Source of the DNA: Pseudomonadota bacterium
GTDB lineage: Bacteria > Verrucomicrobiota > Verrucomicrobiia > Limisphaerales > SXTU01
Assembly (NCBI GenBank): GCA_009922615.1
Contig: RFVF01000019.1
Location: 1-64,000, forward strand
Direction: 5' to 3'
DNA: 64,000 bases
The first letter of the stretch is position 1; every line of letters begins with the position of its first letter. Both the position numbers and the translations under genes were made by a program. Under the pieces are notes generated by a model. That model had not been told where the DNA came from. It saw only the letters and a list, made by a program, of their open reading frames with translations, and made no database searches. Of the stretch, positions 1 to 64,000 are shown piece by piece.

Positions 1-2034
1 ATCGATGCTTCGTCGACTGGCCAATTCCCGTGCCAATTCGTCCGCCTCCGGCCGGCCGCCGGCGTCGGTGGGGCATCGGAAAGCGGGGCGGGGACACGGT
101 TTTCCCTGCGGACGAAGCTTTGGTGCGTCGCTGCCGGTCCGAGTCTCGGCGCGTTGTCGCTGGTGTTGTTGTTGGGCGGTCATTCGCCAGCCATTGTGGC
201 GGTGGCGGCGGTGGCGGCGGCGCTGCTGGCGTTGGGTCTGGTCACGTGGCTGGAGCGCGCCATCACCGTTCCGGTCCAGGAGTTGATCGATGTTTCCAAG
301 CAGGTCTCGCGCGAGGAAAATTTCGCGCTGCGCGTCAGCGTGCCGACCACGGAGGAGCTGGCCCGGCAAGCCACGGCATTCAACGACCTGCTCGCACAAA
401 TCCAGCTCCGCGATCATGAGCTGCGCCGCCATCGCGACCAGCTCGGCGAGCTCATCGCGCAGCGGACGGCGGAACTCTTGCAGGTGAACCACGCGCTCTT
501 CCAGGCCCGGGACAAGGCGGAGGATGCGAACCGCGCCAAGAGTTCGTTCCTGGCCAACATGAGCCACGAGTTGCGCACCCCACTCACGGCCATCATCGGC
601 TACAGCGAGATGCTCATCGAGGAGGCCGAGGGGTTGGGCCAGCCGGACTCCGTCGGCGATTTGCAGAAAATCCGCGCCTCGGGCCGGCACCTGCTTGAGC
701 TGATCAACGAGGTGCTCGATCTCTCCCGGATCGAGGCCGGCCGGATGACCTTGCACTACGAGGACTTTGATCTGGCGACAGTGGTCCGCGAGGTGTGTGA
801 CACCGTGCGGCCGCTGGCGGAGAAGAATCACGATCGGTTGGAATGCGAGCTGGCCCCAGCCGCGCTGAAGGTGCAGTGCGACCAGACCAAAATCCGCCAG
901 ACGCTGCTGAACCTGTTGAGCAACGCGTGCAAATTCACGCAGCACGGCCAGGTGCGGCTGCGGCTCGCAGTCGAAAACACGGCGGGCTGCGACTGGGTGG
1001 TGGTCACGATCACCGACACCGGCATCGGGATGACAGAGGAACAGGTGGGCCGGCTCTTCCAGCCGTTCACGCAGGCGGACACGGCGATCACCCGCAAATA
1101 CGGCGGCAGCGGGCTGGGCCTGACGATCAGCAAGAAATTCACCGAGGCCTTGGGCGGGCAGTTGGATGTCACCAGCAAACCCAACGGCGGCACCACGTTC
1201 ACCGTGCGTTTCCCGGTCCGTCCGCACGCCGTCGCACCGGAGCCGGGCTCCGGCCCGGTCCTGCCAGCGGCCCCCGCCCAGGCCCCGTGCGTGCTGGTGA
1301 TAGACGACGATCCGAATACGCGGGATCTGCTTGTGCGCTTCCTGCAGAAGGAAGGTTTCGCGCCGCAAACGGCCGCCGATGGCCGCCGTGGCTTGGAGCT
1401 GGCGCGGCAGTTGCGCCCGGCGCTCATCACGCTGGACGTGATGATGCCCGAGCTGGACGGCTGGTCCGTGCTCGCCGCGCTGAAGGCCGATGCCATGCTC
1501 GCCACTATTCCTGTGGTGATGGTCACGATGGCGGATGGGCGGGAACGCGGATTCTCCCTGGGCGCGGCGGAGTTTTTGAACAAGCCAGTGGATTTCGCCC
1601 GGTTGTCCGGGTTGTTGCGGCAACATTGCCCCGCGCCGGGTGACCGGCCCATCCTGGTGGTCGAGGACGACGAGATTTCCGGTCATTTGCTCCGGCGCAA
1701 CTTGGAGAAGGAAGGCTACGCGGTGATGCTTGCCGCGAACGGACGCGAGGCGCTCGATCAAATCCGGCTGCGTCTGCCGGCTGTCATCCTGCTGGACCTG
1801 ATGATGCCCGAGATGGACGGCTTCGAGTTTGCCCAGACGGTCCGGACCCGCCGGGATTTGCGCGAAGTGCCCATCATCGTCCTGACCGCCAAGGATCTCA
1901 CGGACGAGGACCGGCAGCGGCTGACCGGCAACGTCACCACCATTCTCCAGAAGCAGACCGCCACGCCCGAAGACTTGCAAAACGAACTGCGCGCCGCGCT
2001 GGCCCGCCACTTGCCTGCGGCGTCCGCGCGCTGA
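1..2034 (+). CDS. Hybrid sensor histidine kinase with two receiver domains (5' end missing)
   Basis: Membrane-bound two-component kinase that autophosphorylates on His and passes phosphate to its own receiver domains. The frame is open back to base 1, so the start lies outside the window; an in-frame TTG at 154 is only a possible start. Numbering from 154: a hydrophobic segment at about residues 3-33, a HAMP linker to about 85, a coiled stretch, then HisKA with SHELRTP (His138), and an ATPase domain with N-box, DTGIGM and GGSGLGL motifs. Two CheY-like receivers follow, with phospho-acceptor Asp428 ([10 protein letters not shown]) and Asp548 ([10 protein letters not shown]). There is no HPt domain and no DNA-binding output, so a downstream partner is expected. 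The sensing part is not in the window, so the stimulus is unknown. Confidence 0.93.
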
Positions 2035-2077
2035 GGAAGCCGGTCGTCGCTCAACTCGAAGCTTCCTTCCCGCCGAA

Positions 2078-2129
2078 GCAGGCGTAACTTCCGCCAAACG
2101 CGCGCAAAAATTTTCCGCGTAACGCCTGC
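2078..2129. repeat. Imperfect inverted repeat between the kinase and the membrane protein
   Basis: Arms at 2078-2088 (GCAGGCGTAAC) and 2119-2129 (GTAACGCCTGC) match at 10 of 11 positions when one is reverse-complemented. The spacer contains an AAAAATTTT centre. It lies in the only gap between the kinase stop and the next start. It could be a terminator hairpin for the kinase or an operator; there is no T-tract after the stem, so neither role is established. Confidence 0.4.
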
Positions 2130-2152
2130 GCGCATCGCACGTCATCACTCCT

Positions 2153-2692
2153 ATGATAATGGCCGACATCCTCAAAATCTTCCTTCTCATCCTCGGCGGC
2201 ATGTTTGTGTTCGTCGCGTTCTGGCTTGCGGGTGAGGCGCTGTTTCCGACCATGGTCGAAAGCGCCCGCCGACAATACCGACGGCCAGGGAAACTCACCT
2301 TCGCCGGGCTCGCGCTCGCCGCGCCGTTCATCGGCATCGCGCTGCTGCTGTTCCAAAAGGGCAACAACCCGCTGTTCAACATCGTGGGCTTCGTTTTCCT
2401 GGCCGTGGTGCTCCTCGGTGGTCACATCGGCTCGGCGGGCTTGGCCAAGCACATCGGCATGGGCCTGCCCGCGCCGGGTGACGACGCGCAGCCGTGGCGG
2501 CGCGTGTTGCGCGGCGGCATCGTGCTGGTGCTGACGTTCCTTCTGCCGTTCATCGGCTGGCTGGGGCTGACGATCTGGACGCTCGTGACGGGCTTCGCCG
2601 CGCTGGTCTTCGCCGTGCGCGAGAGCCGTTCCGCCGTTCCACCGGTGACGACGACCTCCGTGGCCCCGCCCAATCTGCCCGCCGCCGCATGA
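2153..2692 (+). CDS. Small polytopic membrane protein of unknown function
   Basis: A 179-residue protein not recognised as a named family. Hydrophobic segments are visible at about residues 5-28, 49-67, 73-92 and 122-155, giving roughly four membrane spans, with a Pro/Thr/Ala-rich tail that is probably cytoplasmic or disordered. An in-frame ATG six bases downstream (2159) is an equally good start. The stop overlaps the start of the following DUF1800 gene as ATGA, so the two are probably translationally coupled. That makes a link with the DUF1800/DUF1501 pair possible, for example as a membrane anchor or assembly factor, but this is only inferred from spacing. Confidence 0.7.
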   Translation: MIMADILKIFLLILGGMFVFVAFWLAGEALFPTMVESARRQYRRPGKLTFAGLALAAPFIGIALLLFQKGNNPLFNIVGFVFLAVVLLGGHIGSAGLAKHIGMGLPAPGDDAQPWRRVLRGGIVLVLTFLLPFIGWLGLTIWTLVTGFAALVFAVRESRSAVPPVTTTSVAPPNLPAAA

Positions 2693-4215
2693 ACTTCTCT
2701 CGCCGCCACTTCCTTCAGGCCGGCTCCGCCGCGTCGGTCGGCGCGCTCGCCGTCGGCTGCGAAAAGATCGAAGTCCCCGCTGCGCTGCGCATCGGGCCGC
2801 GCACCATCACCATGCCGGAAGGCCCGTTCGCAACGCCCTCCGGCAAAGACATTGACCTCGTTTCGCATGCGTTGAACCGCCTCACCTTCGGCTCGCGCCC
2901 GCAGGACTACCAGCGTGTTCGCAAGCTCGGCGCGACCGAGGAAGCCGCCTTCGCCGCCTTCCTCGACCAGCAGTTCATGCCCGAGCGGCTCGACGACCCC
3001 AACTGCGAGAACGCCATCCGCCGTTTCGAGGTTTTGCAGGAGCCACTGGGCGAGCTCTTCGAGTATCAGGAGAAGCACCTGCTCGATGCCCTCGTCCGCA
3101 GCACCGTGCTGCGCGCCGTCTTCAGCGAGCGGCAGCTCTACGAAGTGATGGTCAATTTCTGGAGCGACCACTTCAACATCGATCCCTCCAAGGGCGACGC
3201 GAAATGGCTCAAAGTCGCCGACGACCGCGACGTCATCCGCGCCCACGCGCTGGGCAAATTCCCAGACATGCTCCGCGCCTCGGCCCTGAGCCCCGCGATG
3301 CTCTGGTATCTCGATGGCCGCGTGAACAAAAAGGCCAGTGCCAGCGACAAGCCCAACGAGAATTACGCCCGCGAACTCATGGAGCTGCACACGCTTGGCG
3401 TCCACGGCGGCTACACGCAGCAAGACGTGATGGAGGTCGCGCGCTGCCTCACCGGCTGGACCGTGCAGGAAACGCACCGCAGCAAACTCAACCTCGGCAG
3501 CGTCGAGTTCCAGCCCTTGCTCCACGATCGCGGCGAAAAGATCGTCCTCGGCCACGTCATCCCGGCGATTCCGAAGAAAGCCAAGCCCGGCGAAATCGAG
3601 CGCCTGGGCCGCGCCGAGCTGGACACCGTGCTGGGCATCGTGGGCCTGCACCCGTCCACCGCGAAGTTCATCGCCACCAAGCTCTGCCAGCGCTTCATCG
3701 CGGACGAGCCGCCCGCCGACGCCGTGAGCGCTGTCGCGGAGAAGTTCATCGCGTCCGGCGGCAACATCCCGGCCACGCTGCGCGCGCTCTTTGCCACCGA
3801 CGCCTTCCTGACCACGCGCGGCAACAAGCTCAAGCGGCCGTTCCACTACATCGTCTCCGCGCTGCGCGCTACGCAAGCCACCACAGACGCGGGCTCCGCG
3901 ATCCAGGACTACCTCTTGCGCATGGGCCACGCGCCCTTCCACTACCCGACGCCCGACGGCTACCCGGAGAAAGCCGCCCCGTGGCTGGGCACGCTGCTCT
4001 GGCGTTGGAACTTCGCCGTCGGCCTGAGCAACAACACCCTCGACAAGGAAACGCAAATCAACCCCGAGAAGCTCAAGGCCAGCTTCGCCACCGAGGAAAA
4101 CCAGATGGCCCACCTCCTCGGCCGCGTCCCGACTGCCGACGAAATCACCGCCTGCAAGGCCTCCGGTGCCCCGCTCGCGCTACTGCTGGCCTCGCCGAGT
4201 TTTCAGAAGTGTTAG
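2689..4215 (+). CDS. DUF1800 family protein, Tat-type lipoprotein
   Basis: About 508 residues. The start at 2689 is chosen because it overlaps the previous stop (ATGA) and gives a Tat motif (SRRHFLQ) followed by a short hydrophobic stretch and a lipobox-like AVGC near residue 20. The body has the features of DUF1800: an LNRLTFG-type motif near the N-terminus, NFWSDHFN in the middle, ENYARELMELHTLGV, and TGW. This family is typically encoded next to DUF1501, as here (4333). Its biochemical role is not established; it is exported and common in Planctomycetota and Verrucomicrobiota. The TAG stop overlaps the left arm of a long hairpin repeat. Confidence 0.88.
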   Translation: MNFSRRHFLQAGSAASVGALAVGCEKIEVPAALRIGPRTITMPEGPFATPSGKDIDLVSHALNRLTFGSRPQDYQRVRKLGATEEAAFAAFLDQQFMPERLDDPNCENAIRRFEVLQEPLGELFEYQEKHLLDALVRSTVLRAVFSERQLYEVMVNFWSDHFNIDPSKGDAKWLKVADDRDVIRAHALGKFPDMLRASALSPAMLWYLDGRVNKKASASDKPNENYARELMELHTLGVHGGYTQQDVMEVARCLTGWTVQETHRSKLNLGSVEFQPLLHDRGEKIVLGHVIPAIPKKAKPGEIERLGRAELDTVLGIVGLHPSTAKFIATKLCQRFIADEPPADAVSAVAEKFIASGGNIPATLRALFATDAFLTTRGNKLKRPFHYIVSALRATQATTDAGSAIQDYLLRMGHAPFHYPTPDGYPEKAAPWLGTLLWRWNFAVGLSNNTLDKETQINPEKLKASFATEENQMAHLLGRVPTADEITACKASGAPLALLLASPSFQKC

Positions 4216-4324
4216 CCACAGATGGGCACAGATGAAACACAGATGAAAATCCGACTTCGCTTGCTTGCGAACGTGCCTGCCGCTGCTTTCCCCATCTGCG
4301 TTTCATCTGTGCCGATCTGTGGCT
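4214..4324. repeat. Long inverted repeat with triple CACAGAT units
   Basis: Two 32-base arms, 4214-4245 and 4293-4324, match at 30 of 32 positions when one is reverse-complemented, with a 47-base spacer. Each arm carries spaced CACAGAT units (left arm units begin at 4217, 4227 and 4238, spacing 10 and 11). The element fills the whole gap between the DUF1800 and DUF1501 genes and includes the upstream stop codon. Transcribed RNA would form a very stable hairpin between the two partner genes. Related elements with CACAGAG units occur at 5460 and 27270. Confidence 0.85.
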
Positions 4325-4332
4325 GAAAAATC

Positions 4333-5454
4333 ATGACCACGCAAACCTCCCTCTCCGGCAACGGCGACCAGCTCAAGACCCTCGTCGTCGTCTTCCTGCG
4401 CGGCGGCGCCGATGGGTTGAACATGGTCGCGCCCACGCACGACGACGGCTATTACCGCGCCCGGCCGCGCATCGCCATCAAGGCCAGCGACGCCACGCGG
4501 CTCGACGGCCAGTTCGGACTCAATCCCTTGCTCGCGGACCTCGCCACGCCGTATCGCGACGGTGCGCTGCTCGTGTTGCACGCGGCGGGCTCGGAGGATG
4601 CCACGCGGTCGCACTTCGAGGCGCAGGACTTGATGGAGCGCGCGGGCGAGGTGGCCGGCGGCTGGCTGGGGCGCTACTTGCGCTTTCGTGGCGCGGTCAC
4701 GTCCGGCGCGCTCTCGGCCATCGCGGTGAGCCGCGCGTTGCCCGAGAGTTTGCGCGGTGCGCCCGCCGCCACGGTGATGCGTTCGCTGGATGACTTCGTG
4801 CTGGGCAAGAACAGCGGCACGTTGCAGGCGGGCCTGAAGAAGCTCTACGCCGCACAGGCCGATGCGCTCGGGGCCTCCGCACGCGACACGCTCGACGCGC
4901 TCGACCGCATTCAGCGCATCCGTGAAACGACTTATGTGCCGGCGGCCGGGGCGAGCTACGACCGCGACGAATTTGCGCAGGGCTTGAAACAGGTCGCGCG
5001 GCTCGTCAAGGCACGCGTCGGCCTCGAAGCCGTTTCGCTGGACCTCAACGGCTGGGACTCGCATCTCACGCAAAGCGCGATCATGGACCCGAACATGCGC
5101 CGGTTAAACGCCGGCTTGAGCGCGTTTTACCGCGATCTGGGCAAACAGATGGAGCACGTCACCGTCGTGGTGATGACGGAGTTTGGCCGGCGGCTCGCCG
5201 AGAATTCCGCCTTCGGCACGGACCACGGGCGCGGCAGCGTGATGTTCGTTTTGGGCGGCGGTGTGCGTGGAGGCCGCGTGCTGACGAAATGGCCCGGCCT
5301 GACCAAGGATGTGCTCGAAGGCCCCGGCGACGTGCCCGTGACCATCAACTACCGCGACGTGCTCGCGCCCATCCTGCAACGGCACAGCCCCCAGGTGGAC
5401 TTGGCGAAGGTGTTCCCGGCCTATGAGCTGAAGCCGCAGGCGGTGTATGGGTGA
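4333..5454 (+). CDS. DUF1501 family protein, partner of DUF1800
   Basis: A 373-residue protein with family features: LRGGADGLN near residues 22-30, GLNPLLADL, and a C-terminal TEFGRRL...GTDHGRG region similar to the alkaline-phosphatase/sulfatase fold seen in this family. Unlike the second DUF1501 gene at 48040, it has no obvious Tat or Sec signal, so it may be exported with its Tat-bearing neighbour or act inside the cell. It follows the DUF1800 gene after a hairpin repeat of 111 bases and is probably co-transcribed with it. The molecular function of this pair is unknown. Confidence 0.87.
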   Translation: MTTQTSLSGNGDQLKTLVVVFLRGGADGLNMVAPTHDDGYYRARPRIAIKASDATRLDGQFGLNPLLADLATPYRDGALLVLHAAGSEDATRSHFEAQDLMERAGEVAGGWLGRYLRFRGAVTSGALSAIAVSRALPESLRGAPAATVMRSLDDFVLGKNSGTLQAGLKKLYAAQADALGASARDTLDALDRIQRIRETTYVPAAGASYDRDEFAQGLKQVARLVKARVGLEAVSLDLNGWDSHLTQSAIMDPNMRRLNAGLSAFYRDLGKQMEHVTVVVMTEFGRRLAENSAFGTDHGRGSVMFVLGGGVRGGRVLTKWPGLTKDVLEGPGDVPVTINYRDVLAPILQRHSPQVDLAKVFPAYELKPQAVYG

Positions 5455-5459
5455 AGATG

Positions 5460-5607
5460 GATTTAACCACAGAGGCACAGAGAGCACAGAGGAAGAGGTT
5501 TCCCGATCACGTTTCCCAATCAAGAAGGCAGTAAAGCAAGAACCGAGCGATTTCCATTCCTGCCTTTATGCCTTCCTGATCCCACTCTGTGCCTCTGTGA
5601 TTAAATC
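5460..5607. repeat. Long inverted repeat with triple CACAGAG units
   Basis: Arms at 5460-5482 and 5585-5607 match at 22 of 23 positions in inverted orientation. The inner part (about 5519-5582) continues as a weaker inverted match, so the whole 148 bases can fold as one hairpin. The left arm has CACAGAG units at 5468, 5476 and 5485. It starts just after the DUF1501 stop (5454) and ends before moeA. It contains no transposase; it resembles a MITE or REP-type element. Confidence 0.83.
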
Positions 5608-5653
5608 CATCGGTGGTGTGGTCCGCATTTGAAACCTGCGAGCGGCCTGCGTC

Positions 5654-6877
5654 ATGCTCCCTTCTCACATTACGATGCTGACCTACGAAGAAGCCCTTGC
5701 CCATGTGCTCGCCGCGCTGCCGCCCGCGAAGCCTGAGAAAGTTCCCGTGGCTGAAGCCGCCGGGCGATTTCTCACCGAAGCCGTTTCCTCTCCGCTCGAC
5801 CTTCCGCCGTTCGACAACTCTGCGATGGACGGTTACGCCGTGCGCGCGGCGGATATCGCCACGGCGAGCGCGGAGAAACCGGTCGTGCTCCGGCGGGTCG
5901 GGCAAATCGGCGCCGGTGAAGTCTTCGCCGGCAACGTGGGCATGCAGACGTGCGTGCGGCTTTTCACCGGCACGCCACTGCCCGCCGGCGCGGACGCGGT
6001 CGTCATGCAGGAAGACACGCGCACGGATGAGGCGCGGCCCGATGAAGTGCAAATCCTCGACCGCGCCCGCCCGTGGGAAAATGTCCGGCTGCGCGGCGAA
6101 GACGTGAAAGCCGGCACTGTTGTCGCGACTCCGGGCACGCGGTTGAGTGCCGGGCACCTGAACCTGCTCGCCGCCGTTGGCACCGCGAGTGTGCGTGTGG
6201 CGAAACGCCCGTGCGTCGCGCTGCTCGCGACGGGGAACGAGCTGCGTGCCCCCGGCAAACCACTTGCGCCGGGCCAAATCTATGAGAGCAACCGAGCGAT
6301 GCTCGCGGCGCTGCTTGCGGAGTGCGGCGCTGAAGCCCGTGTGTTTCCCTTGGTGCCCGACTCGCTCAACCGCACGTGCAACGCGCTAAAACGCGCCTTC
6401 GCTGAATGCGACGCAGTGGTGACGACTGGCGGAGCGTCGGTGGGGCAGTTGGATTTTGTGAAAGCGGCGTTTGTCGAGCTAGGCGGCAGCCAGGAGTTTT
6501 GGAAAGTCGCCATCAAGCCGGGCAAGCCATTCGTCTTCGGCACGCTGGCGGGCAAATTTCTCTTCGGCCTGCCGGGCAATCCGGTGTCGGCGTATGTGAC
6601 CTTTCTGTTGCTCGTGCGACCGGCGCTGCTGCGCTGGCAAGGCGCTGCAGAAACCGGGTTGCCGGCGCACCCCGGCACGCTGGCCGAACCGCTCGTGAAC
6701 CGCGGCGACCGCCGACATTTCGTGCGCGTGCGGGTGGACGCGGCGGGCAATGTCCACTCTGCGGGCACGCAGGCGTCGCACATGTTGCATTCCTTGGCGG
6801 CGGCGAACGGGCTCGTGGACGTGCCGCCGGAAACGACACTGGCGGCGGGAACGAACGTGCGGGTGCTGCGTCCTTAA
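5654..6877 (+). CDS. moeA: Molybdopterin molybdenumtransferase MoeA
   Basis: Inserts molybdenum into adenylylated molybdopterin in the last step of molybdenum cofactor synthesis. At about 400 residues the length is normal. Visible motifs are FDNSAMDGYAV in the N-terminal domain, GNELRAPGKPL, TTGGASVGQLDF in the MoCF/MPT-binding domain, KPGKPFVFG and GLPGNPVSAY, followed by the C-terminal beta-barrel domain. An ATG at 5675 (MLTYEEAL) is a better match to the usual family N-terminus than the ATG at 5654. No other Moco synthesis gene is next to it, but a likely client enzyme (sulfite-oxidase-like) is encoded at 49525-50679. Confidence 0.95.
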   Translation: MLPSHITMLTYEEALAHVLAALPPAKPEKVPVAEAAGRFLTEAVSSPLDLPPFDNSAMDGYAVRAADIATASAEKPVVLRRVGQIGAGEVFAGNVGMQTCVRLFTGTPLPAGADAVVMQEDTRTDEARPDEVQILDRARPWENVRLRGEDVKAGTVVATPGTRLSAGHLNLLAAVGTASVRVAKRPCVALLATGNELRAPGKPLAPGQIYESNRAMLAALLAECGAEARVFPLVPDSLNRTCNALKRAFAECDAVVTTGGASVGQLDFVKAAFVELGGSQEFWKVAIKPGKPFVFGTLAGKFLFGLPGNPVSAYVTFLLLVRPALLRWQGAAETGLPAHPGTLAEPLVNRGDRRHFVRVRVDAAGNVHSAGTQASHMLHSLAAANGLVDVPPETTLAAGTNVRVLRP

Positions 6878-6894
6878 ATCATGCTCTCAATCCT

Positions 6895-6929
6895 AATCCT
6901 GCTCCTCGGCTCGGGGTGAAAGCAGGATT
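6895..6929. terminator. Hairpin between convergent moeA and DHH genes
   Basis: AATCCTGCT (6895-6903) and AGCAGGATT (6921-6929) form a perfect 9-bp stem with a 17-base loop in the gap between two converging genes. An outer CTCTC/GAGAG pair extends it. There is no clear T-tract, so a bidirectional terminator is suggested by position rather than shown. It could equally be another dispersed palindromic repeat. Confidence 0.45.
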
Positions 6930-6970
6930 CAGACGGTGAACGAGAGTAAGAGGATCAGTCGGAGGAAGCG

Positions 6971-7912
6971 TCAGCCTTTTTTCTCCAACGACGCGAAGGC
7001 TTGTTCGAGGCTGGTCAGGTTGCCGCCTTTTTTCGGCGTAGGCGTGAGCACGGAGCGGAGATAGAGCACGCCGTCCTCCGCAGTTTGCACGGAGCGCGGG
7101 AGCGTCGCGCCGGAGGCGTTGGCGTGGCCGCCGCCTTGGAATTGTTGCGCGACTTTGAGGGCCTCGCCGTTCTCGCTACGGAAACTGGCGATGACCGTGC
7201 GGTTGGACTTCACGAAGAGCGTGACCAGCGTGGTGTAGGGCGTGGCTTTCTCGGCGAGCAGGCGGTGGACGATGCTGTTGGAGTTGCCCACGACGGTGTC
7301 CACGAAGCCGACGGTGGGGCTGAGGTCCACGACGTTTTGGCGGCTCCACTCGAAGCCGAGCGGGTCTTCCACGCGGCGTTTCACGGCCATCACTTCGAGC
7401 AGCGGGTGATGGAGCAGGCGTTCGGGATTACCGTCGATCAACGCGTGGAGGTTCCAGAAGTTGTAGGTCTTGACGAGGTTCCCGTAGTCGCACGCGAGCT
7501 CGAAGTCCGGGTCTTCGACGAGGTAGAGGTCCACCACGTTGCTGAGATGGACGAGGCGGTCCAGCTCGGGCTTGCCGAGCCCGTGCTGGCAGCACAGCTC
7601 GTAGCAGAGCAGGCTGGCGGATTTGCCGAGGTCGTGGATGAAGTGCGCCTGCTTGGCGGGGGTCTCGGTTGTGTGATGGTCGAGCACGAGCCAGTCGGGC
7701 CGGTCCATGCGGGGCTCGAAGCTGAAGTCACACACCCACGCGCTGCGTTCCCGGAGCTGGCGTTGCTTCCACGAATGATAGTGGTGCGCTTCCAACCGGA
7801 TGTCCTGATCGAAGAGTTTCCGCGCGAGCCGGCGCAGGAGGAGGCCGGAGAGCAGGCCATCGAGGTCGCTCTCGTGCGTGAGGATGATTTCCGGTTTGGG
7901 CAGTGCAGCCAT
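6971..7912 (-). CDS. DHH/DHHA1 family phosphoesterase
   Basis: A 313-residue metal-dependent phosphoesterase of the DHH superfamily. The N-terminal domain has HESDLDGL (metal ligands), a further acidic motif, and the DHH triad in LDHHTTETP. The C-terminal DHHA1 domain has GGGHANASGA, which binds the nucleotide or phosphate end of the substrate. Families with this layout include nanoRNase/pAp phosphatase and cyclic-dinucleotide phosphodiesterases; the sequence alone does not separate these. The first DHH motif is HESDLDG rather than the usual HxxPDGD form. It is transcribed toward moeA and has no operon partner. Confidence 0.85.
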   Translation of the reverse strand: MAALPKPEIILTHESDLDGLLSGLLLRRLARKLFDQDIRLEAHHYHSWKQRQLRERSAWVCDFSFEPRMDRPDWLVLDHHTTETPAKQAHFIHDLGKSASLLCYELCCQHGLGKPELDRLVHLSNVVDLYLVEDPDFELACDYGNLVKTYNFWNLHALIDGNPERLLHHPLLEVMAVKRRVEDPLGFEWSRQNVVDLSPTVGFVDTVVGNSNSIVHRLLAEKATPYTTLVTLFVKSNRTVIASFRSENGEALKVAQQFQGGGHANASGATLPRSVQTAEDGVLYLRSVLTPTPKKGGNLTSLEQAFASLEKKG

Positions 7913-7980
7913 GCGCGGTCACGCTACGGACCGGCGTGCGGAGTGGCGAGCGGGGAATTGTCCTCGGCCTGGGAAGCCCG

Positions 7981-8967
7981 TTACTTCTTGGCGTCCGTCT
8001 TCTTGGCAGCAGCGGGTTTGCTGCCTTCGGCGGGAAGGGTTGTTACTTTCGAGGCCGGAGCGTTTCCACCGGCGAATTGGGAGTAAAGCGAGTTGATAGT
8101 TTCCGCGCCCGGCAGTTCGCCTTTCACGATGAGGAAGCGATAGCGGAAGGTGAGCGAGCCGCCCTGCTTGATCTCGGCCACGGGGAAAGCTCCAAAGCGC
8201 CCGTAGTCGCGATAGGCTGACCAACGCGTGCCAGTGGGATTTTGGACGTGGCTCATTTCCACGACGCTGTAGGCCGTCCCGTCGAGCGTGTAGGTCTCGC
8301 CGACCCACGGATAGTCGGTGTCCTTGTGCGGCGCGGGTTTTTCCACCGGGAAGTGGTAGCGGGTTTTCGATTTGTCCAGTTCCCCGGCGGGCCGGTAGTG
8401 GATGCCGGCGTGCTCGGGATCGCCGTTGAGCTTCACCTCGCCGCGCGGGGCGGAAAGGGTGCTGCTGAAATCTATCAACGTCCCTCCCGCCGCGCGGCGC
8501 ACGACGAAGGTGCGCTCCTCGATGATGAAGGCCGCCTTCGCCGCGTCGTTCCAGTGGACGAGCGCGGTGAACGTGGCTTGGTCCGCCGATGCCTCCTGCT
8601 TGAGGATTTTCTGCGTGACCTGTTCGCCGCCGGTCATGTGCCAGCGGTCGTAGCTCTTGCCCTCGAAGGTGATCTTGTTCCAGCCGATGAAGATGCCGCG
8701 ATGGTGTGTGAACTGCCCGCCCGGCCCCTTCGTGATGAGCTGGTCACCATCGGGCGCGAAGACGTGCAAGTAAGGTTTGTAGGTGTCGTGCAGCGACTCC
8801 TTCGTGCTTGGGTCGTAGGCATACATGAAGCGCACGAGCGGCTTGCCGCCGAACGTGACATCAAGGTGTTTGCCCGCGGTGTCGGCAAACGCGTAACCCT
8901 CCGCTGCCCCGGCCGAGGCAACGACCACCAGTGACAGAGCAAGGCACAACCAGTAACGCAGCTTCAT
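7981..8967 (-). CDS. Secreted DUF6807 (PmoA-like) protein
   Basis: About 328 residues starting with a Sec signal peptide (hydrophobic residues 7-19, then SAGAAEG). The body matches the family often annotated PmoA or DUF6807: FMYAYDP near residue 47, a YLHVFAPDG motif, GGQFTHHRGIFIGWN with a paired His, and a C-terminal NPTGTRWSAYRDYGRFGAF. The fold is probably galactose-mutarotase-like, so carbohydrate binding or modification is plausible, but no enzyme activity is established. The tail is Ala/Lys-rich. It is divergently placed from lgt. Confidence 0.82.
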   Translation of the reverse strand: MKLRYWLCLALSLVVVASAGAAEGYAFADTAGKHLDVTFGGKPLVRFMYAYDPSTKESLHDTYKPYLHVFAPDGDQLITKGPGGQFTHHRGIFIGWNKITFEGKSYDRWHMTGGEQVTQKILKQEASADQATFTALVHWNDAAKAAFIIEERTFVVRRAAGGTLIDFSSTLSAPRGEVKLNGDPEHAGIHYRPAGELDKSKTRYHFPVEKPAPHKDTDYPWVGETYTLDGTAYSVVEMSHVQNPTGTRWSAYRDYGRFGAFPVAEIKQGGSLTFRYRFLIVKGELPGAETINSLYSQFAGGNAPASKVTTLPAEGSKPAAAKKTDAKK

Positions 8968-9008
8968 GATGCGCCGATGACACCATCGCGAGACGACATC
9001 GTCGAGTA

Positions 9009-9872
9009 GTGAATACCACGAAGGAAGCGCGCTCGACGCCTTCGCGGGGACGGCCTAGGCTGCTCACGGTGCACGAAATCGCGTTCCACATCGGCAGCTT
9101 GACGGTCCACTGGTATGGCATACTGGTGGCGGCGGGCTTCATGGCCGGTTACTGGACCGCCCAGCGGCGCGGCCTGCGGGATGGGCTCGCACCGGAGGCG
9201 GTGGCGGACGTGGTGTTCTGGCTGTTCCTCGGCGGCATCGTTGGCGCACGGGTGCTCTACGTCATCACGTTCTGGCGCGAGGAATTCGCGGATGAACCGT
9301 GGTCGAAGATCTTCACCACGCGGAGCGGCTTCGTATTTTACGGCGGACTCATCGGCGCGACGCTGTGCGGCATTGCCTTCGCCCTGTGGCGCAAGCTCCC
9401 GGTCTGGAAGCTCGCCGACGCGCTCGCGCCCAGCGTGGCGCTCGGCCACGCGCTGGGGCGGCTCGGCTGCTTCATGACCGGCTGCTGCCACGGGCGCGCG
9501 TGCGACTTGCCTTGGGCGGTGCATTTCCCGGCGGACCATCCCACGCACGGCGCGGGCGTGCATCCGACGCAGCTCTACGAATCTGCGCTGAACCTCGTGC
9601 TCTACGGCGCGCTGGCGTGGGCGTATCGGCGGAAGCGGTTCGACGGGCAAATCTTCGCTGTTTACCTCATGGCCTACGCACCGGTGCGCGCGTTGGTGGA
9701 ACACTTCCGGGGCGATTACGCGCCGGGGAAATTCGTCGGCGTCCTTTCGCCGGGCCAGTTCGTCAGTGTGGGCATCTTTGCGGCGGGCGCGATCTTTTAC
9801 CACGTCCTGCGCCAGCGCGCGGCGACTGCGCAGACTCCAGACCCCAGACCTCAGACCCCAACGTCCAAGTGA
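9009..9872 (+). CDS. lgt: Prolipoprotein diacylglyceryl transferase Lgt
   Basis: Inner-membrane enzyme that transfers diacylglycerol from phosphatidylglycerol to the lipobox Cys of prolipoproteins. Visible motifs are a polytopic membrane layout, GGLIGA, the Lgt signature around GRLGCFMTGCCHGR, and HPTQLYES. The GTG at 9069 (VHEIAFHIGSLTVHWYG) matches the normal N-terminus better than the ATG at 9009. The C-terminus is odd: after LRQRAATA the last codons (TPDPRPQTP) come from a run of four 7-bp units (9832-9859). The stop overlaps the GTG start of rluD (GTGA), so the genes are coupled. Confidence 0.94.
   Translation: MNTTKEARSTPSRGRPRLLTVHEIAFHIGSLTVHWYGILVAAGFMAGYWTAQRRGLRDGLAPEAVADVVFWLFLGGIVGARVLYVITFWREEFADEPWSKIFTTRSGFVFYGGLIGATLCGIAFALWRKLPVWKLADALAPSVALGHALGRLGCFMTGCCHGRACDLPWAVHFPADHPTHGAGVHPTQLYESALNLVLYGALAWAYRRKRFDGQIFAVYLMAYAPVRALVEHFRGDYAPGKFVGVLSPGQFVSVGIFAAGAIFYHVLRQRAATAQTPDPRPQTPTSK
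9832..9859. repeat. Heptanucleotide tandem array, 4 x AGACYCC, in the lgt 3' end
   Basis: Four exact 7-base units in a row: AGACTCC, AGACCCC, AGACCTC, AGACCCC. They are translated as the hydrophilic tail of Lgt and lie 9 bases before the rluD start. The period, but not the sequence, is shared with arrays at 22764, 45902, 47353 and 51578. Confidence 0.85.
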
Positions 9873-10807
9873 CCGAACGCTCCGAAACCTTCACCGTCGA
9901 GTTCACGCTGCCCAGCGAGCGGCTGGACCGCTTCCTGCACGCGCGTTATCCGGCCGCCTCGCGCAGTGCGTTGCAACGGCTCATCGAGGAAGGCGAAATC
10001 ACCGTCAACGGCGCGCCGGTGAAGCCCACGCACGCCCCGCACGCCGGCGAAGTGGTGAAGGTCAACTGGCCGGGCCCGCGCCCGGACAAGGCCGAACCGG
10101 AGGACCTTCCCATCGCCGTGCTTTACGAGGACGAGTCGCTTCTCGTCGTGAACAAGACGCCCGACATCGCCGTGCATCCCGGCAACGGCCACGAGCGGCA
10201 CACGCTGGTCAACGCGCTTTTGCATCACTGCAAAGGCCAGCTCAGCGGCATTGGCGGCGTGGCGCGGCCGGGCATTGTGCATCGCCTCGATCTGGAGACG
10301 AGCGGCTGTCTCGTGGTGGCCAAGAACGACGCGGTTCACACCGCGTTGTCCGAACAGTTCGCGCGCCGCGAAGTGGACAAGCTTTACCATGCGCTGGTCT
10401 GTGGCGCGCCCACGCGGGCCAGCGGCGAAATCAAGGTCGCCATCGCCCGGCACGTGACGCATCGCAAGCGCATGGCCGCCACTGACGGCGGCGGGCGCGC
10501 GGCGTGGACGAGCTATCAGGTCATCCGGCGCATGAAGGCGGCGAGCCTCGTGCATTGCACGTTGCACACGGGCCGCACGCACCAGATCCGCGTCCACATG
10601 GAGCACCTCGGTTATCCGCTCGTAGGCGATTCGATCTACGGCAAAAAACAAAATGCGAAGTTGGTGGAGCTGACCGGCTTCCAGGCTCCGCGCCAGATGC
10701 TGCACGCCGCGCGGCTGGGTTTTACGCATCCAAAAACCCAGGAGGAGATGACCTTCGAAGCCCCCTGGCCGAAGGATTTCGCGGATGCGGTAGCCACGCT
10801 GAGTTGA
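9869..10807 (+). CDS. rluD: Ribosomal large subunit pseudouridine synthase, RluD family
   Basis: Converts specific uridines in 23S rRNA to pseudouridine. Using the GTG at 9869 that overlaps the lgt stop gives 312 residues, the normal family length. An S4 RNA-binding domain covers about residues 17-65 (RLDRFLHARYP, IEEGEITVNG). The catalytic domain has GIVHRLDLETSG with catalytic Asp141, and ends with TGRTHQIRVHMEHLGYPLVGD. The RluC/RluD/RluA-type distinction is not certain, but the S4 domain and motif order favour RluD. It sits second in the lgt-rluD-rnhB-yraN run. Confidence 0.92.
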   Translation: MTERSETFTVEFTLPSERLDRFLHARYPAASRSALQRLIEEGEITVNGAPVKPTHAPHAGEVVKVNWPGPRPDKAEPEDLPIAVLYEDESLLVVNKTPDIAVHPGNGHERHTLVNALLHHCKGQLSGIGGVARPGIVHRLDLETSGCLVVAKNDAVHTALSEQFARREVDKLYHALVCGAPTRASGEIKVAIARHVTHRKRMAATDGGGRAAWTSYQVIRRMKAASLVHCTLHTGRTHQIRVHMEHLGYPLVGDSIYGKKQNAKLVELTGFQAPRQMLHAARLGFTHPKTQEEMTFEAPWPKDFADAVATLS

Positions 10808-10810
10808 ACG

Positions 10811-11545
10811 ATGTCCCGGCCTGTCTCACACAAAGGCCTCGCAGGCCTCGGGAGCGCGGACGGCCATGTCCGCAACCGGACATCGCGACGGGCACCGGAA
10901 GTGGACCGCCTCGAACAAGAACGCAATTTGCTGGCCGCCGGCCGCACGCAGATCGCAGGCGTGGACGAAGCTGGACGCGGGCCGCTCGCCGGGCCGGTCG
11001 TGGCGGCGGCAGTGATGTTTCCCGAGGCGTGGTTGCGTGGTGAGTTCCCCGCTGAGCTGGCGAAGTTGAACGACTCGAAGCAACTGACCGAATCGCAGCG
11101 CGAAGACTATTTCACCTGGCTCACGGCCCACGCGGAAGTCCGCTTTGGCATCGCGGCGGCGGACGCGGGCTTGATTGACCGCCTCAACATCTTGCAGGCC
11201 ACCCACCGCGCGATGAACGACGCACTGGCGCAGCTCACCCCCGCGCCCGCGCACGTGCTCGTGGACGGCTTGCGCGTGAAGACGTTGCGCTGGCCGCAGA
11301 CGGCGCTGGTGAAGGGTGACGCCCGCAGTTACTCCATCGCCGCCGCGAGCGTGTTGGCCAAGGTCACGCGCGACCGGCAGATGCTCGCCTACGACCGCGA
11401 GTTCCCCGGCTACGGTTTCGCCGTGCACAAGGGCTACGGCACGCCGATGCACCTCGCGGCCATCGCGCGGCTCGGGCCGTGCGCGATCCACCGGAAAAGC
11501 TTTGCGCCGATGAAGGCGGAGCAGACGGAACTCGTGTTGCGATGA
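10811..11545 (+). CDS. rnhB: Ribonuclease HII
   Basis: Endonuclease that cleaves the RNA strand of RNA-DNA hybrids and nicks at single ribonucleotides in DNA. The DEDD core begins at about residue 48 with [21 protein letters not shown]; further motifs are LNDSKQLT, HVLVDG, the KGDARSYSIAAASVLAKVTRD region and GYGTPMHL. The first 35 or so residues are longer than usual and show no family similarity. That DNA contains a GCGGAC/GTCCGC hairpin at 10856-10873, so either the true start is further in or a repeat has lengthened the N-terminus. The stop overlaps yraN (ATGA). Confidence 0.93.
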   Translation: MSRPVSHKGLAGLGSADGHVRNRTSRRAPEVDRLEQERNLLAAGRTQIAGVDEAGRGPLAGPVVAAAVMFPEAWLRGEFPAELAKLNDSKQLTESQREDYFTWLTAHAEVRFGIAAADAGLIDRLNILQATHRAMNDALAQLTPAPAHVLVDGLRVKTLRWPQTALVKGDARSYSIAAASVLAKVTRDRQMLAYDREFPGYGFAVHKGYGTPMHLAAIARLGPCAIHRKSFAPMKAEQTELVLR

Positions 11546-11979
11546 AACCCGTGAAGAAACTCTGGCAGAAGCTCAAGGCCATCGCGGCGACGGATCAGCC
11601 GGAGCACCTGCGGCGTGGCAAGCTCGGCGAGCGCGCCGCGAAGGCCAACCTGCAGGCGCAGGGTCTGAAGTTCCTCACCGCCAACTTCCGCTCCGCACGC
11701 GGCGAGATCGACCTCGTCTTCCGCGATGACGATTGCCTGGTATTTGTGGAGGTGAAGACGCGTTCCTCCGAGGATTGGCCCCGCCCGGCAGCGGCCGTCA
11801 ACGCGCGCAAGAAACGGCTGCTGTCCCAGACGGCGATGGATTATGTCCGCCTGCTCAAGGACCCGCGTGTTAAAATCCGCTTCGACATCGTGGAGGTGCT
11901 GCTCGCGGATGGCGCGGTGCGTGAGGTGCGGCATTTGCCCAACACGTTTACGCTCATCGCCCCGCTGCGGCATGGGTGA
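11542..11979 (+). CDS. yraN: YraN family (UPF0102) nuclease-fold protein
   Basis: A 145-residue protein of the YraN/UPF0102 family, which has a Holliday-junction-resolvase or restriction-endonuclease-like fold. The ATG at 11542 overlaps the rnhB stop. Family features are RRGKLGERAAKANLQAQG, NFRSARGEIDLVFRDDDCLVFVEVKTR with the D...ExK-type catalytic set, and a C-terminal IRFDIVEVLL. Its cellular role is not firmly known. The rnhB-yraN order is common in bacteria and supports a DNA-maintenance function. Confidence 0.92.
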   Translation: MKPVKKLWQKLKAIAATDQPEHLRRGKLGERAAKANLQAQGLKFLTANFRSARGEIDLVFRDDDCLVFVEVKTRSSEDWPRPAAAVNARKKRLLSQTAMDYVRLLKDPRVKIRFDIVEVLLADGAVREVRHLPNTFTLIAPLRHG

Positions 11980-12044
11980 AGTCCGGCCGGACGGCGCGGA
12001 AAGGACTTGCCCGGCTTTTTCACCCGCAGCGATACTCCGCCCCC

Positions 12045-13208
12045 ATGAAACACGTCCGTCTCGGCATCGTCGGCCTCGGCAACATCGGCAAGTTCCACTG
12101 CGGCTACCTGCTCGACAAAAAAATCTCCCGCTGCGAATTGACGGCGGTCAGCGACGCCTTTGCGCCCAGCCTCGACGCTTTCAAAAACAAGCCCGGCCTC
12201 AAGACCTTCGCCAGTGCCGAGGAGATGATTCGGTCGAAGGAGATCGACGCGATTGTCATCGCCACGCCGCACTTCCTGCACACGTCGCTGGGCATTGATG
12301 CCCTCAACAATGGCCTGCACGTCATGGTCGAGAAGCCCATCTCCGCCCACAAGGCCGACGCCGAGCGGCTCATCGCCGTGGCGCAGGCGCATCCGAAACA
12401 AGTCTTCGCCGGTATGTTCCAGATGCGCGTGGAGCCGCGCTACCAGAAGATCAAGCAGCTCCTCGGCAGCACCGACTTCGGCCAGCTCGTGCGCGTGAAC
12501 TGGATCATCAGCGACTGGTTCCGCACCGAGGCCTATTACGCGAGCGGCGGCTGGCGCGCGACGTGGAAGGGCGAGGGTGGCGGCGTGTTGCTCAACCAGT
12601 GCCTGCACCAGCTCGACATGCTCCAGTGGCTCTGCGGCATGCCCAAAACCGTGCGTGGCTTCTGCCAGCTCGGCCGCTATCACAACATCGAGGTGGAGGA
12701 CAACATCACGACCTACATGGAGTGGGCGAATGGCGCGACCGGCGTGTTCATCTCCTCCACTGGCGAAGCTCCGGGCACCAACCGCCTCGAACTTTGCGGC
12801 ACGCGCGGCAAGCTCGTCGTCGAGAACGACCAGATGAAGTTCACGCGCAACGAGAGCGACATGATCGAGTTCAGTCGCACCTCGAAGAGCGGCTTCGCCA
12901 AGCCCGACGCGTGGAACTGCGAGATTCCCTTCACGTCCGCGACGAACCCGCACGGCATCCTCATCCAGAACTTCGTCAACGCCATCCTCGACGGCACGCC
13001 GCTTATCGCACCCGGCGCGGAGGGCATGGGCTCCGTCGAACTGGCCAACGTCCTCCTCTACTCCTCGCTCATCGGTCAGAGCGTGGAACTGCCGATGGAC
13101 AGCAAGGCTTGGGAGAGCAAGCTCAACGAACTCATCGCCAACTCGCGCCACGAAAAGAAAGTGGTGCAGACCACGGCGGAAGACTTCACGAAGTCCTTCA
13201 ACAAGTAG
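12045..13208 (+). CDS. Gfo/Idh/MocA family oxidoreductase (cytoplasmic)
   Basis: A 387-residue NAD(P)-dependent oxidoreductase. The start at 12045 places the Rossmann motif GIVGLGNIG at residues 7-15. The nucleotide domain continues with AIVIATPHFLHTSLG and the signature Lys in VMVEKPISAHKADA. The C-terminal alpha/beta domain has the QMRVEPRYQKIK and GGGVLLNQCLHQLDMLQWL regions. Sugars, inositols or related polyols are the usual substrates; the precise one cannot be told. It follows yraN by 65 bases and has no signal peptide, unlike the family member at 60518. A convergent gene starts its 3' end only 2 bases away. Confidence 0.9.
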   Translation: MKHVRLGIVGLGNIGKFHCGYLLDKKISRCELTAVSDAFAPSLDAFKNKPGLKTFASAEEMIRSKEIDAIVIATPHFLHTSLGIDALNNGLHVMVEKPISAHKADAERLIAVAQAHPKQVFAGMFQMRVEPRYQKIKQLLGSTDFGQLVRVNWIISDWFRTEAYYASGGWRATWKGEGGGVLLNQCLHQLDMLQWLCGMPKTVRGFCQLGRYHNIEVEDNITTYMEWANGATGVFISSTGEAPGTNRLELCGTRGKLVVENDQMKFTRNESDMIEFSRTSKSGFAKPDAWNCEIPFTSATNPHGILIQNFVNAILDGTPLIAPGAEGMGSVELANVLLYSSLIGQSVELPMDSKAWESKLNELIANSRHEKKVVQTTAEDFTKSFNK

Positions 13209-13210
13209 CG

Positions 13211-13831
13211 TCAGGCCGCCCTGCGCTGCGCCCACTTCCGACCCGCGCGTAACGCGGCCAGCGTCTCGGCCAGGCGACGGGCGCGCGTCTCCGGTCGCTT
13301 CGCCATCGAGAGCCAGACGAGGTATTCTCGCTGACAGGAAGGGGAGAGTTTCTTGAAGCCCGCCGCCGCGGCGCGGTTTTGCTTGGCGGCCAGCGCCTGC
13401 TTGAAGAACGGCGGCACGGGCCACGGCTGGCGCTTCACTTTCGGGGCGGGCGGGATGGTGGGATCCGCGTCCAGTGCCACGGCGGCGTGGAGCAGTTCGC
13501 GCAACGCGGCGCGGTTCACATCGTCGAGCGACGTGACACGGAGCGAGCGGATGTTGGTGTTTCCTTCGCTACCGGGGACGAACAGGTTCATCGGGTCCGG
13601 CAGTTCGGTGCCGCGAAAGAAGGTGATGCCCAGGTGGTGTTGGCACGCGCTCAGGCCGCACACGAGCTTGCGCCCGGAGAAACAGAGCATGTTCCACTTG
13701 ATGGATTCCGCGAGGTCCGGCTCCCAATTGAGGAACCACTCGACGAGCTGCTCCGCCAGCGGCTGGGAAAAATCCGGGCAGGTCTGGAGCCACTCGCCGG
13801 GGTCTTTGGTGCGGGCGCGATTACAGTCCAT
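13211..13831 (-). CDS. YdeI/OmpD-associated, DUF1801-type protein
   Basis: About 206 residues with two parts. The first (about 1-120) resembles DUF1801, with WNMLCFSGRKLVCGLSACQHH and the ITFFRG strand typical of that small alpha/beta domain. The second (about 130-206) matches the YdeI/OmpD-associated tail: PPFFKQALAAKQNRAAAAGFKKLSPSCQREYL, here ending in basic helices with AKRPETRARRL. Members are sometimes annotated as bacteriocin-protection proteins, but function is unproven. It converges on the preceding oxidoreductase gene. Confidence 0.8.
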   Translation of the reverse strand: MDCNRARTKDPGEWLQTCPDFSQPLAEQLVEWFLNWEPDLAESIKWNMLCFSGRKLVCGLSACQHHLGITFFRGTELPDPMNLFVPGSEGNTNIRSLRVTSLDDVNRAALRELLHAAVALDADPTIPPAPKVKRQPWPVPPFFKQALAAKQNRAAAAGFKKLSPSCQREYLVWLSMAKRPETRARRLAETLAALRAGRKWAQRRAA

Positions 13832-13849
13832 GTGGGTCGGTTTGCTGGC

Positions 13850-14338
13850 TCAAGGATTGAGCCGCCAAATCACGAAGTTCAAGGCCGCCGCGAAAGTGAC
13901 CCAGAGCAGGTAGGGCACCAGCAACCAACCGGCTGTGCGCTCGACGGCGAAAAACTGCCGCAGCGTAGCCGCGATGGCGAGCCACAGGAGCAAGATCTCG
14001 GCGAACGCCCAGCCCGGCTGCTGCGCGCCAAAAAAGATCGGTGTCCACGCCGCGTTGAGAGCAAGCTGCCCGAGCCACCAGCGCAACGGCGAGCTCCATC
14101 CCACACGCCGCCAGACTCGCCACGCAGCCGTGGCCATGAGCAGGTAGAGCACCGTCCACGCCGGGCCAAACACACAGCCGGGCGGCGTCCACGATGGTTT
14201 GGTGAGTCCGCGATACCACTCACCGGGTGGCCACGCCGCCCCGGCGAGCGGGGCGAGGAAGGTGAGGCCGATGAAGCCCAACAGCGCAAGCATACGCCAT
14301 GTTGCGGCGGCGGCCGTCCTTGGGCAAGTTCCGGGCAC
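13850..14338 (-). CDS. tspO: TspO/MBR family membrane protein
   Basis: A five-helix membrane protein of the TspO/peripheral benzodiazepine receptor family, which binds porphyrins and related ligands. Characteristic stretches are EWYRGLTKPSWTPPGCVFGPAWTVLYLLM, WWLGQLALNAAWTPIFFGAQQ and the terminal WVTFAAALNFVIWRLN. The ATG at 14293 (MLALLGF) gives a more typical N-terminus than 14338. The gene sits just downstream of the YdeI-like gene's start on the same strand (19 bases), so the two may be co-transcribed. Confidence 0.9.
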   Translation of the reverse strand: MPGTCPRTAAAATWRMLALLGFIGLTFLAPLAGAAWPPGEWYRGLTKPSWTPPGCVFGPAWTVLYLLMATAAWRVWRRVGWSSPLRWWLGQLALNAAWTPIFFGAQQPGWAFAEILLLWLAIAATLRQFFAVERTAGWLLVPYLLWVTFAAALNFVIWRLNP

Positions 14339-14466
14339 TGGCCAGCCGGATCACCAAGGGTAGCCGGGCAAACAACAGCTTCGCCGAAATCCGTGGCAGT
14401 AGTGCGCCAAATCCCGGGGTGCGAACGAGATTGAGCCTGTGGCGGGGGCTGGTAGTTTTCGCGCGC

Positions 14467-15492
14467 ATGATTTGTCTCCAAGCCGTGGGCTGGCGCGTGT
14501 TCGCGTTGAGCCTCGTGCTTTGTTCCAGTGGGTTGCGCGCCGCTTTGCCGGCGGGTGTGAACGAAGGTGAATTCCTCGGCTGGACAAACGCGTTAAGCCT
14601 GCGCGATGACCACGGTAAAACCACCACCGTGGTGGTGCCGGACATCGGCGGGCGCGTGGTGCAATACAGCCGGGGCGGCGTCAACGCACTGCTGGAGAAT
14701 CCCGATAGCAATGGCAAAACCCTCGCGCGGTGGCCCGGCGGTTTCTGGGTGGGCGGCTATCAATGCGATCTTGGCCCCGGGCTGCTCGGTGCGCTGGAGC
14801 GGCAGGGGGTGTGGCTGGGACCGCACGACTTCGTCGCCCCGCGCGACCACACAGTCGAGACGGCCAGCCCGCTGGACGTCGTGACCGGTCTGCGGCTGCT
14901 CAAGAGCTTCACCCTCGACCCCGATACCGGCGCGCTGGGCGTGGTGCAGCGCATGGTCAACGCGTCGCCCAATCCGACGCGGCACCATCTCCATGATCGC
15001 ACGTTGTGTCCGGCCGGTGGTTTTTTCTTCGCGCCGTTACCCCGGCAGAGTCGCCACCGCGCCGGCTGGGCGGTGCTGCGCGTGGCGGAGGCGGGCTCGT
15101 TCTTCGATGGCGAGCAGCCGACTCTGCCCAACGCGAGCGTCACTGGTGACTGGCTCGTGGTGCAGGCGGCGGGCGCACCGGGCAAGCTTGGCTTGGACAC
15201 GGCCGTGGGCTGGGTGGCCTACGTGCGAGGCAAACTGCTCTTCGTGAAGTTTTTCCCAACGTGGCGCGGCGCGGCGTATGCGGGCGCGGGGCACACGGTG
15301 GAGTTTTCGTGGAACGACCAGATGGCGGCGCTGGAGCTGTTCAGCCCGGTGGCGGCGCTGCAACCGGGGCAGGCGTTCGACTTCCCGGAGCTGTGGCAAC
15401 TGATCGAGTTGAAGGAGGCCGTGACGAGCTTTGAGGACGCCCGCGCCGCGGCGAAGAAGATTCCACCGTCGCCGTTCGCGCCAAAGAAATAG
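14467..15492 (+). CDS. Secreted DUF4380 (mutarotase-like) protein
   Basis: A 341-residue protein. The start at 14467 is chosen because it places a Sec signal peptide (hydrophobic residues about 6-22, ending SGLRA|ALP) at the N-terminus. The body has the DUF4380 hallmark VVVPDIGGRVVQY, followed by WPGGFWVGGYQCDLGPG and a beta-rich region with LTVP-like blocks. This family shares the galactose mutarotase-like fold and is thought to bind carbohydrate; a reaction is not known. The C-terminus is a short Lys/Pro tail. It is divergent from tspO. Confidence 0.75.
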   Translation: MICLQAVGWRVFALSLVLCSSGLRAALPAGVNEGEFLGWTNALSLRDDHGKTTTVVVPDIGGRVVQYSRGGVNALLENPDSNGKTLARWPGGFWVGGYQCDLGPGLLGALERQGVWLGPHDFVAPRDHTVETASPLDVVTGLRLLKSFTLDPDTGALGVVQRMVNASPNPTRHHLHDRTLCPAGGFFFAPLPRQSRHRAGWAVLRVAEAGSFFDGEQPTLPNASVTGDWLVVQAAGAPGKLGLDTAVGWVAYVRGKLLFVKFFPTWRGAAYAGAGHTVEFSWNDQMAALELFSPVAALQPGQAFDFPELWQLIELKEAVTSFEDARAAAKKIPPSPFAPKK

Positions 15493-15512
15493 CGTGCCGG
15501 CACTTTCGCGGA

Positions 15513-15540
15513 TTGACGCTTGGCGGCTCGCTTCTAAGAT
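15513..15540 (+). promoter_or_regulatory. Possible sigma-70-type promoter of acs
   Basis: TTGACG at 15513-15518 and TAAGAT at 15535-15540 are separated by 16 bases. They lie just upstream of the acs ATG (15562), predicting a very short leader of about 15 bases. The match is to the general bacterial consensus; it has not been tested for this lineage. Confidence 0.45.
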
Positions 15541-15561
15541 GCCCGCACTTTCGCCACAAAC

Positions 15562-17517
15562 ATGAGCCAGCACCTTGTTTCCACCGCTGTTTTTCATCCG
15601 CCCGCCGACGCTTCCGCCCGCGCGCACGTCAAGTCGCTCGCCGAATACCGCGACACCCACGAGCGCTCGGTCAAGGATCCTGAGAGCTTCTGGACCGAGC
15701 AGGCCAACCGCCTCCACTGGTTCAGAAAGTGGGACCAGCTTTCCGCCGTCAACTACCACGAGCCCGTCAGCATCGGGTGGTTCATCGGCGGCAAGCTCAA
15801 CGCCTGCTACAACTGCGTGGATCGGCACGTCGAGGCCGGACATGGTGACGTGACCGCGTTCATCTGGGAGGGCAACGACCCGAGCGAGAACACCCGCATC
15901 ACCTACTTCGAACTGCTCGATCAGGTGCAACGCGCTGCCAACGCACTCAAGGCCCTCGGCGTCCGCAAGGGCGACCGCGTGTGCATCTACATGCAGATGA
16001 TCCCCGAGCTGGCCGTGGCCGTGCTCGCCTGCGCGCGCATCGGCGCGGTGCACTCGGTCGTCTTCGGCGCGTTTTCGGCGGACTCACTGGTCACGCGCGT
16101 CAACGACTCCACCTGCAAGGCCATCATCACGCAGGACACCGGTGTGCGCGGCACCAAGCACGACATCCCGATGAAGGCCAATGCCGACAAGGCCGCGCCC
16201 AAGACGCCGTCGGTGGAGAAAATCCTCGTCGTGCGACGCACCGGAACACCCGTCGAGATGCAGCCGGGCCGCGATGTCTGGTGGCACGACGCCCTGGCCG
16301 CTGCGTCACCGAAGTGTGCGCCCGAGGTCATGGATGCGGAAGACCCGTTGTTCATCCTTTATACCAGCGGTTCCACCGGGAAGCCCAAGGGCGTGCTGCA
16401 CACCACCGGCGGCTACCTCACCTACGCGGCTTACACACACCACTACGTCTTCGATTACCAACCGGGTGACGTTTACTGGTGCACGGCGGACGTGGGCTGG
16501 ATCACTGGCCACTCCTATCTCATCTACGGCCCGCTCGCCAACCGCGCGACCGTCGTGATGTTCGAGGGCGTGCCCAACTACCCGGACTACGGGCGCTTCT
16601 GGGCGGTCATCGCCAAGCACAAGGTCAACATCTTCTACACCGCACCCACCGCGTTGCGCGCGTTGATGAAGGAGGGCGACAAGTGGCCCAACCAGCACGA
16701 TCTCAGCTCGCTCCGCCTGCTGGGCACCGTCGGCGAACCCATCAAGGAGCCGGAGTGGAACTGGTATTTCAAGGTCATCGGCAAGGAACGCGCGCCCGTC
16801 GTGGACACCTGGTGGCAGACCGAGACTGGCGGCATCCTCATCACACCATTGCCCGGCGCGACGCCGACTAAGCCCGGCTCCGCGACGTTCCCGCTGCCCG
16901 GCGTGCAACCCGCCATCGTGGACGACCAAGGCAATGAGCTGCTCGGCAACGACGTGCGCGGCAACCTCTGCCTCAAGCCCGGCTGGCCCGGCCAGATGCG
17001 CACCGTCTTCGGCGACCACCAGCGCTTCGTGGACACTTACTTCAAGCGTTTCCCCGGCAAGTATTTCACCGGCGACGGCGCGTGGCGCGACAAGGACGGC
17101 TACTATTGGATCACCGGCCGCGTGGACGACATCCTCATCGTCTCCGGTCACAACATCGGCACCGCGGAGGTGGAGGGCGCGATCGGCGCGCACCCGTCCG
17201 TGGCCGAGGCCGCCGTGGTCGGCTACCCGCACGATATCAAAGGCTTTGCCATCTACGCTTTCGTCACGCTCAAGACCGGCCAGGTGGCCAGCGACGCGGT
17301 GAAGAAGGAGATCAACCTCAAGGTCCGCGACATCCTCGGCCCGCACGCGACGCCCGAGAAAATCCAGTTCACCGAAGGCCTGCCCAAGACGCGCTCCGGC
17401 AAAATCATGCGGCGCATCCTGCGCAAGATTGCCGAGAACGAATTGGACAACCTGGGCGACATCTCCACGTTGGCCGACCCGACGGTCGTGGAGTCGCTCG
17501 TGAAGGGCCGGGTCTAA
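15562..17517 (+). CDS. acs: Acetyl-CoA synthetase (AMP-forming)
   Basis: Activates acetate to acetyl-CoA through acetyl-AMP. At 651 residues it has the normal length. Visible motifs are the P-loop-like [35 protein letters not shown], GAPTxP-like GEPIKEPEW, the TWWQTETGG acetate-binding region, and [21 protein letters not shown] at the hinge. The conserved catalytic Lys is Lys614 in [10 protein letters not shown], which in many bacteria is acetylated to switch the enzyme off. A promoter-like sequence precedes it. It is convergent with the PVC cytochrome gene, 6 bases apart, and is monocistronic. Confidence 0.97.
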
Positions 17518-17523
17518 TCCCGG

Positions 17524-20316
17524 CTACTTCGTCCGCAGGAACGCCACGACATCGGCGAGCGCCTGCGCATCCAGGCCCATCTGCTCCGCACTCAACATCA
17601 GCGAGCGGGTCATTGGCTTCTTCTCCTTGATGCGATTCTTCGGGACGGTCTGCGTAATCGCGCCGGTGGACATGATGATGACTGGGTCCGCGTCGGCGAG
17701 GATGAGGCCGTGGATGACGGTGCCGTCTTTCAAGGTCAGCTCGTGGCCGTTGAAGCCGTGCGCGATGTCGGCGCTGGGGTTGATGATGGAGTTGAGCACC
17801 ACTTCAATCGGCTGGCGGCTGGCCCAGCCTGTGAGATTGGGCGCGTATTCCACGCCTTCGCTGCCGATGCGGTGGCAGGTGTAACACGCGGTGGCGATCT
17901 GCGCGCCGCGTTTCGTGTCGCCCTTGAGCTTCGCGATGTCGGGGATGGAGAAGGGCTGCGCCACCTTCGGCGGCTCGGGCACGACGATGGCGGTCAGCTC
18001 GATTTTGTCGGGGTCGTAAATGCCGCGCGTCTTGAGCGCCTTGGCGAGGCCGTGCGCGCTCCAGCGATGATCCTTCAAGTTCAACAACCACCAGATGGCA
18101 TCGGCCTTGATGGCTTTCTCCGTCTTCGCGGCGATTTCGAGCATCGCCTCGGCGGCAGCGCGCGAGTCGTTAAAGGCAATGGCGGTCATCGCGCGCTTGC
18201 GCTCGGCGTCGGGCAATGACGCGGCGAGCGCGCGGACTTGGAAGTCCGCGATGGCCTGCGGCGGGTGCAACCGCCACGCAAGCCACGCCCAGCGCGGCTG
18301 CCACTTGAGCGGATCGGCGTTGCCCATGGAGGGTTTGAGCAAATCGTAGGCGGCGGCCTCACGACCGCGCACGCTCAGGCCGAGCGCGTCGAGGTAGGTG
18401 CGGTCATTGCCGTCGAATTTTTGCGCGAGCGACACGAACGCCTGCTGCGCGTCCGGCGTGTAGAAGTTCCGTCCTTCGCCCATCGTGCGCCAGACCACGT
18501 CGCGCAAGCCCAGCGCGGCCTCCCGGCGGATCGCGGGCGACGGATCGTTCCACACTTTGACCGACTGCCACGCATACCACGGGCCGTCGTTGGTGCCCGC
18601 GCCGCGCATGTCGCCCTCGAACGGATGCGGTAGGCCGCTGCCCGTGCGTTCTTCGAGCTGGCGGATCGCGCGGAACGTGACGAGCCGAATCTGCTCATCC
18701 TTGTCCTCCATGAGTTGCAGCAGCCGCGCCTTGGCCCGGGGCAAATAACTCAACAGCCAGATCGCACGGGCCCGCAGGGCGGAATTCTCGTCGCTCAACA
18801 TTTTCTCCAATGCTGGCCGCGCCTTTTCACCGAAGCCGCGCAGGGCGAAATGCGCCGCGCCGCGCACGTTCACTGCCGGGCTCCTCAACGCGGCCGCTGC
18901 GCCGTCGAGTGTGGTGAGGTCGGTCTTGGGCACCTTGGGTTTGAAACCCTTTGGCGCGATGCGGTAGATGGTGCCGGCCATCGTGTCGTCCATCGTGGCG
19001 TGGCCGCCGACGCGCGGGTCGAACCAGTCCGCCACGTAAATCGCGCCGTCCGCGCCGACCATCACGTCGCTGGGGCGGAAGAGCGTGTGTAGCTCGCGTG
19101 TGACCGTGGTCGCACCGCCGATGAAGTCGCTGCCGACGAACTTGCCCTCGGGATTGCTGGTGAGGAAATCGAAGCGCTCGAGCTTGAAGCCCGCGCCGTC
19201 CGGCTTCGGGAAGTAGCCGAAGACGGTGTTGCGGCCCGGTTCGCAGCTCAGGAGCAAGCCGCGATATTTCGCCCCGAGCGCGCTGTCCTCGACGAACGCA
19301 ATGCCCGTGGGCGAGCCGCCGCCATAAACATCGCCGCTCGGCATCGTGCCGGGGTCTTCCTGCCGCCACTCGGCAGTCTGGACGCTTTGACCAGGGCGAC
19401 GGTCCGCCTGCCACGAGCGCTTGCCATCGGCCGAGCAGAAGCCAGCGTTGCCGCCTTCGAGCAGAAAGGACACCCGGCACGCGGGCGGATCGTCGTTGTC
19501 GTTTTGAAACACGTCGCCGAACGAAGTCACCGTCTGCTCGTAGCTGTTGCGGAAGTTGTGGCCGATGACGCGCACGCCGGAGCCGTCGGGATTCATGCGC
19601 GCCGCGAAGCCACCGATCCACACGAAGCCATCGTCGCTCTTCGAGCCGGCGATCTCGCGCGGACGCCAGCCGAGGTCTCCGGGGCCGCCTTTGTAGGTTG
19701 GGTCGTAAGCGCTGCCGATGCGAAAGGTCTTGCCGGACTTGTCGGTGAAAACCGCACCGCAGTTACCGGCATTCCAGTAGAGCTGTCCGTCCGGACCGAC
19801 GGTGACGCTGTGGAGCGAGTGGTCGTGCGAACGGCCGTTGAAGCCGCTGAGAATTACTTCGCGCTTGTCCACGGCGGGGTCGAACTTTCCGTCGCGATTC
19901 ACATCCGTGTAGATGATGAGGTCGGGCGTCATCGAGACGATGACCTTGTTGTCGATGACGCAGATGCCCATCGGCGCACGGAGGAACGGCTCCTGCACGA
20001 AGACCGTGGACTTGTCGGCCACGCCGTCGCCGTCGGTGTCTTCGAGGATGACAATGCGGTCGCCGGCGGGCTGGCGGTTGCCTTGGCCGCGATAGTTCAC
20101 GCCCTCGGCCACCCAGATGCGACCGTATTGGTCGGTGTCCATGTTGGTGGGATTCTTCAACAGCGGCGTCGTGGCCCAGACCGTGATTTCCAGATTGGTA
20201 TCGGCAAGGTGGAAAAGATTCGGTGGAACGAACGTGGGCGCGGAGTCGGCGGCGGAGGCGAACGAGATGAGTCCGGCCAGCGCGGCGACGGTGAAGACAA
20301 AGCGGTTTAGTTTCAT
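17524..20316 (-). CDS. PVC-type heme-binding CxxCH protein with propeller and HEAT repeats
   Basis: A 930-residue exported protein. The start at 20316 gives a Sec signal peptide (residues about 6-22, SFASA|ADS). A membrane-bound-dehydrogenase-type beta-propeller covers about residues 30-440 (MDTDQYGRIWVAEGVNYRG, DTDGDGVADK, a Ca-binding-like loop). HEAT-like repeats occupy about 455-690. A C-terminal cytochrome c domain has CYTCH at 811-815. Such proteins are abundant in Planctomycetota and Verrucomicrobiota and are assumed to oxidise sugars or related substrates in the periplasm and pass electrons via the heme; the substrate is unknown. It is divergent from msrA across a 296-base gap with a long inverted repeat. 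Confidence 0.9.
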   Translation of the reverse strand: MKLNRFVFTVAALAGLISFASAADSAPTFVPPNLFHLADTNLEITVWATTPLLKNPTNMDTDQYGRIWVAEGVNYRGQGNRQPAGDRIVILEDTDGDGVADKSTVFVQEPFLRAPMGICVIDNKVIVSMTPDLIIYTDVNRDGKFDPAVDKREVILSGFNGRSHDHSLHSVTVGPDGQLYWNAGNCGAVFTDKSGKTFRIGSAYDPTYKGGPGDLGWRPREIAGSKSDDGFVWIGGFAARMNPDGSGVRVIGHNFRNSYEQTVTSFGDVFQNDNDDPPACRVSFLLEGGNAGFCSADGKRSWQADRRPGQSVQTAEWRQEDPGTMPSGDVYGGGSPTGIAFVEDSALGAKYRGLLLSCEPGRNTVFGYFPKPDGAGFKLERFDFLTSNPEGKFVGSDFIGGATTVTRELHTLFRPSDVMVGADGAIYVADWFDPRVGGHATMDDTMAGTIYRIAPKGFKPKVPKTDLTTLDGAAAALRSPAVNVRGAAHFALRGFGEKARPALEKMLSDENSALRARAIWLLSYLPRAKARLLQLMEDKDEQIRLVTFRAIRQLEERTGSGLPHPFEGDMRGAGTNDGPWYAWQSVKVWNDPSPAIRREAALGLRDVVWRTMGEGRNFYTPDAQQAFVSLAQKFDGNDRTYLDALGLSVRGREAAAYDLLKPSMGNADPLKWQPRWAWLAWRLHPPQAIADFQVRALAASLPDAERKRAMTAIAFNDSRAAAEAMLEIAAKTEKAIKADAIWWLLNLKDHRWSAHGLAKALKTRGIYDPDKIELTAIVVPEPPKVAQPFSIPDIAKLKGDTKRGAQIATACYTCHRIGSEGVEYAPNLTGWASRQPIEVVLNSIINPSADIAHGFNGHELTLKDGTVIHGLILADADPVIIMSTGAITQTVPKNRIKEKKPMTRSLMLSAEQMGLDAQALADVVAFLRTK

Positions 20317-20366
20317 GTGCAATGGGAATTCAATACGTCCGGCAGCCAGACGCAAGCCGGACGGCG

Positions 20367-20519
20367 GTTCGGAGTCCAGCCTTCAGGGGGCGAGATCATC
20401 CATGAAGCTGCAGTTGCCTTACCCAAAGGTCGCGCGTGAAGAACGGAAGAGCTTGGCGTTCCGCGCGAACGCGTCCGGAGGCGGCGAGGTTTGGCCGGCT
20501 GAGGTCTGGACTCCGAGCC
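20367..20519. repeat. Inverted repeat in the cytochrome/msrA divergent gap
   Basis: The left arm at 20367-20386 and the right arm at 20499-20519 are largely complementary; the core TCGGAGTCCAG pairs exactly with CTGGACTCCGA. The 110-base middle holds no convincing ORF. It occupies most of the gap between the two divergent genes and so overlaps the region where their promoters should be. It looks like another dispersed palindromic element. Confidence 0.65.
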
Positions 20520-20612
20520 AGTTCTGACTCGCTGCTCACCATTCCGCGTGTAAAGTTTCCGCCGCTGACACGTCGAATCCATCGCGCGGCCCGTTTGGAC
20601 TGCGCCTCAACC

Positions 20613-21257
20613 ATGAACCGCCGCTCCTTCCTCCCGCTCCTCACCGCGCTGCCTGCGCTCGCTCTCACCATGAACGCCGCTGATTCACCAAAACCGAATG
20701 ACGCCGCCAAACCCGCCACCGCGCCGTCCGGCACGGAAAAAATCGTGATGGGCGGCGGCTGCTTCTGGTGCACGGAAGCCGTTCTGCAACGCGTGAACGG
20801 CGTGAAGAAAGTCGTCTCCGGCTACTCTGGCGGTCACGTAGCGAACCCAACTTACGAGCAGATTTGCACCAAGACCACCGGGCATGCGGAGGTGATCCAA
20901 GTCGAGTTCGACCCGAAGCAGGTTTCCCTCGCCACCGTGCTGGAAGTCTTTTTCGCGGCGCACGACCCGACCACGCTGAACCGCCAGGGCGCGGACAGCG
21001 GACCGCAGTATCGCTCGTGCATCTTCTACGCGAACGACGCGCAAAAGCTCGCCGCTGAGGAGGCGAAGAAGAAGGCGCAGCCCGGCTGGAAGGATCCGAT
21101 TGTCACCGAGATTGCCCCACTGAAAAATTTCTACGCGGCGGAGGATTACCACCAGAATTACTTCAACCTGAACTTCAATCGAAACGGTTATTGCAGCATC
21201 GTCATCGCGCCCAAGCTGCGGAAGCTCATCAAGGAAGGCAAAATCCGGGAGAACTGA
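20613..21257 (+). CDS. msrA: Exported peptide methionine sulfoxide reductase MsrA
   Basis: Reduces methionine-S-sulfoxide in oxidised proteins. The catalytic motif GGGCFWCTEA places the nucleophile Cys50 and Cys53. Other family motifs are GYSGGHVANPTYEQICTKTTGHAEV and YRSCIFY, followed by HQNYF. The 214-residue form starting at 20613 has an N-terminal MNRRSFLPLLTALPAL segment that looks like a Tat or Sec signal, so the enzyme probably repairs envelope proteins. That fits its position beside a periplasmic cytochrome gene. No MsrB is fused or adjacent. It converges on the acyl-CoA ligase gene. Confidence 0.94.
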   Translation: MNRRSFLPLLTALPALALTMNAADSPKPNDAAKPATAPSGTEKIVMGGGCFWCTEAVLQRVNGVKKVVSGYSGGHVANPTYEQICTKTTGHAEVIQVEFDPKQVSLATVLEVFFAAHDPTTLNRQGADSGPQYRSCIFYANDAQKLAAEEAKKKAQPGWKDPIVTEIAPLKNFYAAEDYHQNYFNLNFNRNGYCSIVIAPKLRKLIKEGKIREN

Positions 21258-21261
21258 CGGC

Positions 21262-22743
21262 TCACTTCGCCATTTCCCGCAGGGTCGTCTTGAGCACCTT
21301 GCCCGTCGCGTTGCGCGGGAGCGCGGGCAGCACGCGGAAGTGGCGTGGGACCTTGTAATCCGCCAGCTTCTCGCGCACGAAGTCGTGCAGCGCCTTCTCG
21401 TCGAGCGTCACACCCTCCGCCAACACTACGAAGGCCAGCGGTTGCTCGCCGCGCCGGGCATCCGGCACACCGATGACGGCCGCGTCCTTGACGCCCGGGA
21501 ACCGGTGGATGACCTCCTCGACCTCGCGCGGATAGACGTTGATGCCGTTGACCAGCAGCATGTCCTTCTTGCGGTCGGTGATGAAATAAAAGCCGTCGGC
21601 GTCGCGATGGCCGAGGTCGCCGGTGTAGAGCCACGCATCACGGAGGACCAACGCGGTTTCCTCCGGCTGGTTCCAGTAGCCGCGCATTACGTTCGGTCCA
21701 CGAATGCACAACTCTCCCGTTGTGCCCACCGGGAGTTCGTTGCCGTTGTCATCACGGATGCTCAACTCCACACCGGGGATTGGCAGGCCGACGCTGCCCG
21801 CCTTGGGTGTGCCGAAGATGGGATTCACCGTCGCCACCGGGCTGCTCTCGGTCGGGCCGTAGCCTTCGATGAGCGGAAGCTTCGGGAACCGCGCGTGAAA
21901 CTGGTGCAATACTTCGAGCGGCAGCGGCGCGCCGCCGCTGACGCACAGTCGCAGCGACGGCAGCTCGACGCCCGGCGGCAAGCCCGCGAGCGCGCGGTGG
22001 ATCGGGGGCACGGCGGGCAGCATCGTGGCCCGGCGGTGGATGATGTCCTCGAGCACGTGTTTGAACGGGCTGACGGACTTCACCAGCACAATGCTCGCGC
22101 CCTTGAGCAGCGGGCAGAGCGTGCCGACGGTGAACATGAAACTGTGGAACTGCGGCAGCAGCACGAGCAGGCGATCCTCGTCGCGAAAATCAAGACAGGT
22201 AAAACAACTGCAGACATTTGAGAGCAGGTTGCCGTGGGTGAGCATCGCGCCTTTGGGTCGGCCCGTGGTGCCGGAGGTGTAGAGCAGCGCGGCGAGGTCG
22301 GCGGACGTCAACGTGCTGGGCGCGGGCGCCTCTGCCTCCGCGAGCGCGGCAAAATCTTCGACGTGTAGAAACTTCAACTCGGGTCTGAGCGCGGCGAGTT
22401 TTGCCTGATTCTCCGCGAGGCTGTGGTCGGTGATGACGGTGCGCGCGCCGGAGTCGGCGAGGATGAAGGCGACTTCCTCGGGCTTGAGAAAATTGTTTAC
22501 CAGCACCACCACGCCGCCCGCGCGCCAGACGCCGAATAGTGTGGCGGGAAACTCCGGGCAGTTCTTGAGCCATACGGCCACGCGGTCGCCGGGCTGGATG
22601 CCGAAGTCCTTCGCCAGCGTGCGCGCGAGCCACGCCGCGCGCTGCGCAATCCAATCGTAGGCCAGTTGCGCCTCGCCCCAGAAGATGGCCGGGTGGTAAC
22701 GGCGGCGTGCGACGGTCGCAGCGAAGGCGGCGAAGAGACTCAT
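21262..22743 (-). CDS. AMP-dependent acyl-CoA synthetase/ligase
   Basis: A 493-residue member of the ANL superfamily; probably activates a fatty or other carboxylic acid to its CoA thioester. The start at 22743 (MSLFAAFAATVARRRYHPA) is preferred over an upstream extension through repeat DNA. Motifs seen are LLYTSGTTGRPKGAMLTHGN, EGYGPTESSP, YTGDLGHRDADGFYFITDRKKD and a C-terminal LPRNATGKVLKTTLREM with the catalytic Lys. The compact N-terminus resembles long-chain acyl-CoA ligases more than acetyl-CoA synthetases. The exact acid is not determinable. Confidence 0.9.
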   Translation of the reverse strand: MSLFAAFAATVARRRYHPAIFWGEAQLAYDWIAQRAAWLARTLAKDFGIQPGDRVAVWLKNCPEFPATLFGVWRAGGVVVLVNNFLKPEEVAFILADSGARTVITDHSLAENQAKLAALRPELKFLHVEDFAALAEAEAPAPSTLTSADLAALLYTSGTTGRPKGAMLTHGNLLSNVCSCFTCLDFRDEDRLLVLLPQFHSFMFTVGTLCPLLKGASIVLVKSVSPFKHVLEDIIHRRATMLPAVPPIHRALAGLPPGVELPSLRLCVSGGAPLPLEVLHQFHARFPKLPLIEGYGPTESSPVATVNPIFGTPKAGSVGLPIPGVELSIRDDNGNELPVGTTGELCIRGPNVMRGYWNQPEETALVLRDAWLYTGDLGHRDADGFYFITDRKKDMLLVNGINVYPREVEEVIHRFPGVKDAAVIGVPDARRGEQPLAFVVLAEGVTLDEKALHDFVREKLADYKVPRHFRVLPALPRNATGKVLKTTLREMAK

Positions 22744-22763
22744 GCGCGAAAAACTAGGAGAAG

Positions 22764-22874
22764 AAATCTCAAGCTCCAAGCTCCGAAGAAGCGCCAATGA
22801 CCAAACACCGAGCGGGACGAGTGGCTTTGAAGTTATGAGCTTGGGGTTTCTTTGGAGCTTGGAGCTTGGGATTT
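22764..22874. repeat. Inverted repeat built from CAAGCTC heptamers
   Basis: Two 27-base arms, 22764-22790 and 22848-22874, match at 25 of 27 positions in inverted orientation, around a 57-base spacer. Each arm contains two tandem 7-base units (CAAGCTC or its complement GAGCTTG). It fills the gap between the divergent acyl-CoA ligase and RNase D genes. Confidence 0.85.
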
Positions 22875-22893
22875 GGAGTTTATCCTGTCGCCC

Positions 22894-23952
22894 GTGATTG
22901 CCACCGCTCACCAGCTCGCTGACTTCCTGCCCCGCCTGCGCGCGGCGGAGTGGATCGCGTTGGATACGGAGGCGGACAGCTTGCACGCCTACCCGGCCAA
23001 GCTCTGCCTGCTCCAGTTCAGCATCCCCGGCGCGGACGTGTTGGTGGACCCGCTGGCAGACCTCGACCTCGCGCCGCTGTGGGAGACGTTGCGCACGCGC
23101 GAGCTGCTCTTGCACGGGAGCGATTACGATCTGCGGCTGCTGCGCGAGCATCACAACTTTGTGCCCCACGCGATCTTTGACACCATGATCGCCGCGCGGC
23201 TGCTGGGCGTGATGAAATTCGGCCTGCAGGATCTGGTGGGGCAGGCGCTCGGGGTGAAACTGGAGAAAGGTCCGCAGAAAGCCGATTGGGCGCAGCGTCC
23301 GTTGACGCCCCGGATGGAAGAATATGCGCGCAATGACACGCGCTACCTGCATCCGCTGGTCGCAAGTCTTCGCGAACAATTGGTGGTCAAGGGCCGGCTT
23401 GCCTGGCTGGAGGAAAGTTGTGCCGCACTCGTGGCCGAGTGCGCGGTGCTGCCGGAGCCGGATCCCGATCGCGAGTGGCGGCTGAAAGGCTCGGCCCGGC
23501 TGACGCGCGAGGAACTTGCCGTGCTCCGCGAGCTTTGGCATTGGCGCGAACGGGAGGCCACGCGCTGCAACCGCCCGCCGTTCTTCCTCCTGAGCCATGA
23601 TGCGCTGCTCGACATAGCGATTGCCGCCGTGGACGACGCGCCGCTGGACCCGCTGCTGCCGCGCCGCTTCGCTCCGCACCGTCGCGAGGCGGTGTTAAAT
23701 GCCGTGGCCAAGGGCCTGCACGTGCCGCTGGCCGAGTGCCCGGAAAAACTGCGCGGCGTGTCGTATCATCCCACGGATGCGGAGCACGCGCGGTTCGATC
23801 GCTTCAAGGCCATCCGCGACCGGCGCGCGACGGAGCTGGGCATTGACCCGACGTTGATCGCGAGCAAGCAGACGTTGGAATGGCTCTCGCGGAACGGCAG
23901 CAAACCGGACGAGTTGCTGCTCAAGTGGCAGCGCGGGCTGATGGGGTTGTAG
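22894..23952 (+). CDS. rnd: Ribonuclease D-like 3'-5' exonuclease
   Basis: A DEDD-family 3'-5' exonuclease of about 352 residues, acting on tRNA precursors and other structured RNAs. The GTG at 22894 is chosen because the ATG at 22852 lies within the upstream repeat. Exo motifs are ALDTEADSLHAY (D and E), LLHGSDYDLRLL, and the third motif YARNDTRYLHPL. An HRDC-type helical region follows from about residue 205 (LTREELAVLRELWHWREREA). The gene is divergent from the acyl-CoA ligase. Confidence 0.92.
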   Translation: MIATAHQLADFLPRLRAAEWIALDTEADSLHAYPAKLCLLQFSIPGADVLVDPLADLDLAPLWETLRTRELLLHGSDYDLRLLREHHNFVPHAIFDTMIAARLLGVMKFGLQDLVGQALGVKLEKGPQKADWAQRPLTPRMEEYARNDTRYLHPLVASLREQLVVKGRLAWLEESCAALVAECAVLPEPDPDREWRLKGSARLTREELAVLRELWHWREREATRCNRPPFFLLSHDALLDIAIAAVDDAPLDPLLPRRFAPHRREAVLNAVAKGLHVPLAECPEKLRGVSYHPTDAEHARFDRFKAIRDRRATELGIDPTLIASKQTLEWLSRNGSKPDELLLKWQRGLMGL

Positions 23953-23958
23953 GGCGGA

Positions 23959-25446
23959 CTACTTCGTCACCGGCTTCATCGTCAGCGGGTCGCGCAAGGG
24001 CTGGTCCACGAGGCGGCCGCCGCCGAGCGATTCGAGCTTCACCGGGTGATCGGGATGCCCCTTGAGGATTTCCTCCTTCGTGCCGACGACGAGGATGACC
24101 ACCTTGTCTGGCGTGAGGAATTTCTTCGCCACGCGTTGCACGTCCGCTTTGGTCACGGCGTCAATCTTCGAGCGGTAGTTCCTCCAGTAGTCCGGTTCCT
24201 TGGCAAAACGGCCGGTGAACTCGTCACCCGCGAGCGTCCCGGCCACCTGCCGCTTCGTCGCGAAGGTCTGCGGAAACGTCTCGATGAACTGCTTCTTGGT
24301 CGTGTTCAACTCCTCGTCGGTCACGGTTTCGGTGGCGATTTTCCGCATCTCCTCCAAGACGATGCTCGTGGCGTAGGCCACGGTTCGCGACTTGGACTGA
24401 AACGCCGCGAGGAAGCTCATCGGGTGATACACGCCGCCGGGGAAGCCGCTGCCCGCCGAGTAGGCCAGCCCTTCGTCCGAGCGGACGCGGTTCATGATGC
24501 GCGAGGTGAAGCCGCCGCCGCCGAGGATGTCGTTCATCACCTGCGTCGCCGGGAAGTCGGGGTCGTCGCGCTGAATGCCGGGCAGCAGGATCGTCACGCG
24601 GCCCTGGTTCACTTCTTTGTTCACGAGGTAAACGCCGGGTGCGGCGAACTTGCGCTCGGTCGGCACGGGCGGCGGGACTTCGCCGGTGAAGGGCCACGCG
24701 GCGAAGAGCTTCTCCAGCCGCGCGGTCATCGCGGCGGCCTCGAAGTCGCCATTCACTGCCACAACGAAGTTCTTCGGGTGGAACCACCGCTTGTGGAAGC
24801 CTTCGAGGTCGGCGCGGGTGAGGGACTCCAGCGAGGCCTGCGTGCTGTGGCGGTTGAAGTAGAAACCCTCGCCGTAAGCGAGGTAGCGACGCTCGCGCTG
24901 CTCGATGTCCGCCGCGTCATCGTTGCGTTGCTTCATGGCTTGCAACGACTGCTGCTTGCGGAGCGCGAGCTTGTCGTCTTGGAAACGCGGCGCGGTGAGC
25001 ATCTCGCGCAGGATGGCGAAGCCCTCGTCGAGATCCTTTGAGAGCAGGTTCAAGCTGACGCTGCCCTGGGTGTCGCCGACAGCGGAGTTCAGGCTCGCGG
25101 CAAGGAAGGCGAGGCGTTCTTCCAGGTCTTCGGCCGTCTTGGACTTGGTGCCGCCGCGCGCTAGCAAGTAGCCGGTGATGCCAGCCAGCCCTTCCTTGCC
25201 AACGGGGTCGAGGTAATCACCCGTGCGGACGAGGATGAAAATGTTCACCAGCGGCAGCTCGCGGTCGGGCACGACGTAGGCGACCGGCCCGGCCTTGAGC
25301 GCGACGCGGAACTGTTTCGCATCCGGCGGTGAGTAGTTGAGCGCGGGATACTTGAGCTTCTCCGGCCGGTCCGGGATGTCGGCGGCGTTTGCGCCGAGCG
25401 CGGCCACGGAACAAGCAAGCAAGGCGAGGATTCGGGTCTGCTTCAT
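23959..25446 (-). CDS. M16 peptidase-family protein, non-catalytic subunit
   Basis: A 495-residue exported protein (signal peptide about 1-21, GANA|ADI) of the pitrilysin/insulinase family. Where active members have HxxEH, it has GITGYLLARGG, so it lacks the zinc site. It retains the glycine-rich loop and R/Y motif of partner subunits (ILGGGGFTSRIMNR...GLAYSAG). It is encoded 14 bases downstream of the catalytic M16 gene on the same strand. The two probably form a heterodimer similar to the mitochondrial-processing-peptidase-like alpha/beta pairs known in bacteria. Confidence 0.92.
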   Translation of the reverse strand: MKQTRILALLACSVAALGANAADIPDRPEKLKYPALNYSPPDAKQFRVALKAGPVAYVVPDRELPLVNIFILVRTGDYLDPVGKEGLAGITGYLLARGGTKSKTAEDLEERLAFLAASLNSAVGDTQGSVSLNLLSKDLDEGFAILREMLTAPRFQDDKLALRKQQSLQAMKQRNDDAADIEQRERRYLAYGEGFYFNRHSTQASLESLTRADLEGFHKRWFHPKNFVVAVNGDFEAAAMTARLEKLFAAWPFTGEVPPPVPTERKFAAPGVYLVNKEVNQGRVTILLPGIQRDDPDFPATQVMNDILGGGGFTSRIMNRVRSDEGLAYSAGSGFPGGVYHPMSFLAAFQSKSRTVAYATSIVLEEMRKIATETVTDEELNTTKKQFIETFPQTFATKRQVAGTLAGDEFTGRFAKEPDYWRNYRSKIDAVTKADVQRVAKKFLTPDKVVILVVGTKEEILKGHPDHPVKLESLGGGRLVDQPLRDPLTMKPVTK

Positions 25447-25460
25447 GGGAAAGTGGTGGG

Positions 25461-27197
25461 TTACTTCTTCTCCAGCTCGGCGATGCGTTCGGCCGTCTTC
25501 TTCTTTAGGATGGTCAGGAACTGCTGGTTCTTTGCGTCGGCCTTGGCGGACTGCTCCTCCATCTGCTTCAGGCGGGCCTTGAGCGCCTCGACATTCTTCT
25601 CCTCGGCGAGCCGGCCAAGGAACTGCCGCACTGCGGGCAACTGCTGCGGTGAGAGGCCCGCAAGGTCTGGATCCTCGCTGGCATTCTTGCCAGTTTTGCG
25701 GACGATGGAGGCAATGTTGCGGTTGTCCTTGGTGAGGTAAGTCTCGGCCACGCGTTTCACGTCGGCGGCGGTGACGGCCTGGAGCTTCGGGCCGGCCTCG
25801 TTGATTTCTTGCCAGCGACCGAGGCCATCGTAGCGCAGCAGCGCCTGCATGATGGCGTGGTTGTTGGAGAGCTTGCGGTATTCGCCTGCGGCGAAGTTGT
25901 TCTTCACCTTCTGCAACTCCTCCGGCGGCACTTCGGTGGTTTTGATTTTCTCGATCTCGGCGAGCAGGCCGGCCTCAAGGTCGGCGGGTGTTTTGCCGTC
26001 CGTAACTTCGCCGCCGACGTTGAACAGGCTCGCCCAACGCATCGCGTGCTGCTGGGCGTAGGCCTCGGTGGCGACCTTCGAGCCGAGCACGAGGCCCTTG
26101 TAGAGGCGGCCCGTGCGGGTGGAAAGGAGCTGCGCAAGAACCGCGAGCGGATAAGTGTCCTTGTGGCCGAAGGCGGGCGTGTGCCACATGATGTCCACCT
26201 GCGGGTTGGTGTCCGCCTCGCCGTTCATGCGCTTCTCGGCGGGTTGCTTGATTTCGAGCGTGACGACGTCGGGCGCGGCCTCCTTCCCGCGCGGGATGCG
26301 GCCAAAATACTTCTCGGCCAGCGCGGTGGCCTGGTCGGGGTCGAAGTCACCGACCAGCACGGTGGTGAGGTTCTGCGGCGCGTAGTAGAGCGCGTAGAAC
26401 TCATCTGCCTGCTTCTTCGAGATGGCGGGGATGTCGGACGGCCAGCCGACGACCGGCCAGGAATAAGGGTGCGATTCCCAGAACATTGCCCAGAACGCTT
26501 CCTCGATGCGGCCCGTGGGCGTTGACTCCGTGCGCATCCGGCGTTCCTCGAAGACCACGTCGCGCTCCGCGTAAAACTCACGGAAGACTGGCGCGAGCAG
26601 GCGGCCGCTTTCCATCCACATCCACAGCTCGAGCTTGTTCGCCGGGACGGTGATGAAATAGACGGTCACGTCCTGGCTGGTGTAGGCGTTCATCTGCGAG
26701 CCACCGTTCGAGGTGTAAACGCGGTCAAACTCGTTCTTCACGAGAATTTCGCGCTGCGCGTCCACGAGCTTCTTGAACTGGGCTTGCAGCTCTTTGTAGC
26801 GCGGCGTCCAGGTATCGGGGTTGAGCAGGTCGGTGATTTCCCCGCGGCGCCAGAGCGTGCGCATCACGGATTCCTCCTGCCGCATCAAGTCCCGCACGCG
26901 CTCCTGCTCGTTGATGATTTCCACGTCCTTCTTGTAGTCCTTCGTGCCGAGCGTGGGCGTGCCCTTGAACATCATGTGTTCGAAGAGGTGCGCGATGCCG
27001 GTGATGCCGGGCCGCTCGTTGGCGCTGCCCACGTGGGCGACCCAGCCGCCCGCGACGGTCGGCTCGTCATGGCGCGGAAGCAGGAGCAGGCGCATGCCGT
27101 TGGAGAGGGTCTTCTCGATGACCGGAACTTTTTGCGCGCGCGCGGGGAGCGTGAGCAGCACGAGGAGGAGGCAGAGCGGGAGGAACTTGGGTGTCAT
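25461..27197 (-). CDS. M16 zinc metallopeptidase, catalytic subunit
   Basis: A 578-residue exported protease with a Sec signal peptide (LLLVLLTLPARA|QK). The inverted zinc motif HLFEH (His70, Glu73, His74) lies in GITGIAHLFEHMMFKGT. The second M16 domain follows from about residue 220. The C-terminus (about 500-578) is extended with a predicted coiled-coil of Lys, Glu and Ala (ADAKNQQFLTILKKK). The gene is directly upstream of the non-catalytic M16 gene and should be translated with it. The substrate is probably periplasmic peptide or unfolded protein. Confidence 0.94.
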   Translation of the reverse strand: MTPKFLPLCLLLVLLTLPARAQKVPVIEKTLSNGMRLLLLPRHDEPTVAGGWVAHVGSANERPGITGIAHLFEHMMFKGTPTLGTKDYKKDVEIINEQERVRDLMRQEESVMRTLWRRGEITDLLNPDTWTPRYKELQAQFKKLVDAQREILVKNEFDRVYTSNGGSQMNAYTSQDVTVYFITVPANKLELWMWMESGRLLAPVFREFYAERDVVFEERRMRTESTPTGRIEEAFWAMFWESHPYSWPVVGWPSDIPAISKKQADEFYALYYAPQNLTTVLVGDFDPDQATALAEKYFGRIPRGKEAAPDVVTLEIKQPAEKRMNGEADTNPQVDIMWHTPAFGHKDTYPLAVLAQLLSTRTGRLYKGLVLGSKVATEAYAQQHAMRWASLFNVGGEVTDGKTPADLEAGLLAEIEKIKTTEVPPEELQKVKNNFAAGEYRKLSNNHAIMQALLRYDGLGRWQEINEAGPKLQAVTAADVKRVAETYLTKDNRNIASIVRKTGKNASEDPDLAGLSPQQLPAVRQFLGRLAEEKNVEALKARLKQMEEQSAKADAKNQQFLTILKKKTAERIAELEKK

Positions 27198-27269
27198 GCG
27201 TGGGCGCGGTTGAACGTGCGGAGAGGAAAGCCTGAAAGCCGGGATGCGTCAATCGCGCCCGGAGTTGGT

Positions 27270-27369
27270 TTCACCACAGAGACACAGACATCACAGAGAA
27301 GAAACGGGAACCGGTGCTTGCCCGCCTCCATTTCGGCGCTCTGTGTGCCCTCTGTGCTTCTGTGGTGAA
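27270..27369. repeat. Inverted repeat with triple CACAGAG units (third copy)
   Basis: Left arm 27270-27298 and right arm 27339-27369 are inverted, imperfect copies ending in TTCACCACAGAG and its complement. CACAGA units begin at 27275, 27283 and 27292 (spacing 8 and 9, as in the 5460 copy). It sits upstream of the catalytic M16 gene and beyond the end of the SDR gene, all on the minus strand, so it could separate the two transcripts. Confidence 0.8.
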
Positions 27370-27378
27370 GTGAACTTG

Positions 27379-28092
27379 TCACCCCGGCCGCACCAGCATT
27401 TCCTCCACGACGCAGCGGAACGGAAGGTTGATGGCCAGCAGGGCGCAGTCGGCGATGTCCTCGGGCTTCATCATCCTCGCACGCGCGGCTGCGTCGGGGA
27501 CGACGGGGCGCTTGCCGAGCAGTTCGGTGTCGATGTCACCGGGGAAGATCGAGCAAGCGCGGATGCCGTTGACGCGTTCCTCGGCGTTGATGCACTGCGT
27601 GAGGCCGGCCTGGCCGAACTTGGAAAGCACGTAGCTGGGGCCGCTCTTGGGGCTGGCCTTGAGGCCGGCCTCGGAGACGATATTGACGATGGTGCCGGAT
27701 TTGCGCGCGCGCATTTGCGGCAGAAAGGCCTGTGCGCAGTAGTAGGAGCCGTGGAGGTTGGCGTCGATGACGGCGTGGTAATCCTCCAGCGAAAGCTCGG
27801 CGAGCGAGCGGCGCGGGATGTTCGTGCCGGCGGCGTTGACGAGCACTTCGATGGTTTTGAACTTCGCCAGGACCGTCTTGGCCATTGCGGCGACTTGCGT
27901 CACGTCGCCAATGTCGCAGGGGACGATGAGGAATTGCTTGGCGTGTTTCTTGGCCAGCTTGACGGTGTTCTTCAACGCCTCCTCGCGGCGCCCGAGGATG
28001 GCAACCTTCCAGCCCTGGGCGGCGAGTTTGAGGGCGGTGGCCTGGCCGACTCCACTGCCGGCTCCGGTGACGACTGCGTTTTTGATTGGCAT
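27379..28092 (-). CDS. Short-chain dehydrogenase/reductase
   Basis: A 237-residue SDR. It has the nucleotide motif TGAGSGVG (residues 9-16), NAAGT at about 86-90, catalytic Ser140 (IVNIVSEAG), and Tyr154/Lys158 in SYVLSKFG. This is a classical SDR length. The C-terminal region has PGDIDTELLG. NAD(P)-dependent oxidation or reduction is expected; the substrate is not predictable. It stands alone, downstream of the protein kinase gene on the same strand (51-base gap). Confidence 0.88.
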   Translation of the reverse strand: MPIKNAVVTGAGSGVGQATALKLAAQGWKVAILGRREEALKNTVKLAKKHAKQFLIVPCDIGDVTQVAAMAKTVLAKFKTIEVLVNAAGTNIPRRSLAELSLEDYHAVIDANLHGSYYCAQAFLPQMRARKSGTIVNIVSEAGLKASPKSGPSYVLSKFGQAGLTQCINAEERVNGIRACSIFPGDIDTELLGKRPVVPDAAARARMMKPEDIADCALLAINLPFRCVVEEMLVRPG

Positions 28093-28143
28093 GCGGGCGA
28101 CAGGTTGAAGCGTCTGTCGGCGCGTGCAAGCCGGAAGGTGGGC

Positions 28144-29019
28144 TCAGTTCACGTAGAGCGCCTGCTGGAGCTGGGCGACGAGCACGTGGGTGTTGGGATA
28201 GCGATTTTCCGGGTCGCGTTCCATGCACTTGAGGATGATGCGCTCGACGGCGATGGGAATGTCCTCGTTGAACTGGCGTGGCGGCGGGACCGAGTGTTTC
28301 TCGTCGAGTTGCTTGCGCAGCACGGCTTCGGCCGTTTCTCCGCTGAAGGGCTTGCGGAACGTGAGCAGTTCGTAGGCGGTGACGCCAAAGGAGAAGAGGT
28401 CCGCGCGCTGGTCGAGCGGCTCGTGGCGGATTTGCTCGGGGGCCATGTAGGCAGGCGTGCCGGCGTTGCTGGGCATCTTTTTCGGTTTCTTGGGCAAGGG
28501 CTGGGCGAGATCGAAGTCCACCAGCCGGATGTCACCGCCGTTGGTCACGAGGACGTTCTCTGGCTTGAAGTCCAGGTGGATGAAGCCCTTTTCGTGCATG
28601 TGCTCCAGCGCCTGGGCCATGTCGATGAGAATGTTGCCGACGAACTCGCCGAGGATCGGATCGCTCTTGGTAATGCGGTGCTTGAGGTTGGAACCCTCAA
28701 CCCTTTCCAGCAGGGCATAGTCCACGCCATCAACTTTTCCGTGTCCGTGATAGCCGATGATGAAGGGGTGCCCGTGGATTTTCTCGAGCACGTCGAGCCC
28801 GTGCCGGAATTGCTTCCGCGCCTCCTTGTCGACGGTGCCGTTGCCCAGCAGCCGGCGCAGGGCAAACGTGTGGCCCTCTGAATCAGTCGCCGTCCAGATC
28901 TCCGCCGTGCCGCCGCGGTTGATCAGTTCGTGGAGCGAATACTCGCCAAACAAATGCGGCGCATTCGGATCGTGAACCGTTGGCTTTTGTTTGCGGCGGA
29001 AGATGCCGAGTGGTGACAT
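28144..29019 (-). CDS. Ser/Thr protein kinase-like protein, atypical motifs
   Basis: A 291-residue cytosolic kinase domain with the start at 29019 (MSPLGIF). The catalytic-loop Asp150, Lys152 and Asn155 are in HLDFKPENVLV, and GTPAYMAPEQI and DLFSFGVTAYELL are present, so the lobe architecture is standard. Two conserved positions are altered: the beta-3 Lys is Arg55 (FALRRL instead of VAIK), and the DFG motif is DFD (168-170). The glycine loop reads NRGGTAEIW. It may be a weak or pseudo-kinase, or an atypical active kinase. There are no PASTA or membrane segments. It is divergent from the CPBP gene. Confidence 0.85.
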   Translation of the reverse strand: MSPLGIFRRKQKPTVHDPNAPHLFGEYSLHELINRGGTAEIWTATDSEGHTFALRRLLGNGTVDKEARKQFRHGLDVLEKIHGHPFIIGYHGHGKVDGVDYALLERVEGSNLKHRITKSDPILGEFVGNILIDMAQALEHMHEKGFIHLDFKPENVLVTNGGDIRLVDFDLAQPLPKKPKKMPSNAGTPAYMAPEQIRHEPLDQRADLFSFGVTAYELLTFRKPFSGETAEAVLRKQLDEKHSVPPPRQFNEDIPIAVERIILKCMERDPENRYPNTHVLVAQLQQALYVN

Positions 29020-29071
29020 GGTCAATGACAAAGGGGCTGTTGTCGCCCCGCACAGAGACGCATCGACAGCG

Positions 29072-30106
29072 ATGCGCGTTACACTAGGAGGGACAAGGCT
29101 CGACTTTATTCCTCCTTCCGTAAGAGCTGGGCAGCAATATCCGCTTGGCGGCTGTTTCGCAAGACCGCTTAATCCGCACGTGCGCGCCGCCGGAATCCTT
29201 CTCGCCTACTTCTTGGGGGTGCTTCTGGTCGCCACGCTGGTGGCTCCGTGGTTTTTTCAACTGGGCCAATGGTTCGCCGGCGAAGTCACCTGGATCAAGG
29301 GTCTGGCCCAGCAGCCCTTTCACCGTTACCTCAACCGCTGCCTGCTGGTGGTGGCACTCGCTGGGTTGTGGCCGCTTGCCCGCTCGCTCCAGCTCACGAG
29401 CCTGCGGGCCGTGGGCCTGGCGTGGACGCCTGTCAGCCGTCGGCAACTCTCCCTCGGACTGGTCGTCGGCTTCGGCTCGCTGCTCCTCGCCGCGCTCGGA
29501 CTGGTGCTGGTCGGCGTGCGGAGCGCCAATTTCAACCTGCCGCTTGCCACCGTCGTGAAACTGCTCCTTAACGCGACACTCTCCGCTGTGGTCGTCGCGC
29601 TGGTCGAGGAACTGTTCTTTCGCGGCGTCATCTTCGGTGCGCTGCGGCAAGCGACTAGATTGCCAGTGGCGCTGGGACTGAGCAGCGCCCTTTACGCGGC
29701 GCTGCATTTCCTCGCCCGCGTCGAATTCGTCGGCCCGGTGGACTGGGCGTCCGGGCTGACGCTGTTGCCGCAGATGATGCGGGGCGTCATGGCGCCGGAA
29801 AACCTGCTGCCCGCGCTCACGCTCACTGTCGGTGGCGCGGTGCTAGCGCTGGCCTATCACCGCACGGGGAGCTTGTGGTTCAGCGTCGGCCTGCACGCCG
29901 GCTGGGTCTTTTGGCTGAAAGTTTTCAAGACCGTGACGGTTACGAGCCCGACGGCGGGCGGTGCCTTTTGGGGCACGGACAAGCTGGTGGATGGATGGCT
30001 CACGCTGTTCGTCATGGGCGCGTTGCTCGTCGGCGTTGCGCGGTCGCGGCTTCTCGGGCAATCTCCCGCAGTCGCCCATGAACGCCCTCTCGGCCCAAAC
30101 CCGTGA
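29072..30106 (+). CDS. CPBP family intramembrane metalloprotease
   Basis: A CAAX-protease/bacteriocin-processing-type membrane protein. The key motif EELFFRGVIFGALR and a following HFLARVEF region are visible, with HAGWVFW near the C-terminus. At least seven hydrophobic segments are present. The start is uncertain: ATG 28991 would overlap the kinase gene, ATG 29072 is used here, and GTG 29180 (VRAAGILLAYFLG) would start directly before the first membrane span. Substrates of this family vary; none is implied here. Its end overlaps the comF start by 29 bases. Confidence 0.85.
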   Translation: MRVTLGGTRLDFIPPSVRAGQQYPLGGCFARPLNPHVRAAGILLAYFLGVLLVATLVAPWFFQLGQWFAGEVTWIKGLAQQPFHRYLNRCLLVVALAGLWPLARSLQLTSLRAVGLAWTPVSRRQLSLGLVVGFGSLLLAALGLVLVGVRSANFNLPLATVVKLLLNATLSAVVVALVEELFFRGVIFGALRQATRLPVALGLSSALYAALHFLARVEFVGPVDWASGLTLLPQMMRGVMAPENLLPALTLTVGGAVLALAYHRTGSLWFSVGLHAGWVFWLKVFKTVTVTSPTAGGAFWGTDKLVDGWLTLFVMGALLVGVARSRLLGQSPAVAHERPLGPNP

Positions 30107-30721
30107 CTGGCTTGATGCCGGCCTGGCGTTCTTCTACCCGCCGGTCTGCCAGCTCTGCACCGCCCAGCGCGCGACGCCGGCCGAGGGCTATGTCTGTCCG
30201 GCCTGCTGGCAAAAGGTGCGCTTCATCGTTCCGCCCTGCTGCGAGCGCTGCGGCCTGCCCTATCCCGGCGACATCACCACCGCGTTCGAGTGTTCGAACT
30301 GCCGCGATCTCGAACTGCATTTCCGCTGGGCACGTTCATCGATGGTCGCCAACGACTTTCTGCGCGACGTGATCCACCGCTACAAATACAGCCGCGCGCT
30401 GTGGTTCGAGCCATTTCTCGCCGACCTGCTCGTGCGCGTCGCCCAGCCCGTGCTCCAAGCGGAAAACATTGCCGGCATCGTCCCTGTGCCGCTGCATCCG
30501 GTGAAGCAACGCGAACGTGAGTTCAACCAGGCCGAGCGGCTTGCCGCACCGCTGGCCCGCGCGCTCGGCGTGCCGGTGCGCACCGACCTCGTCCAGCCGA
30601 GCGCCTTGTCGTGCTCGACGACGTGCTCACCACCGGGGCGACGACCAGTGCCGTTGCCCGTGTGCTGCGCGCGAGCGGCGCGGGCGACGTGCTGGTCTGG
30701 ACGTTGGCGCGCGGTTTGTGA
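30078..30721 (+). pseudogene. comF: ComF family phosphoribosyltransferase-like gene with internal frameshift
   Basis: The first part (about 30078-30605) reads as normal ComF: a zinc-finger-like N-terminus with CQLC...CPAC...CCERCGLPYPG...CSNC, then VIHRYKYSR and GIVPVPLHP...REREFNQAERLA. After VRTDLVQPSA the frame shifts. The next frame then gives LVVLDDVLTTGATTSAVARVL, the phosphoribosyltransferase signature, and ends at TGA 30719-30721. The segment normally between them (a loop with TxxQ and R-rich residues) is missing. So the gene has a deletion of roughly 30-45 codons with loss of frame, unless it is an assembly error. The reading frame of the first part runs on into the following lipoprotein gene. 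Confidence 0.75.
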
Positions 30722-30782
30722 ACCTTGCTTCGGACCGCACTTTCAGCGAAACCTTGCCCGCCCAGCATGTCTGGCACTCAAC

Positions 30783-31133
30783 ATGAAAACTGGCCTCCTT
30801 CGTTTCGCCCTTTTGGCCCTCGTGGCCGCGTCGTTGACCGCCTGCATCGCCACCAAGGAAACTGTCTATCGCGAGACGGAGCGCATCAAAGTGGAGTTCG
30901 AGAACGACGCGGCGGCCCGCATTTTCTACGAGGCCTTCACCAGGTCGCCCGAATCCCGTCAGCGCAACGAGAAGATCACCACGTTCACCATCCCCGTCAT
31001 CATCCATGCACAGCGCACGGAGAAGGACTCGGAGAACACCGCCTTCAACGCCGCCGTCCGCCGCTGTGACACCAACGGCGACGGCAAAATCACCGAGCAG
31101 GAAGCGCGTATCTTCGCCGCGCAGCAGAAATAG
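30783..31133 (+). CDS. Small lipoprotein with EF-hand-like motif
   Basis: A 116-residue protein. The lipobox LTAC puts the acylated Cys at residue 21 after a hydrophobic signal, so it is probably anchored to a membrane by Lgt. The mature part has an acidic/basic helical region and a C-terminal DTNGDGKITEQE (12 residues), which fits an EF-hand/dockerin-type calcium loop (D, N, D, G, I, E at the ligand positions). The start at 30783 is chosen for the lipobox. The function is unknown; calcium-linked interaction outside the cytoplasm is a reasonable guess. Confidence 0.8.
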   Translation: MKTGLLRFALLALVAASLTACIATKETVYRETERIKVEFENDAAARIFYEAFTRSPESRQRNEKITTFTIPVIIHAQRTEKDSENTAFNAAVRRCDTNGDGKITEQEARIFAAQQK

Positions 31134-31192
31134 GCCCAGCCTTCGCCAATTCCCGGCTGGATTTCCCGCGCGTCCGCCGCCAAGCTCCCGCC

Positions 31193-31540
31193 ATGAAGTT
31201 GATTCTCTCAACCCACAACGTCACTTTGACCAAAGCCATCGAGGACCACATCCTCGCCAAGATTGACAAGCTCGAGCACTTCGACCGCTGGACGATCGAT
31301 GCCCGCGTCACCATCGAACACGACGACACCCGCGACCCGGCCAAGGCCTTCGGCTGCTCCATGCGCATCGGCGTGCGCGGCCCCGACCTCTTCGCCGAAG
31401 ACCATGAAGCCGACCTCTATGCGGCGATTGATGCCGTCAGCAAGAAGATCGAGCAGCAGATCCGCAAGCGTCACGGCAAGTCCAAGGCGAAGACTCACAG
31501 CGTCGCCGCCCGCAGCAAAGAGAGCCGGCGCGGAACCTGA
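31193..31540 (+). CDS. hpf: Ribosome hibernation-promoting factor (short form)
   Basis: A 115-residue HPF/YfiA-type protein that binds the small-subunit decoding region and blocks translation in stationary phase. The sequence MKLILSTHNVTLTKAIEDHI and the ARVTIEH strand are family-like, as is the central VRGPDLFAEDHEADLYAAIDAVSKKIEQQIRK. There is no long-form C-terminal dimerisation domain. The tail is Lys/Arg/Ser-rich. The stop overlaps the amidohydrolase start (ATGA), so translation may be coupled, though the two are functionally unrelated. Confidence 0.9.
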   Translation: MKLILSTHNVTLTKAIEDHILAKIDKLEHFDRWTIDARVTIEHDDTRDPAKAFGCSMRIGVRGPDLFAEDHEADLYAAIDAVSKKIEQQIRKRHGKSKAKTHSVAARSKESRRGT

Positions 31541-32805
31541 TGGCCCGTCCCACGACCGTCGCCCTGCGCGCCCGCATCGTCGTGCCGGTTTCCCAACCGG
31601 CCATTGAGGACGGTGCGGTTTTTGTTTCGCGGGGCCGCATCGCCGCCCTCGGCCGCTGGGCAGAGCTTCGGCGCAAGGCTCCTGCCCAGGTCCAGGATCT
31701 CGGCGAGGTCGTGCTACTGCCCGGCCTCGTCAACGCCCACTGCCATCTCGACTACACCGACATGGCCGGCGCGATCCCGCCGCCACGGCATTTCCTCGAC
31801 TGGATCCAAGCCATCGTCGCCCTCAAGGCCGCGTGGAGCTACAGCGACTTCGCTGCGTCCTGGTTGCGCGGAGCAGAGCAACTGCTGCGCTCTGGCTGCA
31901 CGACCGTTGCGGATGTCGAGGCCGTGCCCGAGCTGCTCCCGGAAGTCTGGGACGCGACGCCGTTGCGCGTGGTGTCGTTCCTCGAACTCATCTCCGTCCG
32001 CCGCCGTCAACGCCCGGCCACGCTCGTGCGGCAGGCGGGCCGCAAAATCCATGAACTCCCGGCGGGCCGGTGCCGCGCCGCGCTCTCGCCCCACGCGCTC
32101 TACACCACGAACCCAGAGTTGTTGAAGCTCGCGCGCCGCGCCGCCCACCGGGCGCGCTGGCCGCTCACCATGCACGTCGCGGAATCCGGCACCGAGTTTG
32201 GCATGTTCGCGCAGGGCCGCGGCGCGATGTTCGACTGGCTGCGTAAGAACGGGCGTGACATGAGCGATTGCGGCCTGCGCTCGCCCGTGCAGCAGCTCGC
32301 CGCGCTAAAACTGCTCGACCCCCGCTTCCTCGCCGTTCACGTCAACCACCTCGCGCCGGGCGATGCGCGCCTGCTCGCCCGCGCGGGCGCGCACGTGGCG
32401 CATTGCCCGCGCAGCCACGCCTTCTTCCGGCACGAGCCGTTTCCTTTCGGCGAACTTCACGATGCTGGCGTGAACCTCTGCCTCGGCACCGACAGCCTCG
32501 CGAGCATCGCCAAGGAAAACCGCCGCAAGCCCGAACTCGATCTCTTCGCCGAACTCCGCGCCTTCGCCGCGCAACATCCCGGCCTCGCGCCCGAGGAGTT
32601 TCTCGACCTCGTCACCCGCAACGCCGCCGCCGCGCTCGGCCTCCGTAGCAAAGTGGGCCAGCTCGACCGCGGTGCTCACGCGGACCTGATCGTCCTGCGT
32701 GCAGTGCCTCCGTTGATCGCAGCCACCGAGACCATCGTTCACGCCCCACCCGCCGTGACCGGCGTGATGATCGGTGGCACCTGGGCCATTACGCCCGCCA
32801 CCTGA
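31540..32805 (+). CDS. Amidohydrolase (SsnA/aminodeoxyfutalosine-deaminase-like)
   Basis: A 421-residue metal-dependent deaminase/hydrolase of the TIM-barrel amidohydrolase superfamily. Metal ligands are HCHLD (His67, His69), HVAESGTEF, and GTDSLAS; the substrate-binding HCPRSHAFF is also present. These motifs match the S-adenosylhomocysteine/5-methylthioadenosine/aminodeoxyfutalosine deaminase group. Aminodeoxyfutalosine deaminase would belong to futalosine menaquinone synthesis, but no other mqn gene is in the window. Its start overlaps the hpf stop; an SDR gene follows in 5 bases. Confidence 0.85.
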   Translation: MARPTTVALRARIVVPVSQPAIEDGAVFVSRGRIAALGRWAELRRKAPAQVQDLGEVVLLPGLVNAHCHLDYTDMAGAIPPPRHFLDWIQAIVALKAAWSYSDFAASWLRGAEQLLRSGCTTVADVEAVPELLPEVWDATPLRVVSFLELISVRRRQRPATLVRQAGRKIHELPAGRCRAALSPHALYTTNPELLKLARRAAHRARWPLTMHVAESGTEFGMFAQGRGAMFDWLRKNGRDMSDCGLRSPVQQLAALKLLDPRFLAVHVNHLAPGDARLLARAGAHVAHCPRSHAFFRHEPFPFGELHDAGVNLCLGTDSLASIAKENRRKPELDLFAELRAFAAQHPGLAPEEFLDLVTRNAAAALGLRSKVGQLDRGAHADLIVLRAVPPLIAATETIVHAPPAVTGVMIGGTWAITPAT

Positions 32806-32810
32806 CGCCC

Positions 32811-33536
32811 ATGAGCGAGCCGGCCGCATCTCTCCGCGTCGCCCTTGTCACCGGTGCCTCCGGCGGACTGGGCCGGGCGTTCGTAGCGGAATTGCTGGCC
32901 CAGGGTTGGCGCGTGGCTGCCGGTTTTCATCGCGAGAATGTCCACCCTGAAGCCGAGCAGCTTTACCCGCTGCGCCTCGACGTGACCGCGCGGGAAAACG
33001 TCGCGGACGCGGTCGCTGCCATCCTTACCCGCTGGCAACGCATCGACTTGCTCATCAACAACGCCGGCTTGCTCGCGGACAACTGGTCCTGGCACCTCGG
33101 CGACGACGACTGGCAGCGCGTGCTCGACGTGCACCTCAAGGGCGCGTTCCTCTGCGCACAGGCCGTGCTGCGGCCCATGCTCAAACAGCGCGATGGCCAC
33201 ATTCTGAACATCGCCTCCTTCAGCGCACGCACCGGCAATACTGGCCAGGCCAACTACGCCGCCGCCAAGGCCGGCCTGCTCGGCCTCACCACTTCGCTCG
33301 CGAAGGAGGTCGGCTCCCGCAATGTCCGCGTGAACGCACTCCTGCCCGGCGTGTTGCCTACTCAGATGATCGCCGGCCTGACGCCGCAACAACTCGCGGC
33401 CTTCGCCGCCGCCAACGCACTCGGCCGGCTCAACGACCTTGCGGAAGTCGCACGGTTCGCCGCCTTTCTCGCGACGACACAGAACATTTCCGGCCAGCTC
33501 TTCCAGCTCGACAGCCGCATCGCGCGGTGGAGTTGA
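32811..33536 (+). CDS. FabG-like short-chain dehydrogenase
   Basis: A 241-residue SDR. It has TGASGGLG at residues 14-21, NNAG at 83-86, ASFSARTG with a catalytic Ser, and Tyr149/Lys153 in NYAAAKAG. The sequence GQANYAAAKAGLLGLTTSLAKE is close to FabG-type 3-ketoacyl-ACP reductases, but single SDR genes of this type have many substrates. It directly follows the amidohydrolase gene with only 5 bases between, which suggests one transcript. Confidence 0.88.
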   Translation: MSEPAASLRVALVTGASGGLGRAFVAELLAQGWRVAAGFHRENVHPEAEQLYPLRLDVTARENVADAVAAILTRWQRIDLLINNAGLLADNWSWHLGDDDWQRVLDVHLKGAFLCAQAVLRPMLKQRDGHILNIASFSARTGNTGQANYAAAKAGLLGLTTSLAKEVGSRNVRVNALLPGVLPTQMIAGLTPQQLAAFAAANALGRLNDLAEVARFAAFLATTQNISGQLFQLDSRIARWS

Positions 33537-33583
33537 TGGTGTCCGGGGTGGGCCGGGTCGGTCAGGCAAAAACTGATTTCCCT

Positions 33584-33611
33584 TTGACTGCGTTCGCGGC
33601 AGTCTTAACAA
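33584..33611 (+). promoter_or_regulatory. Possible promoter of the epimerase gene
   Basis: TTGACT (33584-33589) and TAACAA (33606-33611) are separated by 16 bases in the 126-base gap upstream of the epimerase ATG (33663). The -10 match is weak (three of six). It is the only promoter-like sequence noticed in this gap. Confidence 0.3.
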
Positions 33612-33662
33612 CGTTTCGCATGTTCGCCCAGACAGGCGGACATCCGACGGACGCAACAATAC

Positions 33663-34649
33663 ATGAAAAACAACGTGACGGTGGTATGCGGCGGTGGCGG
33701 CTTCATCGGCGGCCATCTGGTGGCGGACTTGCGGCGGCAGGGCATCGGCCCTATCCGCAGCGTGGACATCAAGACCTTCGACCACTGGTATCAGAAGTTC
33801 GACGGCGTGGAGAATCTCGTCCTGGACCTTCAGGACAAGGCCGCGTGCGAGCGCGCGATGCAGGGAGCCAGCGTCGTTTACAATCTCGCCGCCGACATGG
33901 GCGGCATGGGCTTCATTGAGAACAACAAGGCGCTCTGCATGTTGAGCGTGCTCATTAACACACACCTGCTCATGGCGGCGAAGACCGCCGGCGTGGACCG
34001 CTTCTTCTACGCCTCGTCCGCGTGCGTTTACAACGGCGACAAGCAGAAAGATCCCACCATCACCGGCCTCGCCGAGGCAGATGCCTACCCCGCGATGCCC
34101 GAGGACGGCTACGGCTGGGAGAAACTTTTCAGCGAGCGCATGTGCCGCCACTTCCGCGAGGACTACGGCGTGAAGACCCGCGTCGCGCGTTACCACAATG
34201 TCTATGGCCCCGAAGGCACGTGGGACGGCGGCCGCGAGAAGGCACCCGCCGCCGTGTGCCGCAAGGTCATCGCCGCCAAACTCTCCGGCAAGCACGAGAT
34301 CGAAATCTGGGGCGACGGCAACCAGACCCGCTCGTTCATGTATATCGACGATTGCCTCAAGGGCACGCAGATGCTGACCCACAGCGATTACGTCGAGCCC
34401 ATCAACATCGGCAGCTCCGAGAAGGTCACCATCAACCAGCTCGTGGACATCACCGAGTCCATCGCCGGGCTCAAGCTCAAACGCAACTACAAGCTCGACG
34501 CGCCCAAGGGCGTCAACGGCCGCAACTCGGACAACACGCTCATCCAACGCGTCTTCGGCTGGGAGCCCTCGATCCCGCTGCGCACCGGCATGGAGAAGAC
34601 TTACGCGTGGATCTACGACCAGATGGTCGCCAAGGCGAAGTCGAAGTAG
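33663..34649 (+). CDS. NAD-dependent epimerase, GDP-mannose 3,5-epimerase-like
   Basis: A 328-residue extended SDR. The glycine motif GGGGFIGGHL is at the N-terminus. AADMGGMGFIENN at about residues 76-88 is characteristic of GDP-mannose 3,5-epimerases. The catalytic pair is Tyr150/Lys154 in DGYGWEKLF, with SSACVYN upstream of it. RSFMYIDDCL binds the sugar nucleotide end. In plants this enzyme supplies GDP-L-galactose; bacterial members may serve polysaccharide synthesis. That fits the glycosyltransferase 64 bases downstream, though a terminator-like hairpin lies between them. Confidence 0.87.
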   Translation: MKNNVTVVCGGGGFIGGHLVADLRRQGIGPIRSVDIKTFDHWYQKFDGVENLVLDLQDKAACERAMQGASVVYNLAADMGGMGFIENNKALCMLSVLINTHLLMAAKTAGVDRFFYASSACVYNGDKQKDPTITGLAEADAYPAMPEDGYGWEKLFSERMCRHFREDYGVKTRVARYHNVYGPEGTWDGGREKAPAAVCRKVIAAKLSGKHEIEIWGDGNQTRSFMYIDDCLKGTQMLTHSDYVEPINIGSSEKVTINQLVDITESIAGLKLKRNYKLDAPKGVNGRNSDNTLIQRVFGWEPSIPLRTGMEKTYAWIYDQMVAKAKSK

Positions 34650-34673
34650 CCGCAGAACCCCGGCTTTCTCCGC

Positions 34674-34708
34674 ACGCGCCGACTCGTTAGCGTCGGCGCG
34701 TTTCTTTT
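34674..34708 (+). terminator. Rho-independent terminator after the epimerase gene
   Basis: A 10-bp perfect stem, ACGCGCCGAC (34674-34683) and GTCGGCGCGT (34692-34701), has an 8-base loop and is followed by TTTCTTTT. It begins 25 bases after the epimerase stop and ends just before the glycosyltransferase start. Confidence 0.85.
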
Positions 34709-34713
34709 CACCG

Positions 34714-35934
34714 ATGCGCATCCTGTTGCTCAATCAGTGCTTCCACCCTGACGTGGCGTCAACGGCGCAGCACTTGTCCGACTTCGGCGCCGGGCTGGCG
34801 GAGCGCGGGCACCAAGTCACCGCCATCGCCAGCCGACGCGCGTATGACCGGCCCGAGCAACGGTTCGCGGCGCGCGAAACCTGGCAGGGCATCGACATCC
34901 GGCGGCTACCCGCCACGGGCTTCGGCAAGACCGCGTTGTGGCGGCGCGCGGCGGACTTCGGCTTCTTCAGCGCTGTGACCACGTTGCGGCTGCTCACCCT
35001 GCCGCGCTACGATGCCGTCGTCGCGCTGACTTCGCCGCCGTTGGTTTCCTATCTCGCCGCGTGGTTCTGCCGGTTGCGCGGCGCGAAACTGTTTTACTGG
35101 GTGATGGACATGAACCCGGACGAAGCCGTTGCCGCCGGTTGGCTGAAGCCCGGCAGCCTGCCGACCCGCGCGTTGGAAACGATGTCGCGCTTCAGTCTGC
35201 GGCAGTCGCATCGCATCATCGCGCTCGACCGCTACATGAAGGAACGTATCGTCGCGAAGGGTATCCACGGCGACCGCGTCGTGATCATCCCGCCGTGGGC
35301 GCACGATGAAGCGGTTCACTTCGATGCCAGGGGACGCGCGAAGTTCCGCGCCGCGCACGGGCTGACGGACAAGTTCGTCGTGATGTATTCCGGCAACCAC
35401 AGTCCCGTGCATCCGCTCACGACGCTGATGGAGACCGCGCGCCAGCTCGCTGGCGATCCGCGTTTCGTCTTTTGCTTCGTCGGCGGTGGCAGCGAGCATC
35501 CGAAGGTGCAAAAATTCGCCGCCGACAACGGGTTGAAAAACATTCTCTGCCTGCCTTACCTGCCGCTAAAGGAACTCGCCGGCTCGCTCTCGGCGGCGGA
35601 TTTGCACGTGGCGGTGATGGGCGATCCGTTCGTAGGCACGATTCATCCGTGCAAGATTTACAACATCCTCACCGTCGGCGCGCCCGTGCTCTACATCGGC
35701 CCGGAGCCGAGTCATCTCGCAGACATTCTCGCAAGCATGAACGGCTCGCCGCACACCGCACGCGTGGCGCACGGAGACGTGATCAGCGCGGCGGCGCAAG
35801 TGCAACGTATCGCCGCGTTGGGCACGCGCGGGGAGCCGGAACTGTTCCAACGCACGGCGGCGAAGTTCTCCGTCCACACGCTGCGTCCGCAGCAGGTGAA
35901 GCTGGTGGAGGAAAGTTTCCCCGCCACGAAATGA
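34714..35934 (+). CDS. Glycosyltransferase family 4 (WbuB-like)
   Basis: A 406-residue GT-B glycosyltransferase. It starts MRILLLNQCFHPDVASTAQH, as in WbuB-type enzymes. There is no signal peptide, so it is cytosolic or peripheral. The C-terminal nucleotide-sugar domain has VMYSGNHSPVHPL, FVGGGSEH and a glutamate-containing KIYNILTVGAPVLYIG region. It probably adds a sugar, perhaps a GDP- or UDP-linked one, during polysaccharide assembly. The epimerase gene just upstream may make its donor. The precise linkage is unknown. Confidence 0.87.
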   Translation: MRILLLNQCFHPDVASTAQHLSDFGAGLAERGHQVTAIASRRAYDRPEQRFAARETWQGIDIRRLPATGFGKTALWRRAADFGFFSAVTTLRLLTLPRYDAVVALTSPPLVSYLAAWFCRLRGAKLFYWVMDMNPDEAVAAGWLKPGSLPTRALETMSRFSLRQSHRIIALDRYMKERIVAKGIHGDRVVIIPPWAHDEAVHFDARGRAKFRAAHGLTDKFVVMYSGNHSPVHPLTTLMETARQLAGDPRFVFCFVGGGSEHPKVQKFAADNGLKNILCLPYLPLKELAGSLSAADLHVAVMGDPFVGTIHPCKIYNILTVGAPVLYIGPEPSHLADILASMNGSPHTARVAHGDVISAAAQVQRIAALGTRGEPELFQRTAAKFSVHTLRPQQVKLVEESFPATK

Positions 35935-35967
35935 CCGGAATGCGGACGCCCCTGCCCGCGCTCTCGC

Positions 35968-36336
35968 TCACAGCGTCGCCGGCGAGACACCCACGCTCAC
36001 GATGCTGCACGCTTGAATCACGTTCAGCCCCAGTCGCTCGGCCTCCGCGAGCACCTCTGGCGACTCGGTGCCGGGGTTGAGCCAGAGTTCGTCGCAACCT
36101 TTCGCAGCAATGGCAGGAAGCACTTTCAACACGACGGGCGGGGGCAGATACACGCTTACGAGGTTCGGTCGCTCCGGCACATCCGCAATGCTCGCGAACG
36201 CGGGCAAGCCCTCGACGACGGGCTCCTTGGGATTCACCGGCCACACGGTAAAACCTTGCTGCACGTAGGCGCGCACGGCCTTGTTGCCGAATTTGCTGCG
36301 GTCGGTGGAAGCTCCGATGACGGCGACGGATTTCAT
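35968..36336 (-). CDS. CoA-binding domain protein (YccU-like)
   Basis: A small single-domain protein of about 122 residues (start at 36336, MKSVAVIGAS). The CoA-binding fold is seen as VAVIGASTDRSKFGNKAVRAY, VWPVNPKEPVVEGLPAF, YLPPPVVLKVLPAI and LWLNPGTES, with Cys in NVIQACSIV. Members bind CoA but their role is not well defined. It is just downstream of the MFS exporter gene (about 7 bases), so both are probably co-transcribed on the minus strand. Confidence 0.85.
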   Translation of the reverse strand: MKSVAVIGASTDRSKFGNKAVRAYVQQGFTVWPVNPKEPVVEGLPAFASIADVPERPNLVSVYLPPPVVLKVLPAIAAKGCDELWLNPGTESPEVLAEAERLGLNVIQACSIVSVGVSPATL

Positions 36337-36343
36337 GCCGCGA

Positions 36344-37624
36344 TTATCCCCCTGCCGAGTCCGCACGCAACTCCGGCTCGACTGCAGCGCTTGGCTGCGG
36401 CGGCTCGCGTCGGAACGAGCGCACCGCCAGCAGCATGGCCGCGATGGTCAGCGCACTGCTGAAGAAGAACGCCGCGCCCGGCAGTTTCACCGGTGCACTG
36501 GCACTGATAAAGTAGCCAAACAAGCCCGTGGCCAGCGGCGGTCCGAAGACCCCGGCCACGCTCGACAGGCTGCTCAACGAGCCCTGCACAGCACCCTGCT
36601 CGTTCGCGCCGACACTGCGGGAGATCAGCCCTTGCACTGAAGGTCCGCTGATGCCGGAGAGTGACGCGACCGCGATTACGACGTAGGCCATCCAGCCTTC
36701 TGTCGCGAGGCCGTAGGCGATGAGACCCACGGCACTGATGGTCAGACCGACGGTCACGGAGCGGCGCTCTCCGAGGCGCGGGATGATGGCGCGCGTGAGG
36801 CCGCCCTGCACAATCGCGGACGTCAGACCGACCATCGCCAGCGAGAGTCCAGTTTGCCCCGGCGTCCAGTTGTAGCGGTAGCTCGTATAGAGCACCCATG
36901 TGCTCGGGAAGACCTGATGCGCGAGGTTCATCAGGAAGTAAGTGCCGGTGAGTCCGAAGACAACGGGATAGCGTTTCAGCGCCAGCAGTGCGCCGACGGG
37001 ATTCGCGCGCTTCCAGGAGAAGGCGCGTCGGTTCTCCGGCTTGAGCGACTCCGGCAGCACGAGCAGGCCGTAGAACCAGTTCAGCATGGTCAGCCCTGCC
37101 GCCACGAAGAACGGCATGCGCAAGTCCACGTTGCCCAGCACGCCGCCGAGCGCCGGGCCAGCGATGAAGCCCAGCCCGAATGCCGCGCCGATGATGCCAA
37201 AGTTCGCCGCACGTTTTTCAGGCGGGCTGATGTCAGCAATGTAAGCCGTCGCCGCCGAGAAGTTCGCGCTCGTGATGCCGGCGATGATCCGGCCTACGAA
37301 GAACCACGCGAGGTTTGGCGCAAACGCCAGCAGCAAGTAGTCGAGTCCCGAGCCGAACAGCGACAGCAGAATTACCGGCCGGCGACCGAAGCGGTCCGAC
37401 AAACTCCCGAGCATTGGCGCGAAGATGAATTGCATCAGGCCGGCCAGCGCCGCCAGCAGCCCGTAAATGTGCGAGGCTGAAGCGATGCTTCCGCCAGTGA
37501 ACTGCTCCACGAGCTTCGGCAGAATGGGCACGATCAGCCCGATGCCGAGGATGTCGAGAAACAGCGTGATGAAGATGAAGACCAGCGCCGGTTGACGGGC
37601 AGAGTTGGCGGGCGCGGATGGCAC
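36344..37624 (-). CDS. MFS transporter, TCR/Tet-type drug exporter family
   Basis: A 426-residue secondary transporter with about twelve hydrophobic segments. MFS signature loops are [18 protein letters not shown] between helices 2 and 3 and [12 protein letters not shown] (motif C of drug:H+ antiporters) near residue 155. Family resemblance is to tetracycline-type exporters (TCR/Tet), but the substrate cannot be inferred and no drug resistance should be assumed. It may share a transcript with the CoA-binding gene downstream. Confidence 0.87.
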
Positions 37625-37668
37625 GGGTTACGGACGGAGGATGACGGGGGCTTCTTCGCAGCGGAATC

Positions 37669-37700
37669 AAAAAGCGGACCAAGTTGCCTGAAGGCTTGGT
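37669..37700 (-). terminator. Terminator-like hairpin after rlmN
   Basis: On the minus strand, ACCAAG...CTTGGT (37678-37700) with an inner GCC/GGC stem is followed by CCGC and five Ts (37673-37669). It lies between the rlmN stop and the MFS start. The three-way-junction repeat is immediately before it. Confidence 0.5.
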
Positions 37701-37756
37701 TGTAGCGTCGCTCTGTGAGCGACGAACGGGACGGCGGTCACAGACCGCCGCTACAG
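37701..37756. repeat. Three-stem palindromic repeat, copy 1
   Basis: Outer arms TGTAGC/GCTACA enclose two small hairpins: GTCGCTC-TGT-GAGCGAC and GGCGGTC-ACA-GACCGCC. The fold would be a three-way junction. It overlaps the end of rlmN, whose last residues (NCSGGL) are encoded by it. A second, more degenerate copy lies at 38921, beyond the rlmN start. Confidence 0.83.
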
Positions 37757-38802
37757 TTGCTCTCACGGCGGCGCAACTGTCCGCACGCCGCATCGATGTC
37801 CTTGCCGCGCGAGCGCCGGAAGTGGGCGACGACTTTGCGCGCGCGCAGCTCGGCGGCGAAAGATTCGGCGGTTTCGTCCGACGATGGTTCGTAGGCGATG
37901 CCGCGCAGGCTGAGTCCGGTGGGATTGTAACGCAGCAAGTTGACGTGCATCCGCCGCGATCCAAGCAAGTCAGCCAGCATCTGCGCGTGGTCCAACGAGT
38001 CGTTTACGCCGGCCAGCAGGCAATACTGAATCGTCACGGGCCGACCGCGACTGGCCTGAAACCGGTCCGCCGCCGCGAGGATGTCCGCGATGGGAAAGCG
38101 CTTGCCCATCGGCAGCAGCTTGGCGCGCGTGGCGTCATCGGGCGCGTGCAGGGAGACGGCGAGATGGATGTTCAAGCCCGTGGCCGTGAGCGCGTCGATG
38201 CCCGGCACGATTCCGACGGTGGAGACGGTGATCTGCCGCCAGCCCAGCGCACCGAGTTTGTTGTCTGCGAGTCGGCGCACGGCGGTGAGGACGGCGTCGA
38301 GGTTGAGCATCGGCTCGCCCATGCCCATGAAGACGACGGTTTGCAGCTTGCGCCCGACGGCGTTTGCCTCGCGTCGCAGCGCGAGGAACTGCTCGACCAT
38401 TTCGCCCGTTGTGAGGTTGCGTTCGAAGCCCGTCTTGGTCGTGGCGCAGAAGTCGCAGCCCATCGCGCAGCCCACTTGCGAAGAGATGCATCCCGCCGCG
38501 CGGTCCGCGCGAAAATCCGGCATCAGCACCGACTCGACTGTGCGACCGTCGGCGAGCCGCAACAGCAGCTTGGTCGTGCCATCCGCTGCGACTTGCCGGG
38601 CTGCGAGCGTCGAAGCGCAGGCGGAAATAGCTTTCTGCACGCGATCCACCAAGCCCGGCGGCAATCCACGCGACGGAGATGATTCGAGCGCCCGCCCTTC
38701 GTAGAAAGCCCGCAGCACTCGCGCCGCATGGCTGGGTTTGTAGCCCCACTCAGCGAAGAACTGCGCGAGCGCGGCGGGATCCAGATCGGCCAGAGCGGTC
38801 AT
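37738..38802 (-). CDS. rlmN: Dual-specificity 23S rRNA/tRNA adenine-C2 methyltransferase RlmN
   Basis: Radical SAM methyltransferase that methylates A2503 of 23S rRNA and A37 of some tRNAs. The start at 38802 is used. The [4Fe-4S] motif is CAMGCDFC (Cys112, Cys116, Cys119). Other motifs are FMGMGEPMLNLD, STVGIVPGI, the VSLHAPDD region and YNPTG. The essential C-terminal Cys that carries the methylene intermediate is in DIDAACGQL. After that the normal protein would end soon; here the final residues (SNCSGGL) come from the repeat element at 37701. Confidence 0.95.
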   Translation of the reverse strand: MTALADLDPAALAQFFAEWGYKPSHAARVLRAFYEGRALESSPSRGLPPGLVDRVQKAISACASTLAARQVAADGTTKLLLRLADGRTVESVLMPDFRADRAAGCISSQVGCAMGCDFCATTKTGFERNLTTGEMVEQFLALRREANAVGRKLQTVVFMGMGEPMLNLDAVLTAVRRLADNKLGALGWRQITVSTVGIVPGIDALTATGLNIHLAVSLHAPDDATRAKLLPMGKRFPIADILAAADRFQASRGRPVTIQYCLLAGVNDSLDHAQMLADLLGSRRMHVNLLRYNPTGLSLRGIAYEPSSDETAESFAAELRARKVVAHFRRSRGKDIDAACGQLRRRESNCSGGL

Positions 38803-38885
38803 GCTAGTGCGTGCCGAACATGCCAATCGCAAGGTCAGAAAGCATCACGCCGTCTGGCTTAAAGGAATGCTGAGTGTCACGACAG

Positions 38886-38916
38886 GAAAAAGCCGCTCCA
38901 GTTTCCCAGAGCGGCT
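38886..38916 (-). terminator. Rho-independent terminator of ppdK
   Basis: On the minus strand, the stem AGCCGCTC/GAGCGGCT (38909-38916 and 38891-38898) has a 10-base loop and is followed by TTTTT. It lies about 60 bases downstream of the ppdK stop, upstream of rlmN. The copy-2 repeat lies between them. Confidence 0.88.
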
Positions 38917-38920
38917 CGCT

Positions 38921-38977
38921 TGCAGCGTCGCTCTGCGAGCGACGAAATCGGCGGCGGTCACAGACACGCCGCACAGG

Positions 38978-38980
<3 letters not shown>
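38921..38980. repeat. Three-stem palindromic repeat, copy 2 (degenerate)
   Basis: Closely similar to the 37701 element: GTCGCTC-TGC-GAGCGAC is intact, while the second hairpin (GGCGGTCACAGAC...) has lost part of its complement and the outer arm is weakened. It starts just after the ppdK terminator and its end touches the ppdK stop codon (38978). Confidence 0.75.
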
Positions 38981-41716
<2,736 letters not shown>

Positions 41717-41895
41717 AATCTGGATTTTTCGGTCTGCGTTTGTTTCCGGGAAACCCCGGGAAAAATGAGCCGCGACACTAACAAAGGGCGGGTTGGTGTC
41801 AACGGAGGAGATGCGCGGAAAGGGCCGCTCTGGCCGGGGGCGAGCAAACTTGATTGCCAGCGCACCGAGCGTCGTCAATATCCGCGCCGCTACAC

Positions 41896-43149
41896 ATGAA
41901 ATCACCGCTCTGCCTCGCCGCCCTCTCCCTCACGTTCGCCGCGTCTGCCGCCGATTGGGCCCAGTGGCGCGGCCCCAACCGCGATGGCCATGCGCCCGCC
42001 ACCATCACGGCGCTGCCCAAGGAGGCCAAGACCCTCTGGAGCATTCCCATCGGCAACGGTCAGGCCTCGCCCGTCGTCGCTGGCGGCAAGCTGATTTATC
42101 TTGATGAGCAAAAGGATCAGGAAGTCGCGCACGCCGTGGACCTCAAAACCGGCAAGGAGCTGTGGCACACCGCCGTCGGCGAGTCTGAGGCCTTCAGCAA
42201 TGCCTACGGCACCGGCCCGCGCTGCACGCCACTGGTGGATGGCGACCGCGTTTACACCCAAACCTGCCGCGGCGAGTTCCGCTGCCTCGCGCTGGCGGAT
42301 GGGAAAGTTCTCTGGCAGACCAGCTTTGACAAAGACTGGGACGCGCCGTTCCTCGGCAACAACAACAAGAGCAAGGAGGCAGGCGAAACCGCCGCGCGCC
42401 GCCACGGCAACAACGGCTCGCCGGTCGTGGATGGCGACCGCATCTTCGTCCCTGTCGGCAGCCCGACCAAGGGCACGCTCGTGGCTTTCGACAAAAAATC
42501 CGGCAAGGTGCTGTGGACTGCGGGCCGCGAGAACACCGCATATTCCTCGCTCATGGTGGCGACGCTTGCGGGCGTCCGCCAGGTTGTGCACCTCACTGGC
42601 GATTCACTCATGGGCGTGGATGTGGCGACCGGCAAAATCCTTTGGCAGACGCCGGTGAAGACCGGGGCCAAGCGCCACGTGCTCACGCCCTTGCTCGCGG
42701 ATGATTCCGTGACGATCTCCTCGTCATCGGTCGGCCTGACCAAGTTCTCCGTGCTGAAGGACAGCGGCGGCCTCAAGCTCGAGCCGGCGTGGAAAAACGA
42801 CCAGGTCAAGATCACCCTCGCCACGCCCGTGCTGGTCAACGGCCACCTCTATGGCCTGGGCACCGGCGGCAGCAAGACGGAGTTCATTTGCGTGGACTTC
42901 AAGACTGGAGCGGTGAAATGGAGCCACGCTGGTTTCAACGACTACGCGGCAGTCATCGCCGTGGGTGACAAGCTGCTGGTGCAGGACATGAACGGCACGA
43001 TGCTGCTCCTCAAGGCCAGCCCGGAGAAGTTCGAGGAGCTGGGCCGCATCCAAGTCTGCGGCAACACGTGGAGCCACCCGGCCCTGGCGGATGGGAAGCT
43101 TTACCAGCGTGACAAGAAGCAGCTCTTCGCGCTGGAGATTGGGAAATGA
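41896..43149 (+). CDS. Exported PQQ-like beta-propeller protein
   Basis: A 417-residue protein with a Sec signal peptide (residues about 1-20, AASA|ADWAQ). The mature start [14 protein letters not shown] is typical of PVC quinoprotein-like (PQQ-like repeat, BamB-type) proteins. Repeated blades carry G-x-x-x-W motifs such as [32 protein letters not shown] and TGAVKWSH. No catalytic dehydrogenase features were noticed, so a structural or binding role is likely, though a dehydrogenase with missing ligands cannot be ruled out. The next gene overlaps its stop (ATGA). Confidence 0.86.
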
Positions 43150-43652
43150 AGCCAAGGAAGGAAATCTCGTGGTGGGAACCACACTGGAGCTTTCGCCCGA
43201 AGCTGGAAAAGGAGTTTGCGCCGTTTAGGAATCCATGGCTGTGGGTGCGATTGGAACTGGTGGGAGTGGCGCTGGTCGGATTCCTGTTCTGGCTCGCTTG
43301 GCGGTTTCCCGAAATCGAGTGGCCTAAGTCTCGCCTGATTGCGGGCGCGTTGCTGGGACCGATTTTGCTCTTGGGAGCGCCCATGCTGCTCCTCTGGTGG
43401 TTGCCACCGTTCATCGCCGTTAGCCGGAAAGGGGTCATGGTCATGCAGGGAAAGCACGCTCAATGGTATCTGGCGGAGAAAGTCCGCGTGGTGCAGTTGC
43501 TGTTGCAGGTGCCCGAACATCCCCTGCTGCGCGTCAGCACCAACGCGGTGACCGGAACTTACGGGATTGCTGCCAAGGTGAGCGTGGCTGACTTGGAAGC
43601 ACTCATCCAAGAGGCTGTGCCGGGGGCAAAATGCGAGCGAGTGACGACTTGA
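43146..43652 (+). CDS. Two-span membrane protein of unknown function
   Basis: A 168-residue protein, overlapping the propeller gene's stop by ATGA. Two hydrophobic segments lie at about residues 34-52 and 65-85, with WW-rich flanks. The C-terminal part (about 90-168) is soluble and predicted to be mixed alpha/beta (VMVMQGKHAQWYLAEKVR). No family was recognised. The coupling to the propeller gene suggests a membrane partner, by position only. Confidence 0.7.
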   Translation: MKPRKEISWWEPHWSFRPKLEKEFAPFRNPWLWVRLELVGVALVGFLFWLAWRFPEIEWPKSRLIAGALLGPILLLGAPMLLLWWLPPFIAVSRKGVMVMQGKHAQWYLAEKVRVVQLLLQVPEHPLLRVSTNAVTGTYGIAAKVSVADLEALIQEAVPGAKCERVTT

Positions 43653-43675
43653 TGGGTTAGGAGCGCAGCAGTCGC

Positions 43676-44368
<693 letters not shown>

Positions 44369-44418
44369 GATCGGAATGTAGCCACGCTCCGCTTTGGTGC
44401 AAGGCCAAACCCCGGCCA

Positions 44419-44787
44419 TCACTTCGTGGTGGTTTTGACCAGCTTCACTTCGCCGCGCGCGGCATCCAGCTCATAACGGCTGCCCGGCGGCGCGAAGGGC
44501 ACGAACGGGACAAAGCCTTCCTTGGCAAGGTCGTCCAGCTTCGCCGGAGGTTTCTTGAATTTGTCCACGTAAGCCTTCAGTGCGGCGTTGAGCGCCGGCA
44601 GATTGGCGTCGCCCATCACGATGCGGCCACTTCCGCCGACCGCCGCTGCGGGTTTTGCGACTGGCTCCTTCGCGGGCTCGGCTGGCTGCGGCGGGGCCGG
44701 TGACGGGGACGCGACCGGTGCGGGTGTGCGGCGCTTGCAACCCGTGAACGAAACGATGGCGGCCAAAAAAAGGGCGAAGATGTTCAT
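44419..44787 (-). CDS. Small proline-rich lipoprotein
   Basis: A 122-residue protein with a lipobox FTGC; the acylated Cys is residue 17 (start at 44787). The next 40 residues are Pro/Ala/Lys-rich and probably disordered, as a linker. The C-terminal 70 residues (LPALNAALKAYVDKFKKPP, FVPFAPPGSRYELDAA) look like a small folded domain, similar to parts of type II secretion pseudopilin-associated proteins. It is placed directly upstream of the pilin-like gene on the same strand (about 50 bases), so a joint role is possible. Confidence 0.7.
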   Translation of the reverse strand: MNIFALFLAAIVSFTGCKRRTPAPVASPSPAPPQPAEPAKEPVAKPAAAVGGSGRIVMGDANLPALNAALKAYVDKFKKPPAKLDDLAKEGFVPFVPFAPPGSRYELDAARGEVKLVKTTTK

Positions 44788-44883
44788 GTGAGACTGGCCG
44801 AGCATAAGTCAGCGGCATTGGCTCGCAAGTGGCGATTGACTGCTGAAGCGACTTGCCCGCGTCAGCGTCTTTCTCAGGCTACC

Positions 44884-48036
<3,153 letters not shown>

Positions 48037-48039
48037 GTC

Positions 48040-49509
48040 ATGAGCACCTTCCCAAGCTTGCAGTCCAACCTCCATACCCGCCGCGACTTCATGCTCCGCT
48101 GCGGTGGCGGTGCGGGCGCGCTCGCGTTGTCTGCGCTGCTGGCGGACTCGGCGCGCGGGCAGAACTTCAGCCAAAACCGGCGCATTGACCTGATGAACCC
48201 GCTCGCGCCGCGTCAGCCACACTTTGCGGCCACGGCCAAGCGCGTCCTCTGGCTTTTCCAATACGGCGCACCGCCGAGCATGGACTTGTTCGACCACAAG
48301 CCCGAGCTGCACAAGCTCCACGGCAAACCCGTGCCGGACAGCATCAGGAACCTCAAAGACAAGGTCGGCGGCGTCTTCAACTCGTCGAAGAACGAGCTGC
48401 TCGCCGGCCCGTGGAAGTGGGCGCAGCACGGCCGCTGCGGCGCGTGGGTGAGCGAGCTGATGCCGCACACGGCGAAGCACGTGGACGAGTTCTGCTTCAT
48501 CAAGTCGCTCCACTGCGACTCGTCGAATCACGCGCCCGCGACCTACCAGATGAACACCGGCGTCATCCTCGGCGACCGGCCGAGCGTTGGCTCGTGGCTG
48601 ACTTACGGCCTCGGCTCGGAGAACCAGAACTTGCCGGGCTTCGTGGTGCTGTTCCAGGTCGGCGGCTTTGGCGGCACGGCGAACTGGTCGAATGCGTTTC
48701 TCCCTGCAGCGTTTCAGGCGACGAAGTTTCGGCACGATGGCGAGCCGGTCTTCAACTTGAAGCCGCCCGCCGAACTCGCCGGCACGCAGCGCGACACGCT
48801 GGACTTGATTCAGTCGTTCAACAAAACGCATCGCGACGCGCGGCCCGGCTTGCTCGACCTCGATGGCCGCATTGCAAGCTACGAGCTGGCGTATCGGATG
48901 CAGTCCGAGGCGTTGGAGGTCGGCGACTTGTCCGGCGAATCACCGGCGACGCTCGAACTTTATGGCGTGAACGACCCCAAGCGTATCAAGGCGCAATACG
49001 GCCGCCAGTGCCTGCTCGCGCGGCGGTTACTGGAGCGCGGCGTGCGCGTGGTGCAAGTCTATCAGGGCGTGGATAAATACGGCTGGGATGGCCACGACAA
49101 CAATAAGGACTACGCCGAGCGCAATGCGCACCAGACCGATCAGGCTACCGGCGCGTTGCTCACCGATCTCAAGCAGCGCGGCCTGCTCGACGATACGCTT
49201 GTGGTCTGGGCGGGCGAGTTCGGGCGCACGCCGATGCTGCAAGGCGGCGCGGGCCGCAACCACAATCCCTACGGCTTCACCGGCTGGCTCGCGGGCGGCG
49301 GCGTGAAGGGCGGGCAAAGCATTGGCGCGACCGACGCCATCGGCTTACGCGCGGAGCAGGACCCGAAGTCAGTGAAAGATTTCCACGCAACCATCCTACA
49401 CGCGATGGGCTTGGCGAATGATGACCTCTTCTTCGAGCACAACGGCCGGCCTGAGCGGCTCACTGGAGTGGCGGGGACTGGGAAGGCGATTCGCGAGGCG
49501 TTCGCTTGA
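48040..49509 (+). CDS. DUF1501 family protein, Tat-exported
   Basis: A 489-residue protein that starts 4 bases after the PSCyt1/DUF1553 gene. The Tat motif TRRDFMLRCGGG is followed by a hydrophobic h-region (ALALSALLAD). The DUF1501 body has YGAPPSMDLFDHKPEL, NWSN, VVWAGEFGRTPMLQGGAGRNHNP and a C-terminal ILHAMGL, with the sulfatase/phosphatase-like fold predicted for this family. The gene pair PSCyt1-DUF1549-DUF1553 plus DUF1501 is a recurrent PVC-phylum unit with no known reaction. Confidence 0.92.
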   Translation: MSTFPSLQSNLHTRRDFMLRCGGGAGALALSALLADSARGQNFSQNRRIDLMNPLAPRQPHFAATAKRVLWLFQYGAPPSMDLFDHKPELHKLHGKPVPDSIRNLKDKVGGVFNSSKNELLAGPWKWAQHGRCGAWVSELMPHTAKHVDEFCFIKSLHCDSSNHAPATYQMNTGVILGDRPSVGSWLTYGLGSENQNLPGFVVLFQVGGFGGTANWSNAFLPAAFQATKFRHDGEPVFNLKPPAELAGTQRDTLDLIQSFNKTHRDARPGLLDLDGRIASYELAYRMQSEALEVGDLSGESPATLELYGVNDPKRIKAQYGRQCLLARRLLERGVRVVQVYQGVDKYGWDGHDNNKDYAERNAHQTDQATGALLTDLKQRGLLDDTLVVWAGEFGRTPMLQGGAGRNHNPYGFTGWLAGGGVKGGQSIGATDAIGLRAEQDPKSVKDFHATILHAMGLANDDLFFEHNGRPERLTGVAGTGKAIREAFA

Positions 49510-49524
49510 GCGCGGGCACTCGGC

Positions 49525-50679
49525 TCAGACCTTGATCTTGCGCGGCCACTGCTGGTTGGCTTCCCAGTAGGTCTTCTTGAGCTTGATCGTGGGATCGTCG
49601 GCAGCGGGTTGCACGCGGCCGTCGGCGTCGGTGGCGCGGGAGACCAGCGTGTGCTCGCCCGCCGTGACTTCCGGCAGGTCGAAGGACCAGAACGTCCACG
49701 AGAATTCCGCGCGGTTTGTCGTGTCGAGCTTCACGGCTTGCCATGGGCCGTCGTCCAGCTTGAGCTCCACGGACTTGATGAGCGTGCCGTCGCTCCACGC
49801 CGCACCGCTGACGCGCAGTGCGCCGTTCTTCAGCTTGGCCACGCGGGCGACGACGCTCTTTACGTTCATCCAGCTCACGGAAGTTTCGCGCCAGAGGGTT
49901 TTCCCGTTCTGCTGCTCGCCGCGGATGGTCACGTATTCGCGCGCCATATATTTGCTCATGAGGCGGCGGTCGAGCACCTCGATGCGCGTGAGCCACTTCA
50001 CCCAGGCAATGCCATACCAGCCGGGCACGACGAGCCGCAGCGGAAAGCCGTGCTCGCGCGTCAGCGGCTGGCCGTTCATTTCCCAGCAGAGCATCACCTT
50101 GTCCTGCAAGGCGTCCACCAGCGAGAGGCTGCGGGAGAAACGCATGTCAAAGTCCAGCTCGCGCACCTTCTCGGACTTTTCGTCGGCACCGAAGAAGAGC
50201 ACTTCCGTGCCGCGCTTGAGCAGGCCGCGTTCGCGCAACAGCGGTGCGAGCGGCGTGCCGGTCCAGCGCACGTTGGCCACCGCGCCCATGAACGACGCGC
50301 TCGCGCCGTTGCCGACGCATTCGAGCGTGGCCATGATTTCCTGCCGGGGCCGCTGCTTCAGCTCGGCGAGCGAGAGCGTCAGGGGCCGCTCGACCATGCC
50401 GCCAATTTCCAATTTCCACTCGTCGGCCTTGAGCTCGGGCTTGTTGTAATGGCTGACGACGTAAACCTGCTCGTTGGGCGTGACCCAGTTCGTCAATTCA
50501 TCCCACTGGATCATCGGACGATTCGGATTGCGCAACTGGGGCGTTACGAACGGCACGAGCGTCGCGCCCTCTTCCAACTCGGCAAAACCAAAGACGGACA
50601 TCGGCACCTGCGTAAAGGCATACGCGGCGAAAGCGACGGTGCCCTTCATGACGTTGCGGCGGGTCAGGCGAGGTTTCAT
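49525..50679 (-). CDS. Exported sulfite-oxidase-family molybdoenzyme
   Basis: A 384-residue protein (start at 50679; the same reading frame is open far upstream but has no homology there). It has a Tat-like signal (LTRRNVMKG) for export of the folded cofactor enzyme. The Mo-binding domain has the ligand Cys121 in TLECVGNG, with GVRWTGTPL-like NVRWTGTPLAPLL. HGFPLRLVVPGWYGIAWVKWL is a second family motif. The C-terminal dimerisation domain of the sulfite oxidase family follows from about residue 275. There is no heme domain, as in SorA/YedY-like forms. The physiological substrate could be sulfite or another sulfoxide/sulfite-like molecule. It depends on Moco, whose MoeA is encoded at 5654. Confidence 0.92.
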   Translation of the reverse strand: MKPRLTRRNVMKGTVAFAAYAFTQVPMSVFGFAELEEGATLVPFVTPQLRNPNRPMIQWDELTNWVTPNEQVYVVSHYNKPELKADEWKLEIGGMVERPLTLSLAELKQRPRQEIMATLECVGNGASASFMGAVANVRWTGTPLAPLLRERGLLKRGTEVLFFGADEKSEKVRELDFDMRFSRSLSLVDALQDKVMLCWEMNGQPLTREHGFPLRLVVPGWYGIAWVKWLTRIEVLDRRLMSKYMAREYVTIRGEQQNGKTLWRETSVSWMNVKSVVARVAKLKNGALRVSGAAWSDGTLIKSVELKLDDGPWQAVKLDTTNRAEFSWTFWSFDLPEVTAGEHTLVSRATDADGRVQPAADDPTIKLKKTYWEANQQWPRKIKV

Positions 50680-50787
50680 GCCGGCAGTGAAGCGCAGCGG
50701 CGTGGCTCCGTCAGCAGGGAAATGCTGGCCGACGGATGCCAAAAAGGAATTGTCTGGCCCCCGCCTTCGCGTAGTGTCCGCGCCTCT

Positions 50788-52125
50788 ATGCGGCAGGTGA
50801 ACTTGGGCATGATTGGCGGCGGGACCGTCGGTGGCGGGGTCTATGAAGCCGTCCGACGCAACGGCGCCTTGATGGCGTCGCGGCTCGGCGTGTCCCTGAA
50901 CATCCGGCGCATTGCCGTGCGCGACTTGAAGAAGGCTCGCGCCGTCAACATCCCCGCGAGCCTGCTCACCACGGACTGGCACGGCGTCGTCGCGGACCCG
51001 GCAGTCAACCTCGTCGTGGAGCTGATGGGCGGCACCACGACCGCGCGGCAGGTGGTGCTGGCGGCACTCAAGCTCGGCAAACCCGTCGTCACGGCGAACA
51101 AGGCCTTGCTCTCCGCGCATGGCGAAGAGTTGTTTGCCGCCGCGCAGGCCAACGGAGCGAACCTCTATTACGAAGCGAGCGTCGCGGGCGGCATTCCGAT
51201 TATCAAAGTCTTGCGCGAGGGCCTTATCGGGAACCGCATCACGCGGCTTTTCGGCATCGTCAATGGCACCTGCAACTACATCCTCACGCGCATGAAGGAC
51301 GAGGGCGCGGACTTCGCCGCCGTGCTCGCGGACGCGCAGCGGCTCGGCTACGCGGAGACGCCGCCGGACCTGGACATTGACGGCCACGACGCGGCGCACA
51401 AGACGGGCATCCTCGCGTCACTCGCGCACGGCTTCTGGGTGAACCCAAAGCAGATTTACACCGAAGGCATCCGCAACATCACGCGGCAAGACATCGAGTT
51501 CGCGACGAAGCTCGGCTACACAATTCGGCTGCTCGGCTGCGTGAAGACGGCAAACGGTGTCCGCCGCAAGAAATCCGCAATCGGCAATCGGCAATCGGCA
51601 ATTCAAGTCTCCGTCTATCCCGCGCTCGTCCCGAACTCCCACGTGCTCGCCAACGTCAACGGCGTCTTCAACGCCGTCTATGTGCGCGGCGATGTGGTGG
51701 GCGACACGCTTTATTACGGACGCGGCGCGGGCCAGGACGCCACGGCCAGCGCGGTCCTGAGCGACCTCGCGGACGCCGCGCTCGACCTCAAGTGCGGCAC
51801 CAAGAACCGCATCCCGCCGTTCATCCCGCACGAGCGCGACGGCGCGGTGCTGCCGATGGACGACGTGGTCTCGCGCTACTACGTGCGGCTGACGGTCGAG
51901 GACCGGCCGGGCGTGTTCGCGAAAATCGCCGGCATTCTCGCGAAGGCGAACATCGGCATCTCTTCCATCATCCAGCCCGAGGGCCACGACGGCGTGACCG
52001 TGCCGGTCATCCTGATGATTCACGACGCGCCCAACGCCGCGATGCGCAAGGCCCTCGCCGCCGTCGCAAAACTGTCTGTGGTCAAATCTGCTCCCGTGAT
52101 GATTCGCGTCGAGAGCTTTGAGTAA
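50788..52125 (+). CDS. hom: Homoserine dehydrogenase, with in-frame repeat insertion
   Basis: Reduces aspartate semialdehyde to homoserine. The start at 50788 gives 445 residues. NAD(P)-binding GMIGGGTVGGGV, ASVAGGIPIIK, GIVNGTCNYILTRM and DIDGHDAAHK (catalytic Asp and Lys region) are all present. A C-terminal ACT domain (about residues 365-445; RLTVEDRPGVFAKIAGIL) suggests threonine feedback inhibition. At residues 262-272 the loop reads KSAIGNRQSAI, encoded by the same 7-bp repeat as in the PSCyt1 gene. The gene directly adjoins thrC. Confidence 0.95.
   Translation: MRQVNLGMIGGGTVGGGVYEAVRRNGALMASRLGVSLNIRRIAVRDLKKARAVNIPASLLTTDWHGVVADPAVNLVVELMGGTTTARQVVLAALKLGKPVVTANKALLSAHGEELFAAAQANGANLYYEASVAGGIPIIKVLREGLIGNRITRLFGIVNGTCNYILTRMKDEGADFAAVLADAQRLGYAETPPDLDIDGHDAAHKTGILASLAHGFWVNPKQIYTEGIRNITRQDIEFATKLGYTIRLLGCVKTANGVRRKKSAIGNRQSAIQVSVYPALVPNSHVLANVNGVFNAVYVRGDVVGDTLYYGRGAGQDATASAVLSDLADAALDLKCGTKNRIPPFIPHERDGAVLPMDDVVSRYYVRLTVEDRPGVFAKIAGILAKANIGISSIIQPEGHDGVTVPVILMIHDAPNAAMRKALAAVAKLSVVKSAPVMIRVESFE
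51578..51601. repeat. Heptanucleotide array, 3 x CAATCGG, inside hom
   Basis: Three exact CAATCGG units (51578-51598) and the start of a fourth. The translation adds IGNRQSA to a surface loop between the catalytic domain strands of homoserine dehydrogenase. Confidence 0.9.
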
Positions 52126-53487
52126 ATGAGTCAGCTCCTTTTCCGCTCCACCAACGGCCAGTCGCCGTCCGTCAACCTGCGCGAGGCCTTCCTCGCCGGC
52201 CAGGCACCGGACCGCGGTCTTTATTTACCCGAGTCGTTTCCGCGCTTGTCGCCGGCGGAAATCGCCGAGTTTGCCGAGCTGCCCTATCGGCAGGTCGCCT
52301 TCCGCGTGCTGCGCAAATTCACCGCCGGCGTCATCCCCGACGACGCCCTCGCCGCGATGTGCGACCGCGCCTACGACTTCGGCGTGCCGCTTGAAGTCAT
52401 CCAGCGGGGCGTTCATCTCATGCGGCTGGATCAAGGCCCGACCGCGTCCTTCAAGGACTTCGCTGCGCAGATGATGGCGCAGATGTTCGGGCGGTTTTTG
52501 CAGGAAGTCGGCGGGCAGGTCACCATCCTCACCGCCACCAGCGGCGACACCGGGGCGGCCGTTGCACACGCGTTTCACGAGGTGCCCGGGGTCCGCGTCA
52601 TCGTGCTCTTCCCCATTGCCGAGGTCAGCGAGAGCCAGCGCAAGCTCATGACCACGCTTAAGGAGAACGTCCGCACCGTGGCGGTGGACGGGAAGTTCGA
52701 CGACTGCCAGGCGATGGTGAAGCGCGCTTTCGCCGACCCTGCGCTTGCTCGCATTCATCTCTCCTCCGCCAATTCCATCAACATCGGTCGCCTCCTGCCG
52801 CAGAGTGTGTATTATTTCTACGCCGCCTCGCGCCTCGCGTGGCCCGGTCAGCCGATGGTCTTCAGTATTCCGAGCGGCAACTTCGGCGACATGATGGGTG
52901 CGGTCGTCGCCCGCGAGATGGGATTGCCCATCCGCAAAATCATCGCCTCCGTCAACGACAACGACTCCTTCCCGCGCTACCTCGCCAGCGGCATTTACGA
53001 AAAGATCTCGCCTTCGCGCAATTCCGTCTCCAACGCGATGAACGTGGGCCACCCGAGCAACCTCGCGCGGCTCGTCGCGGTCTATGGCGGCCACATGGAC
53101 GAGACCGGGAAGATCCATCGGCAGCCCGACTTGACCGCCATGCGCCGCGATGTGTTCTCCACCTCCATCAACGACAACCGCACCCGCACGTCGCTCCGGG
53201 AATTTTGGAACAAGTATCAGATTCTGCTCGAACCCCACGGCGTGGTCGCGTGGCAGGGCTTCCTCGACTGGTGCGCTGTCGAGCCGCTGGGCAACACACC
53301 TGCCGTCATCGTCGAAACGGCGAACCCGGCCAAATTCCCCGAGGAAGTGGAGAAGGTCGTCGGCTGGACACCCGACGTGCCCGCCGCGATGAACACCGGC
53401 CTGCAATTGCCCGAGGATTACGACCGCATGGGCGCAGACTACGAGGCCTTCCGCGCCTACCTCCTCAAGGCCCATGCTTCTACGTGA
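52126..53487 (+). CDS. thrC: Threonine synthase
   Basis: Converts O-phosphohomoserine to threonine using PLP. A 453-residue protein of the longer (fold-type II) class. The PLP Lys is Lys110 in GPTASFKDFAAQMM. Also seen are TATSGDTGAA for the cofactor phosphate and NSINIGRLLPQ. The start directly follows the hom stop (52123-52125), so translation is coupled. The following lysC gene is 66 bases downstream on the same strand. Confidence 0.96.
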   Translation: MSQLLFRSTNGQSPSVNLREAFLAGQAPDRGLYLPESFPRLSPAEIAEFAELPYRQVAFRVLRKFTAGVIPDDALAAMCDRAYDFGVPLEVIQRGVHLMRLDQGPTASFKDFAAQMMAQMFGRFLQEVGGQVTILTATSGDTGAAVAHAFHEVPGVRVIVLFPIAEVSESQRKLMTTLKENVRTVAVDGKFDDCQAMVKRAFADPALARIHLSSANSINIGRLLPQSVYYFYAASRLAWPGQPMVFSIPSGNFGDMMGAVVAREMGLPIRKIIASVNDNDSFPRYLASGIYEKISPSRNSVSNAMNVGHPSNLARLVAVYGGHMDETGKIHRQPDLTAMRRDVFSTSINDNRTRTSLREFWNKYQILLEPHGVVAWQGFLDWCAVEPLGNTPAVIVETANPAKFPEEVEKVVGWTPDVPAAMNTGLQLPEDYDRMGADYEAFRAYLLKAHAST

Positions 53488-53553
53488 GCCTTCGCACGCA
53501 GAACCGGCATTGCCAAAAGCTGCGCCCGCCTGCTAGAACACGCGCCCTTTGAC

Positions 53554-54774
53554 ATGGCTCTCATTGTCCAAAAATACGGCGGCACCTCGGTCGGCAATCC
53601 CGAGCGCATCAAGAACGTCGCCCGGCGCGTGGCCGAATATCGCAACCGCGGCGACCAAGTAGTCGTCGTCGTGTCCGCCATGAGCGGCGTGACCGACAAC
53701 CTCATCAAGCTTGCCAAGGAAATTACTCCGCTGCCCAGCGAGCGCGAGATGGACATGCTGCTGGCCACGGGCGAACAGCAGACCATCGCGCTCACCGCCA
53801 TCGCGCTCCAGCAGCTCGGCATCCCGGCCACCTCGCTTACCGGTGCGCAGGCGGGAATCGTCACCGACGGTGTCCACACCAAGGCGAAGATCAAGAACAT
53901 CACTCCCAAGAAAGTCCACGCGCAGCTCGACGCCGGAAACGTCGTCATCGTCGCCGGCTTTCAGGGTGAAACCGCCGAGGGCCAGATCACCACGCTCGGG
54001 CGTGGCGGCTCGGATCTCACCGCCATTGCGCTCGCTGCAGCCGTGAAGGCCGACCTCTGCCAGATTTACACGGACGTGGATGGCGTTTACACGGCCGATC
54101 CGCGCATCGTGCCCGGCGCGAAGAAGCTGCCGGAGATCGCCTACGACGAAATGCTCGAACTCGCGGGCGCGGGCGCAAAGGTCATGCAGCTCCGCTCGGT
54201 CGAGTTCGCCAAGAAATTCGGCGTCGTGTTTGAAGTCCGCTCCAGTTTGAACGACAACCCCGGAACCATTGTGAAAGAAGAAACGCAAAGCATGGAAGGC
54301 GTCGTCGTGCGCGGCGTCGCGCTCGACAAGAACCAGGCCAAGGTCACCGTCATCGGCGTGCCCGACCGGCCCGGCGTGGCCGCCCGCATCTTCAAGGCGT
54401 TGGCGGACGGGGTTATCGGCGTGGACATGATCGTGCAGAACATCAGTCACGGCTCGAAGTCGCCCACCACCGACATCTCCTTCACGCTCGACAAGCCCGA
54501 CCTCCCCAAGGCGCGCAAGGTCATGGACAGCCTCAAGGCCGAGGTCGGCTACGTGGACCTCGCCGTGAGCGAGACCATCGGCAAGCTCTCCATCGTGGGC
54601 GTCGGCATGAAGAGCCACAGCGGCGTGGCGGCGAAGATGTTCGAGACACTGGCGAAGGAAGGCGTGAACATCGACATGATCTCCACGAGCGAAATCAAAA
54701 TCTCCGTGGTCATCGGCCTCGACAAGGGCGAAGCGGCCATGCGCGCGGTGCACAAGGTTTTCCTCGGCACCTAA
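53554..54774 (+). CDS. lysC: Aspartate kinase
   Basis: Phosphorylates aspartate as the first step toward lysine, threonine and methionine. A 406-residue monofunctional enzyme. Kinase motifs KYGGTSV (residues 7-13), GRGGSDLTAIALA and TDVDGVYTADPR are present. Two ACT domains follow (VIGVPDRPGVAARIFKAL and IVGVGMKSHSGVAAKMFETL), which bind Lys/Thr effectors. With hom and thrC immediately upstream it forms an aspartate-family amino-acid cluster; asd and thrB are not present here. Confidence 0.97.
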   Translation: MALIVQKYGGTSVGNPERIKNVARRVAEYRNRGDQVVVVVSAMSGVTDNLIKLAKEITPLPSEREMDMLLATGEQQTIALTAIALQQLGIPATSLTGAQAGIVTDGVHTKAKIKNITPKKVHAQLDAGNVVIVAGFQGETAEGQITTLGRGGSDLTAIALAAAVKADLCQIYTDVDGVYTADPRIVPGAKKLPEIAYDEMLELAGAGAKVMQLRSVEFAKKFGVVFEVRSSLNDNPGTIVKEETQSMEGVVVRGVALDKNQAKVTVIGVPDRPGVAARIFKALADGVIGVDMIVQNISHGSKSPTTDISFTLDKPDLPKARKVMDSLKAEVGYVDLAVSETIGKLSIVGVGMKSHSGVAAKMFETLAKEGVNIDMISTSEIKISVVIGLDKGEAAMRAVHKVFLGT

Positions 54775-54790
54775 GGCAGTTCTGACGCGG

Positions 54791-54819
54791 GCTGTAGCGG
54801 CGGGAGAGAAAATCCCGCA
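54791..54819. repeat. Short hairpin after lysC
   Basis: GCGGGA (54800-54805) and TCCCGC (54813-54818) form a 6-bp stem with a 7-base loop (GAGAAAA). The preceding bases CTGTAGCGG resemble the outer arm of the rlmN three-stem repeats. It may be a remnant of that family or a weak terminator; there is no T-tract. Confidence 0.4.
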
Positions 54820-54850
54820 TACTCTTCGGACGTTTGCGCGTCCAAGGCGG

Positions 54851-56317
54851 ATGCTTCACTTCGCACTCCGTGTTTTCCTCGGCCTACTCGCCGTCAGCTT
54901 CACCGTCGTCGCCGAGGTCAAGCCGGGCAGTTACAACCTCGCCGAGGTGCGCGACCCGGCCACGCTGGAAACGCGCGTCATCGAGGACTGGCAGCCGTGG
55001 GGAGCAGATGCGAAGGCGCGGCGGAAACTCGTCGAGATCACCGTGTGCGAATGGTGGCCGGGACAAAAGGTGCGGCTGCCGGTCACGCTCCTCGCGCCCG
55101 CCACCAGCACAACCCGCAACATCGTGATCGGCAACTCGAGCGTGCAGTTGAAGGCGGCGGCTCCGACGGGCGCGATGCTGCGGCTGCTGCGTGACCACGG
55201 CGTCGGCATCGTGCTCATCGGCATGACCTCGATTGACCTGATGGAGCCGGTCGGCAAGCTCGACGTGGGGATGAAGGCGCACTTCCTCAAGACCAAGGAC
55301 GCGCGGTTCACCCCGGCGTGGATTTGGGGCATGAGCGACATGCGCGCGCTCACCGCCGCGCTGGCGGAGAAGGATGTTTTCCAGCCGGGCAAAGTCCTGG
55401 CCACGGGTGGTTCCAAGCGCGGCGTCGGGGCGGCTGCGGCTGGCATCGCGGACGATCGCTTCACCTCCATCCTGCCCGTGGTGGCGCCGATCATTGACAG
55501 CCCGGGCGGGCCGTATGTCGAGGGCATGATGCCGGCAGAGATCGCGCGCGCGAACGAGCAGTTCCTCGCCGACTTGCTCGCGGACAAGGTGCCCAACGCG
55601 CCCGCCTCCGCGCGCGCGCCGCTCATCAGCCGCCAGAAGGCCCGCGCGGACGAGCGCATCACCGTGCGCGAGGCACGCGACGCCGGCTGGAGCGAGGCGG
55701 AGATGAAGGTCGCCTGCACGGCGGCGTGGGAGGTCTGCCGCACGACGAGCTATCTGCCCACGTTGCGGAAGCGCGGCCTCGAAATCTTTTACAACCAAGG
55801 CTCAAACGACGCCGTCAGCCCCGGCCTGCGCGAACTGGGCCGGCGCTTTCCCGACTTCCCCATCTACATCGTGCCCGGCGGCCACCACGGCGCGGCGAAG
55901 GAGACGGGCATGAAGAAGCAGGTCGGCTCGCTGCCGGAGGTGGACGAGAACCTGTTCGCCTTCGCGCAGCACCACTTCTTCGGCACGCGGCCGATGGTCG
56001 CGCCGCCGAAGGTGACGAGTCAGTGGGACGCCGCCACGCGCCGTTTGCAAGTGACCGTGCGCTTCCCTGACGGCGCGGAGCCGCAGCAGAACGACCTGTG
56101 GTGGGCGGTGAATCGCCACCCCGACTACACACTTGCGATGGAATACGACGCGTGGGAATCGGTGCCGATGAAGCGCACTGGCGCGGCGACGTTCAGCGGT
56201 GAAGCGACCTTGACCACCAAGCCCCGGACGCTCGATGTCCTCACGGTGCATCAGCACGCGGCCAACGGCTCCACGCTCACGCTATCGAGTCCTTTGCTGT
56301 TCCTCGAAGTGCGGTGA
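54851..56317 (+). CDS. Exported alpha/beta-hydrolase, PhoPQ-activated-pathogenicity-related-like
   Basis: A 488-residue protein with a Sec signal (residues about 1-21, VVA|EVK). The nucleophile motif GGSKRG (Ser188) is like the GASKRG of PhoPQ-activated pathogenicity-related proteins. A predicted acid residue follows in NDAVSPGL, and the catalytic His probably sits in VPGGHHGAAKE. The C-terminal 120 residues form a separate beta-rich domain. The family's substrate is unknown, though ester or amide hydrolysis in the envelope is likely. Next to it, in convergent orientation, is an SGNH hydrolase. Confidence 0.8.
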   Translation: MLHFALRVFLGLLAVSFTVVAEVKPGSYNLAEVRDPATLETRVIEDWQPWGADAKARRKLVEITVCEWWPGQKVRLPVTLLAPATSTTRNIVIGNSSVQLKAAAPTGAMLRLLRDHGVGIVLIGMTSIDLMEPVGKLDVGMKAHFLKTKDARFTPAWIWGMSDMRALTAALAEKDVFQPGKVLATGGSKRGVGAAAAGIADDRFTSILPVVAPIIDSPGGPYVEGMMPAEIARANEQFLADLLADKVPNAPASARAPLISRQKARADERITVREARDAGWSEAEMKVACTAAWEVCRTTSYLPTLRKRGLEIFYNQGSNDAVSPGLRELGRRFPDFPIYIVPGGHHGAAKETGMKKQVGSLPEVDENLFAFAQHHFFGTRPMVAPPKVTSQWDAATRRLQVTVRFPDGAEPQQNDLWWAVNRHPDYTLAMEYDAWESVPMKRTGAATFSGEATLTTKPRTLDVLTVHQHAANGSTLTLSSPLLFLEVR

Positions 56318-56335
56318 GGCGTTGATTGCCGCGCA

Positions 56336-57169
56336 TCACTTCCCCTTCGCCTTGCGCTCGCGGAGGATGGGCGCGAGGAACTTCACCGTCTCGTCGCCGA
56401 TGACGTGGTAGCCGGCGAGGTTCGGATGCCGGTCGCTGAACCAGCCGGGTAGGTGGCCGAAATGCGCGTCGAGGCGGTTGTCCATCACCACGACCGTCGG
56501 CGGCGTGCCGCTGGTGAAGGGCTTCACAAACTCGTGATACTTCTCGGGAATCTTCGCGACGGGGAAGCGCCGGTAGTTCAGCATGTTCGGCCCCTTCTCC
56601 AACTCGGCGGCGTAGCGCGGGTAGATGTCGAAGAGCTTGAGCTTCTCCTGCTCGGCGACCTGCCGGATGAGGGCGTTGATGCGCTCGCTCGTGGCTGCGT
56701 CGGAGAAGGGAATCACCGTCATCGGGATGAGCATCGCATTCGGATGGTCCTGCCGCAGCCGGGCGAGCAACGCGTGGAAGTCCTTGGGGAAATTGTTGGC
56801 GAAGTCCTCGCGCCGCGCGTTGTCGTTCAGCCCGTAGCGGACGAAGATGTAGTCCAGTCCCGGCAACTTCGACGCGAGCTTCTCGTAACGCCCCGAGTCC
56901 ACGAGCCGCTGGATATACTCGCCGCTGAGCGCGAGGTTGATGACGTTGCACGGCGGCAGGTCGCCCTCGGCGGCGAGGAGCTGGCGGATGACGTCTTCGA
57001 GGTGCGGGCCTTCCTTCACGAGCTTGCGGGGAATGCTACCCTCGGCCGTGCTGTCGCCGAGGATGAGGATTTGCACCTTGCCCTCGTGCTCGGCGCGCAA
57101 CGCGGTTGGCACGAGCAAGGTCAGCGTGAGCAGGGCGGTCAGTCGAAGGACGCGGGTCAACGTGGTCAT
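56336..57169 (-). CDS. Exported SGNH/GDSL hydrolase
   Basis: About 277 residues from the ATG at 57169 (MTTLTRVLRL) with a Sec signal ending near residue 26 (LRA|EHE). The GDST motif places nucleophile Ser40 (ILGDSTAEG). The oxyanion Asn is in GLNDN, and the Asp/His pair is in SDRHPNLAGYHVIGD. Family enzymes remove acyl groups from polysaccharides or lipids. The genomic context (another secreted hydrolase converging on it) suggests a role in sugar-ester or envelope degradation. Confidence 0.87.
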   Translation of the reverse strand: MTTLTRVLRLTALLTLTLLVPTALRAEHEGKVQILILGDSTAEGSIPRKLVKEGPHLEDVIRQLLAAEGDLPPCNVINLALSGEYIQRLVDSGRYEKLASKLPGLDYIFVRYGLNDNARREDFANNFPKDFHALLARLRQDHPNAMLIPMTVIPFSDAATSERINALIRQVAEQEKLKLFDIYPRYAAELEKGPNMLNYRRFPVAKIPEKYHEFVKPFTSGTPPTVVVMDNRLDAHFGHLPGWFSDRHPNLAGYHVIGDETVKFLAPILRERKAKGK

Positions 57170-57268
57170 GTGCCGAGCTTGGCCGACCAACGCACCGCGT
57201 CAACGGTGGATTGCCTGACACCCGCCGCCCGCCTTGCCTTCCCTCCCTCGCCGTGTTTAATCACCCCC

Positions 57269-58558
57269 ATGACCACCGCACCATGCGCCTCTCGCCGCGA
57301 CTTCCTCACCACCGTGGCTGCCGGCCTGGCCGGCTCCACGAGCGGCCTGCCCGCTCTCGCCGCTGACGCCGCGCGCCCGAAGCGCCTCGCCGTCGTCACC
57401 ACTGAGTGGCGCTACCAATCCCACGCGTGGCACATGGCCGAGCGCTTCCTCAACGGCTACCCGGTCAAGGGCCGCTGGCACCGCCCCCCGCTCCAAGTCG
57501 TCTCTGCCTACGTGGATCAGACGCCCGCGAAAGACCTCAGCCGCGACCGTGCACAGGAGTTCGGCTTCACCATCTACCCGACGGTCGCCGAGACCCTGCG
57601 CTGCGGCGGCAAGCAGCTCGCCGTGGACGCCGTGCTGCTCATCGGGGAGCACGGCAACTACCCGAAGAACGAACTCGGCCAGACCCAATACCCGCGCTAC
57701 GAACTCTTCAAGCAAATCACCGACGTCTTCCGCGCCGACGGCCGCGCCGTGCCGGTCTTCAACGACAAGCACCTCTCGTGGAAATGGGAGTGGGCCAAGG
57801 AGATGGTCGCCCTCTCGCGCGAGCTGAAGTTCCCCCTCCTCGCCGGTTCCTCCCTGCCGAACACCTGGCGGATGCCCGCCGTGGAGATGCCCGCCGGGGC
57901 CGACGTGCAGGAGGCCATGTGCGTGGCCATGGGCGGCGTGGACAGCTACGACTTCCACGCCCTCGAAGTCATCCAGTGCATGGCCGAGCGCCGACGCGGC
58001 GGGGAGACCGGCGTGCAAGCCGTCCAGGCCCTGCGGGGCGACGCCGTCTGGGCGGCGATGGAGAAGAATTCCTGGGCCGCCGGCGGCTGGGACCCCACAC
58101 TCTTCGCCGCCTGCCTCGCGCGCAGCCACACTCTGGCGCAGCCGCCCAACGGCAGCCACCGTTACCCCACGCCCGCGCAGATGCGCACCTGGGTCAAGGA
58201 GCCGGTCGCCTACCGCATCGAGTATGCGGACGGCCTCCGGGCCACGATGTTCCTCCTCAACGGCCTCGTCGGCGACTTCACCTTCGCCGCGCGGCTGCGG
58301 GGGCAGGCCGAGCCGCTCTCCACCCTCTTCCACCTGCCGCCCAACCCGAACGTCGTCTATTCCGCCGCCTTGATGTCAAAGGCGGAGCAACTGTTCCTGA
58401 CCGGCAAGGCCCCGTATCCCATCGAGCGCACGCTCTTGACCAGCGGCATCCTCGCCGCCGCGCTGCAAAGCCGTGGGGCCGACGGCCAGCGCCTCGCCAC
58501 GCCCCACCTCGCCATCAAGTATCAAGCCCCGCAGGAATCCCTCTTCTGGAAGGAGTGA
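57269..58558 (+). CDS. Tat-exported conserved protein, possibly Gfo/Idh-like
   Basis: A 429-residue protein. It starts at 57269 and has the Tat motif SRRDFLTTVAAGLAGS. No named family was recognised with certainty. Residues about 38-150 have the layout of a Gfo/Idh nucleotide domain (AYVDQTP...RAQEFGFTIYPTVAETL...VDAVLLIGEHGNYP) but without the GxGxxG motif and without the EKP Lys. The remainder (LPNTWRMPAVEMP...DSYDFHALEVIQCM) is unlike the classical C-terminal domain. It could be an inactive or altered member. It is probably periplasmic. Confidence 0.65.
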   Translation: MTTAPCASRRDFLTTVAAGLAGSTSGLPALAADAARPKRLAVVTTEWRYQSHAWHMAERFLNGYPVKGRWHRPPLQVVSAYVDQTPAKDLSRDRAQEFGFTIYPTVAETLRCGGKQLAVDAVLLIGEHGNYPKNELGQTQYPRYELFKQITDVFRADGRAVPVFNDKHLSWKWEWAKEMVALSRELKFPLLAGSSLPNTWRMPAVEMPAGADVQEAMCVAMGGVDSYDFHALEVIQCMAERRRGGETGVQAVQALRGDAVWAAMEKNSWAAGGWDPTLFAACLARSHTLAQPPNGSHRYPTPAQMRTWVKEPVAYRIEYADGLRATMFLLNGLVGDFTFAARLRGQAEPLSTLFHLPPNPNVVYSAALMSKAEQLFLTGKAPYPIERTLLTSGILAAALQSRGADGQRLATPHLAIKYQAPQESLFWKE

Positions 58559-58615
58559 AGGCCGGCCAGGCCAAGCCCGTGGAGTGGTAAAGGCATGGGC
58601 TGCTCTCCGCTGGCT

Positions 58616-58740
58616 CCCTCTCCCTTCCTCGGAGGAGGGGAGAGGGCCGGGGTGAGGGGTGCTGGGCGTCGGCGCAATGGGCCGCACCCCTCATCCGGCC
58701 TGCGGCCACCTTCTCCCCTCGCTCCGCGAAGGGAGAAGGA
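58616..58740. repeat. CTCTCCC/GGGGAGAGG-type dispersed repeat
   Basis: Three nested palindromic parts: CCCTCTCCC...GGGGAGAGGG (58616-58647), then GGTGAGGGGTGC paired with GCACCCCTCATCC (58651-58695), and TTCTCCC/GGGAGAA (58711-58737). Together they can fold as a three-stem structure. It fills the gap between the convergent Tat-protein and gamma-glutamyltransferase genes. Elements of this sequence type are known as dispersed repeats in many high-GC bacteria. Confidence 0.83.
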
Positions 58741-58762
58741 GTGCGGTGTTGCGCACCGGCGT

Positions 58763-60406
58763 TCATCGCATGGCGGCGCGGGCTTCGCCGGTTTGCGGAT
58801 TGAAGGCGGCGGCGCTCAAGGTGGCGCTGCCAGCAGTCGTGACTTTATAGCCGAGTTTCGCGAGTGCCTCGGCTTCGGCAGCGGGCCACTTGGCTTCGAG
58901 TTCCAAGTGCAAGTTGCCTTCCGTGTGCGGGCGCGGCGCGGCAAGGGCGGCTTCCAACGACTCGCCCAAACCAACGTGACGCGTGAGCACCTCGAAGAGC
59001 GCGTTGGGAATCTTCCGCCCGCCGCGCCCGCCGATGGCGAGCACGGGCCGGCCGTCGCGCAACAGGAGCGTGGGCACCATGTTGTGCAACGGGCGCTTGT
59101 CGGGGCCGGGGCAGTTCGGGTGGCCGGGATGTGGGTCGAAGCGCGACATGCCGTGGCCGAGCGTGAGGCCGAGGCCGTCCACGGTCACACGCGCGCCAAA
59201 GCTGTTGCCATGGGTGAGCGTGATGGCCGCGAGGTTGCCGGCCTTGTCCGCAACGCTCAGATTGATGGTGCCGGTGTGGTCGCGCGACGTGGCGGCGTGC
59301 GCGAGGACTTTGCCTGCCTGCACGGCGTGGCGGACTTTCGCGGCGGACTCCTTGGCGTAGTCGGCGGAGAGCAGTTTCGCTACGGGAATGTCCGCGTGCT
59401 GCGGGTCGCCGAGGAGCGCGAGACGGTCGGCCCACGCGAGCCGGAGGGCTTCGAGGCGCGCGTGGATGGCAGAGATGGACGGCGGTTTCAAATCACCGGC
59501 ACGACCCCAATCAAGTTCGCGCAGCGTGGTGAGGGCCTGGAAGGTGGTCAGCCCACCGGCGGTGAGCGGCGCAGTGCGGAGGTCGATGCCGTTCCATTCC
59601 ATCCGCAGCGGCTCGACTTCGCGCGCCTGATACGAGGCGAGGTCCTTCGCGGTGACGAGGCCGCCGTATTTCTGGAACGACTCGGCGATGCGTTGTGCGA
59701 GGTCGCCGCGGTAGAAGGAGTCCACCGAGTTGCGCTGCGCCAGCGTTTCCAACAATGCGGCAACTTCGAGGTTGCGGTAGGTGTCGCCAGCGGCCAGCGG
59801 GACACCGTCCTTGAAGAAGAGTTTGCGGCCGCCTTCGTGGGATTTCGCCAGCGACGCGAAGCTCGCGAAGGTTTTGGCCATGCCGTCGGAGACTTTGAAG
59901 CCGTCGCGCGCGACCTGAATGGCGGGCGCAACCAGCTCACGAAAGGAGCGCGTGCCGTGGCGGTCGAGCGCGAGTTGGAGGCCGGCGAGAATGCCCGGCA
60001 CGCCGGCGGCGAGCCAGCCAGTCTCGTTCACGCGGCCCGGGACGGTGCCCTTCGCGTCGGGCTTGAACATGTCGGGTCGCGCGGCGGCGGGGGCGGCGGA
60101 GTTGGCATCGATGCAGACGACGCGTTTCCCGTCCGCACGAGCGAGGATAATGGACGCACCGTAACCGCCGATGCCGGTCTGGTGCGGCGCAGCGACGGCA
60201 CCGGCGAGCGCGCCGGCGACGAGCGCATCCACGAAGTTGCCGCCATCGGCAAGCACGCGGGCGGCGACTTTTTCGGCGGTTGGTTCGCCGCTGAGAACGC
60301 CGTGGAAAGGAGCCGGCCTGTCGGCGGCCGGGAGGAGGAACGGCGCAGCGGCGCTGAGGCCGGCGAGTCGGAGCGCGCGGCGGCGGGAGCAGTGGCGGGC
60401 GAGCAT
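58763..60406 (-). CDS. ggt: Gamma-glutamyltransferase family protein
   Basis: A 547-residue periplasmic/exported enzyme of the Ntn-hydrolase superfamily (start at 60406; a GTG at 60424 is possible but lies in the regulatory dyad). The N-terminus MLARHCSRRRALRLAG looks like a Tat-type signal. The autoproteolysis/catalytic site aligns with HTGTINLSVADKAGN, with Thr380 at the position of E. coli Thr391. NSFGARVTVDG and MVPTLLLRDGRPVLAIGGRGG are further family motifs. Glutathione or gamma-glutamyl peptides are the expected substrates. It is divergent from the Gfo/Idh gene. Confidence 0.9.
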   Translation of the reverse strand: MLARHCSRRRALRLAGLSAAAPFLLPAADRPAPFHGVLSGEPTAEKVAARVLADGGNFVDALVAGALAGAVAAPHQTGIGGYGASIILARADGKRVVCIDANSAAPAAARPDMFKPDAKGTVPGRVNETGWLAAGVPGILAGLQLALDRHGTRSFRELVAPAIQVARDGFKVSDGMAKTFASFASLAKSHEGGRKLFFKDGVPLAAGDTYRNLEVAALLETLAQRNSVDSFYRGDLAQRIAESFQKYGGLVTAKDLASYQAREVEPLRMEWNGIDLRTAPLTAGGLTTFQALTTLRELDWGRAGDLKPPSISAIHARLEALRLAWADRLALLGDPQHADIPVAKLLSADYAKESAAKVRHAVQAGKVLAHAATSRDHTGTINLSVADKAGNLAAITLTHGNSFGARVTVDGLGLTLGHGMSRFDPHPGHPNCPGPDKRPLHNMVPTLLLRDGRPVLAIGGRGGRKIPNALFEVLTRHVGLGESLEAALAAPRPHTEGNLHLELEAKWPAAEAEALAKLGYKVTTAGSATLSAAAFNPQTGEARAAMR

Positions 60407-60417
60407 GGAGCGTGTGT

Positions 60418-60449
60418 AATTCACCGGCCGCGGCGCGTCACGGTGAATT
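60418..60449. promoter_or_regulatory. Perfect 9-bp inverted repeat between ggt and the oxidoreductase gene
   Basis: AATTCACCG (60418-60426) and CGGTGAATT (60441-60449) are perfectly inverted with a 14-base spacer. It lies just upstream of the ggt ATG and about 70 bases before the other gene's ATG, in the only shared divergent promoter region. This fits an operator for a dimeric regulator, but no regulator gene is adjacent. Confidence 0.5.
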
Positions 60450-60517
60450 CAAATAATTTCAACGCAGTGCTGGAAAAACTGCTTGTCGTCGCGATGGCGG
60501 GCGGTTAGCCATTCGCC

Positions 60518-61972
60518 ATGTCCAAAACATATTTTCTTCCCCTGTCATCCTCCGCTGCTCCCGTGACACGGCGCAGTTTCCTCAACCGTTCGATGATGGC
60601 CGCCGCCATCGCGGCTGCCAGCGCTCCGCCGCTGCTGCGCGGGCAGAACCTCAACAACAAGGTCGATGTCGCCGTCGTCGGCGCGGGCGGCAAAGGCGCG
60701 AGCGACACGGACGAGTGTGCCAAGGGCGGCGCAAACATCGTCGCGCTCTGCGATGTGGACAGCAACACGCTGGGCAAACGGCTCGAAAAATATCCGCAAG
60801 CCAAAGGCTTCCGTGATTACCGCAAGATGTATGAGCAGATCGGCAAGAGCTTCGACGCCGTCATCGTCTCCACGCCCGACCACGTTCACGCGCCGGCCGC
60901 GAGCCTGGCAATGAAAATGGGCAAGCACGCCTACGTGCAAAAGCCGCTCACGCACTCGGTGGCCGAGGCGCGGCACCTGCGCTTGCTCGCGGCGGAGATG
61001 AAAGTCGTCACGCAGATGGGCAACCAGGGCAGCGCCGGCGACGGCCTGCGTCGCGCGGTGGAAGTCATTCAAGCCGGCATCATCGGCAAGCCCACCGAGT
61101 TGCACGTGTGGAGCAATCGCCCGATTTGGCCGCAGGGCATTGACCGCCCGATGGGCGAAGAGCCCGTGCCCGGCAATCTGGACTGGGATCTCTGGCTCGG
61201 CCCCGCGCCGTTCCGCCCTTACAACAAGGGCTATCATCCCTTCGCCTGGCGCGGCTGGAAGGACTTCGGCACCGGCGCGCTCGGCGACATGGCATGCCAC
61301 ACGGTCAACATGCCCTTCCGCGCGCTCAAGCTCGGTTATCCGACGGCCATCGAGGCTGAGGCGGTTTCCGACACGCATCCCGAGACCTACGCGAAGGCTT
61401 CGCGCATCCGCTTCGAGTTCCCGGAACGTGACGGCCTGCCGCCGCTGAAATTCTGGTGGTATGACGGCAAGCCCAATGACCCGGACGTGAAACCGATGCG
61501 CCCACACGACGACATCGTGAGCGACGTCATCGCCCTGTCCGCCGGGCAGAAGGACAAGAACGGCAATCCGAAGCCCGCTTCCCTGCCCACCAGTGGTTGC
61601 CTGGTCGTCGGCACCAAGGGCCGCCTCTACTCCGCGGACGACTACGGCTCCACGTTCTACATGCGCTTCAACGATGAAAAGGAGATGAAGCACCAGAAGG
61701 ATCACGAAGCCGTGAAGACAATCCCCGAGAACTTCACCCGGTGCGTCGGCGGCCACTACAAGGAATGGGTGGACGCCTGCAAGGGCGGCACGACGCCCTA
61801 CTCGAACTTCGCCATCGCGGCGTATCTCACGGAGATCATCCTGCTGGGCTGCATCGCTGTGCGCGTGGGCACGGGCAAGAAGCTCGATTGGGACGGCCCC
61901 GGCATGAAAGCCAAGAACATGGACGTGGCCAAGCTCGTGAAGCGCGACTACCGGCCGGGCTGGACGCTGTAA
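60518..61972 (+). CDS. Tat-exported Gfo/Idh/MocA oxidoreductase
   Basis: A 484-residue protein. It has a Tat-type N-terminus (TRRSFLNRSMMAAAIAAAS) and then the Rossmann motif VVGAGGKGASDT at about residues 53-64, DVD at about 83-85, and HAYVQKPLTHSVAEARHL, where QKP replaces EKP. A PVC-phylum type of exported oxidoreductase, assumed to act on sugars in the periplasm with a tightly bound or co-exported cofactor. The C-terminal domain has WDLWLGPAPFRPY and KPVTH-like motifs. It is divergent from ggt. Confidence 0.9.
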   Translation: MSKTYFLPLSSSAAPVTRRSFLNRSMMAAAIAAASAPPLLRGQNLNNKVDVAVVGAGGKGASDTDECAKGGANIVALCDVDSNTLGKRLEKYPQAKGFRDYRKMYEQIGKSFDAVIVSTPDHVHAPAASLAMKMGKHAYVQKPLTHSVAEARHLRLLAAEMKVVTQMGNQGSAGDGLRRAVEVIQAGIIGKPTELHVWSNRPIWPQGIDRPMGEEPVPGNLDWDLWLGPAPFRPYNKGYHPFAWRGWKDFGTGALGDMACHTVNMPFRALKLGYPTAIEAEAVSDTHPETYAKASRIRFEFPERDGLPPLKFWWYDGKPNDPDVKPMRPHDDIVSDVIALSAGQKDKNGNPKPASLPTSGCLVVGTKGRLYSADDYGSTFYMRFNDEKEMKHQKDHEAVKTIPENFTRCVGGHYKEWVDACKGGTTPYSNFAIAAYLTEIILLGCIAVRVGTGKKLDWDGPGMKAKNMDVAKLVKRDYRPGWTL

Positions 61973-61976
61973 ACGG

Positions 61977-62513
61977 ATGAGGGATCGCCTCGTCAACTTG
62001 AGCAGGGCGCTCACGCTAAGACGCGTTATCTGCCTGATGGCAGGTGCCGCGGTCTTGTTGGCCTTGCGTGAGGTAGGGGTGCTTGACTGGAGTCTCTACC
62101 GGTCCAGCAGAGATACCGAATGCACCATCGGGGCAGCGATGTCAGCTGGTGGAGTGGAGCTGACACCAGACGATGCGGCCGGATCGAGAGGGGGGTGGAG
62201 GATCATAGAGCTACCGGGGCGTAGTGCCATGCAGCTCCACTATGCCGAGGCGAGTTCGCGCCCGTGGACGGCTTGGATTCCCTTAATTAAGTTCGGCACT
62301 ACTACCACCGAAACAGTGTTCTTCGTGAAATGCCGGGGCATCAGGATTATCAAGGGAAGCGCCTCGCTGCGCACCTCGTTGAACCTGCATGGTCTGGCTT
62401 CAGCGCGGAACTACAACGAGTCCGTGGCGGCTGATTCACAAAATCGAATTGCCGACTGGGTCCAAAAATCGGTCGCTGATCGGCCCGATCTGTTGACTGG
62501 AATTCGGCGGTGA
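61977..62513 (+). CDS. Hypothetical protein with unusual codon use
   Basis: A 178-residue protein starting 5 bases after the oxidoreductase stop, on the same strand. It has a possible N-terminal membrane anchor at residues about 17-35 (ICLMAGAAVLLALREVG). No family is recognised. Codons such as AGA, AGG, ATA and CTA are frequent here but rare in the surrounding genes, and GC at third positions is visibly lower. This may mark recent acquisition or weak selection. There is no clear domain. Confidence 0.6.
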   Translation: MRDRLVNLSRALTLRRVICLMAGAAVLLALREVGVLDWSLYRSSRDTECTIGAAMSAGGVELTPDDAAGSRGGWRIIELPGRSAMQLHYAEASSRPWTAWIPLIKFGTTTTETVFFVKCRGIRIIKGSASLRTSLNLHGLASARNYNESVAADSQNRIADWVQKSVADRPDLLTGIRR

Positions 62514-62549
62514 GAGTTCTGGGGATGGACCGAGCGGGCAGCAGCGGCG

Positions 62550-63410
62550 TTAGTGTGCCTTCTCCTCCATCCCCAGCTTCACCGCGTAAATCATCACGTC
62601 CTGGAACACGCCCATGAAGCGGCGCTCGGCCTTGATGTCCACGCCCACCGAGTAGGTGTAGCCGGCGTCCTCGAGAATTTTCAGGAAACGGCTCATCTTG
62701 ACCTCGGTGGTGCCGAAGCGGTGGTGATACTCGATGGCCATGCGGTCGATGCGCGCGAGTTTGCCGCTCGCCACCAAGTCGGCGAACACGTCCCACTCGC
62801 CACCTTCGATGTCCAGCTTGAGCAGGTCCACGTTCTCGGTGATCGAGTCCGAAAGCTTCACAAGCCGCACCTCGATGGGCACGGTCTTCTGCTTCTCGTC
62901 GCGGTTGCCGATGGCGCTGCTCAACGGGGAGAAGGTGGGATTGACGTGGAAGGTCGTCGTGCCCGGTGCGCTGGCGCAGGCAGCTTGGACAAGCGCGACG
63001 TGCTTCAAGCCGTTCGCTTCGACGTTCTTCTTGAGCATCTCGAAGCAATACGGGTTCGGCTCGAAGGCGAGGATGCGCGCGTCCGGGTAATGCAGCTTGA
63101 AGTAGAGCGTCGTGCAGCCGATGTTCGCGCCGCAATCAATGATGAAGGGGTCGCGGCGCGGGAGCTTCACGTAGTATTCGTTGCCGACGAAGACCTCGTT
63201 GAACAGGAAGTCCAGCTCCAGCCAGTTCTGCGCGTGGATGACGGTCTCGCCGAGCTCGATGGTCAGCGGTTTGTCCCGGTTCGCCTTCGGATAGCGGCGA
63301 AGCTGGAGCCACGCGTGATAGATCGCCTTGGCGCTCGGCTTGGCGTGCGGCAGCCGCAGGATGCGACGGCGGTCGCGGATGAACTCAAAGGTGGAAAGCA
63401 AGGAAGGCAT
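62550..63410 (-). CDS. FkbM family methyltransferase
   Basis: A 286-residue SAM-dependent methyltransferase of the FkbM family, which usually methylates sugar hydroxyls on polysaccharides or natural products. Motifs are FIIDCGANIGCTTLYFK (SAM motif I), FEPNPYCFEMLKKNV, and VDLLKLDIEGGEWDVF. The start at 63410 comes 4 bases after the neighbouring gene's stop. This gene and the partial gene upstream probably form one operand of a polysaccharide-modification set beyond the window. Confidence 0.92.
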   Translation of the reverse strand: MPSLLSTFEFIRDRRRILRLPHAKPSAKAIYHAWLQLRRYPKANRDKPLTIELGETVIHAQNWLELDFLFNEVFVGNEYYVKLPRRDPFIIDCGANIGCTTLYFKLHYPDARILAFEPNPYCFEMLKKNVEANGLKHVALVQAACASAPGTTTFHVNPTFSPLSSAIGNRDEKQKTVPIEVRLVKLSDSITENVDLLKLDIEGGEWDVFADLVASGKLARIDRMAIEYHHRFGTTEVKMSRFLKILEDAGYTYSVGVDIKAERRFMGVFQDVMIYAVKLGMEEKAH

Positions 63411-63413
63411 GGC

Positions 63414-64000
63414 TCAAATCTCAATCAGCGGCAGATGCTTCACCCGCTCCCACTGCTCGTCGAGCGAGGCCTCGCGCATCCGCGGGGCGCAGGGGTAAAA
63501 CGCTTCCTCCGGCGTGAACTCGGCGACCTTGCCCTGGCCCAGGTCGCGGCGGATGAAGATGGCGTTCGCGCCCGAGGTGTCACAGCCGGCCAGAAAGTAG
63601 CCCTTCTTTGCCGCGAGCTTGGTGAAGGCAGCAAGCGACGCGCCGTGATACCAGCCGCTCTCGTGGTGCGCGTAACGCTCGAAGGACGGCTCGTAGGGCA
63701 CCGTCACGCTGCGCGTGGGGCCGAAGCTGGCGTTGAACTCGATGATGAGCAGGCGCGGCGAGACGACCGTGACCGCGTCCCAAATCCAGTAGTCCACGCC
63801 GTCAATGTCGATCGAGAGCATGTCCAGCTCGCCCTTGAAGCCGTATTGGGCGAAGAGGTCATTGACGTTCTCCTTCGTGATGAAGTTGGTGCGAATCTGG
63901 ACATGCTGCGGCGCGATGCCGTGGCGGCGGTGGTAGAAGGTCCGCGCGCGATCCGCGAGCGAATCGCTGCCGTCCATGAGCAGCCCGCCCCAGCCAAAGT
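63414..64000 (-). CDS. FkbM-like methyltransferase (5' end cut by window)
   Basis: The frame is open to base 64000, so the start is outside the window; the ATG at 63977 is probably internal. Visible sequence is FGWGGLLMDGSDSLADRA, then QYGFKGELDMLSIDIDGVDYWIWDAV, which matches a methyltransferase-like family often linked with sugar modification. The C-terminal region has HESGWYHGASLAAF and FIRRDL. It is transcribed directly into the FkbM gene, with a 3-base gap. Confidence 0.75.
   Translation of the reverse strand, partial: FGWGGLLMDGSDSLADRARTFYHRRHGIAPQHVQIRTNFITKENVNDLFAQYGFKGELDMLSIDIDGVDYWIWDAVTVVSPRLLIIEFNASFGPTRSVTVPYEPSFERYAHHESGWYHGASLAAFTKLAAKKGYFLAGCDTSGANAIFIRRDLGQGKVAEFTPEEAFYPCAPRMREASLDEQWERVKHLPLIEI

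Follow-up and report, generated by a model that had tools for sequence, protein, structure and literature searches.

What does a long and nearly perfect inverted repeat do in the narrow gap between two genes? Such a repeat lies between a DUF1800 gene and a DUF1501 gene in the 64,000-nucleotide stretch of DNA analysed here (the window), and a preliminary description had offered two roles for it: setting the ratio of the two proteins through RNA stability, or binding a protein along one face of the DNA. In our reading it probably belongs, as a solo copy (gene-less, MITE-like and non-autonomous), to a selfish family of palindromic elements that is linked to genes for GxxExxY proteins. The relevant features of the window are these:

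2689–4215, plus strand: DUF1800 gene (PF08811, from Pfam; start from a rough codon-model call)
4213–4215, plus strand: DUF1800 TAG stop codon, overlapped by the end of the element (TTAGCC)
4214–4245, plus strand: left arm, AGCC and three CACAGAT units (starts 4217, 4227 and 4238), based on 30/32 pairing and unit matches
4246–4292, no strand assigned: loop of 47 nt ending in TTTCCC, its sequence variable among copies
4293–4324, minus strand: right arm, three minus-strand units within 4294–4321, ending in GGCT
4333–5454, plus strand: DUF1501 gene (PF07394, from Pfam)
5456–5611, no strand assigned: second hairpin of similar build, with CACAGAG units (a different unit family) and an inner AAGGCAG-type repeat, directly behind the DUF1501 stop
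22764–22874, no strand assigned: hairpin with 7-nt units (AAGCTCC), resembling the arms of S23-type (four-helix-bundle) genes
27263–27376, no strand assigned: third hairpin, with CACAGAG units
47353–47433, no strand assigned: hairpin with 7-nt units (GTCGAGG), likewise resembling S23-type arms

The repeat itself was confirmed as first described. Its arms (4214–4245 and 4293–4324) are 32 nt each and complementary at 30/32 positions (94%), the element starts inside the DUF1800 TAG (4213–4215) and ends 8 nt ahead of the DUF1501 ATG (4333), and the left-arm CACAGAT units, said to recur every 10–11 bp, follow one another in steps of 10 and then 11 nt. Folded as RNA, the plus strand reaches -66.3 kcal/mol; its shuffles average -33.5, 0/200 of them are as low, and z is -8.7, while the minus strand gives a z of -7.5. 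The two-unit pattern CACAGATNNNCACAGAT, allowed up to 2 mismatches, matched twice in the 64-kb window, both times within the hairpin, against a shuffle mean of 0.20. By fold shuffles and pattern counts alike, therefore, the hairpin exceeds chance. No Rfam family matched the window at gathering scores, and membership of a known RNA family was dropped on that account. The loop holds no inner repeat by our inner-repeat test. The hairpins on the two sides of DUF1501 belong to different families, with CACAGAT units upstream and CACAGAG units downstream.

Absence of copies elsewhere had been named as the outcome that would speak against the element; we found the opposite. In the genome from which the window comes (its own genome, G000), blastn with the window element returned 26 matches, which resolve into about 20 hairpins, and the two-unit pattern at up to 2 mismatches gave 46 matches as compared to 6 for a reversed-pattern control. 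At up to 1 mismatch the pattern is present in 33/40 genomes searched, the own genome counted. Since copies occur at unrelated junctions, an element specific to DUF1800/DUF1501 was dropped from consideration. The own-genome hairpins share a common design, (T)TTAGCCACAGATGRRCACAGATGAAACACAGATG - loop - inverted arm - CTAAA, in which the arms are conserved and the loops, of 10 to 114 nt, are unrelated in sequence. Of 17 loops taken, 11 are at least 40 nt long; an inverted repeat resembling AGGAAGGC occurs inside 7 of these (counted when at most 3/200 shuffles reached it), which suggests nested hairpins. Each arm resembles the consensus almost as well as it complements its partner: the within-element score was 18.1 against 16.4 across elements, with 61/20,000 permutations as high. 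This small excess suggests that the arms are maintained chiefly as sites, and to a lesser degree for exact pairing as a stem. In some pairs about 500 nt separate the two arms. Among 72,556 plasmid records, sought as pairs with and without the element, only 8 matched each query.

Placement of these copies is far from even. With genes called by a codon model trained on the own genome, a gene stop codon lies within 17 nt of the first unit in 16/19 solo hairpins, and 9 of these 16 stops touch the AGCC end of the element (as TAGCC, TGAGCC, TAAGCC or the like). Only 9.0% of non-coding bases in the window are equally near a stop by a rough gene call, and against the 18% expected for two ends the count of 16/19 has p 7e-10; purging of insertions elsewhere could explain part of this bias, and the controls are without such purging. 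The flanking gene pairs are co-directional in 14/19 cases, one weak call being uncounted. Similarly, at 72/97 elements that carry a gene between their arms, an open reading frame of 100 codons or more ends at the outer edge of an arm (60/928 control positions), and the stop-adjoining ends of these elements are left, or sense, in 63 cases and right in 21 (p 5e-6). At one own-genome hairpin (L051, G000:C261, 13764–13800) and its orthologs, the left end appears to supply the upstream TAG or TGA stop, and the right arm appears to supply the downstream GTG start codon (CTGTGGCTAAAGAA).

Tight stop-to-start placement between mostly co-directional genes (14/19), together with a fold that is very stable on both strands, is what one would expect of the strongest alternative, a host cis-element in the form of an intercistronic RNA hairpin that protects or separates the DUF1800 and DUF1501 parts of the mRNA and so sets their ratio. 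Relatives, in which the preliminary description had suggested looking for a conserved CACAGAT element between DUF1800 and DUF1501, were compared at this junction (G001–G008 and G010). Genome G004 has a hairpin of the window's family at the same spot, its loop unalignable by eye to that of the window, and G006 has a degenerate one, whereas in G008 just 4 nt separate the DUF1800 TAG from the DUF1501 ATG, with no insert, and G002 carries a different family, a AGGAGAGC-type hairpin. Parts of AGGAGAGC-type sequence without a clear second arm stand in G010; in G005 and G007 other arms adjoin DUF1501, the end of DUF1800 not being found within 900 nt, and in G001 and G003 the sequence upstream of DUF1501 differs. 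Four further own-genome junctions were read in relatives, a fifth being unalignable, and here the slots are filled repeatedly: they hold CAC(A/G)GAT hairpins, hairpins of 7-nt units, nothing at all, or a single remaining unit.

That orthologous junctions often hold some hairpin, even one of a different family, favours a host function. So does the observation that the arms of same-slot hairpins resist divergence and can be aligned, while their loops mostly cannot (alignable loops occur in a few pairs, G009/G010 and G007/G010); this could mean selection on the arms for a host function and not recent mobility. Against it stand the same arms at about 20 unrelated junctions, the insert-free junction of G008, the existence of gene-bearing versions, and the several unrelated hairpin families, along with a transposase-like gene with palindromes of its own, that fill the slots in relatives. 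We regard the host cis-element as unlikely. In particular, a purpose-built setter of the DUF1800/DUF1501 ratio, as first proposed, is unlikely because the family is dispersed over unrelated junctions and G008 manages with only 4 nt from stop to start. A side effect of the hairpin on the operon mRNA is possible.

The selfish reading draws on relatives in which the arms enclose a gene. Profile TIGR04256 (GxxExxY) has a match in 17/20 genomes; the own genome, one of these 20 (92.6% complete, in 331 contigs), has none, so its copies may be fossils or be driven by a gene that is missing from the assembly. The window element, with a 47-nt loop and no GxxExxY gene between its arms, is thus the solo form only. 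In G015, by comparison, a GxxExxY gene lies exactly between CACAGAT arms. Gene-bearing members of the window's arm family are L106, from the same genus, L112 (= L194) and L195, on a Limisphaerales contig. The left arm at L195 is letter-identical to window positions 4215–4244 (30 nt), and the TTTCCC that ends the window loop resembles a subterminal TTCCC ahead of the right arm of L106. The L106 element (G008:C25) sits between two genes that we take to resemble a gspE/gspF-type pair.

Such arms flank GxxExxY genes across phyla. We took the 350 nt before each gene and, as reverse complement, the 350 nt after it, and scored their best local match; a threshold of at least 14 was reached at 51/60 GxxExxY loci as compared to 42/480 cross-paired controls and 25/1000 random window intervals. 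A scan of named genomes found arms at 67/78 loci, against 107/624 in a cross-paired control that is high, and not clean, because many loci share one arm family. Ribosomal S10 genes from the same clade had arms in 0/24 cases and DUF1501 genes in 1/10; 9/60 and 11/78 GxxExxY loci fell below the threshold. Going by record titles, those represented among the arm-flanked loci of the 78-locus scan are Verrucomicrobiota, Planctomycetota, Bacteroidota, Desulfuromonadales, Calditrichota, Spirochaetes, Chloroflexi and Proteobacteria, and also Methanosarcinales archaea.

The encoded protein has only about 114 residues and matches both Pfam PDDEXK_3 and NCBIfam GxxExxY. An alignment of 26 sequences shows no variation at G18, E21, Y24, D60, K72, N101 and R111, and either E or D at position 70; D60, E/D70 and K72 are the putative catalytic residues of a predicted PD-(D/E)XK nuclease. 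A search of PDB sequences with one such protein (A1) gave no significant solved relative. An AlphaFold2 model (pLDDT 91) found its best PDB fold matches in 4ic1 (SSO0001, E 1.6e-4), presumably a Cas4, and in lambda exonuclease (E 1.5e-3), and we predict a small nuclease-like protein of the Cas4/lambda-exonuclease kind. The predicted fold and catalytic residues are those of these RecB-like PD-(D/E)XK enzymes; unlike them, the GxxExxY protein is only about 114 residues long and is encoded between arms. A role as a defence gene was dropped, PADLOC having no hit for three proteins. Our literature search, which left most subscription-journal papers and bioRxiv outside its scope, found nothing linking genes for GxxExxY, PDDEXK_3 or four helix bundle proteins to such repeats, nor did the accessions of the families lead to any such paper; in a passage of one paper (PMC8934634), GxxExxY is named only as a gene beside an RT.

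Arm units and protein sequence also vary together. The best lag was 9, 10 or 11 in 196/222 arms of GxxExxY elements, and 7 or 14 in 36/46 arms of genes for S23, the IVS protein. We gave each of 114 GxxExxY loci a unit-type label (GAT, GAG, CAGGAT, AAT, AAG, GAA, GAC or other) and placed the labels on a tree of the 114 proteins, which rests on few columns and has many unresolved forks. The labels required 30 changes, as compared to a shuffled mean of 61.8, with 0/200 shuffles as low; near-copies raise this clustering, and the label groups nevertheless hold across phyla. GAG and AAG arms are without exception confined to one side of a single branch (SH-aLRT 97), and taken singly the labels AAT and 'other' are unclustered (80/500 and 212/500 shuffles as low). 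Arm-unit sequence thus co-segregates with GxxExxY protein phylogeny, as is equally expected if gene and arms merely travel together without binding. Of the two roles first proposed, protein binding along one DNA face appears to fit better than a ratio setter, judging from arms that resemble the consensus almost as well as they complement one another, from the helical-turn spacing of units in gene-bearing relatives too and from arms that follow the protein phylogeny.

Among known systems the nearest analogue of the window element is the IVS/S23 element. The Coxiella IVS is called selfish in PMC4990558, where its terminal inverted repeats are described as making a stem of 28 bp and GACAGAT heptamers, in tandem, as lying ahead of the S23p start codon. 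IVS elements with an S23p gene (TIGR02436/PF05635) share with the present family a small open reading frame between terminal inverted repeats, a long stem and a selfish character, which for the present family is proposed. The S23 genes collected here (L165–L193 and L121–L122) have inverted arms in 26/31 cases, mostly in sense behind a stop, and with a 7-nt period that matches the heptamers given for Coxiella (PMC4990558). Behind a stop codon we found 13/21 S23 elements, 13 by the left end and 1 by the right, as compared to 20/202 control positions. The two designs differ in the protein, S23p being a four-helix bundle and GxxExxY having a PD-(D/E)XK fold; in the unit period, which is 7 nt in S23 arms and 9–11 nt in GxxExxY arms (10 and 11 in the window); and in location, since the published IVS sits in rRNA and the window element between two protein genes.

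If the hairpin were an ordinary MITE derived from a DDE-type insertion sequence, and the GxxExxY gene a frequent passenger, this would also account for dispersed, palindromic, non-coding copies and for gene-bearing relatives that share their ends. In G015, moreover, a CACAGAT hairpin (L274–L288) lies inside a larger dispersed unit with conserved ends of its own, TGAACCTGGAAAAAGCAGTTGAAAC ... GTCTTTCAACTGCCGGATTTAAG, present in at least 10 copies and in both orientations, which shows that other elements can carry hairpins. Yet no transposase gene was found between the arms at the loci read, where GxxExxY genes lie instead, across phyla and with matching units, and the arms are built from repeats spaced at a helical turn. 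Nor did the comparison of filled with empty junctions show a clear target-site duplication; a short TA-like one is possible, and is not demonstrable since the gaps have diverged and the same slots are occupied by different families. We consider a DDE-type MITE quite improbable.

Nearest in economy is REPIN/RAYT. REPs and REPINs spread in trans, and membership of this class would make a Y1 (HUH) transposase the driver of the window element. At L326 (G005:C27), an orthologous junction holds a gene that, by its motif, reads like a RAYT (REP-associated tyrosine transposase); different palindromes, its own, flank it, and six relatives hold CAC(A/G)GAT-like hairpins in that junction. The economy that is shared is one of many short extragenic palindromes and one dedicated small gene (PMC3116915, PMC2817692). 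Published REPs carry a GTAG or CGTC tag at one end of the palindrome, whereas the arms of the window's family end in AGCC...GGCT, consist of three periodic units, are placed at stop codons and enclose a gene of another fold, PD-(D/E)XK and not HUH. REP/RAYT identity is disfavoured on account of the end tags, and we hold it to be very improbable. An intrinsic terminator of DUF1800, to which a stable hairpin immediately after the stop codon might point, was dropped as the least credible reading of all, there being no terminator-like site on either strand and a 47-nt loop with no T-run after the arm in place of a short-loop stem and T-run.

We therefore return to the GxxExxY-linked selfish element, the reading that we consider probable. 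It has the support of dispersed copies, gene-bearing members, pairing of gene and arms across phyla, co-segregation, a placement at stops that is mostly in sense, and one insert-free junction; against it, no transposition event, target-site duplication or cutting was observed. In its complete form the element would consist of an arm of about three 7-nt units spaced 9–11 nt, a small GxxExxY (PDDEXK_3) gene and an inverted arm. The protein, a predicted nuclease, would bind the units on one face of the helix and would cut to copy or insert the element, and solo copies may have been moved in trans or may be remnants. The element would be transcribed as part of an operon mRNA, and disruption of host genes would be avoided because insertion falls, as we infer, in the space that separates one gene's stop codon from the start of the next in an operon. 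If DUF1501 expression is affected at all, this would be incidental.

More tentatively, and with rather more doubt than conviction, we suggest that GxxExxY/PDDEXK_3 could serve as the mobility enzyme for selfish elements of a class so far unrecognised, which is present in some archaea and in many phyla of bacteria. Here a Cas4-like nuclease of about 115 residues would read three helical-turn-spaced units per arm, its specificity co-evolving with the unit, and would insert in sense behind host stops; S23/IVS elements, whose units are of 7 nt and whose protein is a four-helix bundle, might represent a sister design. Such a class would give a testable role to a widespread family of small proteins named only by its motif, and would explain why environmental genomes contain a class of repeats of the CAC(A/G)GA(T/G) type. 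A link would also be made to the IVS/S23 elements, a puzzling feature of rRNA genes. Since a protein family would be paired with its likely DNA site by sequence alone, in more than 100 natural pairs, a recognition code could be read. Finally, this little-studied kind of selfish element, sitting right behind stop codons, points to a stop-codon-proximal niche in which selfish DNA may live inside the operons of compact genomes.
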